Source: Candidatus Dadabacteria bacterium (GTDB taxonomy: Bacteria; Desulfobacterota_D; UBA1144; Nemesobacterales; Nemesobacteraceae). Taken from it: a DNA stretch of 64,000 nt. The DNA lies in the NCBI GenBank assembly GCA_951812735.1, contig OX638332.1, forward strand, positions 752,732-816,731, read 5' to 3'. Within the stretch, counting starts at the first letter, position 1. The number at the start of each line of letters is the position of its first letter. Of this stretch, positions 1-64,000 are shown in pieces. Both the position numbers and the translations under genes were made by a program. The notes below the pieces were generated by a model. It was not told the DNA's origin. It saw only the letters and a list, made by a program, of their open reading frames with translations, and made no database searches.

Positions 1-431
1 TGCCCTTCAGAATAACCCTTTATTTTAAGATTTTCCATATTCTTTATTACGGCGATGCTCTTGTTCTTCGAAGGATGAGTGCGGCTTTTGAGCATGAAAG
101 TTCCCAGAAGTTCAAGCTTGAGGGATGTTTCCGGGGTAATTTCACCCTCAAGAACCTCGGAGAGATCACTGGTTTCCATCTTCCCCGCGTAACCCCCCAT
201 CCCAAACAGATTCGTTTCCAATATCGAGTCGTAGTAGCTCCTTGAACGATAAGGAATCTTAACCCGTCCATATTTCTCCTTGTACAGGTGTTCGCCCGTC
301 AAGCCACCCTCGCCAGACTCTATCTTGTCGCGCAGGCCGTTGTTGATCATGGCCGCGACCGAGTACGCAATGGCGACTATCAGCAAAACATTTACAACCC
401 AGACATACTTTCTTAAGAGAAACAAAAACAT
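1..431 (-). CDS. gspC: Type II secretion system inner-membrane protein GspC (3' end beyond window)
   Basis: GspC is the bitopic inner-membrane component that links the type II secretion inner platform to the secretin GspD in the outer membrane. Reading the minus strand from an ATG at 431 gives an open frame that runs off the left edge (about 143 codons visible). It has a short cytoplasmic start, one hydrophobic segment at residues 7-28, a linker, then the family's homology region: a YDSILETNLFG stretch followed by a strand-rich part with LELLGTF and IAVIKN. AGGAA lies 6 nt upstream of the ATG. The C-terminal PDZ or coiled-coil part is outside the window. The remaining secretion genes presumably lie to the left. 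The family call rests on the NLFG and L-LLGT pattern, and I am fairly sure of it. Confidence 0.72.
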   Translation of the reverse strand, partial: MFLFLLRKYVWVVNVLLIVAIAYSVAAMINNGLRDKIESGEGGLTGEHLYKEKYGRVKIPYRSRSYYDSILETNLFGMGGYAGKMETSDLSEVLEGEITPETSLKLELLGTFMLKSRTHPSKNKSIAVIKNMENLKIKGYSEG

Positions 432-577
432 AGTCGGTTCCTAAATTAATTTCACGTAACTTAATAGAATACCTTATTTTTTTGTAATATCCCCATTGCC
501 ACAGAAACGTAACGCCAGGAAAACTCAGAATTCTCAAATAATGTAACAGAGTGATTTTTCAAATATCCGCGCAATGT

Positions 578-1621
578 TCACTCACTCCGGTTTATTTCCC
601 CCGCCGAGGCGATGACAGGAAAATTTTCAAGCACGGAGGAAAAATACCTCTTTTCAAGATCATATATATCTAAAGCAAGTTCCGAGGCCCGCTCGAATTC
701 CAGCCCAATTGACGCACTCTCACTTATCTCTTTGAAAAGCACCCCCATGTCATACCACTTCTGACCGATTCCGTTCATCTCCTCCAGAAGATCTGATCCG
801 TAAAAAGGGGAAAGCGCGAAGGACGCCTCTTGCAGGAAATCCCTGTAAAACCACCTGAAAGCAGCTCCGCAGACGCCCCTTCTGCATATGACCTGATAAG
901 TAAACCTTGAGGCCCACTTCCAATCAGCAAGGTCCTTCCAGCCTAGAAGATCCTCAGCCCACTTCTTTATAACCTCGACGCTGGAGGTTCCTCTGAGGGT
1001 GGTTCGGCCTTCAAGCATCATTTCGGCGTTTCTCCTCACGGCGCCGAGAATCATCTCCTCGAGATCGGTACCACCTTCCATGGACTCCACTTCAACCCTG
1101 TTGTTGGAAAGGGGATAGGGCTTGGCTTTTGAGCTTCTAGCTTTTGTCATGTTTTCAAAAGAGACGGTCTGGAGATCTTCAAACGAGTTGTCCGCCACGT
1201 AAAAAACGGATTCAGAATCATCATATCCGCATACCGCGATTATGTGTCCGGGGAAATGAGTCTTAGAGTTAAAATACTCTAGGTAGCAGATGTCGGCCTG
1301 TATCAATACAGGAACATCTCTGTCAATAAATTCCTTGAGTCCAGCAGAGGCCTGCTCGTTGTCATCCTCGTATTTCCAGTCAGCGACATCAACACCGAAG
1401 TTCCTAAGGAAATTAATCTCCATAAGGGGACCGCGGGGCTGTATAATCCTGCTCGGGTCCATCTCCTCGTCACAAGAATAATAAAAACCGAGCCCGGCTC
1501 CGAGCCCAAAACACATCTGCTCGGAAAGATCGTGTCCGTAGTAGCGGCAGACATCCCTCACGGCAACGGAACCACAGTGCACGCCCTTTAAGTGTTTCCA
1601 GCCATTTATTATCTTCTTCAT
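578..1621 (-). CDS. BtrH N-terminal-domain protein (BtrH/DUF4872-like)
   Basis: The protein matches the BtrH N-terminal domain family. BtrH from butirosin biosynthesis transfers an acyl group from an acyl carrier protein to an aminoglycoside, but most members have no known substrate. Near the N-terminus are the family's GVHCGS nucleophile-type motif and the SEQMCFGLGAGLGFYY stretch, followed by a GHIIAVCGYDD segment that resembles a papain-like His region. The second half (about residues 190-345) is helical and matches the DUF4872-type C-terminal domain. I chose the ATG at 1621. A longer frame to 1711 would overlap the divergent neighbour and add residues not typical of the family. No clear Shine-Dalgarno sequence is visible. 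It is divergent from the DUF1152 gene (148 nt between starts), so the two may be co-regulated. The substrate is unknown. Confidence 0.7.
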   Translation of the reverse strand: MKKIINGWKHLKGVHCGSVAVRDVCRYYGHDLSEQMCFGLGAGLGFYYSCDEEMDPSRIIQPRGPLMEINFLRNFGVDVADWKYEDDNEQASAGLKEFIDRDVPVLIQADICYLEYFNSKTHFPGHIIAVCGYDDSESVFYVADNSFEDLQTVSFENMTKARSSKAKPYPLSNNRVEVESMEGGTDLEEMILGAVRRNAEMMLEGRTTLRGTSSVEVIKKWAEDLLGWKDLADWKWASRFTYQVICRRGVCGAAFRWFYRDFLQEASFALSPFYGSDLLEEMNGIGQKWYDMGVLFKEISESASIGLEFERASELALDIYDLEKRYFSSVLENFPVIASAGEINRSE

Positions 1622-1769
1622 AAAAAGTCGTAAAACAGGAAGATTAGTATAGCCGGAAATCGATTCTCCATAAAGATCCGGCCCGGCTGGTCGACCCAAT
1701 ATGCGGAGCAACCAACTTGATGATTGCGCCAGAACAGATATTAGTAATCACCGCTTCAGATTAATTACT

Positions 1770-2711
1770 ATGCTTGAGAAAATTCTTAAAAATTCGAAAA
1801 AAGCCATTTTGCTCGGAATAGGAGGAGGCGGAGACATAGTAGGAACTCTTCCAACGGCAAGCCTGCTTGAAGCAAACGGCACGCAATGCGTTCTGGGAGG
1901 ACTCAGCTGGGAGCGTTTCACGATAGACCCCGACCCTGGACCCAGAAAACTCGAAGAGGCACACAACGTCTGCGAAATAAATAGTGTGGTCTGGAGGTGC
2001 AATAAAAATTCAACTACACGAGCGGGAGCGAGATTCGCCGAGGCGGGCATGGCCGAAGTCTTGGGGGAGGAGACCCTCCTTGTCGATATCAGTTACGGTC
2101 CAGCGAAAGTTTTCGAGGGAATAACGGATGCCGCCCGGAAACTAGGTGCGGATCTGGTGGTGGGAATAGACGTCGGGGGAGACGTACTCGGGTTCGGAGA
2201 CGAAGAAGGGCTCATGAGTCCGCTTGCTGACGCCATAATGACAGCCGCGCTTTACAGGCAGAGCTTCCAGATGCCTACCATAATGGGAATATTCGGTTTC
2301 GGGAGCGACGGAGAACTGTCCAAGGCGGAACTTGAAAGATCATTCAGCATCATAGCACGGAACAACGGAATGCTCGGGAGCTGGGGCATATCCGCCGAAA
2401 CTCTGGGATTAATGGAAAAGGCGATAAGTATAATACCCACCGAGGCGAGCAGGGGGCCGGTTGAATACGCAAAAGGCATCTTCAGCACCACTTCAATAAG
2501 AAACGGCAGCAGGAAAGTTGAACTCGACATAAGTTCCACCGTAACCTTTTACGTAGATCCAAAAGTGGTTTATGAGAAGGTATCAAAACCCGCGCAAGCT
2601 GTCTACGGATGCGAAACGATAGGGGAGGCAAATGCGAAACTTAACGAAGCGGGTATCAGAACGGAACTTGATATTGAAGTGGAACTTTACGAGAATCTCG
2701 GGAGAGGCTAA
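1770..2711 (+). CDS. DUF1152 domain protein
   Basis: This is a 313-residue cytosolic protein of the DUF1152 family, whose biochemical role is not known to me. The N-terminus has a glycine-rich loop (LGIGGGGDIVGTLP, residues about 14-27) of the kind that binds nucleotide or phosphate. Further acidic and glycine motifs follow (DISYGP, GIDVGGDVLGFGDE), which could be a metal or ligand site. The ATG at 1770 is preferred. The frame opens at 1701, but the 23 extra residues look non-homologous and overlap the divergent BtrH-like gene. Its stop codon overlaps the 3' end of the convergent DUF3568 gene by 4 nt. Family assignment is by the glycine-rich motifs and length; no function is claimed. Confidence 0.7.
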   Translation: MLEKILKNSKKAILLGIGGGGDIVGTLPTASLLEANGTQCVLGGLSWERFTIDPDPGPRKLEEAHNVCEINSVVWRCNKNSTTRAGARFAEAGMAEVLGEETLLVDISYGPAKVFEGITDAARKLGADLVVGIDVGGDVLGFGDEEGLMSPLADAIMTAALYRQSFQMPTIMGIFGFGSDGELSKAELERSFSIIARNNGMLGSWGISAETLGLMEKAISIIPTEASRGPVEYAKGIFSTTSIRNGSRKVELDISSTVTFYVDPKVVYEKVSKPAQAVYGCETIGEANAKLNEAGIRTELDIEVELYENLGRG

Positions 2712-3106
2712 TACAGCTTTTCGTGAATAAGCTTTAGTATGCGCCTCGATTCATCCTCATCTCCCCAGACGCCCACGCGGATAATTAGATTGGTTATCTC
2801 GGGCTTGTGGTACTTAACGGTTATGTAGACCATTTTGTCTTGGTCTCTGAGCTTGGCTTCAATAAGCGCCTTGCCCACATTGCTTTCCTTTTTGGTTACC
2901 TCAAGCTCCTGCTGTTCCACAGCCTCCACAACCGCGAACCAGACCTTGTCAAACGAAGCAGGTTCTTTGGTCTTGAGAACTCCCTTAAGGTAAGCGGCAG
3001 CACCTCCGCCGATCATGCCACCTGCCACGACCGCGCAACCCGAAGAAAAAACGAGCAGGAACAGGCTTAAGAAAATGGTGCGATATTTATTTGGAGGAAA
3101 CTTCAT
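2708..3106 (-). CDS. DUF3568-type lipoprotein
   Basis: This is a small envelope lipoprotein of 132 residues. The N-terminus is a basic stretch followed by a hydrophobic core and the lipobox FSSGC, with Cys at residue 24. A glycine/alanine-rich segment follows (AGGMIGGGAAAYLKG). The rest is a compact alpha/beta domain with the DUF3568 pattern: a helix around FDKVWFAVVEAVE, then ALIEAKL and strands ending IRVGVWGDEDESRRILKLIHEKL. No function is established for the family. It is convergent with DUF1152 (4 nt overlap at stops) and divergent from the symporter gene. Confidence 0.7.
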   Translation of the reverse strand: MKFPPNKYRTIFLSLFLLVFSSGCAVVAGGMIGGGAAAYLKGVLKTKEPASFDKVWFAVVEAVEQQELEVTKKESNVGKALIEAKLRDQDKMVYITVKYHKPEITNLIIRVGVWGDEDESRRILKLIHEKLY

Positions 3107-3184
3107 TTTTACTCCCAGCAGGCTTTACAAAAAAACCTGTATATTTAATTAAACTATCCCAAGAGGAAAAAGAGTCAAGAATTC

Positions 3185-4408
3185 ATGGAATCTTTCGTAT
3201 CGAAAAACAGGCTGATTCTGGGAATAATCGCTGGCGTTGTGCTGGGCGGAGCCACGGGGTCGTTTTTCCCCGAATTCGGCGCGGGAACGCAGATTATCGG
3301 GGAACTTTTCCTAAACGCCCTCAAGATGGTGGTGCTTCCCCTGATAATAGTGTCGATCACACTAAGCATAATGAAAGTCGGCAACCTGGGTTCTTTGGGA
3401 CTTAAAACCATCGCCTACTACGCGGTAACTACTGCTATAGCCGTTTCAATCGGAATAGCCGTAGTCACGATGCTGCAGCCCGGGGACGGAAGCGAGATAC
3501 TCAAAGGAACCATGCCTGAGGTCGTAAAAAGCAAGGAAGGGTTTAGGGTAACCGACATCCTGCGGCAGATATCAACGCCGAATCTTTTTAAGTCCGCCTA
3601 CGAATTCCAGATTCTTCCCATCATAATCGCATCTCTTCTTTTCGGAATAGCATTTGGAAAGCTAAAAAAAGAAAACCAAGTGATTTTAGATCTGTTTGAA
3701 GCCATGGACAAAGCCATCATGAAGGTAGTCCACTGGATAATCGTCCTGACCCCGATAGGAATTTTCGGCCTCATAGCCGGAAAAATCGGAGAAGCAGGCG
3801 GCGGGGATGAAGTAATAAGACTCGCAATGCAACTGGGGAAATACGTGTTCTGCGTTCTTTTAGGACTGCTTATCCACGGGTTCGTGATCCTTCCGCTGCT
3901 GCTACGGGTATTATCAGGAAGGAACCCGGTTACCTATTTCAAAAATCTGAGCGAAACGCTCCTCACGGCCTTTTCTACCGCGTCATCCTCGGCTACCCTG
4001 CCCCTCACCATCACCAACGTGACGGAAAACGCCAAGGTTTCGCCAAAAATCTCGAAATTCGTTCTGCCTCTCGGAGCCACCGTCAACATGGACGGAACAG
4101 CTCTTTACGAATCGATTGCGGTAATATTCATCGCTCAGAGTTATGGAATACACCTCGGAGGAGGAGAACTCGTGGTGGTTTTCCTAACAGCCACTCTTGC
4201 GGCAATAGGAGCCGCGGGGATACCGGAAGCCGGACTCATAACCATGGTGCTGGTGCTACAGGCCGTCGGACTTCCAATAGAAGGTGTAGGAATAATACTC
4301 GCGGTCGACTGGTTTCTGGACAGGTTCCGCACTACCGTAAACGTGTGGGGAGACAGCATAGGAGCGGCAGTCATAGAAAAACTTGAACCCGATGAAAACA
4401 CCGGATGA
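3185..4408 (+). CDS. Dicarboxylate/amino acid:cation symporter (GltP/DctA family)
   Basis: This 407-residue integral membrane protein belongs to the DAACS family, which takes up glutamate, aspartate or C4-dicarboxylates with Na+ or H+. The family signatures are in the expected order: about eight transmembrane segments, the serine-rich re-entrant loop ASSSATLP (266-273), the TM7 motif NMDGT (301-305), the second loop with AAGIPEAG (343-350), and TM8 with DRFRTTVNVWGD (379-390), whose Asp, Arg and Asn contact substrate and cation in characterised members. It is full length. AGAGGAAAAAG lies just upstream of the start. ruvX overlaps its 3' end, so the two are probably cotranscribed. Exact substrate cannot be read from the sequence. 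Confidence 0.9.
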   Translation: MESFVSKNRLILGIIAGVVLGGATGSFFPEFGAGTQIIGELFLNALKMVVLPLIIVSITLSIMKVGNLGSLGLKTIAYYAVTTAIAVSIGIAVVTMLQPGDGSEILKGTMPEVVKSKEGFRVTDILRQISTPNLFKSAYEFQILPIIIASLLFGIAFGKLKKENQVILDLFEAMDKAIMKVVHWIIVLTPIGIFGLIAGKIGEAGGGDEVIRLAMQLGKYVFCVLLGLLIHGFVILPLLLRVLSGRNPVTYFKNLSETLLTAFSTASSSATLPLTITNVTENAKVSPKISKFVLPLGATVNMDGTALYESIAVIFIAQSYGIHLGGGELVVVFLTATLAAIGAAGIPEAGLITMVLVLQAVGLPIEGVGIILAVDWFLDRFRTTVNVWGDSIGAAVIEKLEPDENTG

Positions 4409-4838
4409 AAAACAAGGAAAAACTTCGGGGAGAACAATCTCCCTTGATGTAGGAACCAAAACAATAGGGGTTGCCGTAAGCGACGAGCTTGGGATCACCG
4501 CAAACGGCGTGTGCACCATACGGCGCGAGAACGAAAAAAAAGACCTCGCGCAGCTTCGCGATGTAATAGAGCAATATTCCCCCTGCGAAATCCTCGTGGG
4601 GATACCCTACAACCAAGATGGTTCCCTTGGAAGCAGGGCAAAAAGCATAAAGAAATTTTCTGAACGCATTCGAGATTCTCTGGAGCTTCCGGTTAAATAC
4701 TGGGACGAGAGCTTTTCCACCAAGATCTCAGAGCAGATGCTGATAGACGCGGGGATGGGAAGAAAGAAGCGAAAAAGGGTAATAGACAAGATGGCCGCTA
4801 CAGTAATACTGGAAGAATATCTTCTTAGCAGAAACTAG
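4392..4838 (+). CDS. ruvX: RuvX/YqgF family putative Holliday junction resolvase / pre-16S rRNA nuclease
   Basis: RuvX (YqgF) is an RNase H-fold nuclease implicated in 16S rRNA 5' maturation and proposed as a Holliday junction resolvase. The protein has the N-terminal SLDVGTKTIGVAVSD motif with the catalytic Asp, the mid-protein VGIPYNQDGSLG strand, and the YWDESFSTKISE motif with conserved acidic residues, ending in DKMAATVILEEYL. The ATG at 4392 is preferred over a TTG three codons earlier. It overlaps the symporter stop by 17 nt, which points to translational coupling. Length (148 aa) is normal. Confidence 0.88.
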   Translation: MKTPDEKQGKTSGRTISLDVGTKTIGVAVSDELGITANGVCTIRRENEKKDLAQLRDVIEQYSPCEILVGIPYNQDGSLGSRAKSIKKFSERIRDSLELPVKYWDESFSTKISEQMLIDAGMGRKKRKRVIDKMAATVILEEYLLSRN

Positions 4839-4861
4839 GTAAACCTCGGGGCAGACCTGAT

Positions 4862-5653
4862 ATGCCATACGCAAAGACAAACGGAATAAATCTTTATTAC
4901 AAAGAGCATGGAAAAGGGGATCCGCTCGTGCTCATCCACGGCCTCGGGAGCAGTCTTGAGAGCTGGGCTGTACAGGTTCCCATCTACTCGAAACATTTCC
5001 GCGTGATAGTGCTTGACAACAGGGGCTCGGGCCGCTCCGAGAAACCCGACTATCCTTATACGATGGAGCAGATGGCGGATGACGCTGCAGGGCTTCTGGA
5101 GTTTCTCGGGATAGAAAAAGCCCACTTCGTTGGAAAATCAATGGGCGGAATGATATGCCAGTGGCTGGGTATAAAATATCCCGAGAAGACAAACAGGCTC
5201 GTTATGGGATGCTCCTCCGCGCACAGGGACGAGGTCGGAAACCTGCTTATCAAAACCGCTAGGGACATAGTGGATAAGGCAGGACCCGGGGCGGGATGGG
5301 TTTTTGCGCTTTTTCTCGGATACCGAAGGAACTATATCGAAGAGAACTACGACTCCTTAATAAGCAGAATCGAGGAAATTCCCGTTGATCCCGAGGCGGC
5401 CGCCGGATACAGAAACCAAAGCTACGCGTGCGAGAGCCACGACGTATTAGCCCAACTCGGGAAGATCTCCGCGAAAACCCTGGTCATGTACGGAGAGCGG
5501 GACATCGTCACGCCTCCCGAGAGATCGAAAAAGCTCGTGGAACTTATACCGAACGCGGTTGAAAAGGCGTTTGCGGACGTCGGCCACGGATTCTGGAGAG
5601 AGTGCCAAGCCGAGGTGGATAAAGCCGTGCTTGATTTTCTCACGAAAGACTAG
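4862..5653 (+). CDS. Alpha/beta-fold hydrolase
   Basis: This is a cytosolic serine hydrolase of the alpha/beta superfamily, 263 residues. The oxyanion-hole HGLG motif is at residues 26-29, the nucleophile elbow GKSMGG has Ser93, the acid is Asp214 in GERDIVTPP, and the His is 242 in DVGHGF. The arrangement is that of 3-oxoadipate enol-lactonase or esterase-like members, but substrate cannot be deduced. It follows ruvX by 23 nt in the same direction, so it probably ends the symporter-ruvX operon. It is convergent with the TonB receptor. No signal peptide. Confidence 0.88.
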   Translation: MPYAKTNGINLYYKEHGKGDPLVLIHGLGSSLESWAVQVPIYSKHFRVIVLDNRGSGRSEKPDYPYTMEQMADDAAGLLEFLGIEKAHFVGKSMGGMICQWLGIKYPEKTNRLVMGCSSAHRDEVGNLLIKTARDIVDKAGPGAGWVFALFLGYRRNYIEENYDSLISRIEEIPVDPEAAAGYRNQSYACESHDVLAQLGKISAKTLVMYGERDIVTPPERSKKLVELIPNAVEKAFADVGHGFWRECQAEVDKAVLDFLTKD

Positions 5654-5779
5654 CTACACGGAACTCCGCCCAAAAAACGGCCGCGGTTCCTGCCCCGTAA
5701 TCGATCCAGATCCTGCGGGCCTCTATCTGTCCGCTTTAGAAAACGCGGCCACCGTGCATGTGCATGCCCTTTTTTTCTT

Positions 5780-7990
5780 CTATGACCTGTGCCGGTAGGT
5801 TAGCTGCACACCGAAGGTTCTGCCTCTGGAAAGTGGCGCGAACGAGCCTCCCCCGACTAGGGGATCGAGCTCAACATAGCTTCCGTGCTTGACTTTGTCA
5901 AAAAGGTTCTTTCCGTAAAATCCGATTGAAAACCTGCCGTCCATTGGGGTGATATCAATTCCGGCATCAAGAATTTTCTGCGCAGGAGTATATCCTTTGT
6001 TGTCATCTGTAAGGTATAAATTGTCGCGAAATGAGTAGGTTACCCTTGAAGTCATCTTCGCCCAGTTCGCAAGTCCGGCGTCATAGGTCGCGCCGGCGCT
6101 CCAAGTCCACTTCGCGGCCCGGGGAAGTTCTAAAGCCAGATCTTTTTTGTCAAGGGTCTTGTCGCCGTTAAGGTCATATTTTACTTTGGTATACTCGGGA
6201 TCTACGTATCCGACGAAAGCCAGAAGAAAAAGCTTGTCGGTAACGGCAACCAGTCCGTCAACTTCAAAGCCGAAGGCTTCTACGTCCGCAGTGTTGTGAA
6301 TCTCCTCGGCTATGCCGCCGAGGGCCGCGGGGGCAGAACGAGTTATCACCCTCTGCACATCATCGATCATGTTATAGAAAACCGAGCCGTTCAGGATGCC
6401 TATGTTTGTTGATATCTTGAGTCCCGCCTCGAAGGTATCAATCTTTTCTTCATCGTACGGTCCCGGGAGTTCCACATCTGGAGGATTGCTATTTCGCAGA
6501 TTATAGCCTCCGGAGCGGTATCCTCTGGTCCAGTGTCCGTAAACGTTCGCTTCAAAGTCCGCTCCGCCGCCTAAATAGTAGGCAACGCCGAGCTTGGGCG
6601 ACCAGCTGTTCCAGGTCTCCTCGTCGGTGAAATCAAACTGGCATGCGGGTCCGGTCGCAACGTTGCATGACGGTGACGGTCCTAAAATGCCGGAGGCGGT
6701 TTCAGCTTCTCTCTTTTCATAGCCATAACGGGTGCCCGCCGTAAGCATTACCCGATCCGTAAGATCGTAATCAAAGGAGAGAAACACGCCTAGCGTATCA
6801 ACGTAATAATTCCCTCCCAGGTCTTGAATAAGAGCTCCCAGGTAACGGCGGTCATGATAACTTATCTCGTTTGTAAAGTAATAAAAACCGGTCGTCGCGT
6901 GGAGACTTTCGAAGAATCTGCCCGCGTAGCGCAGTTCGTTGCTCCACTGGCGGTATGGGGTCCATCCGCGTATATGCAAAGCGCTTTGCGGCGAAGAATC
7001 GACATCAATCAAAGCGGACCCGTCTGCGTCGTAAAAACCGAATATGTTCGTTATGGTGCCGTCTCCGAAATCCACACCCCAGTCCACCCGAGCGGAGAAG
7101 AAGTGATTTCTATGTTCCCTGAAGCCTTCCTCGTCAATGCTGAAATCATGACTGTTGATATCGAAGTCGCGCTGGTTCTGTCCCGCGGTGCCATCGCTGT
7201 TAGAAGTTTCATACCGGTAGCGCAGAACAAGGCTTACGTCATCCGTCGGATCCCACGTAACAACCGATCGTACCATTCGTGTGTCGTTATCCCCGAAAGC
7301 CTTGCCAGTGTGGAGATTCTTAAACCAGCCGTTATCCTGATTTGTGTAGGCAGTTATCTTTACGCCGACGGTATCGCTAACCGGGCCTCCGACTGAGGCC
7401 ATGTAGTAGCTGTTAAGGCTCTCCCCCCCTCCTTCAAACGAAGTGCGGGCCGATATCTCAAGAGTATCTCCCGGTTTTTTCGTGTTAACCAGTATGGCGC
7501 CCCCTGTGACATTCCGCCCGAAAAGCGTTCCCTGCGGTCCCCTCAGCACCTCTATGCTTTCAATATCGAAGGTATCAAACAAAACGATGGTTGTCTGCCC
7601 TAGATACACGCCGTCGGTAAACACTCCCACGGTCGGATCAACAGACGCTATTGAGTTGTTAATTCCGACACCGCGGATGGAAAAGTTGGCTATCGCCATT
7701 CCCGAGATGGAATCGTCAAGCGCCACATTGGGCATGCTTACTGCTAGGCTTTCAAGGTCGTTTACCTTCAAGGCTTCAATCTTTTCGGAACTGAAATGGG
7801 TGATCGCCAAGGGAACGTTCTGAATAAGTTCTTCTCGTTTTCGGGCGGTGACCGTAATTTTTTTGAGAAGTACACCGCTTATCCCGAACACACTCTGTGC
7901 AGCTGCGTCATCGTCCTGCGCAACTGCATCAACGCCGCCAAGCGACGCTAGGAGCACACCTGCGAGAAGCAAGCCTAAAAATCTCTTCAT
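5780..7990 (-). CDS. TonB-dependent outer-membrane receptor
   Basis: This 736-residue outer-membrane receptor imports a scarce ligand (siderophore, vitamin or other nutrient) using TonB energy. It starts with a signal peptide ending near AVAQ, then a TonB box-like segment (ITVTARKREE, about 46-55), the plug domain with FSIRGVG and the hallmark VLRGPQGTLFGRNVTGG, and a beta-barrel that ends in an aromatic-containing, Arg-rich strand (FGVQLTYRHRS). The ATG at 7990 has a poor Shine-Dalgarno. A perfect AAGGAGG lies at 8023-8029, well spaced for an in-frame ATT eight codons upstream (8012-8014), so the true start may be there. An extended -10 promoter sits at 8041-8049. The ligand is unknown. The ABC importer at 29.8-32.5 kb is a possible partner but is not adjacent. 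Confidence 0.88.
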   Translation of the reverse strand: MKRFLGLLLAGVLLASLGGVDAVAQDDDAAAQSVFGISGVLLKKITVTARKREELIQNVPLAITHFSSEKIEALKVNDLESLAVSMPNVALDDSISGMAIANFSIRGVGINNSIASVDPTVGVFTDGVYLGQTTIVLFDTFDIESIEVLRGPQGTLFGRNVTGGAILVNTKKPGDTLEISARTSFEGGGESLNSYYMASVGGPVSDTVGVKITAYTNQDNGWFKNLHTGKAFGDNDTRMVRSVVTWDPTDDVSLVLRYRYETSNSDGTAGQNQRDFDINSHDFSIDEEGFREHRNHFFSARVDWGVDFGDGTITNIFGFYDADGSALIDVDSSPQSALHIRGWTPYRQWSNELRYAGRFFESLHATTGFYYFTNEISYHDRRYLGALIQDLGGNYYVDTLGVFLSFDYDLTDRVMLTAGTRYGYEKREAETASGILGPSPSCNVATGPACQFDFTDEETWNSWSPKLGVAYYLGGGADFEANVYGHWTRGYRSGGYNLRNSNPPDVELPGPYDEEKIDTFEAGLKISTNIGILNGSVFYNMIDDVQRVITRSAPAALGGIAEEIHNTADVEAFGFEVDGLVAVTDKLFLLAFVGYVDPEYTKVKYDLNGDKTLDKKDLALELPRAAKWTWSAGATYDAGLANWAKMTSRVTYSFRDNLYLTDDNKGYTPAQKILDAGIDITPMDGRFSIGFYGKNLFDKVKHGSYVELDPLVGGGSFAPLSRGRTFGVQLTYRHRS

Positions 7991-8040
7991 TTCTGATTTG
8001 AATTTCCTTTTAATTGTGATGCCCTCCTTGTTTGCTAGGG

Positions 8041-8049
8041 ATTATAACA
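8041..8049 (-). promoter_or_regulatory. Extended -10 promoter for the TonB receptor
   Basis: On the minus strand the sequence reads TGTTATAAT, a TGn extension plus a perfect TATAAT. Transcription would start near 8034 and give a leader of about 44 nt before the annotated ATG. No good -35 is seen, as is usual for extended -10 promoters. The leader is too short for a cobalamin riboswitch. Confidence 0.5.
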
Positions 8050-8120
8050 TAAGCCTGCACGAAAAACCTAAGCCATCAGAAATTATTGCATAACCGGACT
8101 TATAGCGCGACATGAAACCC

Positions 8121-8156
8121 CCGGTCATAGCAAACGCACGGGTATGCTATGACCGG
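8121..8156. repeat. Perfect 12-bp inverted repeat between Trm112-like gene and TonB receptor
   Basis: CCGGTCATAGCA at 8121-8132 pairs perfectly with TGCTATGACCGG at 8145-8156 around a 12-nt loop. It lies just after the stop of the minus-strand Trm112-like gene. In that direction the stem is followed by GGGTTTCATG, so a T-tract is weak. It may act as a terminator or 3' stabiliser for the clpX-side transcript, or as an operator upstream of the TonB receptor. Confidence 0.55.
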
Positions 8157-8164
8157 AGGAAAAA

Positions 8165-8413
8165 TCAAGCTGCGGGGATGGAACTTTCGATCAGAAGAAT
8201 CGGTATGTTTTCCCTTACGGGGTAGAGATATTTTCCCCCGCGGCAGATAAGACCCCCCTCGATCCTCTCGGAAACCTGCTCTCCCGACCTGTCAACAAGA
8301 GTTCCGATCTCAACAAGTTCGTTAAGCCTCTCGATAATTTCCCGACCAGCCTCTTCGAGGGGTTCTCCGGTCTCAGGACACACGAGAATTTCAAGCAGTT
8401 CCTTATCAATCAT
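8165..8413 (-). CDS. Trm112 family protein
   Basis: This small protein of 82 residues has the Trm112/YcaR-type fold. The N-terminal MIDKELLEILVCPETGEPL and the C-terminal GGLICRGGKYLYPVRENIPILL are diagnostic for the family. Eukaryotic and archaeal Trm112 activates methyltransferases that modify tRNA, rRNA and release factors; the bacterial members are less well studied. The second CxxC of some members is missing here (one Cys in each half only), so zinc binding is doubtful. A 24-residue insertion (ERLNELVEIGTLVDRSGEQV region) separates the halves. It lies downstream of clpX in the same direction. Confidence 0.8.
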   Translation of the reverse strand: MIDKELLEILVCPETGEPLEEAGREIIERLNELVEIGTLVDRSGEQVSERIEGGLICRGGKYLYPVRENIPILLIESSIPAA

Positions 8414-8490
8414 CGGTTTTTGGATTCGTGGTTTCCGGGGGTACCCGCTGGGATGCAGCCGCAGGGGAATCTCCGCCTGTAAGAAATTTT

Positions 8491-9783
8491 CTAGGTTCCC
8501 AGCAGCTTCTGGTCTTCCTCATCCGATTTCTCAAAATAAAACTTGGGATCGCTCCGCCCGGCTATAACGCTCTCGTCAATGACGCAGCGCGTCACACCTT
8601 CCAGCGAAGGCACTTCATAGAAAACCTCAAGCATGATCGCTTCTATGATGGCCCGAAGCCCCCTGGCTCCAGTCTTTCTCAAGACTGCCTCCCCGGCAAT
8701 GGCCTTTCTCGCGTCTTCCGTTACCTCCAGCTGCACCTTCTCGATTTCCATCATCTTCTCAAACTGCTTCACGATCGCGTTTTTGGGCTTGGTCAGAATT
8801 TCGACCAGCTGCTCTTCGGTGAGTTCGCTCAGACTGGCGATAATCGGGACCCTCCCGACGAATTCGGGAATCAGCCCGAACTGAACAAGATCTTCAGGCT
8901 GAACATTGCTGAGAAGGTTGCTTTCGTCCTCCGCAGTTGTGTTTGACAATTTCGCCCCGAACCCGATGGATTTCTCCCCTATTCTCGCACGGACAATATC
9001 CTCGAGGCCGCAGAAAGCGCCGCCGCATACAAAGAGTATGTTCGTAGTGTCCACCTGGGTAAATTCCTGCTGCGGATGCTTTCTCCCCCCTTTGGGAGGA
9101 ACGTTCGCCAGAGTCCCTTCCATTATCTTGAGCAATGCCTGCTGCACGCCTTCCCCCGAGACATCTCTTGTGATTGAGGGACTGTCGCTTGATTTGCGGG
9201 TGAGCTTATCTATTTCGTCTATATAGATAATGCCTCCGCGGGAAGCTTTTTCGACATCGTAGTTTGCCGCCTGAAGCAGGCTTACGATCATATTTTCGAC
9301 ATCTTCACCCACGTAACCGGCTTCTGTATAGCATGTAGCGTCCACTATGGTGAAAGGAACATCGAGAATCTTGGCCAGCGTCTGCGCAAGCAGGGTTTTC
9401 CCCGAACCCGTGGGGCCTATGAGAAGTATATTGCTTTTCTCCACTTCCACTTTGTCGCTTCTTCTCCGGCTGGAATCGCTGAACTGCATCCGCTTGTAGT
9501 GATTGTAGACAGCGACTGAAAGTACTTTCTTGGCGTTTTCCTGACCTATTATGTATCCATCAAGGAAAGACTTCATCTGCTGGGGAGTCGGAAAGGATTT
9601 TTTCGGCTTCGGAAAAGCGCTGTCCTTGGTCTTTTCTTCCGCTATGATCTGGTTGCAGAGATCTATGCACTCATCGCAGATATAGACGCCGTGGCCCGCT
9701 ATGAGCTTGTTAATCTCCTCCTGATTCTTCCCGCAGAAAGAACAGTAGTGTTTCGCTTCTTCTTTGCTTTTTCTGGGACTCAT
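8491..9783 (-). CDS. clpX: ATP-dependent Clp protease ATP-binding subunit ClpX
   Basis: ClpX is the hexameric AAA+ unfoldase that feeds tagged proteins to ClpP in the cytosol. All landmarks are visible: an N-terminal C4 zinc finger (Cys14, 17, 36, 39), Walker A GPTGSGKT at 123-130, Walker [10 protein letters not shown] near 190, the [24 protein letters not shown] sensor and pore region, the IGF-type loop equivalent (IGFGAK), and the [15 protein letters not shown] sensor 2 region. Length of 430 aa is normal. Its start overlaps the clpP stop by 4 nt, and order tig-clpP-clpX is the classic operon. Confidence 0.97.
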
Positions 9784-10385
9784 CCGGTTGCCTCCTCCCT
9801 TTCGGTAATTATGGCATCCACTATACCGTAATCAATGGAATCCTGAGCGGTCATGAAAAAGTCTCTGTCAGTATCACTTGCTATCTTCTCAAGAGTCTGT
9901 CCGGTGTGCTTCTCAAGTATAGAATTCAGCTGCTGTTTCACCCTTACGATCTCTTTTGCGTGTATTTCTATGTCGCTTGCCTGCCCGGAAACACCCCCCA
10001 GCACCTGATGAATCATCACCCTTGAATGGGGCAGCGCATATCTTTTGCCCGCGGCGCCACTTGCCAGAAGAACCGCGGCCATGCTGACCGCCTGCCCGAT
10101 GCATATGGTTGAGACCTCGGGCTTCACGTACTGTATGGTGTCGTAGATGGCAAGACCCGAGGTAACATGCCCTCCGGGGGAGTTTATGTAGAGGTAAATA
10201 GGCGTTTCGGGATTCTCGGATTCAAGGAAAAGAAGCTGCGCGATAACGACATTGGCAACCGTGTCGTTTATATCGGAACCTATGAAGACGATCCTGTCCT
10301 TAAGGAGCCTTGAGAAAATATCATAACCCTGATCGCCCCTGCTCGTACGCTCAATAACATAAGGTATGAAATCGGTTATCATCAA
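9780..10385 (-). CDS. clpP: ATP-dependent Clp protease proteolytic subunit ClpP
   Basis: ClpP is the tetradecameric serine peptidase chamber of the Clp protease. The catalytic triad is in place: Ser101 in GQAVSMAA, His126 in MIHQVLGG and Asp175 in TDRDFFMTA, with the family spacing. Two normally near-invariant positions differ: GQAASM is GQAVSM and HQPLGG is HQVLGG. The INSPGG oxyanion motif (68-72) and the C-terminal YGIVDAI segment are present. It sits between tig (21 nt upstream) and clpX (4 nt overlap) and is surely cotranscribed with them. Confidence 0.97.
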
Positions 10386-10406
10386 AAACCGATTATACTA
10401 AGCAGG

Positions 10407-11714
10407 TTATTCCTTGTCAATCTGCTCGGACCCGCCTTCCACTTCCTCAACCTCGGCCCGCTCCAGAAGAAGACCCAGAACGCCTTGCGTTTTAATCTGG
10501 GATTCAAGGTGCTCCATAGTCCCCGGCTGCTCGTAAGCCTTATGCACCTGATCAGGGGGAAGATTGTATGACGCAGCGAGGCGGTCTATGTGCTCGTTTA
10601 GCTGCTTGCGTGTTACCCTTACGTCTTCCTTGTGCGCGATGCGGCCGAGAATTATCGAGGTCCTGACACTCTCGGCGGCCTTCTCGGTAAATTTCGGCAT
10701 CACGTCCTCCCCGATCTCGGGTTCCGCAACTCCACCCCTCTGCATGTCGGAGACGAATCTTGCTTTTAGACTCTCTTCTTCCTTCTCAAGCATCGACGGC
10801 GGAACGTCAAACTGGTTGTTTGAGAGAAGGTTGTCGACTATCTGCTCCCTCACGGAGGAGAGCTGCTCGTTTTCGTGAATACGCTCAAGCTGTTCCTTTA
10901 TGGCTTCTCGCAGTTCAGAGACACTCTCGACATCGAAATCCTTGGCGAAATCATCGTTTGCCTCGGGAAGCACCCTGTCATGAATCTCTTTTACCTTTAC
11001 GGTAAAGCTAACCGTTTTTCCGGCGGCTTCCTGTATCAGGAAATCTTCCGGGTAGGGAACCGAGAATTTCGCCTCTTCCCCTGTTTTCTTCCCGAGCAGG
11101 TTTTCTTCAAACTCGGGGGAGATTTGCTCTTCGCCCAGTAAGAATCTGACATCCTGTCTGTTAAGATCGTCTATTGTCTCTCCGTCTTCAAACGTGCCGC
11201 TGTAGTCGACAAATACGTAGTCGCCTTCCTTTGCCGGACGGTCCTTCTCAATAAGTTTTGACTGCGCACCCTTTTCCCTGAGTTTTTCTATCTCGGCGTC
11301 TATATCTTCCTCGGTCACCTGGAAAACGGTTTTTTTCACGGGAATCGAGCTGTAATCGGAAAGTTCAAAATCGGGAACCACCTCGAATTCGGCCGAGTAG
11401 GTGAACTCCTCTCCCATCTTGACCTCATCCATCTCCGTAATGTCGGGACGCGTCACAGGCAGAAGCGAGCGCTCCGCTAGGGCTTCTGACAAGGTTTCCG
11501 AAACGAGGTTCGACGCGGTTTCCTGATCAACTTCCTTTCCGTACATGGACTCCACCACGTGGCGGGGAACCTTCCCCTTTCGAAATCCCTTGACGCTGAC
11601 TCCTCCCATTACATCATGGAACACTGAGTTTCTTTTTTCCGCAACTTGTTCTGAGGAAAGGGAAACCCTGATTTTTTTTCTGGTGCTGTCAATATCCTCA
11701 ATGTTTATTTTCAT
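10407..11714 (-). CDS. tig: Trigger factor (ribosome-associated chaperone and peptidyl-prolyl isomerase)
   Basis: Trigger factor binds ribosomal protein L23 near the exit tunnel and shields nascent chains. The 435-residue protein has the N-terminal ribosome-binding domain with the GFRKGKVPRHVVE signature (residues about 44-56), the central FKBP-type PPIase domain (about 150-240, with GDYVFVDYSGTFEDGE and FTVKVKEIHDR), and the long helical C-terminal chaperone arms. It ends in an acidic tail. It is the first gene of the tig-clpP-clpX operon. ATG start, full length. Confidence 0.96.
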   Translation of the reverse strand: MKINIEDIDSTRKKIRVSLSSEQVAEKRNSVFHDVMGGVSVKGFRKGKVPRHVVESMYGKEVDQETASNLVSETLSEALAERSLLPVTRPDITEMDEVKMGEEFTYSAEFEVVPDFELSDYSSIPVKKTVFQVTEEDIDAEIEKLREKGAQSKLIEKDRPAKEGDYVFVDYSGTFEDGETIDDLNRQDVRFLLGEEQISPEFEENLLGKKTGEEAKFSVPYPEDFLIQEAAGKTVSFTVKVKEIHDRVLPEANDDFAKDFDVESVSELREAIKEQLERIHENEQLSSVREQIVDNLLSNNQFDVPPSMLEKEEESLKARFVSDMQRGGVAEPEIGEDVMPKFTEKAAESVRTSIILGRIAHKEDVRVTRKQLNEHIDRLAASYNLPPDQVHKAYEQPGTMEHLESQIKTQGVLGLLLERAEVEEVEGGSEQIDKE

Positions 11715-11784
11715 TTAGTTTAAGACCTCTCGGTAAATAATTTCCAGATGAAGCAATCTTCTCTCTGGGATGCTGATATATTCG

Positions 11785-12051
11785 TTATTTGCTCTTTGTT
11801 TTTAGGGGAAACTTTGCAGGATTTTCAATTATTTCTTCCGTAACGTCAACATCAATATCGGGCCAATAGAAATGGCCTGGTGACGGTTCTTCAACATTAA
11901 TGATTGATTTCACAGACTGATCCCTGAACCAAGGAAAATCATCATAAGACATAAACAGTTCTTTTCCGTGAGCCAGAAGCCATACTCCATGAGCGGAGAT
12001 ATTTGTTACCTCAACTGTCGAAATGCTGCTTCCATGATGTGATAAGCTCAT
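11785..12051 (-). CDS. DUF2442 domain protein
   Basis: This is a small cytosolic protein (about 88 residues) of the DUF2442 family: EVTNISAHGVWLL, ELFMSYDDFPWFRD and the C-terminal HFYWPDIDVDV with NPAKFPL are its usual blocks. Such proteins commonly accompany a DUF4160 partner, and the pair is suspected to be a toxin-antitoxin-like or phage-related module without firm biochemical proof. I chose the internal ATG at 12051, because the family starts there and the frame open from 12078 adds nine residues without homology. It overlaps the 3' end of the DUF4160 gene by 41 nt. Confidence 0.72.
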   Translation of the reverse strand: MSLSHHGSSISTVEVTNISAHGVWLLAHGKELFMSYDDFPWFRDQSVKSIINVEEPSPGHFYWPDIDVDVTEEIIENPAKFPLKTKSK

Positions 12052-12250
12052 CGTAGTGAACCTCCACGAGTGATTCAATCTCCCTGAGTTGGTGTATAGA
12101 ATAACGATAATTCTTCGCTAACTCAATTTTGGGTTCAAGCCAAAACTTTGCCTCTCCGTCACCGGATACTACATGGATATGAATTCGTTGTTCTTCCCTT
12201 GAGAAAAAGAAGAATCGATACCCTCTCTATTTGAACACCGTAGGACTCAT
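12011..12250 (-). pseudogene. DUF4160 gene interrupted by an in-frame TAG at codon 8
   Basis: Reading minus from an ATG at 12250 gives MSPTVFK, then TAG at 12227-12229, then RGYRFFFFSREEQRIHIHV and on through FWLEPKIELAKNY to a stop at 12011-12013. This is a complete DUF4160 sequence apart from the nonsense codon. No alternative start lies shortly after the TAG in the same frame. Nearby genes (RNase HI, tyrS) use TAG as a real stop, so recoding is unlikely. The gene is probably inactivated, or there is a base error. The DUF2442 partner downstream is intact. Confidence 0.75.
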
Positions 12251-12321
12251 GATCAGCGCATATTTATACTTGCTGAAAGACAGCACTCGCGAGATGCCAC
12301 GTTTTGAGTGCCGCCCGCAGC

Positions 12322-14256
12322 TTACGAATATTTTTCCCGGTACGCGTAATGCCGTACGAACAGTAACAAGGCAAGGACAAGCAGAACAGCTTGGGGAATC
12401 GCGGTTTCATAAGTGGGATATATCCCGAGAATATCCATGTAAGGAATGAAATCCGCTGAAGTTGAAGGAATAATTCCCGATTCCTGAAGTTCCAGTATTC
12501 CCTTGCCAAGCAGTATGAAGCAGAGCAGATAAAGAAAAACGCTTGCGAAGGAGAAAAAGTACTTAAGAGGAATCCTGAGAGTAAACCTGTACATAAGAAA
12601 AGCTATTACGAACACAACCGCTACTCCAGCGACAAGCCCGTAGATCACGTGGGGCGTGGAGGAACCTGTCTGGTAGAAAAGCGCCTGGTAGAAAAGCAGC
12701 GTCTCAAAAGCCTCCCTGTAAACGGCCAGGAATGAAACGAAGGCAAGAGTAAGCCCGCTTCTGCGGGTAAGTGCTCCCTGGGTTTTGGAGCGGACGTATT
12801 CCTTCCATTTTTTTACGTCCGCCTTTGAGACAAGCCAATAGCTCACGTAGAAAAGAACCACGGCTGCCAAAAGAGAAGTTACTCCCTCTACAATCTCCCT
12901 CCTCGCTCCCGAGATATCTATCACGGTTCTCGCCGCAACCCATGTGGCCAAACCCGCTAAAAGGGCGACCACCCATCCGTAGTGAACGTACCTGATCATC
13001 CCGCGGTTTCCCGAATGTGCCAAAGCGGCGATAATTGCCGCGATTATCAGCAGAGCCTCAAGAGCTTCTCTGAGTATTATGGCAAAGGAATTAACGAAGC
13101 TCAGGTATTTGCCGAGAGACGAGCCGCCTTTAAGGATACGCTCCGACTCGCGAAGATCCTCTTCTATACTCGCTTTCAGATCACGAAGCTCTGAAGAGTT
13201 CCGGTCGGACATTACCCATGACCTGAAAAATCCCATCTTCTTCTCAACCTCAAAAACAAGTGACCTCTTTTTCGAGACCAAGGCGGGTTCGATTTTCTGA
13301 AAGCCCTCCAGGTACCCGTCGAGAGCTTCACTTAATGCCTCATCCTTTCTGCCGGCCTCGTAAAGATTGATGGCTTTCTCAAGCTTACCAATGGTATGGG
13401 CAATAGCCTCGGAAGCTCCCCCGGCAATCCCGTCCCGAAAATAAGCGGTTCTCAGGTAAAAAAGAATATCCTCGTCACGGTCCCCGGTCCCCGCAGACAG
13501 GAGAATCTCCGCGTTGCTCGCTAGGGCAAGATTCTCAAGCTTTCTCGTGTCGTCTGAGATGTTCTGCGGAGAACCCCCCGAGCCGTTCCCGCCCGTTGGG
13601 ATATCCGGATACCCGAGCGATAGGACGTAAAAGGCCACGTCCCATTTCTGTTCTCCATCAAGCACCTCCTCAAACGATCCCATAGCGGTGCCCTCGATCC
13701 CGAAAGTGGCGGTGTTGTAAACCTTAAAAGGGGAAAATCCAAGATTTATGTCGGGATCTGTAAAATCCGTGGCGGGAGGGTTAAGGTTTTTAGAGAGAAC
13801 CCCATCTCCCCTTCCGGAAATCCCATGACATGAGGAACAGTTCTCCGCGTAAAGCGCCTTTCCGCTTTCGTAATCCGGAATCTTCGCCGGGTAAGGCTTG
13901 ATGTCATAGGCTGAAATGATCCGCCCCTTAAGCTCATTGGCAAGACTTTCCACATCGGAGACAGGACCTTTGGATACTATGATTGAGTGCAGCCGCGCAA
14001 ATTTTTCGGAAAAATCAGCCGTTTTTTCTCCCTTCTCAGCCGTCTTTTCCCACAGGTGAACCGCGGCAGAAGAAAAATCCAGCATCTCCTGATACTCAAA
14101 TTCGTTTACTATCTCCCCATCTTTTACGGCGTTTGAGTAATCTCCTCCTATGTAGTCGACAAAAGAGAGGACCCTGTCTATCTCTCCGGCGTAGGAAAGC
14201 TGAGGAAAAAGAAAGAATATGAGAATGGATAAATAGAAGAAACTTTTTTTAAGCAT
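12322..14256 (-). CDS. FTR1-family iron permease fused to a periplasmic cytochrome c domain
   Basis: The protein (644 aa) joins a secreted heme domain to a high-affinity iron permease of the FTR1/EfeU type, which moves iron after ferrous oxidation. Residues 1-23 are a signal peptide. A helical domain follows, then a cytochrome c segment with the heme motif CSSCH at 140-144 and a candidate distal Met in GTAMGSF (about 189-195). A second helical region precedes about seven transmembrane helices. The two permease motifs are REALE at 396-400 and REAFE at 514-518, the REXXE iron-binding signatures. The fusion suggests heme-mediated electron transfer coupled to iron passage. It is divergent from the porin/FMN-binding operon, with promoters for both in the gap. 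Confidence 0.88.
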   Translation of the reverse strand: MLKKSFFYLSILIFFLFPQLSYAGEIDRVLSFVDYIGGDYSNAVKDGEIVNEFEYQEMLDFSSAAVHLWEKTAEKGEKTADFSEKFARLHSIIVSKGPVSDVESLANELKGRIISAYDIKPYPAKIPDYESGKALYAENCSSCHGISGRGDGVLSKNLNPPATDFTDPDINLGFSPFKVYNTATFGIEGTAMGSFEEVLDGEQKWDVAFYVLSLGYPDIPTGGNGSGGSPQNISDDTRKLENLALASNAEILLSAGTGDRDEDILFYLRTAYFRDGIAGGASEAIAHTIGKLEKAINLYEAGRKDEALSEALDGYLEGFQKIEPALVSKKRSLVFEVEKKMGFFRSWVMSDRNSSELRDLKASIEEDLRESERILKGGSSLGKYLSFVNSFAIILREALEALLIIAAIIAALAHSGNRGMIRYVHYGWVVALLAGLATWVAARTVIDISGARREIVEGVTSLLAAVVLFYVSYWLVSKADVKKWKEYVRSKTQGALTRRSGLTLAFVSFLAVYREAFETLLFYQALFYQTGSSTPHVIYGLVAGVAVVFVIAFLMYRFTLRIPLKYFFSFASVFLYLLCFILLGKGILELQESGIIPSTSADFIPYMDILGIYPTYETAIPQAVLLVLALLLFVRHYAYREKYS

Positions 14257-14297
14257 AATCTACAGATATCTCCCCATCTGGGGATAAGGGAAGGTAC

Positions 14298-14326
14298 TTT
14301 TTACCATTCTAGACCTTTATTGTCAA
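14298..14326 (-). promoter_or_regulatory. Promoter for the FTR1 gene, overlapping a 6-1-6 inverted repeat
   Basis: On the minus strand a TTGACA (14321-14326) is followed after 17 nt by TAAAAA (14298-14303). The -35 lies inside TTATTG-T-CAATAA (14317-14329), a perfect short inverted repeat that could be a repressor site. The start codon is about 42 nt downstream. It does not match a full Fur box. Confidence 0.45.
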
Positions 14327-14432
14327 TAATTCTCGTTGCCGCTATCTTCCCCTTTATCTTTGACAGGAAAGAGGAAGCTAGGCGGGCAACCCAGCTGATT
14401 TTTTTCTTCGCAGATATTTTTAAAAAATATTC

Positions 14433-14461
14433 TTGACATCCTCACTCCATAATGTTATTAA
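14433..14461 (+). promoter_or_regulatory. Sigma70-type promoter for the porin/FMN-binding operon
   Basis: TTGACA at 14433-14438, 17-nt spacer, TATTAA at 14456-14461. The perfect -35 and correct spacing support it. Transcription would begin inside the inverted repeat at 14471-14496. Confidence 0.5.
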
Positions 14462-14470
14462 TCTGCATCG

Positions 14471-14496
14471 TAGATATTAAATATCCATAATATCTA
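14471..14496. promoter_or_regulatory. Operator-like inverted repeat at the porin promoter start site
   Basis: TAGATATTA (14471-14479) and TAATATCTA (14488-14496) form a perfect 9-bp inverted repeat with an 8-nt spacer. It starts 10 nt after the -10 element, where a bound dimer would block transcription. The sequence does not match Fur or other families I know. Confidence 0.5.
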
Positions 14497-14541
14497 TTAG
14501 TTGTGCAAGCCTAATAAATCCTAAAAGGAGGATGTTAACAG

Positions 14542-15855
14542 ATGGTGAATTATACAAAACGGTGGGAAACGCTTTTTGTTTTTTTCCTGATTTTTTCTCT
14601 CGCAGGCACGCAGGTTTCTCTCGCGCGCCCAGCTTCTGAGGAAAGGATAAAAAAGCTTGAAGAACAGATAAAGGTTCTCGCAGACGAGATAGAAGCCATA
14701 AAATCCGCTTCGGTAACGGAGCCTCCCGTCTACGAAACAGAATTCGGTGTGGCCCCAGCGGCTTCAAAGGTCTACAGAGTTGACCATGGAGTATCATTCG
14801 GAGGATACGGTGAACTGCTTGTAGGCAACGTAAAAGAGGATTCGCACGACATAGTGGATACACTGAGACTGGTGCTCTATAACGGCTACAAATATAACGA
14901 CCACATAGTTTTCAACTCGGAAATAGAGTTTGAACACGGCACTACCGGGAGCAACAAGGACGGAAAAGCGGGATCGGCGTCGGTTGAGTTTGCGCTGATT
15001 GATTTTCTTATAAGCGATGAGTTTAACCTTAGGGGTGGACTTCTCCTGACTCCTTTCGGAGTCGTAAACGAAATTCACGAGCCTACGACATTCTACGGAG
15101 TGGGACGACCCGAGGTGGAAAGACGGATAATTCCAAGCACCTGGAGAGAGGTCGGAGCTGGGGCGCATGGAACGTTTGATCTGGGTGGTGCCGGGGCGCT
15201 TTCGTACAGGGCCTATGCAATGTCGAGTGCCGATTCTCGGGGATTTAAGGCATCGGACAACAGAGGTCTTCGGGTCAAGGGAAACAGGGCAAGATTCGAT
15301 GACATGGCCTTTGTCGGAAGGCTTGAGTACGACCCGATTCCGGGACTCAAAATCGGAGGATCCATATTCTACGGCAACACTGGTCAGGACGAAGAAGTTA
15401 ACGGACAGACAATAGACGGACTCTTCCGGATGTACGAGGTGGATGCGCAGTTTCAGTATGCGGGACTTGACCTAAGAGCGTTGTCGGTTTGGACCAAGCT
15501 CGATGACGCTGAGCTTATAAACCAGAACAACGGGCTTGTGGGCAACAAATCCGTCGGGGAAGAACAGTCCGGCTGGTATGTTCTTGGAGGATACAATATT
15601 TTCTCTCTGCTTAACTCCGGAAGCACGTACATGGAGTACTTGGCACCTTTTTTCCGGTATGAAAAATTTGATACACAGGAAGAGGTTCCCGCCGGGTTTG
15701 AAAGAAACCCCGCGAATGAAAGAACCCAATATACTTTCGGTATAAATTACAAGCCGATCTCAAACGTGGTCGTAAAAGCCGAATATCAGAAGCTTGATAA
15801 CACGGCGGATGAGGCAACGGATCAGTTTAATTTCGGGCTTGGATATGTGTTTTAG
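14542..15855 (+). CDS. Outer-membrane porin with N-terminal coiled coil
   Basis: This is a 437-residue outer-membrane barrel protein. A signal peptide (cleavage near ARPAS) is followed by a short coiled coil (about residues 36-57, EERIKKLEEQIKVL), which typically trimerises or anchors to peptidoglycan. After a linker comes a beta-barrel that opens with GVSFGGYGEL and ends in the aromatic terminal strand FNFGLGYVF, the BAM recognition signal. No substrate motif is evident; it is related in style to OprP/OprO-like porins. AAGGAGG sits 10 nt before the ATG (14525-14531). It has its own promoter with an operator-like repeat and a strong terminator. FMN-binding and membrane genes follow, so it may serve the same iron or electron-transfer process. 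Confidence 0.82.
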   Translation: MVNYTKRWETLFVFFLIFSLAGTQVSLARPASEERIKKLEEQIKVLADEIEAIKSASVTEPPVYETEFGVAPAASKVYRVDHGVSFGGYGELLVGNVKEDSHDIVDTLRLVLYNGYKYNDHIVFNSEIEFEHGTTGSNKDGKAGSASVEFALIDFLISDEFNLRGGLLLTPFGVVNEIHEPTTFYGVGRPEVERRIIPSTWREVGAGAHGTFDLGGAGALSYRAYAMSSADSRGFKASDNRGLRVKGNRARFDDMAFVGRLEYDPIPGLKIGGSIFYGNTGQDEEVNGQTIDGLFRMYEVDAQFQYAGLDLRALSVWTKLDDAELINQNNGLVGNKSVGEEQSGWYVLGGYNIFSLLNSGSTYMEYLAPFFRYEKFDTQEEVPAGFERNPANERTQYTFGINYKPISNVVVKAEYQKLDNTADEATDQFNFGLGYVF

Positions 15856-15863
15856 GATATAGG

Positions 15864-15909
15864 ACATAAATCCGCGATAAACGGGCGCGGGTTTATGTTT
15901 CTTTTTTTC
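15864..15909 (+). terminator. Rho-independent terminator after the porin gene
   Basis: A 13-bp stem, ACATAAATCCGCG (15864-15876) with CGCGGGTTTATGT (15886-15898) and one G-U pair, is followed by TTCTTTTTTTC. It should separate most porin transcripts from the downstream FMN-binding gene. Confidence 0.8.
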
Positions 15910-15926
15910 TCTCTTTCTCTCTCTTC

Positions 15927-15961
15927 ACAAGGGCAATATTCAGATAGAATGTTGCCCTTGT
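15927..15961 (+). repeat. 15-bp hairpin ending 6 nt before the FMN-binding protein start
   Basis: ACAAGGGCAATATTC (15927-15941) pairs with GAATGTTGCCCTTGT (15947-15961), one G-U pair, loop AGATA. The ATG of the next gene is at 15968. No Shine-Dalgarno fits between. It is either a second terminator or a structure that controls translation of the FMN-binding protein. Confidence 0.7.
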
Positions 15962-15967
15962 TTCATC

Positions 15968-16519
15968 ATGAATACAAAAATCCTTATTCTAATAACGCTT
16001 TTGTTTCTTCTGCATGGTGCGGGAGATGTCTCCGCCAAGGTCTTTCTTACCAAAGGCAAAGCACTTGAGCTTGTTTTCCCGGAAGCAGAAGAAGTAGAAA
16101 AAAGACATGTTTTTCTTACCGAACGCCAGGCTGAGAGCGTACGCGAAATGGCCAAGGCCGAGGTGGATTCAAGACTTTACACCTTCTACATAGCAAAGTC
16201 CGACGGGAAGGAGACAGGCTACGCGGTCATCGATACCCACACTCTTCGAACGCTTACCGAAACCGTAATGTTCGTAATAAATCCCGACGGAACGCTTCAC
16301 CACGCCGAAATTCTCGCGTTTTTCGAACCCACAGATTACATGCCGAGCGGAAAATGGATAAACTTGTTCCCGGGAAGAATCAAGATGGACAAAATGAAGA
16401 TAGGAAAAGGAATTCCCAACATTACAGGAGCCACGATAAGCGCAGGATCTTTTTCGCAAGCTACGAGAAGAGTCCTCGCCGTCTACCGGGTCATGTTCCC
16501 CACTCTGACTGATTCGTAA
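15968..16519 (+). CDS. Exported FMN-binding domain protein, predicted to carry covalent FMN
   Basis: The protein (183 aa) is predicted to be exported: residues 1-23 form a signal peptide ending at VSA. The rest matches the FMN-binding domain of NqrC, RnfG and related periplasmic electron carriers, with GYAVIDTHTLRTL, a NPDGTLHHAEIL strand, and the flavinylation motif TGATIS at 153-158. In characterised members FMN is linked by a phosphoester bond to the Thr of this motif (here Thr156) by ApbE. The apbE gene is 0.5 kb downstream on the opposite strand, supporting the prediction. A four-helix membrane protein follows after 21 nt and may be its membrane partner. There is no canonical ribosome-binding site, only a strong hairpin, directly upstream. 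Confidence 0.82.
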   Translation: MNTKILILITLLFLLHGAGDVSAKVFLTKGKALELVFPEAEEVEKRHVFLTERQAESVREMAKAEVDSRLYTFYIAKSDGKETGYAVIDTHTLRTLTETVMFVINPDGTLHHAEILAFFEPTDYMPSGKWINLFPGRIKMDKMKIGKGIPNITGATISAGSFSQATRRVLAVYRVMFPTLTDS

Positions 16520-16540
16520 TTATCCATTCGGGAGAGAAAA

Positions 16541-17038
16541 ATGAAATTTTTTATCTCAGGAGACATAAGAAGAAACGATCTGCTAAAACTTGTCGTTTTG
16601 CTTACGACAATCTTCTTTCTTTTTTTGTGGATCACGAACCTGTTGCTTTTTCTGAAGGTGGGATTCAGCTACGAAAGCGTCGTTGAGTACTACAGGGGTT
16701 CCGAGGAGAGCTTCAGGTCTCCAAGAAGCTACCTGGGGTTGCTTGAAGAAGCCCATTTCCACTTTTTCTCAATGGCCGTCTTGCTAGTAACCCTTAATCA
16801 CCTGTTTCTTTTCACGAACAGAGGCTCCGCCGAGAAACTCCTCGTGATAGTCGCGTCGTACGGCTCGGCGTTTCTCGATATAGCCAGCAGCTGGTTCGTA
16901 AGGTACGTAAGCGCCGAATTCGCCTATCTTAAAATCGGCTCTTTCCTAGTCCTTCAGATATCTCTTCTTTACCTAATTATCTTCGTAACGTACTACCTTT
17001 ACAGAAAAAAACCCGAGTATCCAAAGTCACTGCAGTAA
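16541..17038 (+). CDS. Four-helix membrane protein with intramembrane histidines, unknown family
   Basis: I do not recognise the family. The 165-residue protein has four predicted transmembrane helices at about residues 14-38, 68-92, 98-122 and 133-156. Helix 2 begins with EEAHFHFFS and contains a further His near its other end (LNHLF), giving His71, His73 and His87. Histidines at both membrane faces are the pattern of di-heme b-type cytochromes, so it could pass electrons across the membrane to or from the FMN-binding protein encoded just upstream. That role is inference. A basic C-terminus (YRKKPEYPK) suggests the cytosolic side. GGAGAGAAAA precedes the start. Convergent with apbE (10 nt between stops). 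Confidence 0.7.
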   Translation: MKFFISGDIRRNDLLKLVVLLTTIFFLFLWITNLLLFLKVGFSYESVVEYYRGSEESFRSPRSYLGLLEEAHFHFFSMAVLLVTLNHLFLFTNRGSAEKLLVIVASYGSAFLDIASSWFVRYVSAEFAYLKIGSFLVLQISLLYLIIFVTYYLYRKKPEYPKSLQ

Positions 17039-17048
17039 TCCCGGCACA

Positions 17049-18026
17049 TCAGCGGCACACATAAGACCCGAAGCAGGATTTTTTCTCCCCGTTTTTCTCA
17101 ATGACCAGAAAACCCAGGGATTTATCTCTTTGGGCAAACATCCGCGCGCCACGCAGACCAAAAACTGAAACGGCGGTTGAGAAAACATCAGCTTCCGTAG
17201 CGCTTCGCGAAACGACTACAACGGAAGTCACGTCCTCGGCAGGCCACCCTGTCCTAGGGTCTATTATATGGGAGTACCTCTTCCCCCCGTGCTCAAAGTA
17301 ACGCTCATAATCCCCTGAAGTCGCAACGCCCTTGTTCACAAGGTCGATCTTCGAGATGATTTCATTGCCGCTCCCAGGTTTTCTTACTCCCACATCCCAG
17401 AGTTTTTTGCCTGCGGGAGGATCCATCGCATATATGTTTCCCCCGAAATTCACAAGTCCCCTAGTAATTCCATTTCGCTTGGCGATCTTTACCATCTCGT
17501 CAACCGCGTAGCCCTTTCCTATAGCGCCGAAATCGAGTCTGACGCAATCTCCCTCAAGGAAAACCTGAGATTTGGCTTCATCTATCTTTATTTTCCGAAA
17601 ACCCGTACATCCAAGCGCATCGCGGATTCGCGATTCCTCAGGAAGCCGTCCCGAAGCGGTCTCTCCCCGCCAGAGTTCGAAAAGACTGCCGATAGTTATG
17701 TCAAAGGCCCCGTCGGTAAGTTCTGAGTAACGAATCGAGGTCCGCACGAGATGGAGAAACTCCCTAGGGACAGAGACGGGACGGACCCCCGAGTTTCTGT
17801 TCACCTCCGCAAGAACGCTGTCATCCCTGTAGTTGCTGAAAAGCCGGTCTATTTCCTTGGTTCTCTCCACGCAGGCATCGACAACCCGGTGGAAAAGCTC
17901 CTCGCTCGGGGAATAGAGCTTGAGCTCCACGGTTGAGCCCATCGAGTAAAAGGATCTCTGGTAGAGATTTTCCGCACCGTGGGAACAGGAACACAAAAGC
18001 AGGACTAAGAGCGCAAGCAAACGCAT
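17049..18026 (-). CDS. apbE: FAD:protein FMN transferase (ApbE), lipoprotein form
   Basis: ApbE cleaves FAD and attaches FMN to a Thr or Ser of target proteins outside the cytosol. The 325-residue protein has a short lipoprotein signal (Cys at 12 and 14), then ApbE blocks: YSMGSTVELKLYS, FSNYRDDSVLAEVN, TDGAFDITIGSLFELW, LDFGAIGKGYAVD, GLVNFGGNIYAMD and, near the C-terminus, YSHIIDPRTGWPA with the Mg-binding region and SATEADVFSTAV. All key segments are present, so it should be active. The obvious target in this window is the FMN-binding protein encoded convergently at 15968-16519. Confidence 0.93.
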   Translation of the reverse strand: MRLLALLVLLLCSCSHGAENLYQRSFYSMGSTVELKLYSPSEELFHRVVDACVERTKEIDRLFSNYRDDSVLAEVNRNSGVRPVSVPREFLHLVRTSIRYSELTDGAFDITIGSLFELWRGETASGRLPEESRIRDALGCTGFRKIKIDEAKSQVFLEGDCVRLDFGAIGKGYAVDEMVKIAKRNGITRGLVNFGGNIYAMDPPAGKKLWDVGVRKPGSGNEIISKIDLVNKGVATSGDYERYFEHGGKRYSHIIDPRTGWPAEDVTSVVVVSRSATEADVFSTAVSVFGLRGARMFAQRDKSLGFLVIEKNGEKKSCFGSYVCR

Positions 18027-18055
18027 GTCTTCACAATTACGTAAACCGTGTTTAT

Positions 18056-18136
18056 GCGAGAGGAGGGAGTCGAACCCTCACACCCTAAGGTACTAGATCC
18101 TAAATCTAGCGCGTCTGCCTGTTCCGCCACTCTCGC
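18056..18136 (-). tRNA. tRNA-Leu (anticodon UAG)
   Basis: On the minus strand the acceptor GCGAGAG pairs with CTCTCGC. The anticodon arm is CTAGA-TTTAGGA-TCTAG, anticodon TAG. A variable arm and a GGTTCGA T-loop are present. CCA is not encoded. Confidence 0.95.
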
Positions 18137-18206
18137 CCTTTTAAGTCAAAATCGGCAAGGCCCGAAATTATGTTTCCGGACAGCGCCGTAAGACGCAAAA
18201 TGAAGT

Positions 18207-18279
18207 GGGCTGCGAGGGATTCGAACCCACGACCGACTGATTAAGAGTCAGCTGCTCTACCAGACTGAGCTAGCAGCCC
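18207..18279 (-). tRNA. tRNA-Lys (anticodon CUU)
   Basis: A 73-nt cloverleaf on the minus strand: acceptor GGGCTGC with GCAGCCC, anticodon loop CTCTTAA (anticodon CTT), T-loop GTTCGAATC. It precedes tRNA-Leu by 70 nt and is probably cotranscribed with it. CCA is not encoded. Confidence 0.95.
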
Positions 18280-18325
18280 GCAAACAGAATAACAGAAAAG
18301 AAAATAAATGAAACCTGCAACACCC

Positions 18326-18344
18326 TTCAGTTGAGGCAACTGAA
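18326..18344. repeat. Short inverted repeat between the tRNA pair and the MscS gene
   Basis: TTCAGTTG-AGG-CAACTGAA, a perfect 8-bp stem with a 3-nt loop. It lies upstream of the minus-strand tRNAs and the plus-strand MscS gene; no T-tract follows closely, so its role is open. Confidence 0.4.
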
Positions 18345-18358
18345 AAACTCCCGTCTTT

Positions 18359-19315
18359 TTGAACTCTCCACTAAAATTGTATACTTTTGAGACCGTGGAA
18401 AATCTAATAAATCACTTCAGGGAATATCATAACGCCTACCACACGCAGATAGAAAACCTGGCGCTGTCTGTTCTGATAGTGGTAATTCTGCTTTTCCTGA
18501 GAAGAATTCTCATATCCCTCATAGCCAAGAATGTAAAAGATCCCAAGACCGTTTATCACTCCAAACGTATCATCGGGTACGGCCACGCTTTTCTTCTCGT
18601 AATACTGCTCGGCAGCGTGTGGATAAAGGGTTTCGGTTCCATAGGAACCTACTTGGGTATAGCGAGTGCCGGTATCGCGATAGCCCTTCATGAAACCATA
18701 GCCAACATCGCTGGATGGTTCTTCATACTCTGGAGAAAACCCTTCGTAATAGGGGACCGGATACAGATAGGAGAAGACAAGGGAGACGTAATAGACTTAA
18801 GGCTGTTTCAGTTCAGCATGGTCGAGATCGGAAACTGGGTTGAAGCGGAACAGAGCACGGGCAGGATTATACATATTCCCAACAGTCAGGTGATGAAGGA
18901 AAGGACCGCGAATTACCACGGCGGATTCAATTACATATGGAATGAAATACAGATTCTCGTGACGTTTGAGAGCAACTGGAGAAAAACCCGCGAGATTCTC
19001 GAGAAGATAGCAAAAGAAAAAATCGAATCCTCGGCAAGGCAGGCTGAAGCACAACTGCGTCAAGCCGCTGAGAGATACATGATACATTTCTCGAAGCTCA
19101 CCCCGGCGGTTTACATGTCTGCAAGAGACAGCGGAGTGCTGTTCTCAATCAGGTATATGATAAACCCGAGACAGAAAAGGGGCTCGGAGCAGGGTCTGTG
19201 GGAAGTGATACTGGACGAGTTTGAAAAGCATCCCGATATCGAGCTCGCTTACCCGACGACGCGTTTCTACACGTATACGCAGGAGAGCCCAGACGGAAAA
19301 AGTCCAACTTCCTGA
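18359..19315 (+). CDS. MscS-family mechanosensitive ion channel
   Basis: MscS channels open under membrane tension to release solutes on hypo-osmotic shock. This protein (318 aa) has two N-terminal hydrophobic segments (about 34-55 and 70-92), then the pore helix and beta-domain signature: GIASAGIAIALHETIANIAGW, FVIGDRIQIGEDKGDVIDL and HIPNSQVMKE. The C-terminal part is longer and charged, with QAEAQLRQAAERYMIHFSK resembling a cytosolic cage variant. The start is uncertain: TTG at 18359 is used here, and a TTG at 18377 or a GTG at 18395 are alternatives. No Shine-Dalgarno is evident. No obvious operon partner; the M16 protease gene is convergent. Confidence 0.88.
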   Translation: MNSPLKLYTFETVENLINHFREYHNAYHTQIENLALSVLIVVILLFLRRILISLIAKNVKDPKTVYHSKRIIGYGHAFLLVILLGSVWIKGFGSIGTYLGIASAGIAIALHETIANIAGWFFILWRKPFVIGDRIQIGEDKGDVIDLRLFQFSMVEIGNWVEAEQSTGRIIHIPNSQVMKERTANYHGGFNYIWNEIQILVTFESNWRKTREILEKIAKEKIESSARQAEAQLRQAAERYMIHFSKLTPAVYMSARDSGVLFSIRYMINPRQKRGSEQGLWEVILDEFEKHPDIELAYPTTRFYTYTQESPDGKSPTS

Positions 19316-19330
19316 ACCAGAGCGAATCTA

Positions 19331-22003
19331 CTACTGTTTATCCCCCGAGGAACTCTCCTCGGGTTTCAGGACAGCGACGGCGGCCGCCTCGGGATTTATG
19401 TATTTCCTGGCTACCCTCACCACATCATCCGCCGTGACAGCAAGGATTTTCTCCGGGAATTTTCTGTATTCGTAAGTTCCTATCCCGTAAAGCTCGTCAA
19501 ACCCGACCGTGGACGCCTGGGCCGAATTTCTCTGGAGGCCTATCTCAAAGCTTCCGACTATGTAGTTTTTCGCCCTCTCAAGCTCCTGCTCCCCTACTCC
19601 ATTTAAAACAAGCTGAAGCTGCTCCTTTATAGCCCCGAGAGCTTCTTTTTCCTTCTGCGGGGCGGTTCCTATATAGACGCCAAAATAGCCCCCCTCCATC
19701 CCCGGAATGTAAAACGAGGTTACAGCGTACGCGAGGCTTTTTTTATCCCGAAGTTCAATGAAAAGTCTCCCTCCCTGGCCGGAAAGAACAGTATTGAGAA
19801 CTTCAAACGCGTAGCGGTCCCGGCTTTTAAAACCCGGAGCATGATAGCCCACAATAATGTGGGTCTGGGCCTTTTCCTTCTCAAATTCGACGTTTTCCCT
19901 TGCGGCAGAAAGGGCGGATTCGCGAGGCGGGCGGATCTTCTTGAAACCATCTTTTTTCATGCCGCCGAACAGCTTTTCAAGAGTGCCAAGAGTCCTCTCC
20001 GCATCAACATCACCCGCAACGGAGATAACCATGTTCTCGGGCCTTATGACTTTTCGGTAGAATTTCCGGACATCGGCCGAAGTAAACCCGTTTACGTTTT
20101 CCTCGGTCCCAAGAACGTTGAACCTGTAGGGGTGCTTAAGAAAAAGGGTCCCGAGAAAATTTCTCACTGTCTTTCCCGTGAGGCTGTCTTTCTGTTTTTC
20201 CAAAGCGGCCAGAATTTCCCTTCTTCCCCGCTCCATCTCTTCATTGGAAAAAGATGGGTTAAGTATGACGTCGGAGAAAATATCCATGGCCCCTTCAAAG
20301 TTCTCGCTTAGAGCTGAGAGAGTCACTCCAATGCTGTTTTTTCCCGAAAAGCCATCAACCGTTCCCCCGAGCCCCTCTATCTGTACGGCTATATCTTCAG
20401 CGGAGCGGCTTAAGGTACCTCGGGTGAACATCTCGGCCGTGAAATTTGAAATTCCGTTTGTACCTTCATCTTCATATCTAAGACCGCCAAGAAACACCGC
20501 GTGAATGGAGAAAAGCGGAACTGCGGGATTATGTTTCAAAAGAACCCGGATTCCGTTTGAAAGCTCGTATTTCTTAAATTCTGCCTGTGCTTGGGAAACT
20601 TTTTTCTTTTCTTTTTTGGAAGTCACCTTTGGAAAGACAAGGGCTTTCTTTAAATCTCGCTCGACCCCACTGGTCTTGTCTTTCGGAAGAAGTGCTCCCG
20701 CAGTGAGATTTTTCTCCACTAGGTATTTCCTAGCCACGCGCAGTACGTCCTCGGGGGTTACGCCTCGCACCCTCTCAAGGTAAAGACGCTCGTAGCCGTG
20801 ATCCCCCGTTTCAATCTCAAAGTACCCGAGTTTTCTCGCCTGGCCCTGCATTGTCTCTTTGGCGCGGATGAAGTCTCTTTCTATGTTCGTTTTGGCGCGG
20901 GCAAGCTCCTCGGCTTCAATAGGTTCAGTCTTTATAAGTTCTATCTCGGCTATTATCTCCCCAGAGGCTTTTTCGACTTTCCCGGGATCGAGCACTCCAC
21001 CCACGATGAAAAGGCCGCTTTCCTTGAGGCTGTAAGCGTAGGCGTATATATCGTTTACCGTGGCATTGCGCTCTTTTAGCTTTCTGTAGAGCCTTGAGCT
21101 GTCCCCAGTACCGAGTATGCCGCTTATCACGTCAAGAACCGGCGTATCCGCGTGGCTTGCCGAAGGGGTGTGAAAAGCGAAGCTGAAGTAGCCCGTGCTC
21201 ACGTCACGACCAAGAACGAAGGTTCTCGCGCTTTTCTGTTCGGGTTCGGGGAGAAACTCGCACGTGGGAGTTTTTCTTTTCTTTATTTTTCCGAAAGTTC
21301 CCGCCACTGCGTCTTTTATGCCCTCGGGATCAAAATCCCCGACCACAACGAGAATCATATTGTCAGGCGAATACCATTTTCTGTAGAAATCCAAAATTCC
21401 GTCTCTTGTGAAGCTCCCCACGCTCTGCTTGGTTCCTATTATAGGCCGCCCGTATGGATGAACGCTGTAGGCGGTGGAAAAAAGCTTCTGGCTGAGCACT
21501 CTTGAAGGAGAGTCCTCTCCCCTTCTTATCTCTTCCTGAACGACCTCCAGTTCTTTCTCAAGCTCGGCGGGGTCAAAAGTCGAATTCTCCATGACATCAG
21601 AGAGCAGATCCAGAGCCATTGGCAAGAAGCGCTTAGCGCTTACGATGTAGTAAACAGTCTCGTCAAAAGAGGTAAACGCATTTATGTCTCCGCCGCCCGC
21701 CTCGACCATCCTGGCTATCTCTCCTACCTGTCTTTTCCCCGTCCCCTTAAAAAGCATGTGTTCGTGCACGTGCGCAAGTCCGTACTCGCCCTCCACCTCG
21801 CACGCGCTTCCGGTCTTAACCCACACGTTGACGGCAACAACCGGAGAGGAATCGTTTCTCTCAAGAAGCACGGTCATGCCGTTCTCAAGGCTGTATTTCG
21901 TTACTCCGTCAACACCACTCAAGGGCTTCGCATTCAAACTCATAAAGTTTACTCCTGTAATCAAAATGAATAAAAAAAGTAATTTGAAAACCCCGTTCAT
22001 CAA
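19331..22003 (-). CDS. Double-domain M16 (insulinase/pitrilysin-type) zinc protease
   Basis: This exported protein (890 aa) is two fused M16 units, as in PqqL-like proteases that degrade peptides in the periplasm. A signal peptide precedes residue 25. The first half is catalytic: the inverted zinc motif HVHEH at 78-82 and the distal Glu in ELEVVQEEIRRGED (about 157-165). The second half (from about 470) repeats the fold (NGIRVLLKHNPAVPLFSIHAVF) but its motif is NFTAEMFTRGT, without the metal ligands, so it is the usual inactive closing half. Within it, GGRLFIELRDKKSLAYAV is the R/Y substrate-binding signature. pssA follows after it on the minus strand upstream. Confidence 0.92.
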   Translation of the reverse strand: MMNGVFKLLFLFILITGVNFMSLNAKPLSGVDGVTKYSLENGMTVLLERNDSSPVVAVNVWVKTGSACEVEGEYGLAHVHEHMLFKGTGKRQVGEIARMVEAGGGDINAFTSFDETVYYIVSAKRFLPMALDLLSDVMENSTFDPAELEKELEVVQEEIRRGEDSPSRVLSQKLFSTAYSVHPYGRPIIGTKQSVGSFTRDGILDFYRKWYSPDNMILVVVGDFDPEGIKDAVAGTFGKIKKRKTPTCEFLPEPEQKSARTFVLGRDVSTGYFSFAFHTPSASHADTPVLDVISGILGTGDSSRLYRKLKERNATVNDIYAYAYSLKESGLFIVGGVLDPGKVEKASGEIIAEIELIKTEPIEAEELARAKTNIERDFIRAKETMQGQARKLGYFEIETGDHGYERLYLERVRGVTPEDVLRVARKYLVEKNLTAGALLPKDKTSGVERDLKKALVFPKVTSKKEKKKVSQAQAEFKKYELSNGIRVLLKHNPAVPLFSIHAVFLGGLRYEDEGTNGISNFTAEMFTRGTLSRSAEDIAVQIEGLGGTVDGFSGKNSIGVTLSALSENFEGAMDIFSDVILNPSFSNEEMERGRREILAALEKQKDSLTGKTVRNFLGTLFLKHPYRFNVLGTEENVNGFTSADVRKFYRKVIRPENMVISVAGDVDAERTLGTLEKLFGGMKKDGFKKIRPPRESALSAARENVEFEKEKAQTHIIVGYHAPGFKSRDRYAFEVLNTVLSGQGGRLFIELRDKKSLAYAVTSFYIPGMEGGYFGVYIGTAPQKEKEALGAIKEQLQLVLNGVGEQELERAKNYIVGSFEIGLQRNSAQASTVGFDELYGIGTYEYRKFPEKILAVTADDVVRVARKYINPEAAAVAVLKPEESSSGDKQ

Positions 22004-22027
22004 CTCCGACCGCCTGAGGAAAAAACC

Positions 22028-22861
22028 TTAGGATTCATCACCCGCTAAGGCTTCCGATTCTTTGCCCCGCGATTTTGCCTTCCCGACAAGCTTCCAGGCA
22101 CAATGTCCGAGCTCGAGGAGAAAATAGCAGTAAGTTATAGCGACCGCGACCACTCCGGGGTTGGTGATAAGCGCCGTAATGATTATGGAGCCCGCGACAA
22201 GAGTGCTGAAAGGCCCGAATCTGGCAAGCCGCGGGAATTTTCTGTGAGGAACCTCGCTCACCATAACAAGTCCCACAATGGGAGCGAAGAAAAGATAAAA
22301 AGATTCCATAAGGGGGGTAGTAATGATCTGAAACTCGGAGAAAAGCAGTATCGGAGACAGAATAAGCCCCGCAGCCATTGGACTCGGAAGACCCGTAAAC
22401 ATGCGCTTTTCCTTTGTCGTGAACTGCACATTGAAGCGCGCAAGCCTAAGCGCCGCGCAGACCACGTAAAAAAGCATTGCCATCAGTGCCGGTTTTCCGT
22501 AATCCGAGAGCCCCCACACGTAAAGAAGCACCGCCGGCGCAACTCCGAATGATACAAGGTCGCAGAGAGAGTCATAGGACGCACCGAAGTGACTTTCCGA
22601 GTTAAGAGCTCTCGCTATCCTGCCGTCAAGCATGTCGACAAGTACCGCCATGCCGATAAATGCCGCGGCCCACCAGAATCGATTGAAAAGCCACTGCTCG
22701 GAAACACCTCCGGAACCGTAGTCACCGTGTATGGAAATCGAAGTCGCGATGGATGCGAGCCCAAGCGTAAGGCCCAGAGTTGTGAGCAGGCTCGGCAGTA
22801 TCGGAATAAGCCTCCCCGGTCGGGGGGATCTTCTCTTTTTCTTTTTTTTCACGTTAACCAT
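22028..22861 (-). CDS. pssA: CDP-diacylglycerol-serine O-phosphatidyltransferase
   Basis: PssA makes phosphatidylserine from CDP-diacylglycerol and L-serine in the inner membrane, the step before Psd. This is the membrane-spanning type II form. The CDP-alcohol phosphotransferase motif DG-x2-AR-x8-G-x3-D-x3-D is intact (DGRIARALNSESHFGASYDSLCD region). About seven hydrophobic segments follow a very basic N-terminus (KKKKKRR). Its start overlaps the psd stop by 13 nt, so psd and pssA are translationally coupled. Confidence 0.94.
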   Translation of the reverse strand: MVNVKKKKKRRSPRPGRLIPILPSLLTTLGLTLGLASIATSISIHGDYGSGGVSEQWLFNRFWWAAAFIGMAVLVDMLDGRIARALNSESHFGASYDSLCDLVSFGVAPAVLLYVWGLSDYGKPALMAMLFYVVCAALRLARFNVQFTTKEKRMFTGLPSPMAAGLILSPILLFSEFQIITTPLMESFYLFFAPIVGLVMVSEVPHRKFPRLARFGPFSTLVAGSIIITALITNPGVVAVAITYCYFLLELGHCAWKLVGKAKSRGKESEALAGDES

Positions 22862-23496
22862 GCTATAACTGTCCTGCCGGCCACAACCTTCTGCCCCACC
22901 TCAACACCCACCTTCACGTCGGCGGGCAGGTACACATCCACCCTTGAACCAAACTTTATCATCCCGAATTTTTCCCCGATTTCCAACACGTCGCCAAATT
23001 TTGCGCGCGATACGATCCTTCTCGCAAGAAAACCGGCCACCTGAACAATGACTACCCTGACACCGTTTTCGCACTCGATCAGGGTTATGAGCCGCTCGTT
23101 GGCATCGGAAGAATTTTTCTCGAAAGCCATTCTGAATTCCCCAGGGTAATAGGTAGTTCCGACAACTTTGCCGGAAACGGGGGATCTGTTTATATGGCAG
23201 TCGAAGATCGAGAGGAAAATACTTATTCTTCTCGTGTTTCGTTTAAGGTAGTCGTCTTCCAAGACCTCGGAAATATCTATTATTTTTCCGTCCGCAGGAC
23301 AAATCACGGAACCGGGATCAAGCGGAGGAAGCTCCCTTTCAGGATCCCTGAAAAAAAAGACAAAAAAAGCGGTAAGCAGAAAAAAAACGACGAAAAGAAG
23401 GAAAAAGCCCAAGAGCGCGAGGATAAGACAAAGCGCGGCGGAAACAAAAACTATACTGAGTCCTTCGCTTTCGACCCTCACAAATCGAAAATCCAT
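22849..23496 (-). CDS. psd: Phosphatidylserine decarboxylase proenzyme
   Basis: Psd decarboxylates phosphatidylserine to phosphatidylethanolamine. This is the short type (215 aa) with N-terminal membrane segments (about 14-50), then FFFRDPERELPP, VICPADGKI, and DCHINRSPVSGKVV. The self-cleavage site is the C-terminal FGSRVDVYLP, where the Ser of GSR becomes the pyruvoyl group. It starts within a TGATG overlap with the ilvC stop, so ilvC, psd and pssA form one coupled transcript. Confidence 0.94.
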   Translation of the reverse strand: MDFRFVRVESEGLSIVFVSAALCLILALLGFFLLFVVFFLLTAFFVFFFRDPERELPPLDPGSVICPADGKIIDISEVLEDDYLKRNTRRISIFLSIFDCHINRSPVSGKVVGTTYYPGEFRMAFEKNSSDANERLITLIECENGVRVVIVQVAGFLARRIVSRAKFGDVLEIGEKFGMIKFGSRVDVYLPADVKVGVEVGQKVVAGRTVIAWLT

Positions 23497-24512
23497 CAGT
23501 TCTTGTCTTTATCAACCAGCCTTTTCTGGAAAAGCGAGCTCATCATGCCCCTAAGCTCGGCTCCGACGTTTTCAATCGGATGTTCTTCACCCTGTCTCAG
23601 AAGCGCGTTATAGGTGGGTCTTCCGGCCTGATTCTCAAGTATCCATTCCGTGGCGAACTGCCCGGACTGGATTTCCCCGACTATCTTTTTCATCTCCTGT
23701 TTTACGGAGTCGTTTATGAGCCTTGGGCCTCTGGTTATATCTCCGAATTTAGCCGTATCGCTTACCGAATAGCGCATGTTCGCTATTCCGCCCTCATATA
23801 TGAGGTCAACTATCAGCTTGACTTCATGGCAGCATTCGAAATAAGCCATCTCGGGCGGATAACCGGCCTCGACAAGCGTCTCGTATCCAGCCAGGATAAG
23901 GGCCGTGAGTCCCCCGCAGAGGACCGACTGCTCCCCGAAAAGGTCGGTTTCGGTTTCATCCTTGAAAGTTGTTTCTATAACGCCCGCCCTCGAGCATCCA
24001 ATGGCCCGGGCATAAGCAAGGGAAAGATCCTTCGCGTTACCCGTCGGATTCTGGTGAACTGCTACGAGTCCCGGTACCCCGGCACCTCCGACGTACTGGT
24101 CTCTTACCGTGTGCCCAGGAGCCTTCGGAGCAACCATGAACACGTCCACATCCGCAGGAGGTTTTATCTGTCCGTAGTGAATGTTGAAACCGTGACTGAA
24201 CATAAGTGCGTTTCCGGCAACCAGGTTCTTTTCAATATTCTCATGGTATATCGCCGGCTGGTAAGTGTCTGGAGCCAGCAGAACCACTATGTCCGCAGAT
24301 TTAGAAGCGGCTGAGACGGTTTTTACGTTAAAGCCCGCCTCCTTGGCTTTTTTCCAGTTGGCCCCGTCCTTAATATCCGCAACCGTGACCGAAACTCCGC
24401 TGTCTCGTAAGTTCTGAGCATGAGCGTGGCCCTGACTTCCGTAACCTATTATCGCAATTTTTTTCTTTTTAAGCTTAGACGAATCAATATCCTCATCGTA
24501 GTAAACTTTCAC
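23496..24512 (-). CDS. ilvC: Ketol-acid reductoisomerase, class I
   Basis: IlvC converts acetolactate or acetohydroxybutyrate to the dihydroxy acid in branched-chain amino acid synthesis, using NADPH and Mg2+. The N-terminal Rossmann motif [13 protein letters not shown] is clear; the Mg-binding residues are in [12 protein letters not shown] and the second acidic helix ([17 protein letters not shown]). The length of 338 aa fits the short class I enzyme. It lies 15 nt downstream of ilvN and overlaps psd by one base. Confidence 0.97.
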
Positions 24513-24527
24513 CCGTTATATCCTCCT

Positions 24528-25022
24528 TTACTTGCTTTTCTTGTTCGCCCGGAACATGGCGACGGTTCCCGTTCTTGCGATTTCCTTTATCCCGAAAGGT
24601 CTTTGAAGTTCCATAAACGCCTGGATCTTCTGCTCGTCCCCCGTAACCTCGAATGTGTAGGACCTCGCAGATACGTCAACGACCTTGGCCCGGAATATGT
24701 CGGCGATCCGCAGAATTTCCGCCTTGGACTCGGCCTTCGCGTCGATCTTTATGAGAACCATCTCTCTCTCGACACGGTCAAGTTCGGTCATGTCAACAAC
24801 CTTGATCACGTTAACCATGTTGTTGAATCTTTTGATTATCTGCTGAATTATGGCTTCGTCACCGGTTGTGACCAGAGTTATTCTAGATGTTCCCGGTTCC
24901 TGGGTTTCCGCAACGTTAAGACTCTCTATGTTAAAATCTCTCGCGCTGAAAAGCCCGGCAATTCTTGAAAGTACCCCGGCTTCATTGTCTACCGTTATGG
25001 ATATGGTGTGCCTCGATTTCAT
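24528..25022 (-). CDS. ilvN: Acetolactate synthase small (regulatory) subunit
   Basis: IlvN binds the catalytic IlvB subunit and gives valine feedback inhibition. The 164-residue protein has the N-terminal ACT domain (HTISITVDNEAGVLSRIAGLFSARDFNIESL, residues 4-34) and the conserved C-terminal domain (LIKIDAKAESKAEILRIADIFRAKVVDVS). It is the first gene of ilvN-ilvC-psd-pssA. No ilvB is next to it: the upstream neighbour is grxD with a 106-nt gap, so the large subunit must be encoded elsewhere. Confidence 0.94.
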   Translation of the reverse strand: MKSRHTISITVDNEAGVLSRIAGLFSARDFNIESLNVAETQEPGTSRITLVTTGDEAIIQQIIKRFNNMVNVIKVVDMTELDRVEREMVLIKIDAKAESKAEILRIADIFRAKVVDVSARSYTFEVTGDEQKIQAFMELQRPFGIKEIARTGTVAMFRANKKSK

Positions 25023-25128
25023 GGAACCTCCAAACTATGGTGAAAAATTATTAAGGAACCGCAATTATACCGAATCCCCGAAAAATGTTAATACCCCCAG
25101 CAACAGAATTGACCGTCGCCAAAACCTC

Positions 25129-25449
25129 TCAGCCCTGCGCGTCCCCCGTGAGAATTTCCCCGAGTTCCCCGTTTACATGCATGTCAGTGCATATATCGCA
25201 TCCGCCTATGAAATTGCCGTTAACGTAGAGTTGCGGAAGCGTCGGCCACTGCGAGTAGTCTTTTATCCCCTGGCGGATCTCCGAATCCAAGAGAACGTCG
25301 ACGGTTTCGTAATCCACTCGGTAGAAGTTGAGAATATTTACCACCTGCGCCGAGAAACCACACTTAGGCGCATCTTTTGAACCCTTCATGTAGAGAACAA
25401 TAGGATTCTCTTCGATCTGATGTTCTATTTTTTTCTGTATATCCGACAT
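25129..25449 (-). CDS. grxD: Monothiol (CGFS) glutaredoxin, Grx4 type
   Basis: CGFS glutaredoxins bind a glutathione-ligated 2Fe-2S cluster and deliver it to targets, usually together with BolA proteins. Residues 20-35 (YMKGSKDAPKCGFSAQ) carry the CGFS motif with Cys30. WPTLPQLYVNGNFIGGCDI provides the cis-Pro and glutathione site. Length of 106 aa is standard. It lies 11 nt downstream of the bolA-type gene, a pairing found widely in Proteobacteria. Confidence 0.95.
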   Translation of the reverse strand: MSDIQKKIEHQIEENPIVLYMKGSKDAPKCGFSAQVVNILNFYRVDYETVDVLLDSEIRQGIKDYSQWPTLPQLYVNGNFIGGCDICTDMHVNGELGEILTGDAQG

Positions 25450-25460
25450 TTCTCTGCTCC

Positions 25461-25703
25461 TTATTTTTTAAGCTTCTCCCACTGATCGTCCGTATAGGTT
25501 TTTATCGAGATGGCATGAATTTCGGACTCCATAGCATCTCCAAGCGCCGCGTAAACAAGCTTGTGACGCTCAAGCGGCGGCTTGCCCCTGAACTGTTCGG
25601 ATACCACGACCGCCTGAAAATGCGTTCCGTCCCCCTCGACCTCGACAAACGACGTCTGAATACCCCGCTCTATCATCTCGCGAACCTGCTGCGTTTCCAT
25701 CAC
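25461..25703 (-). CDS. BolA/IbaG family protein
   Basis: This 80-residue protein has the BolA fold: VEGDGTHFQAVVVSEQFRGKPPLERHKLVYAALGD, with the conserved RHKLVY block and the C-terminal HAISIKTYT strand. BolA proteins form 2Fe-2S heterocomplexes with CGFS glutaredoxins; the partner gene is immediately downstream. The His of RHKLVY is the usual cluster ligand. It resembles the IbaG subgroup in size. Confidence 0.92.
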   Translation of the reverse strand: MMETQQVREMIERGIQTSFVEVEGDGTHFQAVVVSEQFRGKPPLERHKLVYAALGDAMESEIHAISIKTYTDDQWEKLKK

Positions 25704-25826
25704 AGCGGGAAATTATATACGCATATAAGTACGTTTCCAAGAAAAGGGCTCAGTATCGAGTTGTCTTGCAAAAATCCTCGGCTGTTTTATCTTTAATGTA
25801 CCCAGGAAAAGAGGTTTCAAGCGCAG

Positions 25827-26270
25827 ATGAAAGTAAGAGAAATAATGAGCAGTCCAGTGGTAACCGCCAACGAAAACGACTCGCTTGAGCAGTGCGCGCG
25901 CAAGATGCTTGAACTTAGAATCGACGAACTTCCCGTGGTAAACGACGACGGAGAACTTACGGGATTTCTCTCCGTAACCGACTTTGTCGCCAAGAAAGCC
26001 ACCGTCTCCTTCTCTAGAACCGAGGTCCTCGAGCTTTTCGGACAATGGTTTGACAGGGGAGAAATCGAAAAGACATACAAGGAGGCCAAGCGCACCACCG
26101 CGAGGGAAGTAATGAGCAGCCCCGTCATATCCATCGGCCCGGACAAATCTGTAAAAGAGGTATTTGAGAAACTGGCCGGAGCCGGCATCCACAGCGTCGT
26201 CGTGGTTGAGGACGAAAAGCCCGTGGGACTGGTCTCCGTATCAGATTTTCTGAAACTGATCGTAAGATAA
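25827..26270 (+). CDS. Tandem CBS-domain protein
   Basis: The protein (147 aa) is a stand-alone pair of CBS domains, which bind adenine nucleotides and act as energy sensors. The first copy covers residues 1-55 (VREIMSSPVVTANENDSL, then GFLSVTDF) and the second residues 92-147 (AREVMSSPVISIGPDKSV, then GLVSVSDF). No enzyme domain is attached. AGGAAAAGAG lies upstream of the start. The release-factor homologue follows after 24 nt. Confidence 0.9.
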   Translation: MKVREIMSSPVVTANENDSLEQCARKMLELRIDELPVVNDDGELTGFLSVTDFVAKKATVSFSRTEVLELFGQWFDRGEIEKTYKEAKRTTAREVMSSPVISIGPDKSVKEVFEKLAGAGIHSVVVVEDEKPVGLVSVSDFLKLIVR

Positions 26271-26294
26271 CCCATCCCAGCCCGCCACGCCATT

Positions 26295-26678
26295 ATGAAA
26301 AGCTTTGGAGTGTCAAAGGAAAAACAGACGGCTCTTGCACGGGAAATGAATCGCCTGGGCATAAGGGAAGAAGATATTGAGGAAACCTTCATAAGATCCT
26401 CGGGACCTGGAGGACAGAACACAAACAAGGTAGCCACCTGCGTTCGCCTGCAACACCGCCCAAGCGGTATTACCGTGAAGGTCATGAGGGAGCGCTCCCA
26501 GGCGCTTAACAGGTTTCTCGCAAGGAGAAATCTTGCCGAGAAAATCGCGGCACTGCTTTACGGAGAAGATTCCGCGGAAAGAAAAAAAGCACGAAAAATA
26601 ATAAAGCAGAAAAAAAGAAGGAAAAGAAAAACAGCGAAAAAACTCACCGCTGGAGACAGCGAAAACGTCCAGAAATAA
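26295..26678 (+). CDS. Release-factor-like GGQ domain protein (ribosome rescue type)
   Basis: This 127-residue protein has the class I release factor catalytic domain without codon-recognition domains, as in ArfB/YaeJ and C12orf65. The GGQ motif at residues 39-41 lies in SGPGGQNTNKVATCVRLQHRPSGI. The C-terminus from about 95 is a long basic tail (KKKRRKRKTAKK) of the type that enters the empty mRNA channel of stalled ribosomes. It probably hydrolyses peptidyl-tRNA on stalled ribosomes. Whether it is ArfB itself or the related PrfH-like group is uncertain. Confidence 0.85.
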   Translation: MKSFGVSKEKQTALAREMNRLGIREEDIEETFIRSSGPGGQNTNKVATCVRLQHRPSGITVKVMRERSQALNRFLARRNLAEKIAALLYGEDSAERKKARKIIKQKKRRKRKTAKKLTAGDSENVQK

Positions 26679-26700
26679 GCCTGCAACCGCCGAGTACGTA

Positions 26701-27285
26701 ATGAAAAAAGCTCCTGATCCAAGACGCGGTGTAAAAACTCAAAGCCCAGCAAGCAGACCCGCGTTTCGGGATCACGGGTCGCTTCGCCAATTATGGTGCT
26801 TAATGCTTTTTTTGCTGCTTTGCCCCGCGCCGGCGCAAGCCGAGACTCTGACGGGCAAACCTTACGTAACGGATGGCGACACTGTGAAGATTTCAGGGGA
26901 ACGGATCAGGCTTGAAAGAATTGACGCGCCGGAGACAAACCAGCGCTGCAGGGACGCCTCCGGAAAAAGCTACAACTGCGGCCTTGTTTCAACCTCGGCC
27001 CTTAAAACCAAAATAGGACGCAATTCCATTACGTGCGAGGGCACAAAGCGTGACCGCTACGGACGATTTCTCGGGATATGCTACCTAAATGAGCTTGACT
27101 TAAACGGCTGGCTGGTCCGAAACGGTTACGCTCTAGCTTACACGCACTACTCACGCCGTTACGTCTCCGCAGAGCAGGAGGCTCGCGAAAACGGCCGCGG
27201 CCTGTGGGCAGGGGAATTCGTCCCGCCCTGGAACTGGCGAAGGGGAGAACGGCTCACGACCACTTCCCGACCGTCCGGTCAGTGA
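26701..27285 (+). CDS. Secreted thermonuclease-like (SNase domain) protein
   Basis: This is a staphylococcal-nuclease-fold endonuclease of about 160 mature residues. The N-terminus is hydrophobic with an export signal (LMLFLLLCPAPAQA, ending near residue 48). The SNase domain follows with YVTDGDTVKISGERIRLERIDAPET, which carries the Asp and Arg ligands, and GTKRDRYGRFLGICY with the second catalytic Arg region. The C-terminus has ENGRGLWAGEFVPPWNWRR, typical of the subfamily. The start may be the ATG at 26803, since the 34 residues before it are basic and not typical of a signal peptide. Confidence 0.87.
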   Translation: MKKAPDPRRGVKTQSPASRPAFRDHGSLRQLWCLMLFLLLCPAPAQAETLTGKPYVTDGDTVKISGERIRLERIDAPETNQRCRDASGKSYNCGLVSTSALKTKIGRNSITCEGTKRDRYGRFLGICYLNELDLNGWLVRNGYALAYTHYSRRYVSAEQEARENGRGLWAGEFVPPWNWRRGERLTTTSRPSGQ

Positions 27286-27335
27286 GTCGGCGGCAAAGTG
27301 TTGAAAAACCGGGGGTTCGTGTCAAGCTTACTCAC

Positions 27336-28616
27336 ATGGAAAACGAAACCGCAGGTTCTCCCGAGGAAAGTAACGGACTCTCGGAAGACTGGGTGGTTTT
27401 CGGACCGGCTTTTGTCCTTATCGCTCTCGGACTTCTTTTTCCCTATCTCTCTCTTCCCAAGTTTTCGTGGACCCCCGATTCCGTAGGCAAGATCCTAAGC
27501 GCAGAGAACATCTCCCTTTCCATTTCGCTGGGAGTGGCCTTTTTGCTTCTCTCAAGTGTCGGCGTCCGTCTGCTGGGCGGATCGGTCGCCCGCTATGCCC
27601 TGGGCTTCCCCATAGTCTTCGCCCTTGCGTGGGCATCCAAGTTTCTCGCCGGAAACGCAATGGCCAAGGAATGGGGCATAAGCTACGTCATCTTCGCCCT
27701 CTTCATCGGAATGCTCGTCGGCAACGTTTTCCCCGATCGCTTCCGGGAAGCGGTCCGCACCGAATACTACATCAAGATCGGGCTTATCATCCTGGGTTCA
27801 AGCATTCTGTTCGGCAAGATACTCTCCGCGGGGATGGCAGGGATTCTGCAGGCCCTCTTCGTCGTGCTCGTCATATGGTACGCCTGCTACTGGATCTGCA
27901 GGAAGTTCGCCGTGGATTCCGAGTTTGCCGCCATGCTCTCCACGGCCGTTTCCATCTGCGGAGTCTCGGCCGCTATCGCTGCCTGCGGAGCCATAGGCGG
28001 AGACAGAAAAAAGCTCTCCTACGTAACCTCTCTCGTTCTCATAGTGGCCGTCCCCATGATGCTGATCATGCCCTGGGCCATAGAGCATTTCCAGATTCCC
28101 GCGGTGATCGGAGGAGCGTGGGTCGGAGGAACCATCGACACCACCGGAGCGGTGGTAGCCGCCGGCGAACTGGTGGGAGAGTCGGCGATGAATGCAGCCG
28201 TGGTGGTGAAGTTCTCGCAGAACGCCATGCTGGGTCTCGCGGCGTTCGCTCTTTCCCTGTGGTGGACGTTCCGCCAAGGCGCGGATGAAGGGGTAAAGCC
28301 GTCTGTCGGGGTCATCTGGGAACGCTTTCCGAAGTTTATTCTGGGGTTCATGGCAGCATCGCTTCTTTTTTCCTTTGTCGTGGGAGACGATCTCGTTTCG
28401 CAGACAAAGGGGCTCATAAAAGGGCTTCGCGGCTGGTGGTTCGCCCTTGCCTTTGTCTGCATAGGTCTTGAGACCCGCCTTTCCACCCTGGTCAGCATGG
28501 AAGAAGGCCGCCCCGCCTACGCGTTTCTCATAGCACAGGGAATGAACGTAATCTGGACACTGATCGTGGCATGGCTTCTTTTCGGCGGCTTATTATTCCC
28601 CGCGCCGATTCTATAG
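27336..28616 (+). CDS. YeiH-family putative sulfate exporter (PSE family)
   Basis: This integral membrane protein of about 426 residues belongs to the UPF0324/YeiH family, annotated as a putative sulfate exporter on limited evidence. It has about eleven hydrophobic helices; the central conserved blocks are FIGMLVGNVFP, KIGLIILGSSILFGKIL, AVSICGVSAAIAACGAIGG and GGTIDTTGAVVAAGELVGESAMNAAVVVKFSQNAMLG. The ATG at 27336 is chosen; the frame is open earlier but overlaps the nuclease gene without hydrophobic content. Substrate is uncertain. Confidence 0.85.
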   Translation: MENETAGSPEESNGLSEDWVVFGPAFVLIALGLLFPYLSLPKFSWTPDSVGKILSAENISLSISLGVAFLLLSSVGVRLLGGSVARYALGFPIVFALAWASKFLAGNAMAKEWGISYVIFALFIGMLVGNVFPDRFREAVRTEYYIKIGLIILGSSILFGKILSAGMAGILQALFVVLVIWYACYWICRKFAVDSEFAAMLSTAVSICGVSAAIAACGAIGGDRKKLSYVTSLVLIVAVPMMLIMPWAIEHFQIPAVIGGAWVGGTIDTTGAVVAAGELVGESAMNAAVVVKFSQNAMLGLAAFALSLWWTFRQGADEGVKPSVGVIWERFPKFILGFMAASLLFSFVVGDDLVSQTKGLIKGLRGWWFALAFVCIGLETRLSTLVSMEEGRPAYAFLIAQGMNVIWTLIVAWLLFGGLLFPAPIL

Positions 28617-28791
28617 CTGTTTTAAAGCTGGAACATCACCCCTCTTGGTTGTTCAGTTTGTACAAAAACCCCAGAAATAAATTCAAGGTCCCATCTAACT
28701 TTCTGGAGCTAGCAGTTCCGGGAAGTAATATTGCCAAACCCTCAAAGCCAAGTACCTTAATCCGACAAATATTCCAAAGGAGTCTGCAAGA

Positions 28792-29787
28792 ATGAAAGCC
28801 ATTATCTATCACGAATTCGGAGAAACCGATGTTCTTAAGTATGAGGAGGTAAGCAATCCGGAGCTTGGCCCGGGAGAAGTCCTAATAGAAGTAAAATCCT
28901 CTTCGATAAACTTCGTCGACCTGAGGCTTAGAAGCGGGAAATCCCCCCGTCCAGTGCCCCTGCCGCATGTTGGGGGAGTAGACGTTGCGGGCATTGTATG
29001 CGAGAAAAGCGATGACGTGTCCAATGTGGAGACAGGCCAGCGGGTCATAATCATGCCAGCTGTCCGCTCGGAGAGGGGCCTTGAAATAGTCGGGGTAAAC
29101 CTCCACGGAGGATTTGCCGAATACATAAAGATACCTTCATCAAACGTGGTCGCGATCCCGGAAGGACTTTCCTTTGATGACGCGGCAACTCTTCCCACCT
29201 GCTACGTTACCGCTTGGTATGCCTTCTGCGAAAGAGCAAACATTGGCAAGGGGGAAACGGTGCTCGTGCACGCGGCGGGAAGCGGAACGGGAAGCGCGGC
29301 GATCCAGGTAGCCAAGCTTTTTGATTCTTTCGTGATAGCTACCGCGGGAAGCGACGAAAAACTTGAGAAGGCGAAGGAAATCGGGGCTGACGTCACAATA
29401 AATTACAACTCCTCGGATCTCGGAGAAGAACTCAAGCAGGTCACTAAAGAACACAAGATAAACATGATCTTCGATCCTGTGGGAGCTTCTGTGTGGAAGG
29501 AAAACACGCAGTACCTGGCCCCCGGGGGAAAACTTCTGCTGATCGGCGTTGCAGGAGGCGGAGTTACCGAAGCGGCTATCGGTCCACTCATAATGAAAGA
29601 CCTATCCGTACTCGGAGTAACTGTGTTTAACGCGCGGGTTGAACATTTCGAAAAAGTCGCGCAGCTTGCCGATGAAGGAACTTTTAAACCTTCAATACAC
29701 AGCAGGTTTCACCTGAGCGAAGCGGCGGCGGCGCAGAAAATTCTTGAAGACCGCCAGCAATTCGGAAAAGTCATTCTGAACCCGTAA
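28792..29787 (+). CDS. Zinc-independent MDR-family (quinone oxidoreductase-like) dehydrogenase
   Basis: This 331-residue cytosolic enzyme is a medium-chain dehydrogenase/reductase like NADPH:quinone reductase. It has the GroES-like N-terminal domain (MKAIIYHEFGETDVLKYEEV) and a Rossmann domain with ETVLVHAAGSGTGSAAIQVAKL (about 158-179). The Cys and His ligands of the catalytic zinc are absent, which fits quinone- or enone-reducing members. AAAGGAG precedes the ATG by 10 nt. It is 20 nt upstream of the ABC importer genes. Confidence 0.88.
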   Translation: MKAIIYHEFGETDVLKYEEVSNPELGPGEVLIEVKSSSINFVDLRLRSGKSPRPVPLPHVGGVDVAGIVCEKSDDVSNVETGQRVIIMPAVRSERGLEIVGVNLHGGFAEYIKIPSSNVVAIPEGLSFDDAATLPTCYVTAWYAFCERANIGKGETVLVHAAGSGTGSAAIQVAKLFDSFVIATAGSDEKLEKAKEIGADVTINYNSSDLGEELKQVTKEHKINMIFDPVGASVWKENTQYLAPGGKLLLIGVAGGGVTEAAIGPLIMKDLSVLGVTVFNARVEHFEKVAQLADEGTFKPSIHSRFHLSEAAAAQKILEDRQQFGKVILNP

Positions 29788-29807
29788 GGAAAAGCCGGGG
29801 GTTCAAG

Positions 29808-30662
29808 GTGAGCATCAAAAATCTGTTTGCGGTGGTTCTGCTTGTCCTAGCCGTCGCACCTGCGGCGTGCTTGGCAAGAACACCCTGCCCCAAGAGCATA
29901 ATCTCGCTCACTTTAGCCTCAGACGAGATACTCGTTGATATTGTCGGCGACAGAAAAAGAATAGCTGCGCTCACTTATTTCTCGACGGACTCGCTGATTT
30001 CAAATGTAGCGGAGAAAGCACGGGGAATTCCCCAGGTCCGGACAAACCTCGAACAGGTAATCACAAAATCCCCTGATCTCGTGATACTCGCTGACCACAC
30101 GGACCCGAACATACACACACACCTTGAGGCAGCGGGAACAAAGGTGCTTGTGCTCCACGAGATCGTCTCGCTTGAGAGCATAAAAAAGAACATAAAGATG
30201 TTGGGAGATGCTGTATGCGAGGGTGCCGCGGCAAAAACCCTCGTAGAGAACATGGAAAGACAGATCGCAGACGCCAGAGCAAAGATTCCGTCGCACGTAG
30301 AACCTCCGACGGTTCTTTTCTACGGAGCTCCGGGGTTCACGGTCGGCAAACGCACTACCGTAAACGATATAATAGAAAATTCCGGAGCCATTAACCTCCC
30401 GGCCCGCCTCGGGATAAGCGGACACAGCAACATATCGACCGAATACGTAATCCAGAACAATCCTGACCTGATGCTTACAAGTAGTTATAATCCTTCTCAC
30501 CCGGATTTTGTCGGCCAGATATTTGAAAATCCCGCTTTCAAGGACAAAAAGATTATAGTCGTCGCGGGAAAACATCTTGACGCTGCGTCTCATTACGCGG
30601 CGCGGGCCATAAGTGATCTAGTGGATCTGATTTTCAGAGCGGAGAACAATGCCGACCGGTAA
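29808..30662 (+). CDS. Periplasmic substrate-binding protein of a FecBCD/BtuFCD-type ABC importer
   Basis: The protein is exported (signal peptide to about residue 24, cleavage near LAR) and has the two-lobed helical-backbone fold of metal-chelate binding proteins. Blocks include IISLTLASDEILVDIVGDRKRIAALTYFS, KSPDLVILADH and FTVGKRTTVNDIIENSGAINL. The start is GTG at 29808. It overlaps the permease gene by 14 nt, so it is the first component of a btuFCD/fecBCD-like transporter. Ligand could be cobalamin, heme or a ferric siderophore; no riboswitch was found. Confidence 0.88.
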   Translation: MSIKNLFAVVLLVLAVAPAACLARTPCPKSIISLTLASDEILVDIVGDRKRIAALTYFSTDSLISNVAEKARGIPQVRTNLEQVITKSPDLVILADHTDPNIHTHLEAAGTKVLVLHEIVSLESIKKNIKMLGDAVCEGAAAKTLVENMERQIADARAKIPSHVEPPTVLFYGAPGFTVGKRTTVNDIIENSGAINLPARLGISGHSNISTEYVIQNNPDLMLTSSYNPSHPDFVGQIFENPAFKDKKIIVVAGKHLDAASHYAARAISDLVDLIFRAENNADR

Positions 30663-31686
30663 AAAAACGCTTTCCGTATACGTAATACTCGCTTCCCTGC
30701 TTGTATTAGTCATCGTCACGTGCGTATCTCTTGGAGCTGTTAGCGTTCCGTTTGACAAAGTGCTTAGAGTAATAGCCGGCAAATTGCTCTGGTTAGATGC
30801 TGGAGCGGGAGTCGAGAAATCACATGAGCTTATCGTTTGGAACATAAGGCTTCCGAGGGTTCTGCTCGCCGCGACCATAGGCGGGGGACTATCAATCGTA
30901 GGAGCGGTAATGCAGGCGATGTTCAGAAACCCTCTCGCCGAGCCCGGAATACTGGGCTGGTCGAGCGGAGGAGCGTTTTTCGCCGTTTTGGCAATCTACA
31001 CCGGTATTTATCAGCAGTGGTTTCTGCTGCTCCCTCTTGTCGCTTTCGCCGGCACTCTTCTCACCGCGTATGCGGTCTACGGAATATCCCGCTACAGAGG
31101 TTTTGTAGAGAACACGACCCTTCTTCTCTGCGGAGTAGCGCTTGGGACGCTTTTTGTCTCTCTCACGACTTTTGTGCTCTCGGTATCAAACGCATGGTCC
31201 ATGAAAGAAATGCTTTTCTGGATAATGGGTGGGGTCGACTCGCGCACCTGGACTCATTTTGGGATGGCTGCGGTACCCGTGCTGGCCGCCTCGGTAATAC
31301 TGCTTTTTTACGCGAAGAACTTAAACGCGAGACTCCTCGGCTACGAGACGGCAAAAACCGTCGGCATTGACATCGAAAAAACAACAAAACATCTCATAGT
31401 CCTAAGTTCTCTCATAGTCGGAGCAAGCGTGGCTGTAAGCGGTATCGTAGGATTTGTCGGACTTATAATTCCGCACTCAGTAAGACTGCTGATCGGAGTG
31501 GATCATCGCCGACTTTTGCCCGCAAGTTTCATTGCGGGAGCAATATTTCTTCCCTTAGCCGATCTTATAGCAAGAACCGTCATGAGTCCCCAAGAACTGC
31601 GCCTAGGAATAATTACTTCTCTTATCGGAGTTCCTTTCTTTGTGTTTTTGCTGAGGCGAAATTTCAGCGGGAGAGGAATCGCGTAG
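30649..31686 (+). CDS. FecCD/BtuC-family ABC transporter permease
   Basis: A 345-residue inner-membrane permease of the FecCD type, with about ten helices. Signatures include LIVWNIRLPRVLLAATIGGGLSIVGAVMQAMFRNPLAEPGILGWSSGGAF and the cytosolic-loop contact region VAVSGIVGFVGLIIPHSVRLLIGVDHRRLLPASFI that docks on the ATPase. It is translationally coupled upstream (14-nt overlap) and is separated from the ATPase gene by one base. Confidence 0.93.
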   Translation: MPTGKKTLSVYVILASLLVLVIVTCVSLGAVSVPFDKVLRVIAGKLLWLDAGAGVEKSHELIVWNIRLPRVLLAATIGGGLSIVGAVMQAMFRNPLAEPGILGWSSGGAFFAVLAIYTGIYQQWFLLLPLVAFAGTLLTAYAVYGISRYRGFVENTTLLLCGVALGTLFVSLTTFVLSVSNAWSMKEMLFWIMGGVDSRTWTHFGMAAVPVLAASVILLFYAKNLNARLLGYETAKTVGIDIEKTTKHLIVLSSLIVGASVAVSGIVGFVGLIIPHSVRLLIGVDHRRLLPASFIAGAIFLPLADLIARTVMSPQELRLGIITSLIGVPFFVFLLRRNFSGRGIA

Positions 31687-31687
31687 A

Positions 31688-32461
31688 ATGCAGAAAGAAA
31701 AACAATCCGTAAAAATATCGAGTCTGAGTTACAGCGTAAACGGGAAAACCATACTCGCCGACGCAAGTTTTGAAGTCGAAAAAAACAAGTTTCTAGGCAT
31801 AGTCGGCCCCAACGGTGCGGGGAAATCCACGCTTCTCCGCCTTCTAACCCGGATACTCTCTCCCACCGGAGGCCGCATCCTGCTTGACGGAGAAGACCTC
31901 TTCCGATACGAAGCAAAAGAACTTTACAAAAAAATAGCGTTTCTCCCACAGACTTCGTATTTCGATTTCCCGCTGAGCGTGCTTGAGGTAGTGCTTACGG
32001 GAAGGTATCCGTACCTCGGAATTTTCGAGAGTGAAAGCGACGAGGATATAAAGCGCGCCGAGAACTGCCTCTCCCTTGTGGACATGGAAGGATTTTCCCA
32101 GAGAAAAGTAACAACGCTTTCAGGGGGAGAGCAGCAGAGGGTGTCGGTCGCTAGGGTGCTTGCGCAGGAAACGGATTTTATCTTTCTTGACGAACCCTCG
32201 TCCCACCTTGACATACACCATAAGTTCGCCCTCATGGAACTGCTGAGATCACTGGCGCGAAAAGGAAAAGGAATAGCGGCCGTTCTCCATGATCTGGATC
32301 TAGCGAGTAGATTCTGCGACAGTATCCTTGTGCTTGAAGGCGGGCGAACAACAGCTCTAGGAGAACCGTCGCAGGTATTTTCCGAAAAACTTCTTTCATC
32401 GGTATTCAAGGTAAGGGGTTCGTGGGATACTCAAAGCGGAAATCTTCTTGTTCTGCGGTGA
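31688..32461 (+). CDS. ABC transporter ATP-binding protein (BtuD/FecE type)
   Basis: This cytosolic ATPase of 257 residues powers the importer. It has Walker A GPNGAGKST (about 39-47), Q-loop LPQTSYF, signature LSGGEQQRVSVARVL, Walker B DFIFLDEPSSHLD and the H-loop AVLHDLDLASRFCD. It follows the permease after one nucleotide. It closes the MDR-binding protein-permease-ATPase operon. Confidence 0.94.
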   Translation: MQKEKQSVKISSLSYSVNGKTILADASFEVEKNKFLGIVGPNGAGKSTLLRLLTRILSPTGGRILLDGEDLFRYEAKELYKKIAFLPQTSYFDFPLSVLEVVLTGRYPYLGIFESESDEDIKRAENCLSLVDMEGFSQRKVTTLSGGEQQRVSVARVLAQETDFIFLDEPSSHLDIHHKFALMELLRSLARKGKGIAAVLHDLDLASRFCDSILVLEGGRTTALGEPSQVFSEKLLSSVFKVRGSWDTQSGNLLVLR

Positions 32462-32508
32462 ATACAGAGGGTGTAAAAACTGTTTTTTGGGTTTTTCAGG
32501 CCGATAAT

Positions 32509-32536
32509 TTGACAAAAAAATTCGATTAACTATATT
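32509..32536 (+). promoter_or_regulatory. Promoter for the CAU tRNA
   Basis: TTGACA at 32509-32514, a 16-nt spacer and TATATT at 32531-32536. Transcription would start about 10-15 nt before the tRNA 5' end at 32556. Confidence 0.65.
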
Positions 32537-32555
32537 CTGTTGCCTAGTTTTATTA

Positions 32556-32629
<74 letters not shown>

Positions 32630-32757
32630 GAATTGAGAAATAGAGTCCATGAAGGTCAATGCAAAGAAAGCCGAAGCAACTCCCTCCAAAAACGCAGCAA
32701 ATATTACTTTTTTCTTTAAAAGGCACGTTGAGGCCGCTTCGCCTGATATAAGGGATT

Positions 32758-33459
32758 ATGCAAGAAAACATTGAAAGCCTGCAGAAGCTTCAGATAGTTG
32801 ACTTGAGAATCAGAGAGTTAACGGAAGGGCTCACAAGATATCCAAACGAAATCAACAACCTTAAAAAAGACCTCCTGGGAAAAGAAGAATCAATAAATCT
32901 AAAGGAAACCAGCCTTTTGGAACTCAAGACGCAAAGAGACGGCCTTGAGTCCTCGCTTCGCTCCAACCAGGAATCCATAAAGAACTCCGAGGCGAGGCTG
33001 TTCGCCATAAAGACCCACAGAGAATACGAAGCGCTTCAGAAAGAAATAACCGAGACCAGAAAGGAGAACCTCGAAATGGAGGACCGGACGATCTCCGTAA
33101 TGACAGAGATCGAAGAGACCGAGACGGCGCTTGCCGAAGAAAAGGAAAACTACGCGACCCTGAAAGAGCAATACGCGCAGCAAATCGCGGAAAAGGAAAA
33201 GAAGATTGAAGAACTAGAGATTTCCCGCAAACCAGCGGAAAAGGAAAAAAACGAAATAGTATCCAAGATAGACCCGAAAATACTTCCTCTTTACGAAAGA
33301 ATCTTCAATAGAAACGGCAGGGCGCTTGCGCTTGCCGAGAACGAGAAATGCACAAGCTGCAACATAAACATCCCCCCTCAGCTCTATAACGAAATACTGA
33401 AGCGGTTAAAGCTGGTTCAGTGCCCGAGCTGCAAGAAGATTCTTTACACTAATCCGTAA
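32758..33459 (+). CDS. C4-type zinc-ribbon protein with long coiled coil
   Basis: The 233-residue protein begins with a long coiled coil (about 5-175, rich in Lys, Glu, Asn and Leu), followed by a C-terminal zinc ribbon: Cys198 and Cys201 in KCTSC, and Cys222 and Cys225 in QCPSC. This is the architecture of the zf-RING_7/DUF164 family, which is widespread in bacteria and often next to RNase HI and rnpB, as here. Molecular role is not established. Confidence 0.85.
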   Translation: MQENIESLQKLQIVDLRIRELTEGLTRYPNEINNLKKDLLGKEESINLKETSLLELKTQRDGLESSLRSNQESIKNSEARLFAIKTHREYEALQKEITETRKENLEMEDRTISVMTEIEETETALAEEKENYATLKEQYAQQIAEKEKKIEELEISRKPAEKEKNEIVSKIDPKILPLYERIFNRNGRALALAENEKCTSCNINIPPQLYNEILKRLKLVQCPSCKKILYTNP

Positions 33460-33487
33460 CCGTCCAAACGGTTATCCACTTAAGAAC

Positions 33488-33904
33488 ATGTCCCCCGGAA
33501 AAATAACCGAAGTCTACGTAGACGGAGCGTCAAGGGGAAACCCGGGAGAATCCGGCATCGGGGTTCTCATAATCCGTCCAGATGAAAGCAGAAAAGAGAT
33601 AAGGAAGTACATCGGCAGGGGAACAAACAACGAAGCAGAGTACAAGGCGCTCATAACAGCTCTCGGTCATCTCCTGGCAGAACAAATCTCAGAAGCAAAA
33701 ATCCACACGGACTCTCAACTCGTCGCAAGCCAGATGAAAGGGCTCTGGAAAGTAAAGGACCCGAAGCTTAGAATCCTGCACTCAGAAGCGAAAAGACTCG
33801 CCTCTTCTCTAGCGGCACTAGAAATAGAGTATGTTCCAAGAGAGAATAACGTCGAGGCCGACGCTCTTGCGAATGAGGCGATAGATAGATACTTTAATGA
33901 CTAG
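33488..33904 (+). CDS. RNase HI-family protein
   Basis: This 138-residue protein has the RNase H fold and removes RNA from RNA-DNA hybrids or acts as a reverse-transcriptase-like nuclease domain. The catalytic acids are Asp12 (YVDGASRGNPG), Glu49 (NNEAEY), Asp75 (HTDSQL) and Asp125 (VEADALAN). The basic handle of E. coli RNase HI is lacking, which is usual in this subgroup. Its stop codon ends at 33904, the first base of the P1 stem of rnpB. Confidence 0.93.
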   Translation: MSPGKITEVYVDGASRGNPGESGIGVLIIRPDESRKEIRKYIGRGTNNEAEYKALITALGHLLAEQISEAKIHTDSQLVASQMKGLWKVKDPKLRILHSEAKRLASSLAALEIEYVPRENNVEADALANEAIDRYFND

Positions 33905-34268
33905 CGAGTTGGCCGTGCGGTCGCCTGCGGTTTGTCCGCGGGAGGAAAGTCCGAGCTTCGCAGGGCAGGGCGCTGGTTAACAACCAGGTGTCGCGAGACA
34001 ACGGAAAGTGCAGCAGAAAGTATACCGCCTGGGCGCCGCAGGCGTTCCGGCAAGGGTGAAAAGGTGGTGTAAGAGACCACCGCTCCAAAAGTGATGGAGG
34101 AGGCAAGGCAAACCCCGCCCGAAGAAAGACAAATAGGAAAACGCCCGGACCACGGTCCGGTCAGGGTTGCCCGCTCTGGTTTTCGGGTAGTCGCTTAAGG
34201 TATCCTGGCAACAGGTATCTCAGATGGATGACCGTGCTTGACAGAACTCGGCTTACAGGCTAACTCGC
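33904..34268 (+). ncRNA. rnpB: RNase P RNA, bacterial class A
   Basis: This is the catalytic RNA of RNase P. The P1 helix pairs GCGAGTT (33904-33910) with AACTCGC (34262-34268). The conserved core is clear: GAGGAAAGTCCGAGC (CR-I), the ACAGAA and CGGCTTA segment near the 3' end (CR-V), and AAATAGGAAAACGCC in between. Length of about 365 nt fits class A. The 5' end abuts the RNase HI stop and the 3' end overlaps the tyrS stop on the other strand. Confidence 0.97.
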
Positions 34269-35468
34269 TTCCTTTATAGCAACTCTCAGAAACTCTTTTT
34301 TCCCGATCTTGAGTTCAAGGGCGGTGCTTTCGGGAAATTCCGAATTCGGATCGGTGTACTTCTCCCCGTTTATGACGAGTCCTCCTTGGGATATGATTCT
34401 CTTGGCCTGCCCTTTCGTGTTCACAGAATCGGACACATCCAGAACAAGGTCGACCACCTTACGGGAGCGTGCAGTGTAGATCTTTTCCTTCGTGTCTTCC
34501 GGGAAAGATCTTCTTGAAAACTTGGTTTCAAAATCTCTGGTGGCTTCAAGGGCGCTTTGAGAGTCATGAAGCCAGGAGACGATTTCTCTGGCAAGCGCTT
34601 TTTTCGCGTCCATGGGATGCCCGGTTTTTAAATTTCGTATCTCTTTTTCATCGCGGGCACTCAGAAGAAGATAGTATCTCCACATAAGCTCGTCTGAGAT
34701 CGACATCACTTTTCCGTATATATCCTGGGGCGATTCGTCAAGACCTATGTAGTTCCCGAGGGATTTTGACATCTTCTTCACCCCGTCTGTTCCTTCAAGT
34801 ATCGGAAGAAAAACTCCTACCTGCGGAGACTGCCCGTAATGTCTCTGAAAATCGCGACCAAGCAGGATATTAAAAGTCTGATCCGTGCCGCCAAGCTCAA
34901 CGTCGCAGTGCATCTGCACTGAGTCATACGCCTGCACCAAGGGATATATGAATTCCCTAAGAGAAATCGATATCCCCTCTTTGTATCTCTTTGAAAAATC
35001 GTCTCGATCCAGTATCCGAGAAACGTTAACCAAGGAGGTAAGCCCGAGAAGTTCCTCTGAACCAAGGTTGCTGAGCCATCGGGAGTTTGAAAGAATCTGG
35101 GTCTTTTTTTTGTCAAGAACTTTGAAAACCTGGCGTTCGTAAGTCCTTGAGTTCTTGATTATCTCCTCTCTTGAAATTGCCGGGCGGGTTTCACTTCTCC
35201 CCGAAGGATCTCCTATATAAGCAGTGAAATCCCCTATGAGGAAAAGAACCTCGTGACCCAGGGCCTGAAAATCGCGAAGTTTCTTGAGGATTATTCCGTG
35301 ACCCAGGTGCAGGTCTGGAGAGGTGGGGTCGAACCCTGCCTTTACCTTGAGAGGACGATCATTCTCTTTTGAAGCCTCAAGCTTCAAAAGAAGCTCCTCT
35401 TCGGGAATTATTGCCTCAGTTCCCCTTTTTATTACCTCTAACTGCTCTTTAGGATCGGCAAAAGCCAC
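34260..35468 (-). CDS. tyrS: Tyrosyl-tRNA synthetase
   Basis: TyrS charges tRNA-Tyr. The 402-residue protein has the class I motifs HLGH (54-57) and KMSKS (232-236), the tyrosine-binding region around GGTDQTFNILLGRD, and a C-terminal S4 RNA-binding domain (QGGLVINGEKYTD). It is the shorter subfamily. The last 9 nt lie inside the P1 helix of rnpB on the opposite strand. Confidence 0.97.
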   Translation of the reverse strand: MAFADPKEQLEVIKRGTEAIIPEEELLLKLEASKENDRPLKVKAGFDPTSPDLHLGHGIILKKLRDFQALGHEVLFLIGDFTAYIGDPSGRSETRPAISREEIIKNSRTYERQVFKVLDKKKTQILSNSRWLSNLGSEELLGLTSLVNVSRILDRDDFSKRYKEGISISLREFIYPLVQAYDSVQMHCDVELGGTDQTFNILLGRDFQRHYGQSPQVGVFLPILEGTDGVKKMSKSLGNYIGLDESPQDIYGKVMSISDELMWRYYLLLSARDEKEIRNLKTGHPMDAKKALAREIVSWLHDSQSALEATRDFETKFSRRSFPEDTKEKIYTARSRKVVDLVLDVSDSVNTKGQAKRIISQGGLVINGEKYTDPNSEFPESTALELKIGKKEFLRVAIKEAS

Positions 35469-35501
35469 CTGGAAAGTCCTCCTCGTAACGGCAGAAAGTA
35501 T

Positions 35502-36986
35502 TTATGGAAGGTTGGTTGATCCCATGAGATATCTGTCGCACTCCCTCGCGGCTTCTCTTCCCTCGTTTATCGCCCATACCACAAGACTTTGTCCCCTGCG
35601 CGAATCCCCCGCAGCGAAGACTCCCTCGACGTTCGTCATATACTTCCCGTACTCCGCCATGGCGTTTGAGCGTTCATCGGTATAGATATTCATCTGCTGC
35701 AGAAGTCCCTGTTCAGGCCCCAGAAATCCGAGGGCCAAAAGCACGAGCCCGCACGGCCACCTCTCCTCAGAACCCTCTACTTCCCTAAACGACATCCTTC
35801 CGTCATCCTCCCTGTACCACTCAATGCGCACGGTCTCAAGCTCCACCACCCTACCCTCACCGTCACCTATGAATTTCTTGGTGAGAACCTGGTACCTTCT
35901 CGGGTCTTCGCCGAAAACCGCCATGGCCTCCTGCTGACCGTAATCAAGAGTGTATACCCTAGGCCATTGCGGCCATGGGTTGTCAGCAGATCTCTCGGTG
36001 GGAGGCTTGGGAAGTATTTCGAACTGAAGAAGACTCCTGCATCCATGCCTCAGGGAAGTCGCAACACAATCGGTTCCGGTATCGCCGCCCCCAAGAATGA
36101 TGACGTCCTTATCCGCTGCGGAAATGTAATGGCCGTCACTTAGCCCACTGTCAAGAAGGCTCTTGGTGCTTGCCTTTAAGAACTGCATTGCGAAGTGAAT
36201 TCCCTCAAGGTCCCTTCCCTCAATCGGAAGATCTCTGGGTTTCGTCGCCCCGGTGCATATGATAACAGCGTCAAAGTTTTCTATAAGTTCATTTCCGTCA
36301 ATATCCACCCCCACTTCCGTGCTGGTAACGAACTTGACCCCCTCCTCCGCCAAGATATCGACGCGGCGGTCCACGATCTTCTTGTCAAGGTGGGGATTGG
36401 GAATCCCGTACATGAGCAGTCCACCTATGCGGTCGTCCCTTTCAAACACAGTGACCAGATGCCCCGCCTTGTTAAGCTGCGCGGCGCACGCAAGTCCCGC
36501 GGGTCCAGAGCCTATGACAGCGACTTTCTTTCCGGTTCTATGTTCGGGAGGTTCGGGTGTTATCCATCCTTCCTCAAAACCCCTGTCAACTATGGCGCAC
36601 TCTATACTCTTTATGGTAACCGCAGGCTCGTTTATGCCCAGAACGCACGACCCCTCGCAGGGAGCGGGGCATATTCGACCGGTGAACTCGGGAAAATTGT
36701 TAGTCTTATGAAGCCTCTCGAGAGCTTCTCTCCAGAGGCCTGAGTAAACCAAGTCGTTCCACTCGGGTATAAGGTTGTTTATGGGACACCCTGCGGTCAT
36801 ACCGCCGATTATCTGGCCCGTCTGGCAGAAGGGAACACCGCAGTCCATGCACCTTGAGCCCTGAGTGGCAAGCTCTTTTTCCGGGAGATGACCGTGAAAC
36901 TCGTCCCAATCGCCGATTCTCCGGGCAGGATCCCTGTCAGGCCCAAGCTTTCTTCCGTAATTCATAAAACCTGTGGGATCACCCAT
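35502..36986 (-). CDS. gltD: Glutamate synthase small subunit
   Basis: GltD passes electrons from NADPH through FAD and Fe-S clusters to GltB. The 494-residue protein starts with a cysteine-rich ferredoxin-like region ([12 protein letters not shown], then [12 protein letters not shown]) and continues with FAD/NAD(P) binding Rossmann motifs, [20 protein letters not shown] (about 151-170) and [13 protein letters not shown] (about 273-285). The C-terminal [26 protein letters not shown] is the FAD domain end. gltB lies 30 nt upstream on the same strand. Confidence 0.96.
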
Positions 36987-37016
36987 GATACCTTTTCCTC
37001 CGTTCGAGCTTCCGTG

Positions 37017-40000
37017 TCAGTTTCCGCTTACGCGCGCGAGATCTCTTTTGTTTTCTTCAAAAGCCGCCATAAGGGCTTCGTCACCCGAAAGACCACTCTG
37101 TTGCGCGCGGTTTATGTGCTCAAGCATTCTCTTGTAATCTTTCGGTATCACTTTCACAAATCTGGGGAGATTTTCGTTCCAGTCTTCCAAAATCCGCTTT
37201 GCTACCTCGCTTTCGGTGTACTCAAGGTGCTTTCTTATCATTCCCAAGAGTTCTGCTTCTTCATCCTTTTCCACAAGCTCGAGAAATACAGATTCTGTAT
37301 TGCATCTTCCCTCAAAATCCCCCTCGTGGTCGTAAACATAAGCTATGCCGCCTGACATCCCAGCCGCGAAATTCCTCCCGGTCGGACCCAGTACCACAAC
37401 ACGACCCCCGGTCATATATTCGCAGCAGTGATCCCCAACCGACTCTACCACGGCGTGGACTCCGCTGTTTCTCACGCAGAATCTCTCGCCGGCAATACCC
37501 CTCACGTAAGCTTCCCCTCCGGTGGCGCCGTAGAACGCAACGTTTCCAATTATGATATTCTCCTCAGCTGCAAAAGTGGACTCCTTCGGTGGATAGATGA
37601 TTACCTTTCCGCCGGAAAGCCCCTTCCCCGTATAGTCGTTTGAGTCGCCTTCAAGAACAAGTGTCATGCTCTTGGGAACAAAGGCACCGAAGCTCTGCCC
37701 CGCCGAACCCGAGAAATGAAGCCTTATGGTATCCTCCTCCAGTCCGTCAAGGCCGTACCTTCTCGTAAGCTCGCTTCCTACTATGGTTCCCACGGTCCTG
37801 TTAACGTTTTTTATGGGAACGGCTGCATCCACCCGCTCACCCCTCTCAATCGCCGGGCGGCATATCTCCATCAGGACAGTTTCGTCAAGGGAGTTCTGTA
37901 TACCGTGGTCCTGTTCTATCTGGCAGTAAGTTCCCCATTCCTCGGGAACTTCGGGACGGACGAGGACCCTGCTAAGATCTATCCCCTTGGCCTTCCAGTG
38001 ATCAAGAGACTTTCTCATCTCGAGGTGGTCCGTTCTGCCTATCATCTCATCTACAGTCCGAAAACCCATCTTCGCCATTATCTCGCGAAACTCCGTGGCG
38101 ACAAAGTGCATGAAATCGACCACGTGCGCGGGGTTCCCCGTGTATTTCTTTCGAAGCTCGGGGTTCTGCGTGGCAACTCCGACGGGACAGGTATCAAGAT
38201 GGCAGACCCTCATCATTATGCATCCTAGAACTATGAGCGGAGCCGTGGAAAAACCATATTCTTCGGCACCCAGAAGGGCTGCAATGGCAACATCCCTTCC
38301 GGTTTTCATCTGACCGTCGGTCTCTAGAACCACCCTGCTTCTCAGGTTATTAAGAACTAGGGTCTGGTGTGTTTCGGCTATGCCAAGTTCCCAGGGAAGT
38401 CCCGCGTGGTGTATGCTGCTTTGCGGGGATGCTCCAGTTCCCCCCGAGGTTCCGCTTATGAGTATCACGTCCGCGTGACCCTTCGCCACGCCCGCGGCTA
38501 TGGTCCCAACGCCTACCTCCGAAACCAGCTTGACGTTTATCCTCGCATGCTTGTTCGCGTTTTTAAGATCGTAGATAAGCTGCGCCAGATCCTCGATCGA
38601 GTAGATGTCGTGGTGCGGGGGGGGTGATATAAGTCCCACCCCGGGAGTCGAGAATCTCACCTTGGCTATCCACGGGTAGACCTTTCTTCCCGGAAGCTGT
38701 CCCCCCTCACCGGGTTTTGCCCCCTGGGCTATCTTTATCTGTATTTCGTCTGAGTTCACCAGGTATTCGCTCGTGACGCCGAAACGACCCGAGGCAACCT
38801 GTTTTATGGCACTTCTCCTGAGGTCCCCGTTCGGATCACGGGTGTACCTGTCGGTGTCTTCTCCGCCTTCGCCCGTGTTGCTCTTTCCGCCTATGCGGTT
38901 CATCGCGACCGCGAGGCTCTCGTGGGCCTCCTTGCTTATCGCCCCGTAGGACATGGCCCCCGTTTTGAACCTTCTGCATATGCTCTCGACCGACTCCACC
39001 TCGTCAAGCGGAACCGGATTGTCCGAGAACTTAAGCTCCATCAGGCCGCGAAGCGTAAAATGCTCTTTTTCCTCGTCGTTTGCAAGCTTCGTGTATTCCT
39101 TGAACCTCTCGTAGCTTCCCGTCTGGCAGGCTTCCTGGAGCTTGTGCACGGTGCGCGGGTGGTACATGTGGCGCTCTCCGTCGGGTCTCCACCTGTAAAC
39201 CCCTCCGGTCTCAAGCGTCGCAACTTCAACGTCCCTTTCAGCGTATGCTCTCGAGTGGCGTTTTACCGACTCCTCAGCTATAACGTCCACTCCCACTCCC
39301 TGTATCCGCGAGGCTGTCCAGGTGAAATACTTCTCGATAAACTCGGTGTTAAGCCCTAACGCCTCGAATATCTGGGCCCCGTGGTAGCTCTGCACAGTGG
39401 AGATGCCTATTTTGGACATTATCTTCACTATGCCCTTAACGAGACTTTTCACATACCCCGAGACCGCTTCCTCATAAGACATGCCCACAAGCATGTTCTG
39501 GTGAATCATGCCGTTTAGGGTTTCGTAGGCCATGTAGGGAGCGATCGCGCTTGCGCCGTAGCCTATAAGAAGCGCCATGTGATGGGTTTCCCTCGGCTCG
39601 CCCGACTCGACGACGAGCGCCGCGCGCATCCTGTTTCCGTTTCTTATCAGGTGATGATGAAGCCCCGAGACCGCGAGCAAAGCGGGAATGGGGGCGTTTT
39701 GAGCGTCAAAACCCCTGTCCGAGAGAATCAGGATGTTGGCACCTTTTTCTATGAGTTCGTCGGCGCAGGCGAATACTCCTGAGAGCGCCTCCTCGAGTCC
39801 CTCGGTTCCCTTTTCGGGATCAAAAAGTGTAGAAATTACCTCACAGCGGAACTTTTCCCCGTTAAGTGTTTTCAGCTTCTCTATCTCGGGATTGGTAAGA
39901 AACGGAGTTTCGAGTTCTAATTTCTCGCAGCTTTTCTCCTCGGGACGCAATATGTTGGCCGTCGTCCCGAGCGTGACCATGGTCCCGGTTATAAGTTCCT

Positions 40001-41615
40001 CTCGTATGGCGTCAATCGCAGGATTTGTGACCTGGGCAAACATCTGCTTGAAGTAGTTGTAAAGAAGTTTCGATTCATCAGACAGCGCCGCAAGCGGAGT
40101 ATCGATTCCCATGGCCCCCACAGGCTCGACCGCGTTTTTCGACATCGGGCCCAGAAGAATGCGCAGGTCCTCAAACGTGTAGCCGAAAACTCTCTGCCTG
40201 GTAAGAAGCTCTGGGGGATCATACTCGGGCGGAACCTCGGGGGGCTCTTCTTCCATCATCCCGGAGAAACTCTCCATGTTTTCTTCAAGCCATTTTCCGT
40301 AGGGTTTTTCCGTCGAAAGTCTTTTCTTAAGTTCTGTGTCCCCGACGATGCGGCCTTCACGGGTGTCTATCAGAAGCATCCTTCCCGGAAGCAGCCGCCC
40401 TTTGTAGCTCACTCTCTCGGGTGGTATGTCAAGGACTCCCACTTCCGAGCCCAGAACCACGATATCGTCTTTTGTCACGTAGTATCTGGTGGGGCGCAAC
40501 CCGTTTCTGTCAAGCACCGCGCCTACCTTCTCACCATCTGTAAAAGCTATTGAAGCGGGACCGTCCCAAGGCTCCATAAGACAGCTGTGGAACCTGTAGA
40601 AATCTTTTTTCTCAGCTGACATGCTCTCGTGCTTTGACCACGGCTCGGGAATCATCATCATCACGGCGTGCTCTATCGAGTAACCCGAGAGACACAGAAA
40701 TTCCATGGCGTTATCAAAAGAGGCGGAATCGCTTCCCTCGGGAGCTATCACGGGGAAAATCTTTTCGATATCATCGCCGTAGAACTCCGATTCCAAGACA
40801 GCCTGCCTTGAGTGCATCCAGTTTATGTTTCCCCGAAGCGTGTTTATCTCCCCGTTGTGTATCACGTACCTGTAGGGATGAGCCCTGTCCCAGCTCGGAA
40901 ACGTGTTCGTGCTGAAACGGGAGTGAACAAGTGCTATGGCGCTCTCCATGAGATCGGACTCAAGGTCAAGAAAATAGGGTTCAAGCTGCCATGTAACGAG
41001 CATTCCCTTATAAACTATTGTTTTGGATGAAAAACTGGATACGTAGAAATGCTCGTCGCGCCCGGCGGTTTTTATTTCCGCCTCGGCACGCTTTCTTATT
41101 ATGTAGAGCCTTCTCTCGAAATCGTCTCCTGCAGGAGTCCCATCTCCCCGCCCGATGAATATCTGCTTAATCCCGGGCTCGCAACCAAGCGCGGTCGCGC
41201 CCAGAGAGGAATTGTCGGTCGGAACCACCCGCCAGCCCAAAACGGTCTGGCCCTCTTCGGTGACTATATTCTCAAGTCTCTTTTTTGTTTTCTTCTCAAG
41301 CGCCGGATCTGGGGAGAGAAAGATCATTCCGACCCCGTAATCTTCCTCCGCCGGGAGGGTTATTCCCTCAGTTCCAAGAACGTCAACGAAGAATGCGTGG
41401 GGTTTCTGGAACAGTATCCCGGCTCCGTCTCCCGTGTTCGGCTCGCATCCGCAGGCCCCACGGTGCTCGAGATTTTTGAGCACGGTTATGGCCTGACGTA
41501 TTATAGCGTTTGACCTGACGCCCTTTACGTTAACGACGAATCCTATCCCGCAGGAATCGTGCTCAAACGCAGGATCGTAAAGCCCGTTTTTCTCAGGAAA
41601 TTTACTAAAACTCAT
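37017..41615 (-). CDS. gltB: Glutamate synthase large subunit
   Basis: GltB (1532 aa) makes two glutamates from 2-oxoglutarate and glutamine. The N-terminal type II glutamine amidotransferase nucleophile is Cys22 in EHDSCGIGF, so a 21-residue propeptide should be removed. The FMN-binding synthase domain is in the middle; the 3Fe-4S cluster cysteines are in [17 protein letters not shown]. The C-terminal alpha-subunit (GXGXG) helix domain follows ([19 protein letters not shown] and [14 protein letters not shown]). Full length. It is upstream of gltD in the same operon. Confidence 0.97.
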
Positions 41616-41765
41616 ATAACCTGTCCGCCTGTTGTGTCGTTATGAAAAAACAAAGCGAGAACTGATGAGGCGCAAGCAACCTCTTCTGACGCCTCCCGTA
41701 ATTATAACATAAATCCCAAACTCCGCATACGCACAGCACATGGTTATAATAAACAGCCATAAATC

Positions 41766-42104
41766 ATGAAGCCAACCAATAAAAGCCAAGAAAAAAAAGA
41801 CCCAGAAAGCATAATCCTCTCTTTCCACATGGAGTCAAGCGCGACTTTGTGGAACAGGATATTCGAGGGTTTTTCCTCCGAAATGGTTCTTGTGAGCAGG
41901 TTTGAGGGAAAGGACAGAAAGGCCCTTGAGATACTCTACAGGTTCGGCTCAATGGTCGCGGAAAGATACGGAAAGTGCGCCGTAGAGCCCAGAGTCTACG
42001 GAATAGTCATAAAAAAAGACGTAAGCGACGAGACCGAGGAAACGGTAAACGAGTGGATGGATCTGATGCGCAGGCTTCACCACGAAATAATCGGGGTTCT
42101 CTAA
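41766..42104 (+). CDS. Small hypothetical protein
   Basis: I do not recognise this 112-residue protein. It is cytosolic by composition, with a hydrophilic N-terminus (KPTNKSQEKKDPE), a hydrophobic beta-like segment (GFSSEMVLVSRFEG), then helices and a C-terminal helix rich in charged residues (EWMDLMRRLHHEIIGVL). No Cys pairs, signal peptide or transmembrane helix. It ends 4 nt into the convergent birA gene. A TATAAT at 41734-41739 may be its -10. It appears to be a real gene by its length, start and codon use, but no function is proposed. Confidence 0.6.
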   Translation: MKPTNKSQEKKDPESIILSFHMESSATLWNRIFEGFSSEMVLVSRFEGKDRKALEILYRFGSMVAERYGKCAVEPRVYGIVIKKDVSDETEETVNEWMDLMRRLHHEIIGVL

Positions 42105-42886
42105 AAGACCGTATCTCCCGTAACCACCCTGCGAAGATCGCCTTTATCCGTTCTCAGATAAAGAAATCCGTTTCCGTCAACGCGCTCCACCAACCCGCTG
42201 ACAACCTCTCCCGAAACGTCAACCGATATCTCCTTTCCCAAAAATCCCCACATCTCGATCCACATATCCACAATCGCCTGTGTCCCGCGGCGGCGAAACT
42301 CCCCGTAGAGTCGGTCAAGGGCCGTAACAAGCTCCGCGCAGAATTTCTCCCTGCTTATATCCTCTCCGAGCAGCATTGAAAGAGATATAGTTTTCTCCGA
42401 AATATCCTCCATTTCACGGTGTATGAATTCCTCCGGCAAATTGAGGTTGACCCCGATTCCAATCACAAGATAATCAACCGAGCCGTCCGAGGTACCAAGT
42501 TCCGTAAGCACCCCCGAGATTTTCTTTCCGTCAACGAGAATGTCGTTCGGCCATTTTATCGTGGCGTCGACTCCGTAACCCGAGAAAACCTCGACAAGGG
42601 CGCAGGACGCAAGAAAGGTGAAAACGGAAGATTTCTGCGGGGGGATCTCCGGACAAAACAAAGCGGAGAGGTAGAGATTTCTGCCCGCGGGGGAAACCCA
42701 CTTCCGCCCGAGCCGCCCTCTGCCCGCAGTCTGCGAATCGGAAACCACAACCGCCCCGTCCGTGGCCAGACCATCGCCTATGAGTTCACGGAGAACATCG
42801 TTTGTAGACCCCACTTCGTCGTAGACAAAAAGCTTCTCTCCGACTATCTCTGCGCTGAGATGTTTTTTTATTTCTGAGATTTCCAT
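42101..42886 (-). CDS. birA: Biotin-[acetyl-CoA-carboxylase] ligase
   Basis: BirA attaches biotin to the biotin carboxyl carrier protein. The 261-residue protein has the catalytic domain with the biotinyl-AMP loop GRGRLGRKWVSPAG (55-68), IKWPNDILV and a short C-terminal SH3-like domain. The N-terminal DNA-binding helix-turn-helix of E. coli BirA is missing, so this is a monofunctional ligase and not a repressor. Convergent with the small hypothetical gene; the ATG start at 42886 has weak ribosome-binding sequence. Confidence 0.93.
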   Translation of the reverse strand: MEISEIKKHLSAEIVGEKLFVYDEVGSTNDVLRELIGDGLATDGAVVVSDSQTAGRGRLGRKWVSPAGRNLYLSALFCPEIPPQKSSVFTFLASCALVEVFSGYGVDATIKWPNDILVDGKKISGVLTELGTSDGSVDYLVIGIGVNLNLPEEFIHREMEDISEKTISLSMLLGEDISREKFCAELVTALDRLYGEFRRRGTQAIVDMWIEMWGFLGKEISVDVSGEVVSGLVERVDGNGFLYLRTDKGDLRRVVTGDTVF

Positions 42887-42960
42887 GAAAAGGCAGTGCC
42901 CCTTTTCCCGCGATATTCAAGTATTATAGTCGGAATCCAGACTCAAGAGAAAAATCCCCC

Positions 42961-43566
42961 GTGAAACAGATTCTTCCGAAAAACCTTATGATACCGCTTG
43001 CCGCCTACGCGGCGGTCATAGCGGCGATAATCATCTCAAGAACCGCGATTGGCCGCGAGTACGCCCTTTTGCTCTCGGCAGGATTTATGCTCTGGGTTCC
43101 GTTTCTCCTTGACCGCAGCGCGGCAAACGTCTTGAGGTTTGATCCGCGGGGGCTGCTCCGGGGTGGGGGAATTTCTATTGCCGTGCTTTTTTCGTACCTT
43201 GCCTGTCTCTATCTTCTATCCGCCTACCTGGGAAAGACGGTTAAGTTCATTGAACCGATGGCACTTTTCATGTTCACCCATCTTGTGGCCATCGCGTTTC
43301 CCGAGGAATTTTTCTTCAGAGGGTATCTCCAGAGAACATTTGGCGGCGGGTGGGGAGCGATTGTCGCGGCAAGCGTGCTTTTCGCCGTGGCGCACCTTCT
43401 TGTGATCTGCGTGTTTACCGGCGGGGGTGCCTGCGGGCAGAACGCCCTTACGTTTTTTCCTTCTCTCTTAATGGGGTATCTATACATGAGAACCGGAACC
43501 ATATGGTCAAGCGTTTTCTTTCACTTCGCCGCGAATATCGTCTACCTGTCTTTCAGATTGGTCTAA
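42961..43566 (+). CDS. CPBP-family intramembrane metalloprotease / glutamic protease
   Basis: This 201-residue membrane protein has about six helices and the CPBP (ABI) signature: PEEFFFRGYLQ with Glu115, Glu116 and Arg120, then His145 in VAHLLVI and His188 in FFHFAANI. CPBP proteases process prenylated proteins or, as myxosortase-like enzymes, the C-terminal tails of surface proteins. Start is GTG. The compact size and the ICVFTGGGACGQNAL segment resemble sorting proteases. A candidate substrate with a Cys-TM-Arg tail is encoded at 49048-50121; linkage is hypothetical. Confidence 0.85.
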   Translation: MKQILPKNLMIPLAAYAAVIAAIIISRTAIGREYALLLSAGFMLWVPFLLDRSAANVLRFDPRGLLRGGGISIAVLFSYLACLYLLSAYLGKTVKFIEPMALFMFTHLVAIAFPEEFFFRGYLQRTFGGGWGAIVAASVLFAVAHLLVICVFTGGGACGQNALTFFPSLLMGYLYMRTGTIWSSVFFHFAANIVYLSFRLV

Positions 43567-43720
43567 TCCGAATCCCCCTCCCCCATACGGGTGGAATGAA
43601 TCAGGGTCTCAGAAAAACATAGAGTTTTTCCAAATACGGTTTTCAGCCAAGGTAGTAAGTACATGCTGTTTAAAGCCATCTATACACCTGAGACATCAAC
43701 AATCTGATTCCCCCGGTGCC

Positions 43721-45121
43721 TCAATACTTGATGTCGATTAAATACCCTGTGCACCCGGAGCATGAAAATCCGTCTGGAGTTTTGTGTTCTCTAAGAGCTC
43801 TGGAAGAGGTTTTTCTGCGGAATTTTTTACCGCACAGACCACACTCGAGAATGTAAATCGGTCCATAGTTCCGCGATATGGATCTTGACGTATTACTTAT
43901 AGAAGATCGCATGGACCTTTGTGTCTCCTGCACAGCAATCGGGCCTGTCGGAATAAGTTCAACCTCGTATCTCGGCGAAAAATTCTGTCCAGTAATTTTG
44001 GCACCTTCAATCCGATCAACGCGGTAACTGCGGTGTGCACCGCTATCCACATTCCATGCGTGCAGGATGAAGTTGCCTTCTTTTGTAAGCCGCAAAGAAT
44101 ACGGTTCGATCCGTCGAGTCCGGCTGGCGTAGCCAAGATCGACACATAGTCTGTTAGCAGCGGCAAATCGAATGATTTCAAGGTAGGATTGCGCATTGCC
44201 AACCAGTGGCAGATTTAGGGTGCGTTCACGAATAATAGTATCGCCACGCTCAAGCACATAGGAAAGAGGATCTCGAGGAGACAGGGTTCCGCCAAGCCAG
44301 GCAAAAAGCTCCGGCAACACGTTCCAAAATGTAGCCACCGGCGGTAAGGCTGGAAGCTGGTGCTTCAGCATCGTATCCCATGCGCCTTCAAGGTCGCTTT
44401 GATGTTCATCAAGGTCTCCGTGTTGCGGTACTGAAATACCCTTGAATTCGCATTTCTGAGTAAGAACATCAAACAGTACCGAAGCTGAAGGTCTAGCTTC
44501 GGCGTTCCTGAACAAGTTTACAACATCGTAGAGGTCACGCGGTCTTGTACGCTCGGCAAGGGCCCTGATCTTTTCGGCGAAGACCTCTTCATATGCATAG
44601 GCCAGAACTTTTATGCCTTCGGCCGGGGCATCATTATAGGGGTGCCAGATTGACATCTGTACCGGCGGTAAGACAAGGCGTTCGTCAGCCGTAAGATCAA
44701 GCTTGATTCGTGGCAACCCCCCGGAGCTTGGAGAAACCGGGCCGCGATAGCTTAGTTTAGCCTGACAACTGAGACTTCCTCGGGGATTCTCATAAATATC
44801 AAATGACTGCAAGTCCACAGAAAATTCGAGACCGATTTGCTGGTAGATCCACTCCGATATCTCTTTAAAAACCCGCCGCAAGAACTCTTCATTGAGATGA
44901 TCTTCCACTAAGAGCGTGAAATCAAGGTCTTCGGAAAACCGATAGGTTTCAAAATAACATTTCTTGAGGCAAGTCCCACCCTTAAAAACCCAACTCTTGG
45001 CCAGTTCTCTATGGTTAAAAATTCCTGCCAACATCCAACCAAGCGCATAGTCTTTCTCGACAATACTTGGATTGAGCCTGATTGTGGCCGCAATTTTCAG
45101 AAGTTCCCGCTTTGGAATCAC
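43721..45121 (-). CDS. AbiEii-type nucleotidyltransferase toxin fused to a WYL-like domain and a zinc finger
   Basis: AbiEii is the toxin of a type IV-style abortive infection pair, a nucleotidyltransferase. The N-terminal catalytic part has GGTCLKK (48-54), SEDLD (63-67) and the AEKIRALAERTRPRDLYDV block (about 182-200). The protein is 466 residues, far longer than the usual 250-300. At about 312-392 it has a WYL-like segment (RRIEPYSLRL, LHAWNVDSG, YRVDRIEGAKI). The end has CGLC, His and CSGC (Cys427, 430, His446, Cys454, 457), a zinc finger. GTG start at 45121 overlaps the antitoxin stop (GTGA), with AAGGAG 8 nt upstream. Confidence 0.82.
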   Translation of the reverse strand: MIPKRELLKIAATIRLNPSIVEKDYALGWMLAGIFNHRELAKSWVFKGGTCLKKCYFETYRFSEDLDFTLLVEDHLNEEFLRRVFKEISEWIYQQIGLEFSVDLQSFDIYENPRGSLSCQAKLSYRGPVSPSSGGLPRIKLDLTADERLVLPPVQMSIWHPYNDAPAEGIKVLAYAYEEVFAEKIRALAERTRPRDLYDVVNLFRNAEARPSASVLFDVLTQKCEFKGISVPQHGDLDEHQSDLEGAWDTMLKHQLPALPPVATFWNVLPELFAWLGGTLSPRDPLSYVLERGDTIIRERTLNLPLVGNAQSYLEIIRFAAANRLCVDLGYASRTRRIEPYSLRLTKEGNFILHAWNVDSGAHRSYRVDRIEGAKITGQNFSPRYEVELIPTGPIAVQETQRSMRSSISNTSRSISRNYGPIYILECGLCGKKFRRKTSSRALREHKTPDGFSCSGCTGYLIDIKY

Positions 45122-45930
45122 GTGTTGACTCCTTGACGAGCCCACATGTTGGTCACCCACAGACGCCAGCGAGTAATTAGCCGAGTACAACGGAGGCTTG
45201 GATCCAAGAGAGCATTGCCTTCGGTAAGACGTGCTCTGCAGGCGGCTATCAATTCAGTTCCCTTTTGCGAACGTTCCGCAAGAAATCCAAGGCGCTTGAA
45301 AACCGCTCCATTGCCAATGCGGTCAGCATAATCGATCAGTTTGTTTGGATCGCTGTCTCGCCGTTTCATGTATTGTTCGAAGCAATCGGCAACATGCTGA
45401 ATACCTCCTCCAACAGCGGGTTTATTTAGCATGTCAACGATTGTCCTGTGTATATCGGAAACCTCTATCCTAGTCTGTCCGCGCCAGACAAATTCAGTAC
45501 CAAAAATCTGGTCATCGCGAACAGGAAAAAAGGTGAACACAACTCCTTGCCGTTTGAGTGATTTTACTCTGGACCGCCGAGTCGTAAAGACTACAATATC
45601 CCTGAATATCTGTTCGGTGAGATCCCAATGCTCAGCGGCAGTGTATCCGCCAATGTATGCCGGATCAAACAAGGCAGGAACCAAAACCCAAGGGTCTTGA
45701 ACGACTTGGTCTGTATCCAGCATCTCAATCTGGACCGGAACATAGGTTCCGACACCTACGCGCCGCAACCATCCTTGCTCTGTCCAACGTGACAGCACCT
45801 TGGCCGCCTGAGTACGGGAGAAATTAAGGGTACGTACCGCATCGTCAATAGTCACAACATCACCAGCAGCCTTAACCACTGCTACAAGCTTCGCTCTTCC
45901 TGCAGGTAAATGTATATTAGTTTCCTTCAT
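45118..45930 (-). CDS. AbiEi-type antitoxin / autorepressor
   Basis: AbiEi represses its own promoter and neutralises the AbiEii toxin. The 270-residue protein has an N-terminal winged helix (VVTIDDAVRTLNFSRTQAAKVLSRWTEQGWLRRVG, about 25-59) and the AbiEi C-terminal domain with YIGGYTAAEHWDLTEQIFRDIVVFTT and the SDIHRTIVDMLNKP block. It is first in the operon; GTGA overlap with the toxin start. The operator-like repeats upstream fit autoregulation. Codon and base use differ from neighbours, which suggests acquisition. Confidence 0.85.
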   Translation of the reverse strand: MKETNIHLPAGRAKLVAVVKAAGDVVTIDDAVRTLNFSRTQAAKVLSRWTEQGWLRRVGVGTYVPVQIEMLDTDQVVQDPWVLVPALFDPAYIGGYTAAEHWDLTEQIFRDIVVFTTRRSRVKSLKRQGVVFTFFPVRDDQIFGTEFVWRGQTRIEVSDIHRTIVDMLNKPAVGGGIQHVADCFEQYMKRRDSDPNKLIDYADRIGNGAVFKRLGFLAERSQKGTELIAACRARLTEGNALLDPSLRCTRLITRWRLWVTNMWARQGVNT

Positions 45931-45988
45931 GCTATATTAATATACCTTAAATTCGCAAAAATCAAGAATTTATATCATTTTAATATAC
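45912..45988. promoter_or_regulatory. Three TAATATAC sites around the abiE start: candidate autorepressor operator
   Basis: TAATATAC occurs at 45938-45945 and 45981-45988 on plus and at 45912-45919 on minus. The middle copy lies in the palindrome TATATTAATATA (45933-45944), just upstream of the antitoxin start. AbiEi proteins bind repeats in their own promoter. No other copies were noticed nearby. Confidence 0.5.
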
Positions 45989-46164
45989 TAAACAATTCGA
46001 GACAGTCAAGTGATAAAAATTCTCTGTTGTTTATGTGGAACAGGAATGAGTAGTGCTCAGAATTTTTCGCAAATTCAAACTTAAGTACATATTATTTACT
46101 TCTCAACCAATTTAAATATGCTCTTGAAAGATGATTAACCGATATAACATTTACTTAAGAGATC

Positions 46165-46506
46165 ATGACTGCCAGAAACTTACTAAATATTGCCCCTCCG
46201 TACGCGGTTGAACACGCACTAAAGCGCCTTGGTGGCAACCTGCGTACCGCTAGGCTTCGCAGAAACCTGACGATCAAGCAGGTAGCGGAAAAGATCGGTA
46301 CTGGCCCTCGTCCGGTTTCCGATGCCGAAAAAGGTAAGCCCTCAACCGGCGTCGCCGTCTACATTGCTCTTCTCTGGGTTTACAACCTGCTTGAGCCTCT
46401 GGATCAGGTTGCCGATCCGACCTTGGACGAAGAGGGGTTGGCAATACTGATGAAAGGGGACCGCATCCGCGGCCGTGGAACAAAAAGCTTGGACAATAAT
46501 TTCTAG
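46165..46506 (+). CDS. XRE/HipB-like helix-turn-helix protein without a partner toxin
   Basis: The 113-residue protein has an XRE helix-turn-helix at about 26-60 (LRTARLRRNLTIKQVAEKIGTG), preceded by ALKRLGGN. Close family members usually precede a HipA-type kinase toxin. Here the next gene, 57 nt on, is nadE, so the toxin is missing. It may be a lone repressor left over from a HipBA module. It is in the low-similarity accessory stretch next to the abiE operon. Confidence 0.72.
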   Translation: MTARNLLNIAPPYAVEHALKRLGGNLRTARLRRNLTIKQVAEKIGTGPRPVSDAEKGKPSTGVAVYIALLWVYNLLEPLDQVADPTLDEEGLAILMKGDRIRGRGTKSLDNNF

Positions 46507-46563
46507 TGGCCCGTAAGTCGAAGAATTCTCGAAATATCCCGCCGTTGCAAGTATAATTTCCAG

Positions 46564-48303
46564 ATGAAACAGTTACGGGCCGGACTCTCCCAGCTTAACC
46601 CGAGCGTGGGAGACATAACCGGAAACACAAAGAAAATAACAGAAGCGGTCGAGGCGGCGCGAGGTCTCGATATAGATATTCTGTGCTTCCCCGAGCTTGC
46701 CGTGACTGGCTACCCTCCCGAGGATCTTCTTCTCAAAACCGAATTCATTGACGACAACATCCGGGCTCTTGACGAAATAAAGAAACACTGCCGGGACAAC
46801 ATGGTCGTCATAGTGGGATTTGTCGACAAAAAAGACGACATATTTAACTCCGCGGCCGTAATCCAGAGGGGGGAGATAATCGACGTATACCACAAACTCC
46901 GCCTTCCAAACTACGGGGTGTTCGACGAGAACCGCTACTTTCAGTCAGAGAGACGGTTTCCTGTCTACACGATGGGAAAGATGACTTTCGGGGTCACGAT
47001 CTGCGAAGACATATGGTACCCCGGGGAACCGATAAGAAGCCAGGTTCTGCTCGGAAACGCCCAGATCATATTCAATCTCTCCGCATCTCCCTACTACATG
47101 GGAAAACCCGTGGCCAGGGAGAGAATGCTCGCCACAAGAGCGATTGACTACAACACCATAATAGCCTACTGCAACATAGTCGGGGGACAGGACGAGCTTG
47201 TGTTTGACGGAAACAGCATGTTCATAGACGAAAAAGGAGAGATCGTCGCCAACGCACGCAACTTCGAGGAAGATCTGCTTGTCTGCGACGTGAACACTGA
47301 AAGGGTGTACAGATCAAGACTGAACACTCCGACCATAAGGAAAACGAGATACGAGCTTTCCTTTGAGGAAAACGAGCTGGAGACGTTTACGCTTAAGCCC
47401 GCAAAGACAAAACGGAAAGTAAAAATGCCGGAGATCGGTGCGGTTCGCCCCGACGACCCGCTGAAATGCGCCTTCTCGGCCCTTGTCCTCGGCACCGGGG
47501 ATTACATAAGAAAAAACAGCTTTAAAAAAGTGGTGCTCGGTTTAAGCGGCGGGATAGATTCCTCGCTTACCGCCGCCGTTGCCACAGAAGCCGTCGGGCC
47601 CTCAAAAGTCATCGGAGTCTCCATGCCTTCGATGTACAGCTCCAAGGGGAGCGTCACCGACGCGCAAAAGCTCGCGCGCAACCTCGGAATCGAGCTTCTG
47701 AACATTCCCATAGAAGAGGTTTTCAGGTGCTATGAGGGGATGTTTGCCGAATTTTTCTCCGGAATGGACGCTGACGTTACGGAAGAGAACATCCAGGCGA
47801 GGATAAGAGGGAATATCCTCATGGCGCTTTCAAACAAGTTCGGGTGGCTCGTGCTCGCCACTTCGAACAAAAGCGAGCTGGCGGTAGGCTACTCGACGCT
47901 CTACGGGGACATGTCCGGGGGGTTCGCAGTGATTAAGGACGTGCCCAAGGCCATGGTTTACGAACTTTCCCATTATTACAACCGCGTGCGGGGAAAGCAG
48001 ATAATACCTAAATCGGTGATTGAAAAACCCCCTTCAGCCGAACTTCGCCCCGACCAGAAAGACACCGACTCGCTTCCCGAATATGACACACTCGACAGGA
48101 TACTGAAGGCTTATGTTGAAGACGGCCTAGGAGTTGACGATATAGTAAAGCTCGGGGAAAAGAGGGGCACCGTGCGCAAAATAATCAGGATGGTCAACAC
48201 GAACGAATACAAAAGAAGGCAGAGTGCCCCAGGGGTAAAAATAACGTCCCTTGCCTTCGGAAAAGACCGCCGCTTCCCAATAACCAACCTCTACAAAAAG
48301 TAA
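46564..48303 (+). CDS. nadE: Glutamine-dependent NAD+ synthetase
   Basis: NadE amidates nicotinate adenine dinucleotide, using ammonia from glutamine. Two domains are fused. Residues 1-260 form the nitrilase-like glutaminase, with the Glu in CFPELAVTGYPPED, Lys in YHKLRLPNYG and Cys in TICEDIWYPGE. Residues 300-579 are the synthetase with the ATP P-loop GLSGGIDSS (about 328-336) and SELAVGYSTLYGDMSGGF. Length and order are standard. It continues in the same direction as the HTH gene. Confidence 0.96.
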   Translation: MKQLRAGLSQLNPSVGDITGNTKKITEAVEAARGLDIDILCFPELAVTGYPPEDLLLKTEFIDDNIRALDEIKKHCRDNMVVIVGFVDKKDDIFNSAAVIQRGEIIDVYHKLRLPNYGVFDENRYFQSERRFPVYTMGKMTFGVTICEDIWYPGEPIRSQVLLGNAQIIFNLSASPYYMGKPVARERMLATRAIDYNTIIAYCNIVGGQDELVFDGNSMFIDEKGEIVANARNFEEDLLVCDVNTERVYRSRLNTPTIRKTRYELSFEENELETFTLKPAKTKRKVKMPEIGAVRPDDPLKCAFSALVLGTGDYIRKNSFKKVVLGLSGGIDSSLTAAVATEAVGPSKVIGVSMPSMYSSKGSVTDAQKLARNLGIELLNIPIEEVFRCYEGMFAEFFSGMDADVTEENIQARIRGNILMALSNKFGWLVLATSNKSELAVGYSTLYGDMSGGFAVIKDVPKAMVYELSHYYNRVRGKQIIPKSVIEKPPSAELRPDQKDTDSLPEYDTLDRILKAYVEDGLGVDDIVKLGEKRGTVRKIIRMVNTNEYKRRQSAPGVKITSLAFGKDRRFPITNLYKK

Positions 48304-48886
48304 AAGCGCCAGCACGATGAGTTTGCGGAGGTTCAGTGCCCGTGCGTCGTGTCAAGTCCATGATCAGTGTTACAGAGTGCTGAAAAATCGACCGGGTTTT
48401 CGCCCATGGTTTCCTCTGTAGCAGATTATATTGATACAGGTAGCTGACATGTCCCAGCCCGCTTTCGAGGCAGGATGAATAAAGGCGAAGCATGCTACGG
48501 GAACATATCAAAAATGAAGTGTCCGTTTGTTTGCTGTTCAACTTGGTTCATAAGGAGACGGACATTAGTGCATATGCCTACATGACTTAAATCCGTGTCG
48601 ATTTTTCAATAATTGATCCGCCTCTACAGTCAGCCTCCGCCATATCAGTCAATTCCAGAGTGGAAACCACGACCAGCGCTAATAGACTACGGCGGGTTCG
48701 GGTACACAAAGAAGCAGCAGGGAAATTCGCAAAAGGTCCTGACGCTGACTCGGCTTTTAAAGAAATTCTTATTAGAAACAGGGCCGTTCAGTACTTCGTG
48801 GTTTCAAGTACCAAATGCAACTTTTGAGATAGATTAAAAGGGCAAGTTGCGATAATCTTCGCAACACTCTTTTAACGACCAGATCA
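48304..48886. other. 583-nt stretch without a supportable gene
   Basis: Short open frames exist on both strands but none has a recognisable domain, good start or codon pattern. The stretch holds a 12-bp inverted repeat pair (48381-48392 and 48597-48608) and precedes the IS30 remnant. It is probably decayed mobile DNA. Confidence 0.6.
48381..48608. mobile_element. 228-bp segment bounded by 12-bp terminal inverted repeats (MITE-like)
   Basis: TGAAAAATCGAC (48381-48392) is matched by GTCGATTTTTCA (48597-48608), with TG...CA ends as in many insertion elements. No transposase lies inside. I did not find a clear target duplication. Confidence 0.35.
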
Positions 48887-49082
48887 AAAGGAGCATTTCA
48901 ATGAGAAAACCAAGCAACTTACCCTGGGACAAAGATACCAGATAGCAATTCTATTGAAAGCAGACCACAACCAGTCTGAGACAGCAAAGCAGTTGGACGT
49001 ACACAAATCCACCATAAGCCGAGAGTTGCACCGCAACCGCCGCGAACGTGGTGTCAGGCGACGCAAGCTTGAAAAATTTTGA
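48886..49082 (+). pseudogene. IS30-family transposase N-terminal remnant
   Basis: The frame reads EKTKQLTLGQRYQIAILLKADH and KQLDVHKSTISRELHRNRRERG, the IS30 transposase N-terminal helix-turn-helix. AAAGGAG (48887-48893) precedes an ATG at 48901, but that ATG is one base out of frame with the homology (a lost G after ATG would explain this). Homology stops at about 49052 where the next gene's sequence begins. Only about 50 residues of a roughly 300-residue protein remain. Confidence 0.75.
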
Positions 49083-50121
49083 AAATCACGCGGCAGCGCA
49101 CATAGGGGAAACCGCTACTTTTGGAGAATTAACGCAACTCGTTACCGATTTCCGAACCGATGACGGTGTCTGGAAGTCCGGTTCCACTTATCTCGTCATT
49201 CTCACCAGTCCCGGCGGGGGCGTGCAGTCTCATGCGAACAACAGAAAACTGGAGGATGAAGACTGGTCCATGCTTGAAGATAGCCAGGGAAATCCAGTTG
49301 GGCAGGGGTTCCTATCCGTGGGGGCTGCGGGAGGTCTTGTCGATTATTACAACCAAACTGCCAAGCAGAGTTACGCAGTTGAATCTATCGATCCATTTGT
49401 CCCACAAGTGAAATATGTTCTGATTGGCGGCTTTGATTATGAGCCAGAGATCCAACAAGTTCCCTATGAACAACTGCCCGGTGCCGATACAATAACCCCC
49501 TCCATAACAGCCGAGGAGGTCGATACTAGGGAAGAACTGAAAATGTTCGTGAAAGGGGCAATTGAATTCTTTCGTAGTACCTTGTTCGACCCTAATGTTG
49601 ACCTTGCGAATGCGCGAAAACTCTTCAGGGCCGAGGACGGACCTTGGAGACATGTATCCACTTACATCTATATTATGGATAACGAGGGCAACGTGATCTT
49701 TAACGAGGGCAATAAGAATATCGAGCAGACAAACTTGCTACAAAGCCAAGACCCGGATTTAGTTGACACCATTCGGAGGCTCATCGCCGCGTCGGAGAAG
49801 GAGAATGAAGACGAGCGCTTTGTCGAGTACAATTGGGACAACCCTGCTATAGATGAGGACTCACCCCCCGGTGGTGGCGCCGGCGGTTCTTCGCCAAAGC
49901 TAGGCTACGTTGAAACCCTTGCCATTGCTGGCGTGCCTCAAGTTCTTATCTTTGGTTCCGGTCTTTACTTAGGATCGGATACGCTGGAAACGGATACAGC
50001 TGATGACGGGGCGTGCGCGATTGCAGGAGATGGGAATACGACTCAAAGTGCTATATTCAACCTGTTTCTGGTTATGTCCGTCCTGTTTCTGACAATTTCA
50101 TATAAGAGACGTTCTGTCTAG
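49048..50121 (+). CDS. Cache-like sensor/surface protein with C-terminal Cys-TM-Arg tail, 5' end lost
   Basis: The protein (357 aa as open) has two repeats of a Cache-like extracytosolic fold: residues about 10-125 (GVWKSGSTYLVILTSPGGG, HANNRKLEDEDW) and 150-315 (GPWRHVSTYIYIMDNEGN). Such domains bind small ligands outside the cell. No signal peptide precedes it; the reading frame starts exactly at the join with the IS30 remnant, so its 5' end is missing. The C-terminus has GACAIAGDG (Cys323), a hydrophobic segment (about 334-351) and KRRS, like MYXO/JDVT-CTERM-type sorting tails. Probably not expressed as an exported protein now. Confidence 0.6.
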   Translation: MVSGDASLKNFENHAAAHIGETATFGELTQLVTDFRTDDGVWKSGSTYLVILTSPGGGVQSHANNRKLEDEDWSMLEDSQGNPVGQGFLSVGAAGGLVDYYNQTAKQSYAVESIDPFVPQVKYVLIGGFDYEPEIQQVPYEQLPGADTITPSITAEEVDTREELKMFVKGAIEFFRSTLFDPNVDLANARKLFRAEDGPWRHVSTYIYIMDNEGNVIFNEGNKNIEQTNLLQSQDPDLVDTIRRLIAASEKENEDERFVEYNWDNPAIDEDSPPGGGAGGSSPKLGYVETLAIAGVPQVLIFGSGLYLGSDTLETDTADDGACAIAGDGNTTQSAIFNLFLVMSVLFLTISYKRRSV

Positions 50122-50301
50122 GATAAAAGCAAAACCGGTTTAGTATTTCTTCGACCCGAATTTCATCTTCTCAAAAGCCGGTGAAGTTCGAGTTGATCCG
50201 GTCTAGTTCAAAGTTCCGTGAATACGTAAAAACCGTAGTAATGATCAAAGAGGGTGGCGGAATTATATCGACCCCACGGTCACAAAGATACCCGCTCGTT
50301 T

Positions 50302-50583
50302 CTAACCGCTGTCCGTACCCGCGGAACCAAGCAACATTATAAATTCAGAGAGACTCTCAACGGTCTCAAGAACCCCGAGGTTGACTTCGGATTCGTCAAT
50401 TGAGACCCCGAATTCCTCTTCAAGTTCCATAATGAACTCAAGGGTTGACACGGAATCAACGCCGACTCCGAGTTCAATCAGCGATTGCTCAGCTGATATA
50501 TCCTGAGGCTCAATGTCAAGATTGAACTTGCCGACGACAAGCCGCCTTATTTTCTCTCCCAGAATTTCTTTCCGCACGCTCAC
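50302..50583 (-). CDS. Acyl carrier protein-like
   Basis: This 93-residue four-helix carrier protein has the phosphopantetheine site GVDSVSTLEF, with Ser44, in place of the usual GADSL. It begins with a basic helix and has ELEEEFGVSIDESEV after the site, typical of ACPs. It overlaps the upstream ligase gene by 4 nt and thus is part of the ArgC-like/ligase operon. It is not next to fatty acid synthesis genes, so a specialised acyl or aminoacyl carrier is more likely than the housekeeping AcpP. Confidence 0.82.
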   Translation of the reverse strand: MSVRKEILGEKIRRLVVGKFNLDIEPQDISAEQSLIELGVGVDSVSTLEFIMELEEEFGVSIDESEVNLGVLETVESLSEFIMLLGSAGTDSG

Positions 50584-52025
50584 TTAAGTCTCTCCCTCAA
50601 TACCTTGCCCGCGGGGCTTCTCGGAAGCTCATCCACAAACTCGATCTTCGCGGGAATCTTGTAATCTGAGATTTTTCCCCTGCAGAAATCAACGACATCC
50701 CTTCTTGTGAGTCCGCCTGCGACGATAAAGGCCTTTACCTCCTCCCTGCCCCCGGAACCGAGGGTTCCTATTACCGCGGCTTCTGTTATTCCCTCATGAG
50801 TCATAAGCAGGTTCTCAACCTCGAACGGGTCAACCTTGTTCCCCGAGATGTTGATGAAAAGCTTCTTTCTTCCGCGAATGAAAAGATACCCGTCGCTATC
50901 AAACATTCCGAGGTCCCCAGTATTGTAGAAACCATCAACAAAAACCCTCTCGGTCTCTTCCGGGAAATCGACGTAACCGTCGGTCATGGAAGGACTCTTT
51001 ATTATGATTTCGCCTACCTGCCCCGCCACAAGTTCGCGCCCCGTCTCGGAGATCACCCTTATAACGACGTTTTCAACAGGAACTCCGACCGAAAGACGCT
51101 TCTCCTCTATTTTCTCCGCGATATTAATTGCCATCACCCCGGTCTCAGAGGAACCGTAGAGCTGGCGGGGGTAGACGCCAAAAGCCCGGTGGAAGGAAAA
51201 AAAGGTTTCCTCGGGCAGAGGGGCCCCGGCAGAAATAACATGCTTTAGCCGCGGGAAATCATAATCCCCACGGCTCGCGCTTCGAGCGAGGGTCTCGAGC
51301 ATGAACGGGACGGCGGGAAAGATCGTTATCTGTTCTTCTTCCAGCACACCGAGAACTTCTTTTCTAGTAAACCTAGGGAGGAAATAACAGCACGCCCCGA
51401 TGCTTACGGCACTCACGAAGTTCCCAAGACCATAGGTATGCGATATCGGAATCGAGAAAAGAATTCTGTCCCCGCTATCCCAGTTTATTGTGGCCGTGTG
51501 ATTCCGGGCAAGAGCAACCATGTTGGCGTGGCTTCTCGCAACGCACTTGGGCTTTCCGGTTGAGCCCGTGGAAAAAAGGTAGATGGCTTTCTCCGAAGGA
51601 TGATTTCCGGGTGGATCCGCAGGAGCCTCGCCCAGAAAGTTGTCCCGGGTCACGCAAATGGTGTTTATGCCTCCGGAAACGGCGTCCATGGTATGCGCAA
51701 GAGATTCGTTCGTAACGACCAAGACCGGCTTCGAGAACTCAAGGCAGTGTCTTATCTCCTCGGTTCCGCAAGCGCTGTCAATTGGAACGCAGGCGGCTCC
51801 AAGTCTTGCTATCGAAAAAACGGATACAGCAAGGGAAAGTGAATTGGGAAGGAAAACGCACACCTTATCCCCCAGTGACACCCCCCGCTTGAAAAGAAAC
51901 GAGGAAAAGCCGTCAACAAAATCGCAGAACTGCGCGTAGCTGTAGATTTCTCCGTGGGACCAGACGGCCGCTCCCCGGGGATTTCGCTCAAGGTTTGAAT
52001 AAAGTATTTCGCAGTAGTTTCTCAT
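50580..52025 (-). CDS. Class I adenylate-forming (AMP-dependent) ligase
   Basis: The enzyme (481 aa from the ATG at 52025) activates a carboxylic acid as an acyl-AMP and may load it on the downstream ACP. Motifs: P-loop STGSTGKPK, LYGSSETG, YNTGDLGMFD, and the C-terminal catalytic Lys in RSPAGKVLRE. A longer frame from 52082 would overlap the ArgC-like gene by 50 nt and adds 19 atypical residues. Spacing from the ArgC-like stop is 7 nt. Substrate unknown. Confidence 0.87.
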   Translation of the reverse strand: MRNYCEILYSNLERNPRGAAVWSHGEIYSYAQFCDFVDGFSSFLFKRGVSLGDKVCVFLPNSLSLAVSVFSIARLGAACVPIDSACGTEEIRHCLEFSKPVLVVTNESLAHTMDAVSGGINTICVTRDNFLGEAPADPPGNHPSEKAIYLFSTGSTGKPKCVARSHANMVALARNHTATINWDSGDRILFSIPISHTYGLGNFVSAVSIGACCYFLPRFTRKEVLGVLEEEQITIFPAVPFMLETLARSASRGDYDFPRLKHVISAGAPLPEETFFSFHRAFGVYPRQLYGSSETGVMAINIAEKIEEKRLSVGVPVENVVIRVISETGRELVAGQVGEIIIKSPSMTDGYVDFPEETERVFVDGFYNTGDLGMFDSDGYLFIRGRKKLFINISGNKVDPFEVENLLMTHEGITEAAVIGTLGSGGREEVKAFIVAGGLTRRDVVDFCRGKISDYKIPAKIEFVDELPRSPAGKVLRERLK

Positions 52026-52032
52026 CGCCCCG

Positions 52033-53061
52033 TCACGGGAAAAGGGGAACTTGTCCGAGTCCAGTATCCTCGGGAAATCCAAAGACTATATTCATGTTCT
52101 GAACGGCCTGGCCCGCGGCCCCCTTCATGAGATTGTCAAGAACCGATACGATGACAAGGTGCCCTTCCCGCTCGCAGAAACCCAAAGAGATGTAGTTGGA
52201 ACCGGAAACAGACGCTATTCCAGGCGGCTCGTCGCAGACCCGGACGAAAGCATCATTTCTGTAGAATCCGGCGTAAAGTTCCTTTACCTCATCGGGGGAG
52301 ATCTCCGAGCGGAGCCTGAGATACGAAGCGGCCATTATCCCTCTTTTAACCGGAACTCGTGTATTAAAAAAAAGGAGCTTTTTCTTAACGTCGCAGAAGT
52401 CGTAGAGCACGCGAAGAATCTCATGCTTCTGGTCATCCCCTCCCGTTCCCTGGGCAGATACGTCCTCCTTTATCTCGGTGTAGTGACTCTCGGGTTTCGG
52501 AGCCCGTCCCGTAGTCGAAAGAGAAGATTTTATGTCCACTATAATATCATCTTCCACTTCATACTCTTTAAGAAAAGGCACTATGGCGAGTGAAACGCAT
52601 GTAGAGTAGCAACCCGCATTAGCGACTAACGGGGCATTTTTTATCCTCTCGCGGCTAAGCTCGCTAAGTCCGTAGACCACCTGTGAGAGAAGCTCGGGAA
52701 AACGCGGCGCCGCACCGTGAGCTAAGGAGTAGTCAGCAGGGTCAGAGAATCTTAAGTCGGAACTGAGATCGATCACTCTTACGCCTTTCTCAAGGAACTT
52801 CCGCACGAAAACAGAAGAAGTTCCTGCGGGAAGGCAGGAGAACAGAAGATCCAGAGGTTCTGAGTCAGGAATTCTCGATACGGGACTTAGGATAAGATCC
52901 GAGCAGCCCAAAAAATGCGGAAACGCCTCATCCGTCCTCCTGCCCGAGAACTTCTCAGACGTAAGCACCCTCAGATCAACGTTAGGGTGGCGCGCCAGAA
53001 GGGAAAGAAGCTGCTGGCCGACATAACCCGTAACTCCCAGAATCGCAGTTTTAAGTTTCAT
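52033..53061 (-). CDS. ArgC-like acyl-phosphate or acyl-thioester reductase
   Basis: The protein (342 aa) aligns along its length with N-acetyl-gamma-glutamyl-phosphate reductase: Rossmann start AILGVTGYVGQQLL, LSSDLRF, YGLSE and the nucleophile region NAGCYSTC (Cys151). The usual family blocks SGVSGAGR and HRH-x2-EI are altered to SSLSTTGR and GGDDQKHEI (207-215), and FTPHLVP is FNTRVPV. It could be a divergent ArgC or an enzyme for another substrate. It is directly upstream (7 nt) of a ligase and an ACP gene. Catalytic Cys retained, His position changed. Confidence 0.72.
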   Translation of the reverse strand: MKLKTAILGVTGYVGQQLLSLLARHPNVDLRVLTSEKFSGRRTDEAFPHFLGCSDLILSPVSRIPDSEPLDLLFSCLPAGTSSVFVRKFLEKGVRVIDLSSDLRFSDPADYSLAHGAAPRFPELLSQVVYGLSELSRERIKNAPLVANAGCYSTCVSLAIVPFLKEYEVEDDIIVDIKSSLSTTGRAPKPESHYTEIKEDVSAQGTGGDDQKHEILRVLYDFCDVKKKLLFFNTRVPVKRGIMAASYLRLRSEISPDEVKELYAGFYRNDAFVRVCDEPPGIASVSGSNYISLGFCEREGHLVIVSVLDNLMKGAAGQAVQNMNIVFGFPEDTGLGQVPLFP

Positions 53062-53152
53062 TTTGTCTTAGGGAACCCGCCTTCTTTAATATAGCTTTAA
53101 AAGCGGATAGGAAAAAACCGGATCCGGAGGAAAGGAGAATTGCTTTTAGTGT

Positions 53153-54469
53153 TCAGACCTTCTGGGCGGTCGCCGTCCGGAATACCCTGTCGATCCACTG
53201 CTCTATGCTTTTGCGCGAGGTTCTTCCTATAAGATCCTTTACCTCGTTCATTGGAATCACGGCCTTGGCATAGGATCTGTGTCCTCCGGCGCTTCCTATT
53301 TCATCGAAAAGTTCGAAAAGCAGCCGACCGGCGCTTCTGACAGACCCACTGTTTCTAACAGACATGACAAGATGGGAACCTGAAACGATTCCGAATGCTA
53401 TTGACCACTTAACCCCTCCAACCTTCATTCCCATGTCAGCTACCTGTGAAATCAGGTGTTCCTTCTCTATCCTGCCCAGGTTCATGAAAATTATCCCGTC
53501 ATTTATCCAGTGCTTTGAGAGTGCCTGGCCGTAATGCTTGATCTCTTCTGAATACAGGGTTTTGGACTCTATTTTCCTGAGAAGCCCTAAGTCGGCCTGA
53601 TTGTAGAGATATGTAAAGGCTTCCAGGTCGTCAAGGTCAGCACCTCTGTTAAGAATCATGGTGTCGGTTTTTATGCCGTAGAGAAGCGCAGTTGAGAGTT
53701 TCGCGGAAATCTCCACTTGGGCAGCTCTTAGAAGCCGGGTCATGATCGTCGCCGTAGCTCCTTCCTCGGAACTTATCTCTGTGAATTTCGCATCGCACTC
53801 CGGGGTTATGGGATGATGATCAATCACCGAATCAATACCGATAATTTCCCCTCGGAAATAAGAAGGTTGCACATCGACAAGCGCTATGGAATCGAAATTC
53901 TTTATGTCCTCATGGGAAATCACCTGCAGGTCTATATCCATAAGTTCCACCATGGCTACGTTCTCGGGTCTTGAAATTCTCTCCCCGAGATAACCTATGG
54001 TCGCCGTTTTTTTGTTTCTTCTAAGAAGGGTCCGAAGAGCCATGGCGCTTGCGATCGCGTCTGGGTCGGGCTGATTATGAACGAGTATGAGAAGTTTCTT
54101 CGCGTCGCGGTGAATCTCTCTTATATGCCTTACGGAGATATCGGATCTCGCAAGCTTTTCCTCAAAAGATATCTGGCTGTCGGCAACTTTATCAAATCTC
54201 ACGTATCTCGCTATATAGCCATCCTGGCGCTGCTCGTCGTCAGCGGAAACAACTATCGGGCTCGTGGGATAATTGGAAGCAAGAGATGCAAGAAACTCCT
54301 TGCTTGAGAACTTGCTGTTTACAACTATAAGTGTAAAAACTCCCTTCTGATTAAATGCGTCATCAGGAAAATCAAGCTCTGTTAACTGACCCCTGTTCTT
54401 AAAAAGACTCATCAGGAGAATGTCAAACTCTCCGATAAACATATATCTTCTTTCCCCATTCGTACTCAT
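53153..54469 (-). CDS. DHH-family phosphoesterase with extra N-terminal domain
   Basis: DHH/DHHA1 enzymes (NrnA, RecJ relatives) cleave short nucleic acids or cyclic dinucleotides using Mn2+. Motifs are QPDPDAIASA (133-142) and VDHHP (about 219-223), then GSVRSAGRLLFELFDEIGSAGGHRSYAKA, the GGGH-type DHHA1 end. Residues 1-110 are an additional alpha/beta domain (FTLIVVNSKFSSKEFLASLASNYPTSPIVVSADD) that resembles a Rossmann-like TrkA-N domain. Full length, 438 aa. Precise substrate unknown. Confidence 0.85.
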   Translation of the reverse strand: MSTNGERRYMFIGEFDILLMSLFKNRGQLTELDFPDDAFNQKGVFTLIVVNSKFSSKEFLASLASNYPTSPIVVSADDEQRQDGYIARYVRFDKVADSQISFEEKLARSDISVRHIREIHRDAKKLLILVHNQPDPDAIASAMALRTLLRRNKKTATIGYLGERISRPENVAMVELMDIDLQVISHEDIKNFDSIALVDVQPSYFRGEIIGIDSVIDHHPITPECDAKFTEISSEEGATATIMTRLLRAAQVEISAKLSTALLYGIKTDTMILNRGADLDDLEAFTYLYNQADLGLLRKIESKTLYSEEIKHYGQALSKHWINDGIIFMNLGRIEKEHLISQVADMGMKVGGVKWSIAFGIVSGSHLVMSVRNSGSVRSAGRLLFELFDEIGSAGGHRSYAKAVIPMNEVKDLIGRTSRKSIEQWIDRVFRTATAQKV

Positions 54470-54490
54470 GGTATGCTGAACGCAGGGCGC

Positions 54491-55291
54491 CTACCTTTGG
54501 CAGGCCGCGCTAAGCTCCTCCGTGAAGCTTGAAATTTTCCCCAGCACTTCCTGCTTTTCCTTCCCGCCACCCTCGATTATTCTCACAAGAGCACTTCCGA
54601 CTATAACCGCGTCGGAAAAAGATGCTATCGCAGTTGCCTGACGCGCCGAAGACACCCCGAATCCCACTCCGACGGGAAGCTCTGAGCGGCGCTTGATTCT
54701 CCCCACGAGATCCTCAATATCATAGTCCATGTCCGGGCGTGCTCCAGTGACCCCGGTAACCGAAACCACGTAGATAAACCCCGAGGCATTTTCCGACACC
54801 ATCTCTATTCTTTCCTCGGTACTAGTCGGGGCGAGCAGAAAAATGCGGTCAAGCCCCTCACGCTCGACATGAACGCTCAGTTCTCCGGCTTCCTCGGGCG
54901 GAAGATCAACGACCAGAACCCCATCCGCTCCCGCCTCGCGGGCGTCGCGGGCGAAACGCTCGGTGCCGTATGAGAAAAAGGGGTTGTAGTAACCGAAAAG
55001 TATGACGGGAATATCCAAGCGGGATCTTATCCTTCTAACGAGGGAGAGCACGTCGGAGAGAGATGTCGAGTTTGCAAGAGCTCGCTCAGAAGCCGCCTGA
55101 ATGACCGGTCCGTCAGCCATGGGATCAGAAAAAGGAATGCCGATTTCGACCATGTCGACACCGCTTGCTTCCATGCGGTAAATGACCTGCTCGGTAAAAT
55201 CGATGTCCGGGTCCCCGGCGGTAACATAGCAGATTAAAGCCGCTTTGTTCTGCTCATGAAGCTCGCGGAATTTTTCCTCTATTCTTCCCAT
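54491..55291 (-). CDS. trpA: Tryptophan synthase alpha subunit
   Basis: TrpA cleaves indole-3-glycerol phosphate to indole, which moves to TrpB. The 266-residue TIM barrel has the catalytic Glu in MVEIGIPFSDPMADGPVIQ (about 47-65) and Asp in GVLVVDLPPEEAGEL. It carries its own candidate promoter in the 158-nt gap after trpB, although it is in the trpF-trpB-trpA direction. Confidence 0.96.
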   Translation of the reverse strand: MGRIEEKFRELHEQNKAALICYVTAGDPDIDFTEQVIYRMEASGVDMVEIGIPFSDPMADGPVIQAASERALANSTSLSDVLSLVRRIRSRLDIPVILFGYYNPFFSYGTERFARDAREAGADGVLVVDLPPEEAGELSVHVEREGLDRIFLLAPTSTEERIEMVSENASGFIYVVSVTGVTGARPDMDYDIEDLVGRIKRRSELPVGVGFGVSSARQATAIASFSDAVIVGSALVRIIEGGGKEKQEVLGKISSFTEELSAACQR

Positions 55292-55383
55292 GTGCTTTTA
55301 GAAGATGCCGCCTGTCCGGCGCAGGCCGGAAACGCAGAAATCGTAAGCAACCAGAATGAAAATGAAACTCCAACCCTCACACC

Positions 55384-55412
55384 TTTATATACACGCCCAT
55401 GGGCATTGTCAA
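55384..55412 (-). promoter_or_regulatory. Internal promoter for trpA with a palindromic spacer
   Basis: On the minus strand TTGACA (55407-55412), a 17-nt spacer and TATAAA (55384-55389). The spacer contains the palindrome GCCCATGGGC (55395-55404), a possible repressor site. It would give trpA expression independent of trpF-trpB. Confidence 0.6.
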
Positions 55413-55449
55413 GCGCGCGGCGGGGAACAAAAAACCGGCTTGTGCGACC

Positions 55450-56649
55450 TCACATAAAAGAAGAAGCGGTATGTATGTCCTTGTCTCCCCTACCCGAAAG
55501 ACAGATCACAATAACCTGCTCCGGGGACATAGAGGAAGCGATTTTACGCACGTGGGCAACTGCGTGGGCGGTTTCAAGAGCTGGTATTATCCCCTCAACC
55601 TCTGAGAGAAAGGAAAATGCGGAAATGGCCTCCTCATCCGTAACAGACACGTATTCAACTTCGCCTGCATCCTGGAAGTATGAATGCTCGGGACCCACCC
55701 CGGGGTAATCAAGCCCCGCGGCGACGGAATGGGCGCCCTGCACCTGGCCATCTGCATCCTGGAGCAGGTAGGTTTTGCTTCCGTGAAGGACCCCTACGGA
55801 GCCCGCTGTTATTGTCGCCGAGTGCAGGCCGCTTTCAAGGCCATGTCCTGCCGCCTCAACTCCGATCTTTCTAACCCCCACTCCCCCGACAAATGGAAAG
55901 AAAAGACCCATGGCGTTTGAGCCTCCCCCTACGCAGGCAACCAGCGTGTCGGGGAGCTTCCCTTCCGCCGAAAGGACCTGCTCCATCGTCTCGCGTCCGA
56001 TTACCGACTGAAAATCCCTTACCATCATCGGGTAGGGATGGGGACCTGCAACGCTTCCTATTATGTAGAAAGTGTTTCTCACGTTAGTGACCCAGTCTCT
56101 CATGGCCTCGTTCATTGCATCTTTAAGTGTCTTTGTACCCGAGACCACGGGCCTTACCTCGGCGCCCAGAAGCTTCATGCGGAAAACATTGAGTTCCTGG
56201 CGCTTGGTGTCCTCCTCACCCATGTATATCACGCACTCCTTGTTCAAAAGCGCGGCCACAGTTGCCGTGGCGACCCCGTGCTGTCCCGCCCCGGTTTCGG
56301 CTATTATCCTTTGCTTGCCCATCCTCTCGCAGAGGACCCCCTGGCCTATCGTGTTGTTTATCTTGTGCGCCCCCGTGTGGGCAAGATCTTCTCTTTTAAG
56401 GTAAATCTTGGCGCCGCCGAGACTCTCCGTCATCGCGCGGGCGTAATAAAGGGGGGTGGGCCGCCCCACGTACTGCTTCAGGTAGTAATCAATCTCGTCG
56501 CGAAAAGTCTCGTCAGCCGAAGCTTCCTCGTAGGCCTTTTGGAGCTCAATCAGAGCCGGCATCAGGGTTTCTGAAACATAGCGGCCGCCGAAATCCCCGA
56601 AATGGCCCCCAGAGTCAGGATAGCTGTATTTCCGGTTAGTTTTGCCCAT
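55450..56649 (-). CDS. trpB: Tryptophan synthase beta subunit
   Basis: TrpB joins indole and serine using PLP. Lys of [10 protein letters not shown] is the PLP-binding residue, and GGGSNAMG binds its phosphate; the C-terminal LSGRGDKD is present. Start is the ATG at 56649 with GGAGG upstream; the frame open from 56676 is less likely. It overlaps trpF by 14 nt. Length about 399 aa. Confidence 0.96.
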
Positions 56650-57256
56650 AACTGGCGGCCTCCATGAACTGCTCAAGCTTAAGATGATCTTTTATGCCCG
56701 GGGAGCTTTCAACCCCGGAACTCACGTCAACGGCGTAGGGATTAACAGCCTGTATGGCGGCGCGCACGTTATCCGAGTTAAGTCCTCCGGAAAGTATAAC
56801 GAATTTATGCTCAAGATTCCGGCGGGAAAGAACGTCCCACGAAAAATTCTCTCCCGTGCCCCCATAGGCATCCGGCAAGTAAGCATCGAAAAGAAATGCG
56901 TCCGTATCATAGAGTTCCACCGCATCAAGACTTTCCGCATTCTTGACCCTTATGGCCTTTATATAGTTCTCTTCGAACGTGGCACAGAACTCCGGGGTCT
57001 CATCCCCGTGGAACTGGTAGACGTCAAAACCCGCGATGTCTCTTGCCTCCCGCAGGTAATCCGCCTCGGCGTTTACGAAAACCCCCACCTTGGTTACAAA
57101 TGGGGGAATCTGTCTTATTACTTCTCCTGCCTCTACGGGGCTGATGAACCTCGGGCTTTTCTCATAAAAAACAAAACCGAGTGCCCCAGCTCCCAGCCGC
57201 ACTGCGCAGAGAGCATCCTCAGAGTTGGTTATTCCGCACACCTTGACTCTTGTCAT
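56636..57256 (-). CDS. trpF: Phosphoribosylanthranilate isomerase
   Basis: TrpF isomerises phosphoribosylanthranilate. The 206-residue barrel has the catalytic Cys in [11 protein letters not shown] and Asp in [15 protein letters not shown], plus the phosphate-binding [10 protein letters not shown] and [12 protein letters not shown]. It is the first gene of trpF-trpB-trpA here; trpC, trpD and trpE are not in the window. Confidence 0.96.
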
Positions 57257-57310
57257 TTGCGGTTAATCCTAACCGATGGGGCAGAATTAATTAACCGTAT
57301 CCGAGCGCAA

Positions 57311-57352
57311 ATAAAAAAAGTCCCTCGCACCGTCTCCGGAGCAAGGGACTTT
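57311..57352 (-). terminator. Rho-independent terminator after the OprP-like porin
   Basis: On the minus strand AAAGTCCCT and AGGGACTTT form a 9-bp stem, followed by TTTTTTTAT (57311-57319). It ends the porin transcript before trpF. Confidence 0.8.
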
Positions 57353-57404
57353 GGCCTAACAGGTTAAAAGGAAGGAGAAAAAAACTTGTTCCTTCGCGCG
57401 GGTC

Positions 57405-58673
57405 CTAGAAGTAGGCCTGAACCTGCGCTCTTACCATCGACTCATCAGACTCTGCGCCAGCGAGATCCTCTTCCCTCTGGAATGTGTAGTCAAGCTGCAA
57501 TTTCCACTTGTGATTGCCGCTGAGATAGTAGTTAAGCCCCTGAGTGAACGTCCACACGTTGTCAAGGTCATTTCCCCCGAGAACGTTGGGGTCATCGTCA
57601 AACATAACCATCGCGTATCTTGAGGCAAGCTCGACTTTCTTCGGAATCACGAAGAAACCGCCCTGAACTCTGAAACCGGAATCATAGGCAGTGCCTACGC
57701 CGGCGTCGTCGGGATTCACCCACCTTCCGATATACTCACCGGTAAGGTTAAACCTTGGATCCCTGTAGTTCGCGTCAAAAGTCATGGAAGTGACTGTTCC
57801 GCTTACAAGCTCCCTCTCTCCAGATGGAATTCCGTTATTGCTGTCTTGGCTATCTTCAACATCTATGCCCGCAACAGCGGCTCCAATCATAAGCGTTGGT
57901 TTCTTGGCGAAATTCTCTTTCACTTTTTTGGCTTTTCCGCCGATAATGGCCGCCTGAACTCTTCCTGCCCAGAGCATGCCTGTATCTTTGTCAACACTCT
58001 GATTCACACCGCCCGCTTGGAATACACCTGCATCGTAGCGGATCATACCACCGCCGAGAAGACCGTAAACACCGACACCGATATCCCTGTCGTACTCAAA
58101 GTAGTCGGTTATGATCGAGCGGCCTACGACCTGAAGGGCGGATGAAGAGTTAAGAACCTCTCTGTTGAACGGAACCTTGTACTGACCTACCGTGGGAACA
58201 AAAGCCTTGTTCTTGGCAAATGAAAACTTCATGTCCTTGAGGGTGCCAGTTTTTGAGAAATCGTACTGAACCTTATACTTCATCCACGGGGCAAAAGCGT
58301 TGCCGTCCCACGTTACCCTGAGCCTTCTTACCCTGAAACCGAGGCTTTCATTGTCCTCTCCATCAGGGTTCGTATACTGACCAAGGAACTGTCCGCGAAG
58401 CCTCATCCTGAGTTTGTAGTTCTTGTCCGCGGTCTGGAAAGTAAGACCCGTGCCCTTTTTGGTTTTGACCTTTATCTTGTTGTACCAGGCCTTGGTGTCG
58501 GTGGCCTCGTACATCTTCATGTTCATCTGCTGGCTCTGCTGCTCGAGCCTCTCTATCTTCTTCTTCAGTTCCTTGATCTGGGCCTGAATGCCGTCATCGC
58601 CGGCGTTTGCCTGCGGGGACGTAAAGGCAAGCAACGTCATAAAAGACACTGCTAGAAGTGCTGAAAATCTCAT
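57405..58673 (-). CDS. OprP/OprO-like phosphate-selective porin
   Basis: This 422-residue outer-membrane protein has a signal peptide ending near ANAG, a short coiled coil (about 32-52, IKELKKKIERLEQQSQQM), then a beta-barrel with the OprP features GLTFQTADKNYKLRMRLRGQFLG and LGFRVRRLRVTWDG, ending in SMVRAQVQAYF. OprP/OprO import phosphate or polyphosphate. It is 0.17 kb from phoB-phoR, and the divergent region holds candidate PHO repeats. GGAGG precedes the ATG. Confidence 0.87.
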   Translation of the reverse strand: MRFSALLAVSFMTLLAFTSPQANAGDDGIQAQIKELKKKIERLEQQSQQMNMKMYEATDTKAWYNKIKVKTKKGTGLTFQTADKNYKLRMRLRGQFLGQYTNPDGEDNESLGFRVRRLRVTWDGNAFAPWMKYKVQYDFSKTGTLKDMKFSFAKNKAFVPTVGQYKVPFNREVLNSSSALQVVGRSIITDYFEYDRDIGVGVYGLLGGGMIRYDAGVFQAGGVNQSVDKDTGMLWAGRVQAAIIGGKAKKVKENFAKKPTLMIGAAVAGIDVEDSQDSNNGIPSGERELVSGTVTSMTFDANYRDPRFNLTGEYIGRWVNPDDAGVGTAYDSGFRVQGGFFVIPKKVELASRYAMVMFDDDPNVLGGNDLDNVWTFTQGLNYYLSGNHKWKLQLDYTFQREEDLAGAESDESMVRAQVQAYF

Positions 58674-58763
58674 CTCTCATATCCTCCTGGGTGTGTTTAT
58701 TGCTCTGCTTTGAACAACTCAGGGCTAATGATATGCGCAAATGATTAATCCAGAATAAACAAA

Positions 58764-58782
58764 TTGTTAGTTCTATGTTAAG
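58764..58782. promoter_or_regulatory. Candidate PHO box between porin and phoB
   Basis: On the minus strand TTAACAT and CTAACAA are direct repeats with an 11-bp period, the spacing at which PhoB dimers bind. The match to the E. coli consensus CTGTCAT is poor, so this is a weak call based on spacing and position. Confidence 0.3.
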
Positions 58783-58798
58783 AAGCCCAGGTGCGCAA

Positions 58799-58827
58799 TT
58801 GATGTACACTTCCATATTCTGTAAATT
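58799..58827 (+). promoter_or_regulatory. Possible promoter of phoB-phoR
   Basis: TTGATG (58799-58804), a 17-nt spacer and TAAATT (58822-58827), start codon 15 nt after. Each hexamer matches four of six positions. Confidence 0.35.
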
Positions 58828-58841
58828 ATCAGGGAACACAG

Positions 58842-59540
58842 ATGAAAAAGCTCATAGCGGTCGTAGATGACGAAAAAGACATACTCAGCCTTATAACCCA
58901 CCACCTGAAGCGTGAGGGGTATCAGGTAAAACCTTTTCAGAACGGAAAAGATTTTCTGCTCTACATAAATTCCGTCCCGCCGGATCTCGTACTGCTTGAT
59001 TTAATGCTGCCCGGCATGGACGGCCTTGAGCTCTGCAGGATCCTTAAAAGCAAGCCTTCAACGGAGTCCATACCCATAATCATGATCACCGCGAAATCCA
59101 CCGAGGCTGACATAGTCTTGGGTCTTGAATTCGGCGCCGACGACTACATAGTCAAGCCTTTTCGAACCCGAGAGCTTGTGGCCAGGGTAAAAAGCATCAT
59201 GAGAAGGTACGCGATGAAAAATACGGGGGACGGGTCGCTCCGGATCGGCCCTCTCAGAATAGATCCGGCAAGCTACGAAGTATCGGTTGACTCGCGAAAA
59301 ATCGACCTCACCACCACCGAGTTCAGAATACTCGAGACCCTGGGAGAGGCGGAGGGAAAAGTGTTCACGCGCGATCAGTTGCTCAAAAGAAAAACCCTCT
59401 GGGGAGACGAAAGGGTGGTTTTTGACAGAACTATAGACGTTCACATAAAAAACCTGAGAGAAAAACTGGGTTCCGCCGGCAAGATGATAAAGACCGTGAG
59501 AGGAATCGGTTACAAGCTAGAAGAGATCCAACCGGTTTGA
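58842..59540 (+). CDS. phoB: PhoB-like response regulator
   Basis: PhoB activates phosphate-starvation genes when phosphorylated. The 232-residue protein has a receiver domain (acidic pair Asp10/Asp11, phosphoacceptor Asp53 in LLDLMLPGMDG, Lys in VKPF) and an OmpR-type winged helix (from about 130, TTTEFRILETLGEAEGKVFTRDQLL, RTIDVHIKNLREKLG). It overlaps the phoR start. Phosphate context comes from the porin on one side and phoU-pstBA on the other, but other OmpR-type regulators look alike. Confidence 0.88.
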   Translation: MKKLIAVVDDEKDILSLITHHLKREGYQVKPFQNGKDFLLYINSVPPDLVLLDLMLPGMDGLELCRILKSKPSTESIPIIMITAKSTEADIVLGLEFGADDYIVKPFRTRELVARVKSIMRRYAMKNTGDGSLRIGPLRIDPASYEVSVDSRKIDLTTTEFRILETLGEAEGKVFTRDQLLKRKTLWGDERVVFDRTIDVHIKNLREKLGSAGKMIKTVRGIGYKLEEIQPV

Positions 59541-60904
59541 AGATATTCAGAAAACATTTTCTTTACCTGCTCTGCCTAGCCGCCTCGGCAGCTCTGCTCG
59601 CCGTGCTGCTTTCCCCAGGGAGTGGGGCCCTCGGCTACATCGCGTACGTGGCCGCGTTTGTGGCGTTCGGATTCATCCTCTCGTGGATAATCGAAAGAGA
59701 CATACTGAAGGACTTCTCGAGGATATCGAAGGCACTTGAACTTCTGCCTGAGAAACAGAAAAAAGCCCGAAAGACAGGTCGCAAGGTAACCGACTTCGAC
59801 ACCGGGGTATCAATCTCCATAAGCGAGCTCTCCGAGAGGATTTCCCTTCAGATGCGCTCAACCGAGAGGGAAGGAAACCAGCTTAAAAGCATAATCGAAT
59901 CCATGAGAGAAGGGGTCATAGTGATATCAAGAGAAGAGGACCTGATACTCGTAAACGACGCTGCAAAGGATATGTTCGGAATCGATGACGCAGCCGCCGG
60001 CCGGCCCTACATAGAAACCGTGAGAAACCCCGATCTCCAGAGGCTTATCTCCCGCATGCAGAAGCAGAAAAAATCGGCCATGCAGGAAATCTCCACGCTT
60101 TATCCCCAAGAAAGATCATATCTCGTGAGCGTCAGGGTAAGCCCCCGTTACAGGGAAATCGTAGTGGTCATCTTCGACATTACGGAATTTAAGAAGCTTG
60201 AACGGATAAAAGCTGATTTCGTGGCGAACGTCTCCCATGAGCTCAGGACCCCGCTTACGTCCATAAAAGGATATATCGAAACGCTTCTTGACAAAAGCTA
60301 CGACACGGACGAGGAGAAAAAGAATTTTCTCGAGATAATAGAGGAAAACACCGACAGGCTTATAGCCATAGCTTCCGATCTGCTCGTGCTATCGGAACTT
60401 GAGAGCGGGGAAGCTGATCCCGGGGACTCGGGAAAAGGATACGAAGAGATCAACCTCGGTGAAATAATCATTCGCTCTGTAGGCTCACTTAACTCCCTTT
60501 TCTCGAGAAACAAAGTCAATCTCTCTCTTGACATAGAAAACGGCATGCCCCCCTACAGGGCAAACAGGTTCCTCGTGGAACGCATGCTTATTAACCTCGT
60601 TGAGAACTCGGCCAAATACACGCTGGAGAACGGCTCAGTTTCGGTCCGCGCCTCGGCCCGAAACGGTGCTTTCCGCATAGAGGTCGAAGATAACGGGATC
60701 GGCATTCCCCAAGAACACCACGAGAGGATATTCGAGAGGTTCTACAGGGTGGACAAGAACCGCTCAAGGGAGATAGGTGGAACGGGTCTCGGCCTCAGCA
60801 TAGTGAAGCACATAGTCATACAGCACGAGGGAACCATAAGTGTCAGAAGCTCTGAAGGCGAGGGAACCACGTTCACGGTCGAACTTCCGAGCCGGGAACA
60901 TTGA
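59537..60904 (+). CDS. phoR: PhoR-like sensor histidine kinase
   Basis: PhoR reads the phosphate state through PstSCAB/PhoU and phosphorylates PhoB. The protein (455 aa) has two N-terminal hydrophobic segments (about 8-26, 31-51), a short HAMP-like stretch, a PAS domain (about 115-215), the phosphoacceptor His234 in NVSHELRTPL and the HATPase domain with NLVENSAKYT, DNGIGIP and GGTGLGLSI. Lacking a periplasmic domain, it fits PhoR. TTG start overlaps the phoB stop (TTGA). Convergent with phoU. Confidence 0.87.
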   Translation: MKIFRKHFLYLLCLAASAALLAVLLSPGSGALGYIAYVAAFVAFGFILSWIIERDILKDFSRISKALELLPEKQKKARKTGRKVTDFDTGVSISISELSERISLQMRSTEREGNQLKSIIESMREGVIVISREEDLILVNDAAKDMFGIDDAAAGRPYIETVRNPDLQRLISRMQKQKKSAMQEISTLYPQERSYLVSVRVSPRYREIVVVIFDITEFKKLERIKADFVANVSHELRTPLTSIKGYIETLLDKSYDTDEEKKNFLEIIEENTDRLIAIASDLLVLSELESGEADPGDSGKGYEEINLGEIIIRSVGSLNSLFSRNKVNLSLDIENGMPPYRANRFLVERMLINLVENSAKYTLENGSVSVRASARNGAFRIEVEDNGIGIPQEHHERIFERFYRVDKNRSREIGGTGLGLSIVKHIVIQHEGTISVRSSEGEGTTFTVELPSREH

Positions 60905-60915
60905 GATGATGCGGG

Positions 60916-61581
60916 TCAGTTTATCTCCGAAGTGTGCTGGTGCTTCAGCATCTCTCCGGTGGCTATGTAGTAGGCATTCTCCGCTATGTTAGTGGCCAGA
61001 TCCGCCACCCTCTCAAGATGCCTTGCAACGTAAATGTAGCGAAGGACCCGGTTAAGCGTCGAGGGATCCGACATCATGAAGGTTATAAGTTCCCTTACTA
61101 TCTGGGGCTCGTAGTTATCAACCTCGTCGTCCTTACGGCAGACCTCAACGGCAAGCTGCTCATCTTGTCTTATAAACGCTTCAAGGGCCTCGCGGAGCAT
61201 CTCCATCGCCTTGTCGGCCATCTTGGGAATGTCGACAAGGGGCTTTATAGGCGGGTATTCCGCCATGAAAAGAGCCATTCTCGAGATGCTCGAGGCATGA
61301 TCCCCTATTCTCTCAAGATCGTTGTTAACCTTCATTATCATGGTGACGGTCCGAAGATCCGTGGCCTCGGGCTGGTAAAGAGCCAGTATCTTGATACAGA
61401 GATTATCTATCTCGATCTCCATGGCGTTTACCTGCTCGTCCGTGCCGATGACCTCCTGAGCAAGAATCATGTTGCCTTCGCGAAGGGCCTTTATGCTCTT
61501 GGCAATCATGGTTTCGACAAGGGACGCCATCTCAAGCAGCCTCTTGTTAAGAAGCACGAGTTCCCCTTGGTACTTTATCAT
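60916..61581 (-). CDS. phoU: Phosphate transport regulator PhoU
   Basis: PhoU links the Pst transporter to PhoR and represses the Pho response when phosphate is sufficient. The 221-residue protein is all helical with two PhoU repeats and metal-binding acidic motifs (residues about 45-90, and EVCRKDDEVDNYEPQIVREL). It follows pstB in the same direction and is convergent with phoR (12 nt between stops). Confidence 0.95.
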   Translation of the reverse strand: MIKYQGELVLLNKRLLEMASLVETMIAKSIKALREGNMILAQEVIGTDEQVNAMEIEIDNLCIKILALYQPEATDLRTVTMIMKVNNDLERIGDHASSISRMALFMAEYPPIKPLVDIPKMADKAMEMLREALEAFIRQDEQLAVEVCRKDDEVDNYEPQIVRELITFMMSDPSTLNRVLRYIYVARHLERVADLATNIAENAYYIATGEMLKHQHTSEIN

Positions 61582-61605
61582 TTGTGATTGCTCCTTCGTT
61601 GGTGC

Positions 61606-62481
61606 CTAGCCGAACTTGCCCGAGACGTAGTCTTCGGTGTGCTTTTTGGCGGGGTTAAGGAATATCTTCTCCGTGGCGTCAAACTCGACTATGTCGCCTA
61701 TGTACATAAAAGCTGTGTAATCCGAAACTCTGGATGCCTGCTGCATGTTATGGGTTACGATCACTATGGTGAACTTCTCTTTGAGCTCGGTTATGAGATC
61801 CTCTATCTTCGCCGTGGCTATCGGGTCAAGCGCTGAGCACGGCTCATCCATCAAGAGCACGTCCGGTTCCACGGCTATGGCTCTCGCGATGCAGAGCCTC
61901 TGCTGCTGTCCTCCTGAGAGTCCCATGGCGCTGTCATTGAGCCTGTCCCTCACCTCGTCCCAGAGGGCGGCGCGTTTTAAGTTTTTCTCCACGAGATCAT
62001 CAAGAACCGATTTCTTGTTGATCCCCGATATCCTTGCCCCGTAGGCAACGTTCTCGTAGATTGATTTGGGAAACGGGTTTGATTTCTGAAACACCATGCC
62101 GACACTTTTCCTAAGATCGGTAATGTCGACATCCGGATCGAATATGCTTTTGCGGTTAATGGATATGTTTCCCTCGATCCTGCAGCTGTCAACGAGATCG
62201 TTTAAGCGGTTAAAGCAGCGAAGCAGCGTGGACTTGCCACAACCCGAAGGACCGATAAACGCAGTAGCCTTTTTTCTCGGTATGTTCATGCTGATATTCC
62301 GAAGAGCCTGTTTCGTACCGTAAAAAAGACTTAGGTTTTCAACCTCGACCAAGGGGTCTGGAACGGTCTTCGCCTTCTCCGATCTTCGGGTCTCGGGAGC
62401 CGGGGATATTCCGTTTGCCGGCGGGGCTTTAAATTCTTGCTTTTGCATCGCTTCTCCAGATATCATGAAACTTTCCTCCAA
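61606..62481 (-). CDS. pstB: Phosphate ABC transporter ATP-binding protein
   Basis: PstB drives phosphate import. Motifs: Walker [24 protein letters not shown], Walker [12 protein letters not shown], and H-loop VIVTHNMQQ. The N-terminus is extended (about 40 residues, [13 protein letters not shown]). The length of 291 aa is typical of PstB with this extension. It lies between pstA and phoU. Confidence 0.96.
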
Positions 62482-62499
62482 ATACCATACTCTATTACA

Positions 62500-63999
62500 T
62501 TATACTGCGGAAGTCGCGTATTTTTTCCTTAGCCTGTTTCTTATTATTATTGCCGTTATGTTGAGGATAATCACTATCAGTATGAGCAGAAACGCCGTCA
62601 TGAACACCATGGGTTTTGCGGCCTCGGCGTTTGGAGACTGAAAGCCGAGATCGTATATGTGAAACCCCAGATGCATGAACTTTCTCTCAAGGTGAAGAAA
62701 AGGGAAATGCCCGTCTATGGGAAGATCCGGGGCAAGCTTCACAACGCCCGTTATCATAAGCGGCGCAACCTCTCCAGTGGCCCGGGCAATCGCCAGGATA
62801 AGACCCGTGAGCATGGCCGGAAGCGCACTCGGAATAACGACTTTCCATGTGGTCTCGAACTTCGTGGCCCCGAGCGCCAGTGAGCCTTCCCTTATGTTTC
62901 TCGGAACAGACGCAAGCCCCTCCTCAGTCGCAACTATCACGACGGGAACCGTAAGAAGCGCCAGGGTAAGCGACGCCCACAGTATGCCCCCCGTGCCGAA
63001 AGTCGGGTTTGGAAGCGCTTCTTTGAAGAACACCGAGTCGATTATGCCTCCTATTCCGTAGAGAAAAAATCCTACTCCGAAAACTCCGAAGACAATCGAC
63101 GGAACACCGGCTAGGTTATTAACGCATATCCTGACGATTCTGACCATTAGCCCCTGCTTTGCGTACTCCCGCAGATAAAGGGCCGCTATGACTCCGAAGG
63201 GCATGACCACTATGCTCATTAGGAGCACCATGAGCACCGTGCCGAAAATGGCGGGAAAGATCCCGCCCTCAGTGTTCGCCTCCCTCGGGTCATCGGATAT
63301 GAATCCCCAGAACCTCTCGACATAAAATCCCGCTTTCTGGGCAAATCCCATGTCGTTTGGGCGAAAGGCAAGGACGATCTTCCCAAGCGGCATTACCTTC
63401 TCGTCTCCCGCCGCGGAGAGCATCACCACCTCGTTTCTGGTAAGCTCCGTGTAGAGCTTCCCAAGCTCGGCCTCGCTTATCTTGTAGCGCGCTTCGTACT
63501 CCTCTATTTTCAGGCGGATCTCGGACTCCTTGGCTGGATTCGACTCGCTGCGCATGGAAAGGCCCCGGAGCTTTAGGCGCTGCTTTTCTATCCCATAGTT
63601 TATGTCCCCTATCTCTCCCTTTTCTATCTTGAGTATCTCGTCGTATATCTTGTTGGCGTCGTGTATGAGGTCCTCAAGCACCCCGAAAGCCCCGGGGGCG
63701 GTACCCGGGATTACCGTCCCGTTCTTTCTTATTTCCTTGAGGTAGCCATGGTAGTTACCCCACTCGCGCCGCTCAAGGATCACGGCCTCCGGGGGGTAGT
63801 CGATCGAAGCTATGTCCGTCTCGTCTATCCACCTGAAATCAAGGCCGTAGAGGTCCCTGTTTCCTATCTTGAGCTTGACGCGAAAATCCGAGTCGCTTTT
63901 TACTCCGCTGGTTCCGCGCACCAACTCCCTGCTTTGAAGCTGCCCCAGGTAGGTCGAACCGTCTTTGAGCGTGTAGTGCCCGATATCAACCGGCCACAT
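62500..63999 (-). CDS. pstA: Phosphate ABC transporter permease PstA (N-terminus beyond window)
   Basis: PstA is one of the two Pst permeases. The last part (from about residue 240) has the membrane domain, with the EAA loop NIREGSLALGATKFETTWKVVIPSALPAMLTGLILAIARATGEVAPL. The first 240 visible residues are soluble and include coiled coil (EIRLKIEEYEARYKISEAELGKLYTEL), as in the long PstA of some Proteobacteria. The frame runs to the right edge, and the true start is probably outside. pstS and pstC presumably lie further right. Confidence 0.9.
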   Translation of the reverse strand: MWPVDIGHYTLKDGSTYLGQLQSRELVRGTSGVKSDSDFRVKLKIGNRDLYGLDFRWIDETDIASIDYPPEAVILERREWGNYHGYLKEIRKNGTVIPGTAPGAFGVLEDLIHDANKIYDEILKIEKGEIGDINYGIEKQRLKLRGLSMRSESNPAKESEIRLKIEEYEARYKISEAELGKLYTELTRNEVVMLSAAGDEKVMPLGKIVLAFRPNDMGFAQKAGFYVERFWGFISDDPREANTEGGIFPAIFGTVLMVLLMSIVVMPFGVIAALYLREYAKQGLMVRIVRICVNNLAGVPSIVFGVFGVGFFLYGIGGIIDSVFFKEALPNPTFGTGGILWASLTLALLTVPVVIVATEEGLASVPRNIREGSLALGATKFETTWKVVIPSALPAMLTGLILAIARATGEVAPLMITGVVKLAPDLPIDGHFPFLHLERKFMHLGFHIYDLGFQSPNAEAAKPMVFMTAFLLILIVIILNITAIIIRNRLRKKYATSAV

Positions 64000-64000
64000 G

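Follow-up and report, generated by a model that had tools for sequence, protein, structure and literature searches.

Does a WYL domain that is fused to an AbiE-type toxin gate this toxin, or does control lie with the antitoxin encoded next to it? The question is raised by a two-gene operon in the window, that is, the whole stretch of 64,000 nucleotides of a Candidatus Dadabacteria genome that was analyzed here. A preceding sequence-only reading had proposed a toxin with a built-in sensor; a self-gated toxin is indeed possible. The best overall explanation, to which we assign a probability of roughly 0.7, is a hotspot-acquired AbiE type IV operon in which AbiEi would repress transcription and neutralise the toxin, the nucleotidyltransferase (NTase) toxin would act on tRNA and the WYL domain would serve as a nucleic-acid module.

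The operon and its control region

The toxin gene (43721..45121, reverse strand, GTG start at 45121) encodes a protein of 466 amino acids composed of an AbiEii-type NTase, a WYL domain and a zinc finger. The gene upstream (45118..45930, reverse strand) codes for an AbiEi antitoxin and autorepressor of 270 amino acids, which is matched by Pfam AbiEi_4 and by the PADLOC model PDLC02271 (E 4.9e-127). Length, strand, coordinates and Pfam match agree with the AbiEii-type toxin of about 466 residues with N-terminal NTase motifs that had been described from the sequence, and the GTGA overlap claimed for the two genes is seen as the four bases shared by the antitoxin stop and the toxin start (45118-45121). 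An NCBIfam search with the toxin returned no match.

The NTase core spans residues 30-266 (44324..45034, reverse strand) and is delimited by Pfam AbiEii (E 1.8e-39), motif conservation and fold match. According to the motif definitions of Dy et al. (PMC3985639), motif I corresponds to G48-G49, followed after 15 residues by motif II (D65-L66-D67, with R61 and S63), motif III to K184/R191 and motif IV to R195-D196-x-x-D199. All four motifs, including hG[G/S]-x15-DhD, are invariant or almost so across 75 homologues. An AlphaFold2 model computed from the 75-sequence alignment reached a mean pLDDT of 88.5, with a disordered linker at residues 395-418. The best Foldseek match of the NTase part is MenT3/TglT (Rv1045), which shares 13% identity with the toxin but comprises only about 290 amino acids and has no WYL domain. 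Residue S63 occupies the S-x-D position of the MenT phosphoacceptor, and the S/T-x-D position is phosphorylated in MenT toxins (PMC11375011). The NTase relatives MenT and Serratia AbiE act on tRNA (PMC10435456, PMC7725324), and by analogy tRNA is most likely the substrate here.

AbiEi lies immediately upstream of the toxin gene in all of 81 main-clade loci, which are the best 80 of 236 relatives and a copy on a Thiodictyon plasmid, and the two genes are joined by short overlaps in most of them. Distances among the toxins and among the antitoxins are tightly correlated (r=0.90, n=75). The features by which AbiE type IV systems are recognized were found: an AbiEii/DUF1814 NTase with motifs I-IV, an upstream AbiEi winged helix-turn-helix (wHTH) gene in the same operon and candidate inverted-repeat operators. 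Judged by these sequence features, the operon is most likely an AbiE type IV toxin-antitoxin system, and toxicity and antitoxin action are predicted for the AbiEii/AbiEi pair. Gene order, overlap, wHTH AbiEi, four NTase motifs and inverted repeats before abiEi are shared with established AbiE systems such as that of Streptococcus agalactiae, from which the window pair differs by a toxin that is about 190 residues longer, owing to the WYL domain and the finger, and by its own operator sequence. The pair thus belongs to an established type of AbiE toxin-antitoxin, well conserved and extended by accessory domains.

Comparison of homologous upstream regions unveiled a predicted operator, the dyad AATTC-N11-GAATT, of which the window holds one exact copy (45950..45970, reverse strand) at -40 from the abiEi start. 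With up to two mismatches the dyad occurs in 72 of 79 upstream regions (11.8 expected from shuffles) and with up to one mismatch in 37 of 79 (1.0 expected). The spacer of 11 is specific, as the other spacers from 5 to 17 yield 10-30 of 79. At least two sites, typically near -40 and -110, are present in 26 upstream regions, an arrangement reminiscent of the repeat pairs to which AbiEi-type antitoxins bind (PMC7319586). A different element had been suggested before, namely three operator-like copies of TAATATAC. These copies exist (45912-45919, reverse; 45938-45945 and 45981-45988, forward), and the window has no further exact copy, but just 10 of 79 upstream regions contain the element, and the orthologue in the same-genus genome G022 keeps one copy. 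TAATATAC was therefore rejected as operator in favor of the dyad. A promoter-like site, TTGACT-16-TATATT (45982..46009, reverse strand), matches the consensus with a count not above that of shuffles; its -10 hexamer sits within the TAATATAC copy at 45981-45988.

The operon arrived as an insert of 2.9 kb (43580..46508), as deduced from empty sites in sister genomes, where the flanking genes, a CPBP-type gene on the left (named by eye) and an NAD synthetase gene, are adjacent. This hotspot (43579-46509 in the window, and loci L147-L157) is empty in seven sister genomes, carries a DUF4143/AAA ATPase in G018 and G021 and HipBA in G025, and in G022 holds the same AbiE operon with 87.6% DNA identity and a toxin gene frameshifted near its start. 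Transfer had been proposed earlier from deviating base use; the deviation exists but is mild (GC 0.474 versus a window mean of 0.503), and the empty sites support transfer better. The insert also contains an orphan HipB-like HTH gene (46165..46506, forward strand), 78% identical to HipB of the HipBA pair in the G025 hotspot. No HipA gene lies beside it, and three are found elsewhere in the genome.

The WYL domain and the zinc finger

The WYL domain covers residues 308-392 (43946..44200, reverse strand) and is defined by Pfam, AlphaFold2, Foldseek, an alignment with PafB and conservation. Pfam WYL matches residues 313-375 and, at 32.2 bits, clears the cut-off of 21.8; the name-giving letters W-Y-L read F-I-L in the window toxin. 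Foldseek aligned this part with PafBC, CapW, BrxR and DriD, in some cases at about 1.9 A over 75 residues. When the C-terminal model was submitted alone, the top 30 matches were WYL proteins, and Hfq and Sm folds followed in the tail. A WYL-like segment at about residues 312-392 had been called by eye, with the proviso that a fold search beyond residue 290 might find no WYL fold; this outcome is excluded, and the combined evidence from Pfam, AlphaFold2 and Foldseek proves the domain calls right.

In mycobacterial PafB, the variants R211A/R214A, R181A and R181A/R204A/R208A abolish binding of single-stranded DNA (PMC11804915). A profile of the WYL domain alone aligned only weakly with PafB (E 0.25), with agreement in fold; in this weak alignment R336, R364, R367 and R370 of the toxin correspond to R181, R208, R211 and R214 of PafB. 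These groove arginines, which make the groove positively charged, are kept in 66-73 of 75 homologues. Four of the six ssDNA-binding residues of PafB are thereby matched, while Y196 and R204 are replaced by I352 and S360. The groove looks able to bind nucleic acid, and the fused domain most likely represents a nucleic-acid-binding module. The WYL fold and the groove arginines are common to PafBC, CapW, BrxR and DriD, but in those transcription factors they are accompanied by an HTH and a WCX domain, whereas in the toxin an NTase precedes the WYL domain and a finger follows it.

The C-terminal zinc finger (residues 421-466; 43724..43861, reverse strand) has the putative ligands C427, C430, H446 and C454, which are conserved in nearly all homologues that have the finger and from which metal binding is predicted. 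It had been read as CxxC...H...CxxC. The finger is present, but only the window copy has C457, the cysteine that completes the second CxxC; of about 73 homologues with a finger, 60 have an arginine at this position. The second CxxC was hence rejected as a metal ligand, and the finger is of the CCHC type. Searches of the PDB with its sequence gave generic C2H2 matches only. Six main-clade homologues stop near residue 395-419 and have no finger, and the tree places finger losses at at least three separate positions. The same CxxC..H finger was also observed on small unrelated open reading frames at three loci (L182, L183, L185); at L182 it is encoded on the other strand, close to a terminase-like gene.

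Spread of the fused form

A scan of bacterial and archaeal genomes for the same fusion yielded 236 relatives. Most of the best 80 align over residues 1-466 with 46-71% identity, and these 80 come from Alpha-, Gamma- and deltaproteobacterial, acidobacterial, planctomycetal, nitrospiral and other bins. The WYL domain is present in every relative examined, including those without the finger, in a search that favored full-length matches. The fusion is not unusual: a widespread AbiEii subfamily has it as its constant architecture. Among AbiEii proteins in general it is a minority: in one acidobacterial class with 299 genomes, AbiEii occurs in 148 genomes and about 20 carry the fused form (23 with a match to the WYL-finger part), and the AbiEii open reading frames listed there mostly measure 270-370 amino acids. 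The suspicion that the long form might simply be the ordinary AbiEii length thus holds within its own subfamily and fails for AbiEii at large.

The fusion of WYL and AbiEii was already published in 2014. Makarova et al. (PMC4012209) reported WYL combined with an 'AbiGII-like nucleotidyltransferase (DUF1814)' and suggested ligand sensing, i.e. the same domain pair and the same hypothesis; in the main text of that paper the fusion is merely listed, the terms 'zinc' and 'AbiE' are absent, and finger, operator and antitoxin link do not appear. A literature search for WYL together with DUF1814 gave nothing beyond this article. PADLOC likewise covers the subfamily: model PDLC02317 spans residues 1-397 with NTase and WYL (E 4.5e-197), but it stops before the finger and is labeled just AbiEii. 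What can now be named for this subfamily are the WYL arginines and a candidate operator. The AbiE system of Mesorhizobium huakuii was considered as a member with the fused form and rejected, since its constructs, with 1.42 kb for the gene pair and 0.7 kb for abiEii, are too short.

The genes that flank the family loci vary; by raw count, 98 flank proteins include some type I restriction, recombinase and Cas1 genes. No linked signal generator was found among the main-clade loci. A phage collection contained no relative. Relatives of the fused toxin are encoded on three IMG/VR contigs (L098, L099, L100; 63%, 41% and 37% identity), and phage-like elements may thus be carriers of the operon. At five loci (L157 in G022, L031, L038, L043, L074) the toxin gene shows frameshifts or early stops while AbiEi is open, a sign of toxin decay. 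Among the same-genus genomes, G020, G021, G022, G023 and G025 each contain several AbiEii-like matches and others none.

Sensor, docking arm or passenger

In the proposed mechanism, AbiEi would act on the AATTC-N11-GAATT dyad close to the promoter to repress the operon, and it would also neutralise the toxin. The toxin is an NTase with a DNA-polymerase-beta fold, of MenT/AbiEii type, which most likely attaches nucleotides to the 3' ends of tRNA and thereby would stop translation. Of the mechanisms considered for the WYL domain the likeliest is that a putative ligand, either a nucleotide product or some single-stranded nucleic acid that arises from phage infection or stress, binds to the groove and alters NTase activity, upward or downward; the finger may provide an extra grip on RNA or DNA. 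Such gating by the WYL domain, for which the kept groove arginines and the antitoxin-free sister clade speak, is a serious possibility, if somewhat short of even odds. Against the mechanism stand the two unmatched PafB residues, the variable flanks and the missing signal generator at the main-clade loci. The presence of AbiEi in all 81 main-clade loci implies that the WYL domain has not replaced the antitoxin and that any WYL gate is insufficient to control the toxin in the main clade.

The same constancy of AbiEi would also be expected if the antitoxin were the sole control and WYL domain and finger were constitutive RNA-binding arms that place the 3' end of tRNA or another RNA, conferring specificity rather than sensing. 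This reading, a credible minority option, is favored by the Sm/Hfq-like nature of the WYL domain as a nucleic-acid binder, with Hfq and Sm folds in the Foldseek tail, by the likeness of the finger to C2H2-type nucleic-acid-binding fingers and by the tRNA-directed activity of the NTase relatives cited above. However, most WYL domains tested to date are regulators, ordinary AbiEii and MenT toxins lack both arms, so that the arms are not required for tRNA targeting generally, and the antitoxin-free sister proteins described below require some other control. The two modules might instead contact AbiEi or the operator DNA and link toxin level to repression. The tight co-evolution of toxin and antitoxin and one study in which AbiEii expression raised the abiEi transcript (PMC7725324) fit such a role, which nevertheless appears improbable, as type IV AbiE systems were defined in the founding study by an absent toxin-antitoxin contact (PMC3985639) and sister proteins that lack AbiEi altogether retain the WYL domain, some of them with the finger. 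That the operon is a hotspot remnant devoid of present function is more improbable still: the hotspot is variable, the G022 toxin is frameshifted and an orphan HipB adjoins, but the window copy is intact with all motifs and the operator, and the family is conserved across phyla.

Since AbiEii is fused here to a domain for which ssDNA binding is established elsewhere, the subfamily offers a direct test of nucleic-acid gating of an AbiEii toxin, and the antitoxin-free sister clade offers a natural comparison. It consists of about six distant NTase-WYL proteins without AbiEi, some of which keep the finger, with 27-28% identity to the window toxin (three measured) and 37-78% among themselves. The broader proposal that WYL-fused AbiEii proteins are ligand-gated tRNA NTase toxins reading ssNA or a cyclic nucleotide via the groove, the sisters being stand-alone self-gated defence effectors, is rather unlikely as a whole; for the antitoxin-free loci themselves built-in gating is plausible, but the cases are few. 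The adjacent CD-NTase expected for a CBASS effector is missing from the window insert, and a cyclase occurs only beside one distant sister, which follows directly behind a CBASS-type cyclase (L083:2529-5236). Relatives of this Streptomyces cyclase reside on plasmids of Arthrobacter and Rhodococcus, genera absent from the named records of the toxin search (20 of 21 named), and the CBASS pairing therefore rests on one case. Searches of viral contigs with the sister proteins gave no match. The clade is rare and frequently located among defence genes: one copy lies beside HNH and Gabija genes (L221:6586-15302), another beside the PADLOC candidate PDC-M70 (L084:4001-8420) and a decayed one near a WYL regulator and a ThiF/JAB gene (L220:4525-9758), while the copy at L085 stands alone and that at L222 is broken.
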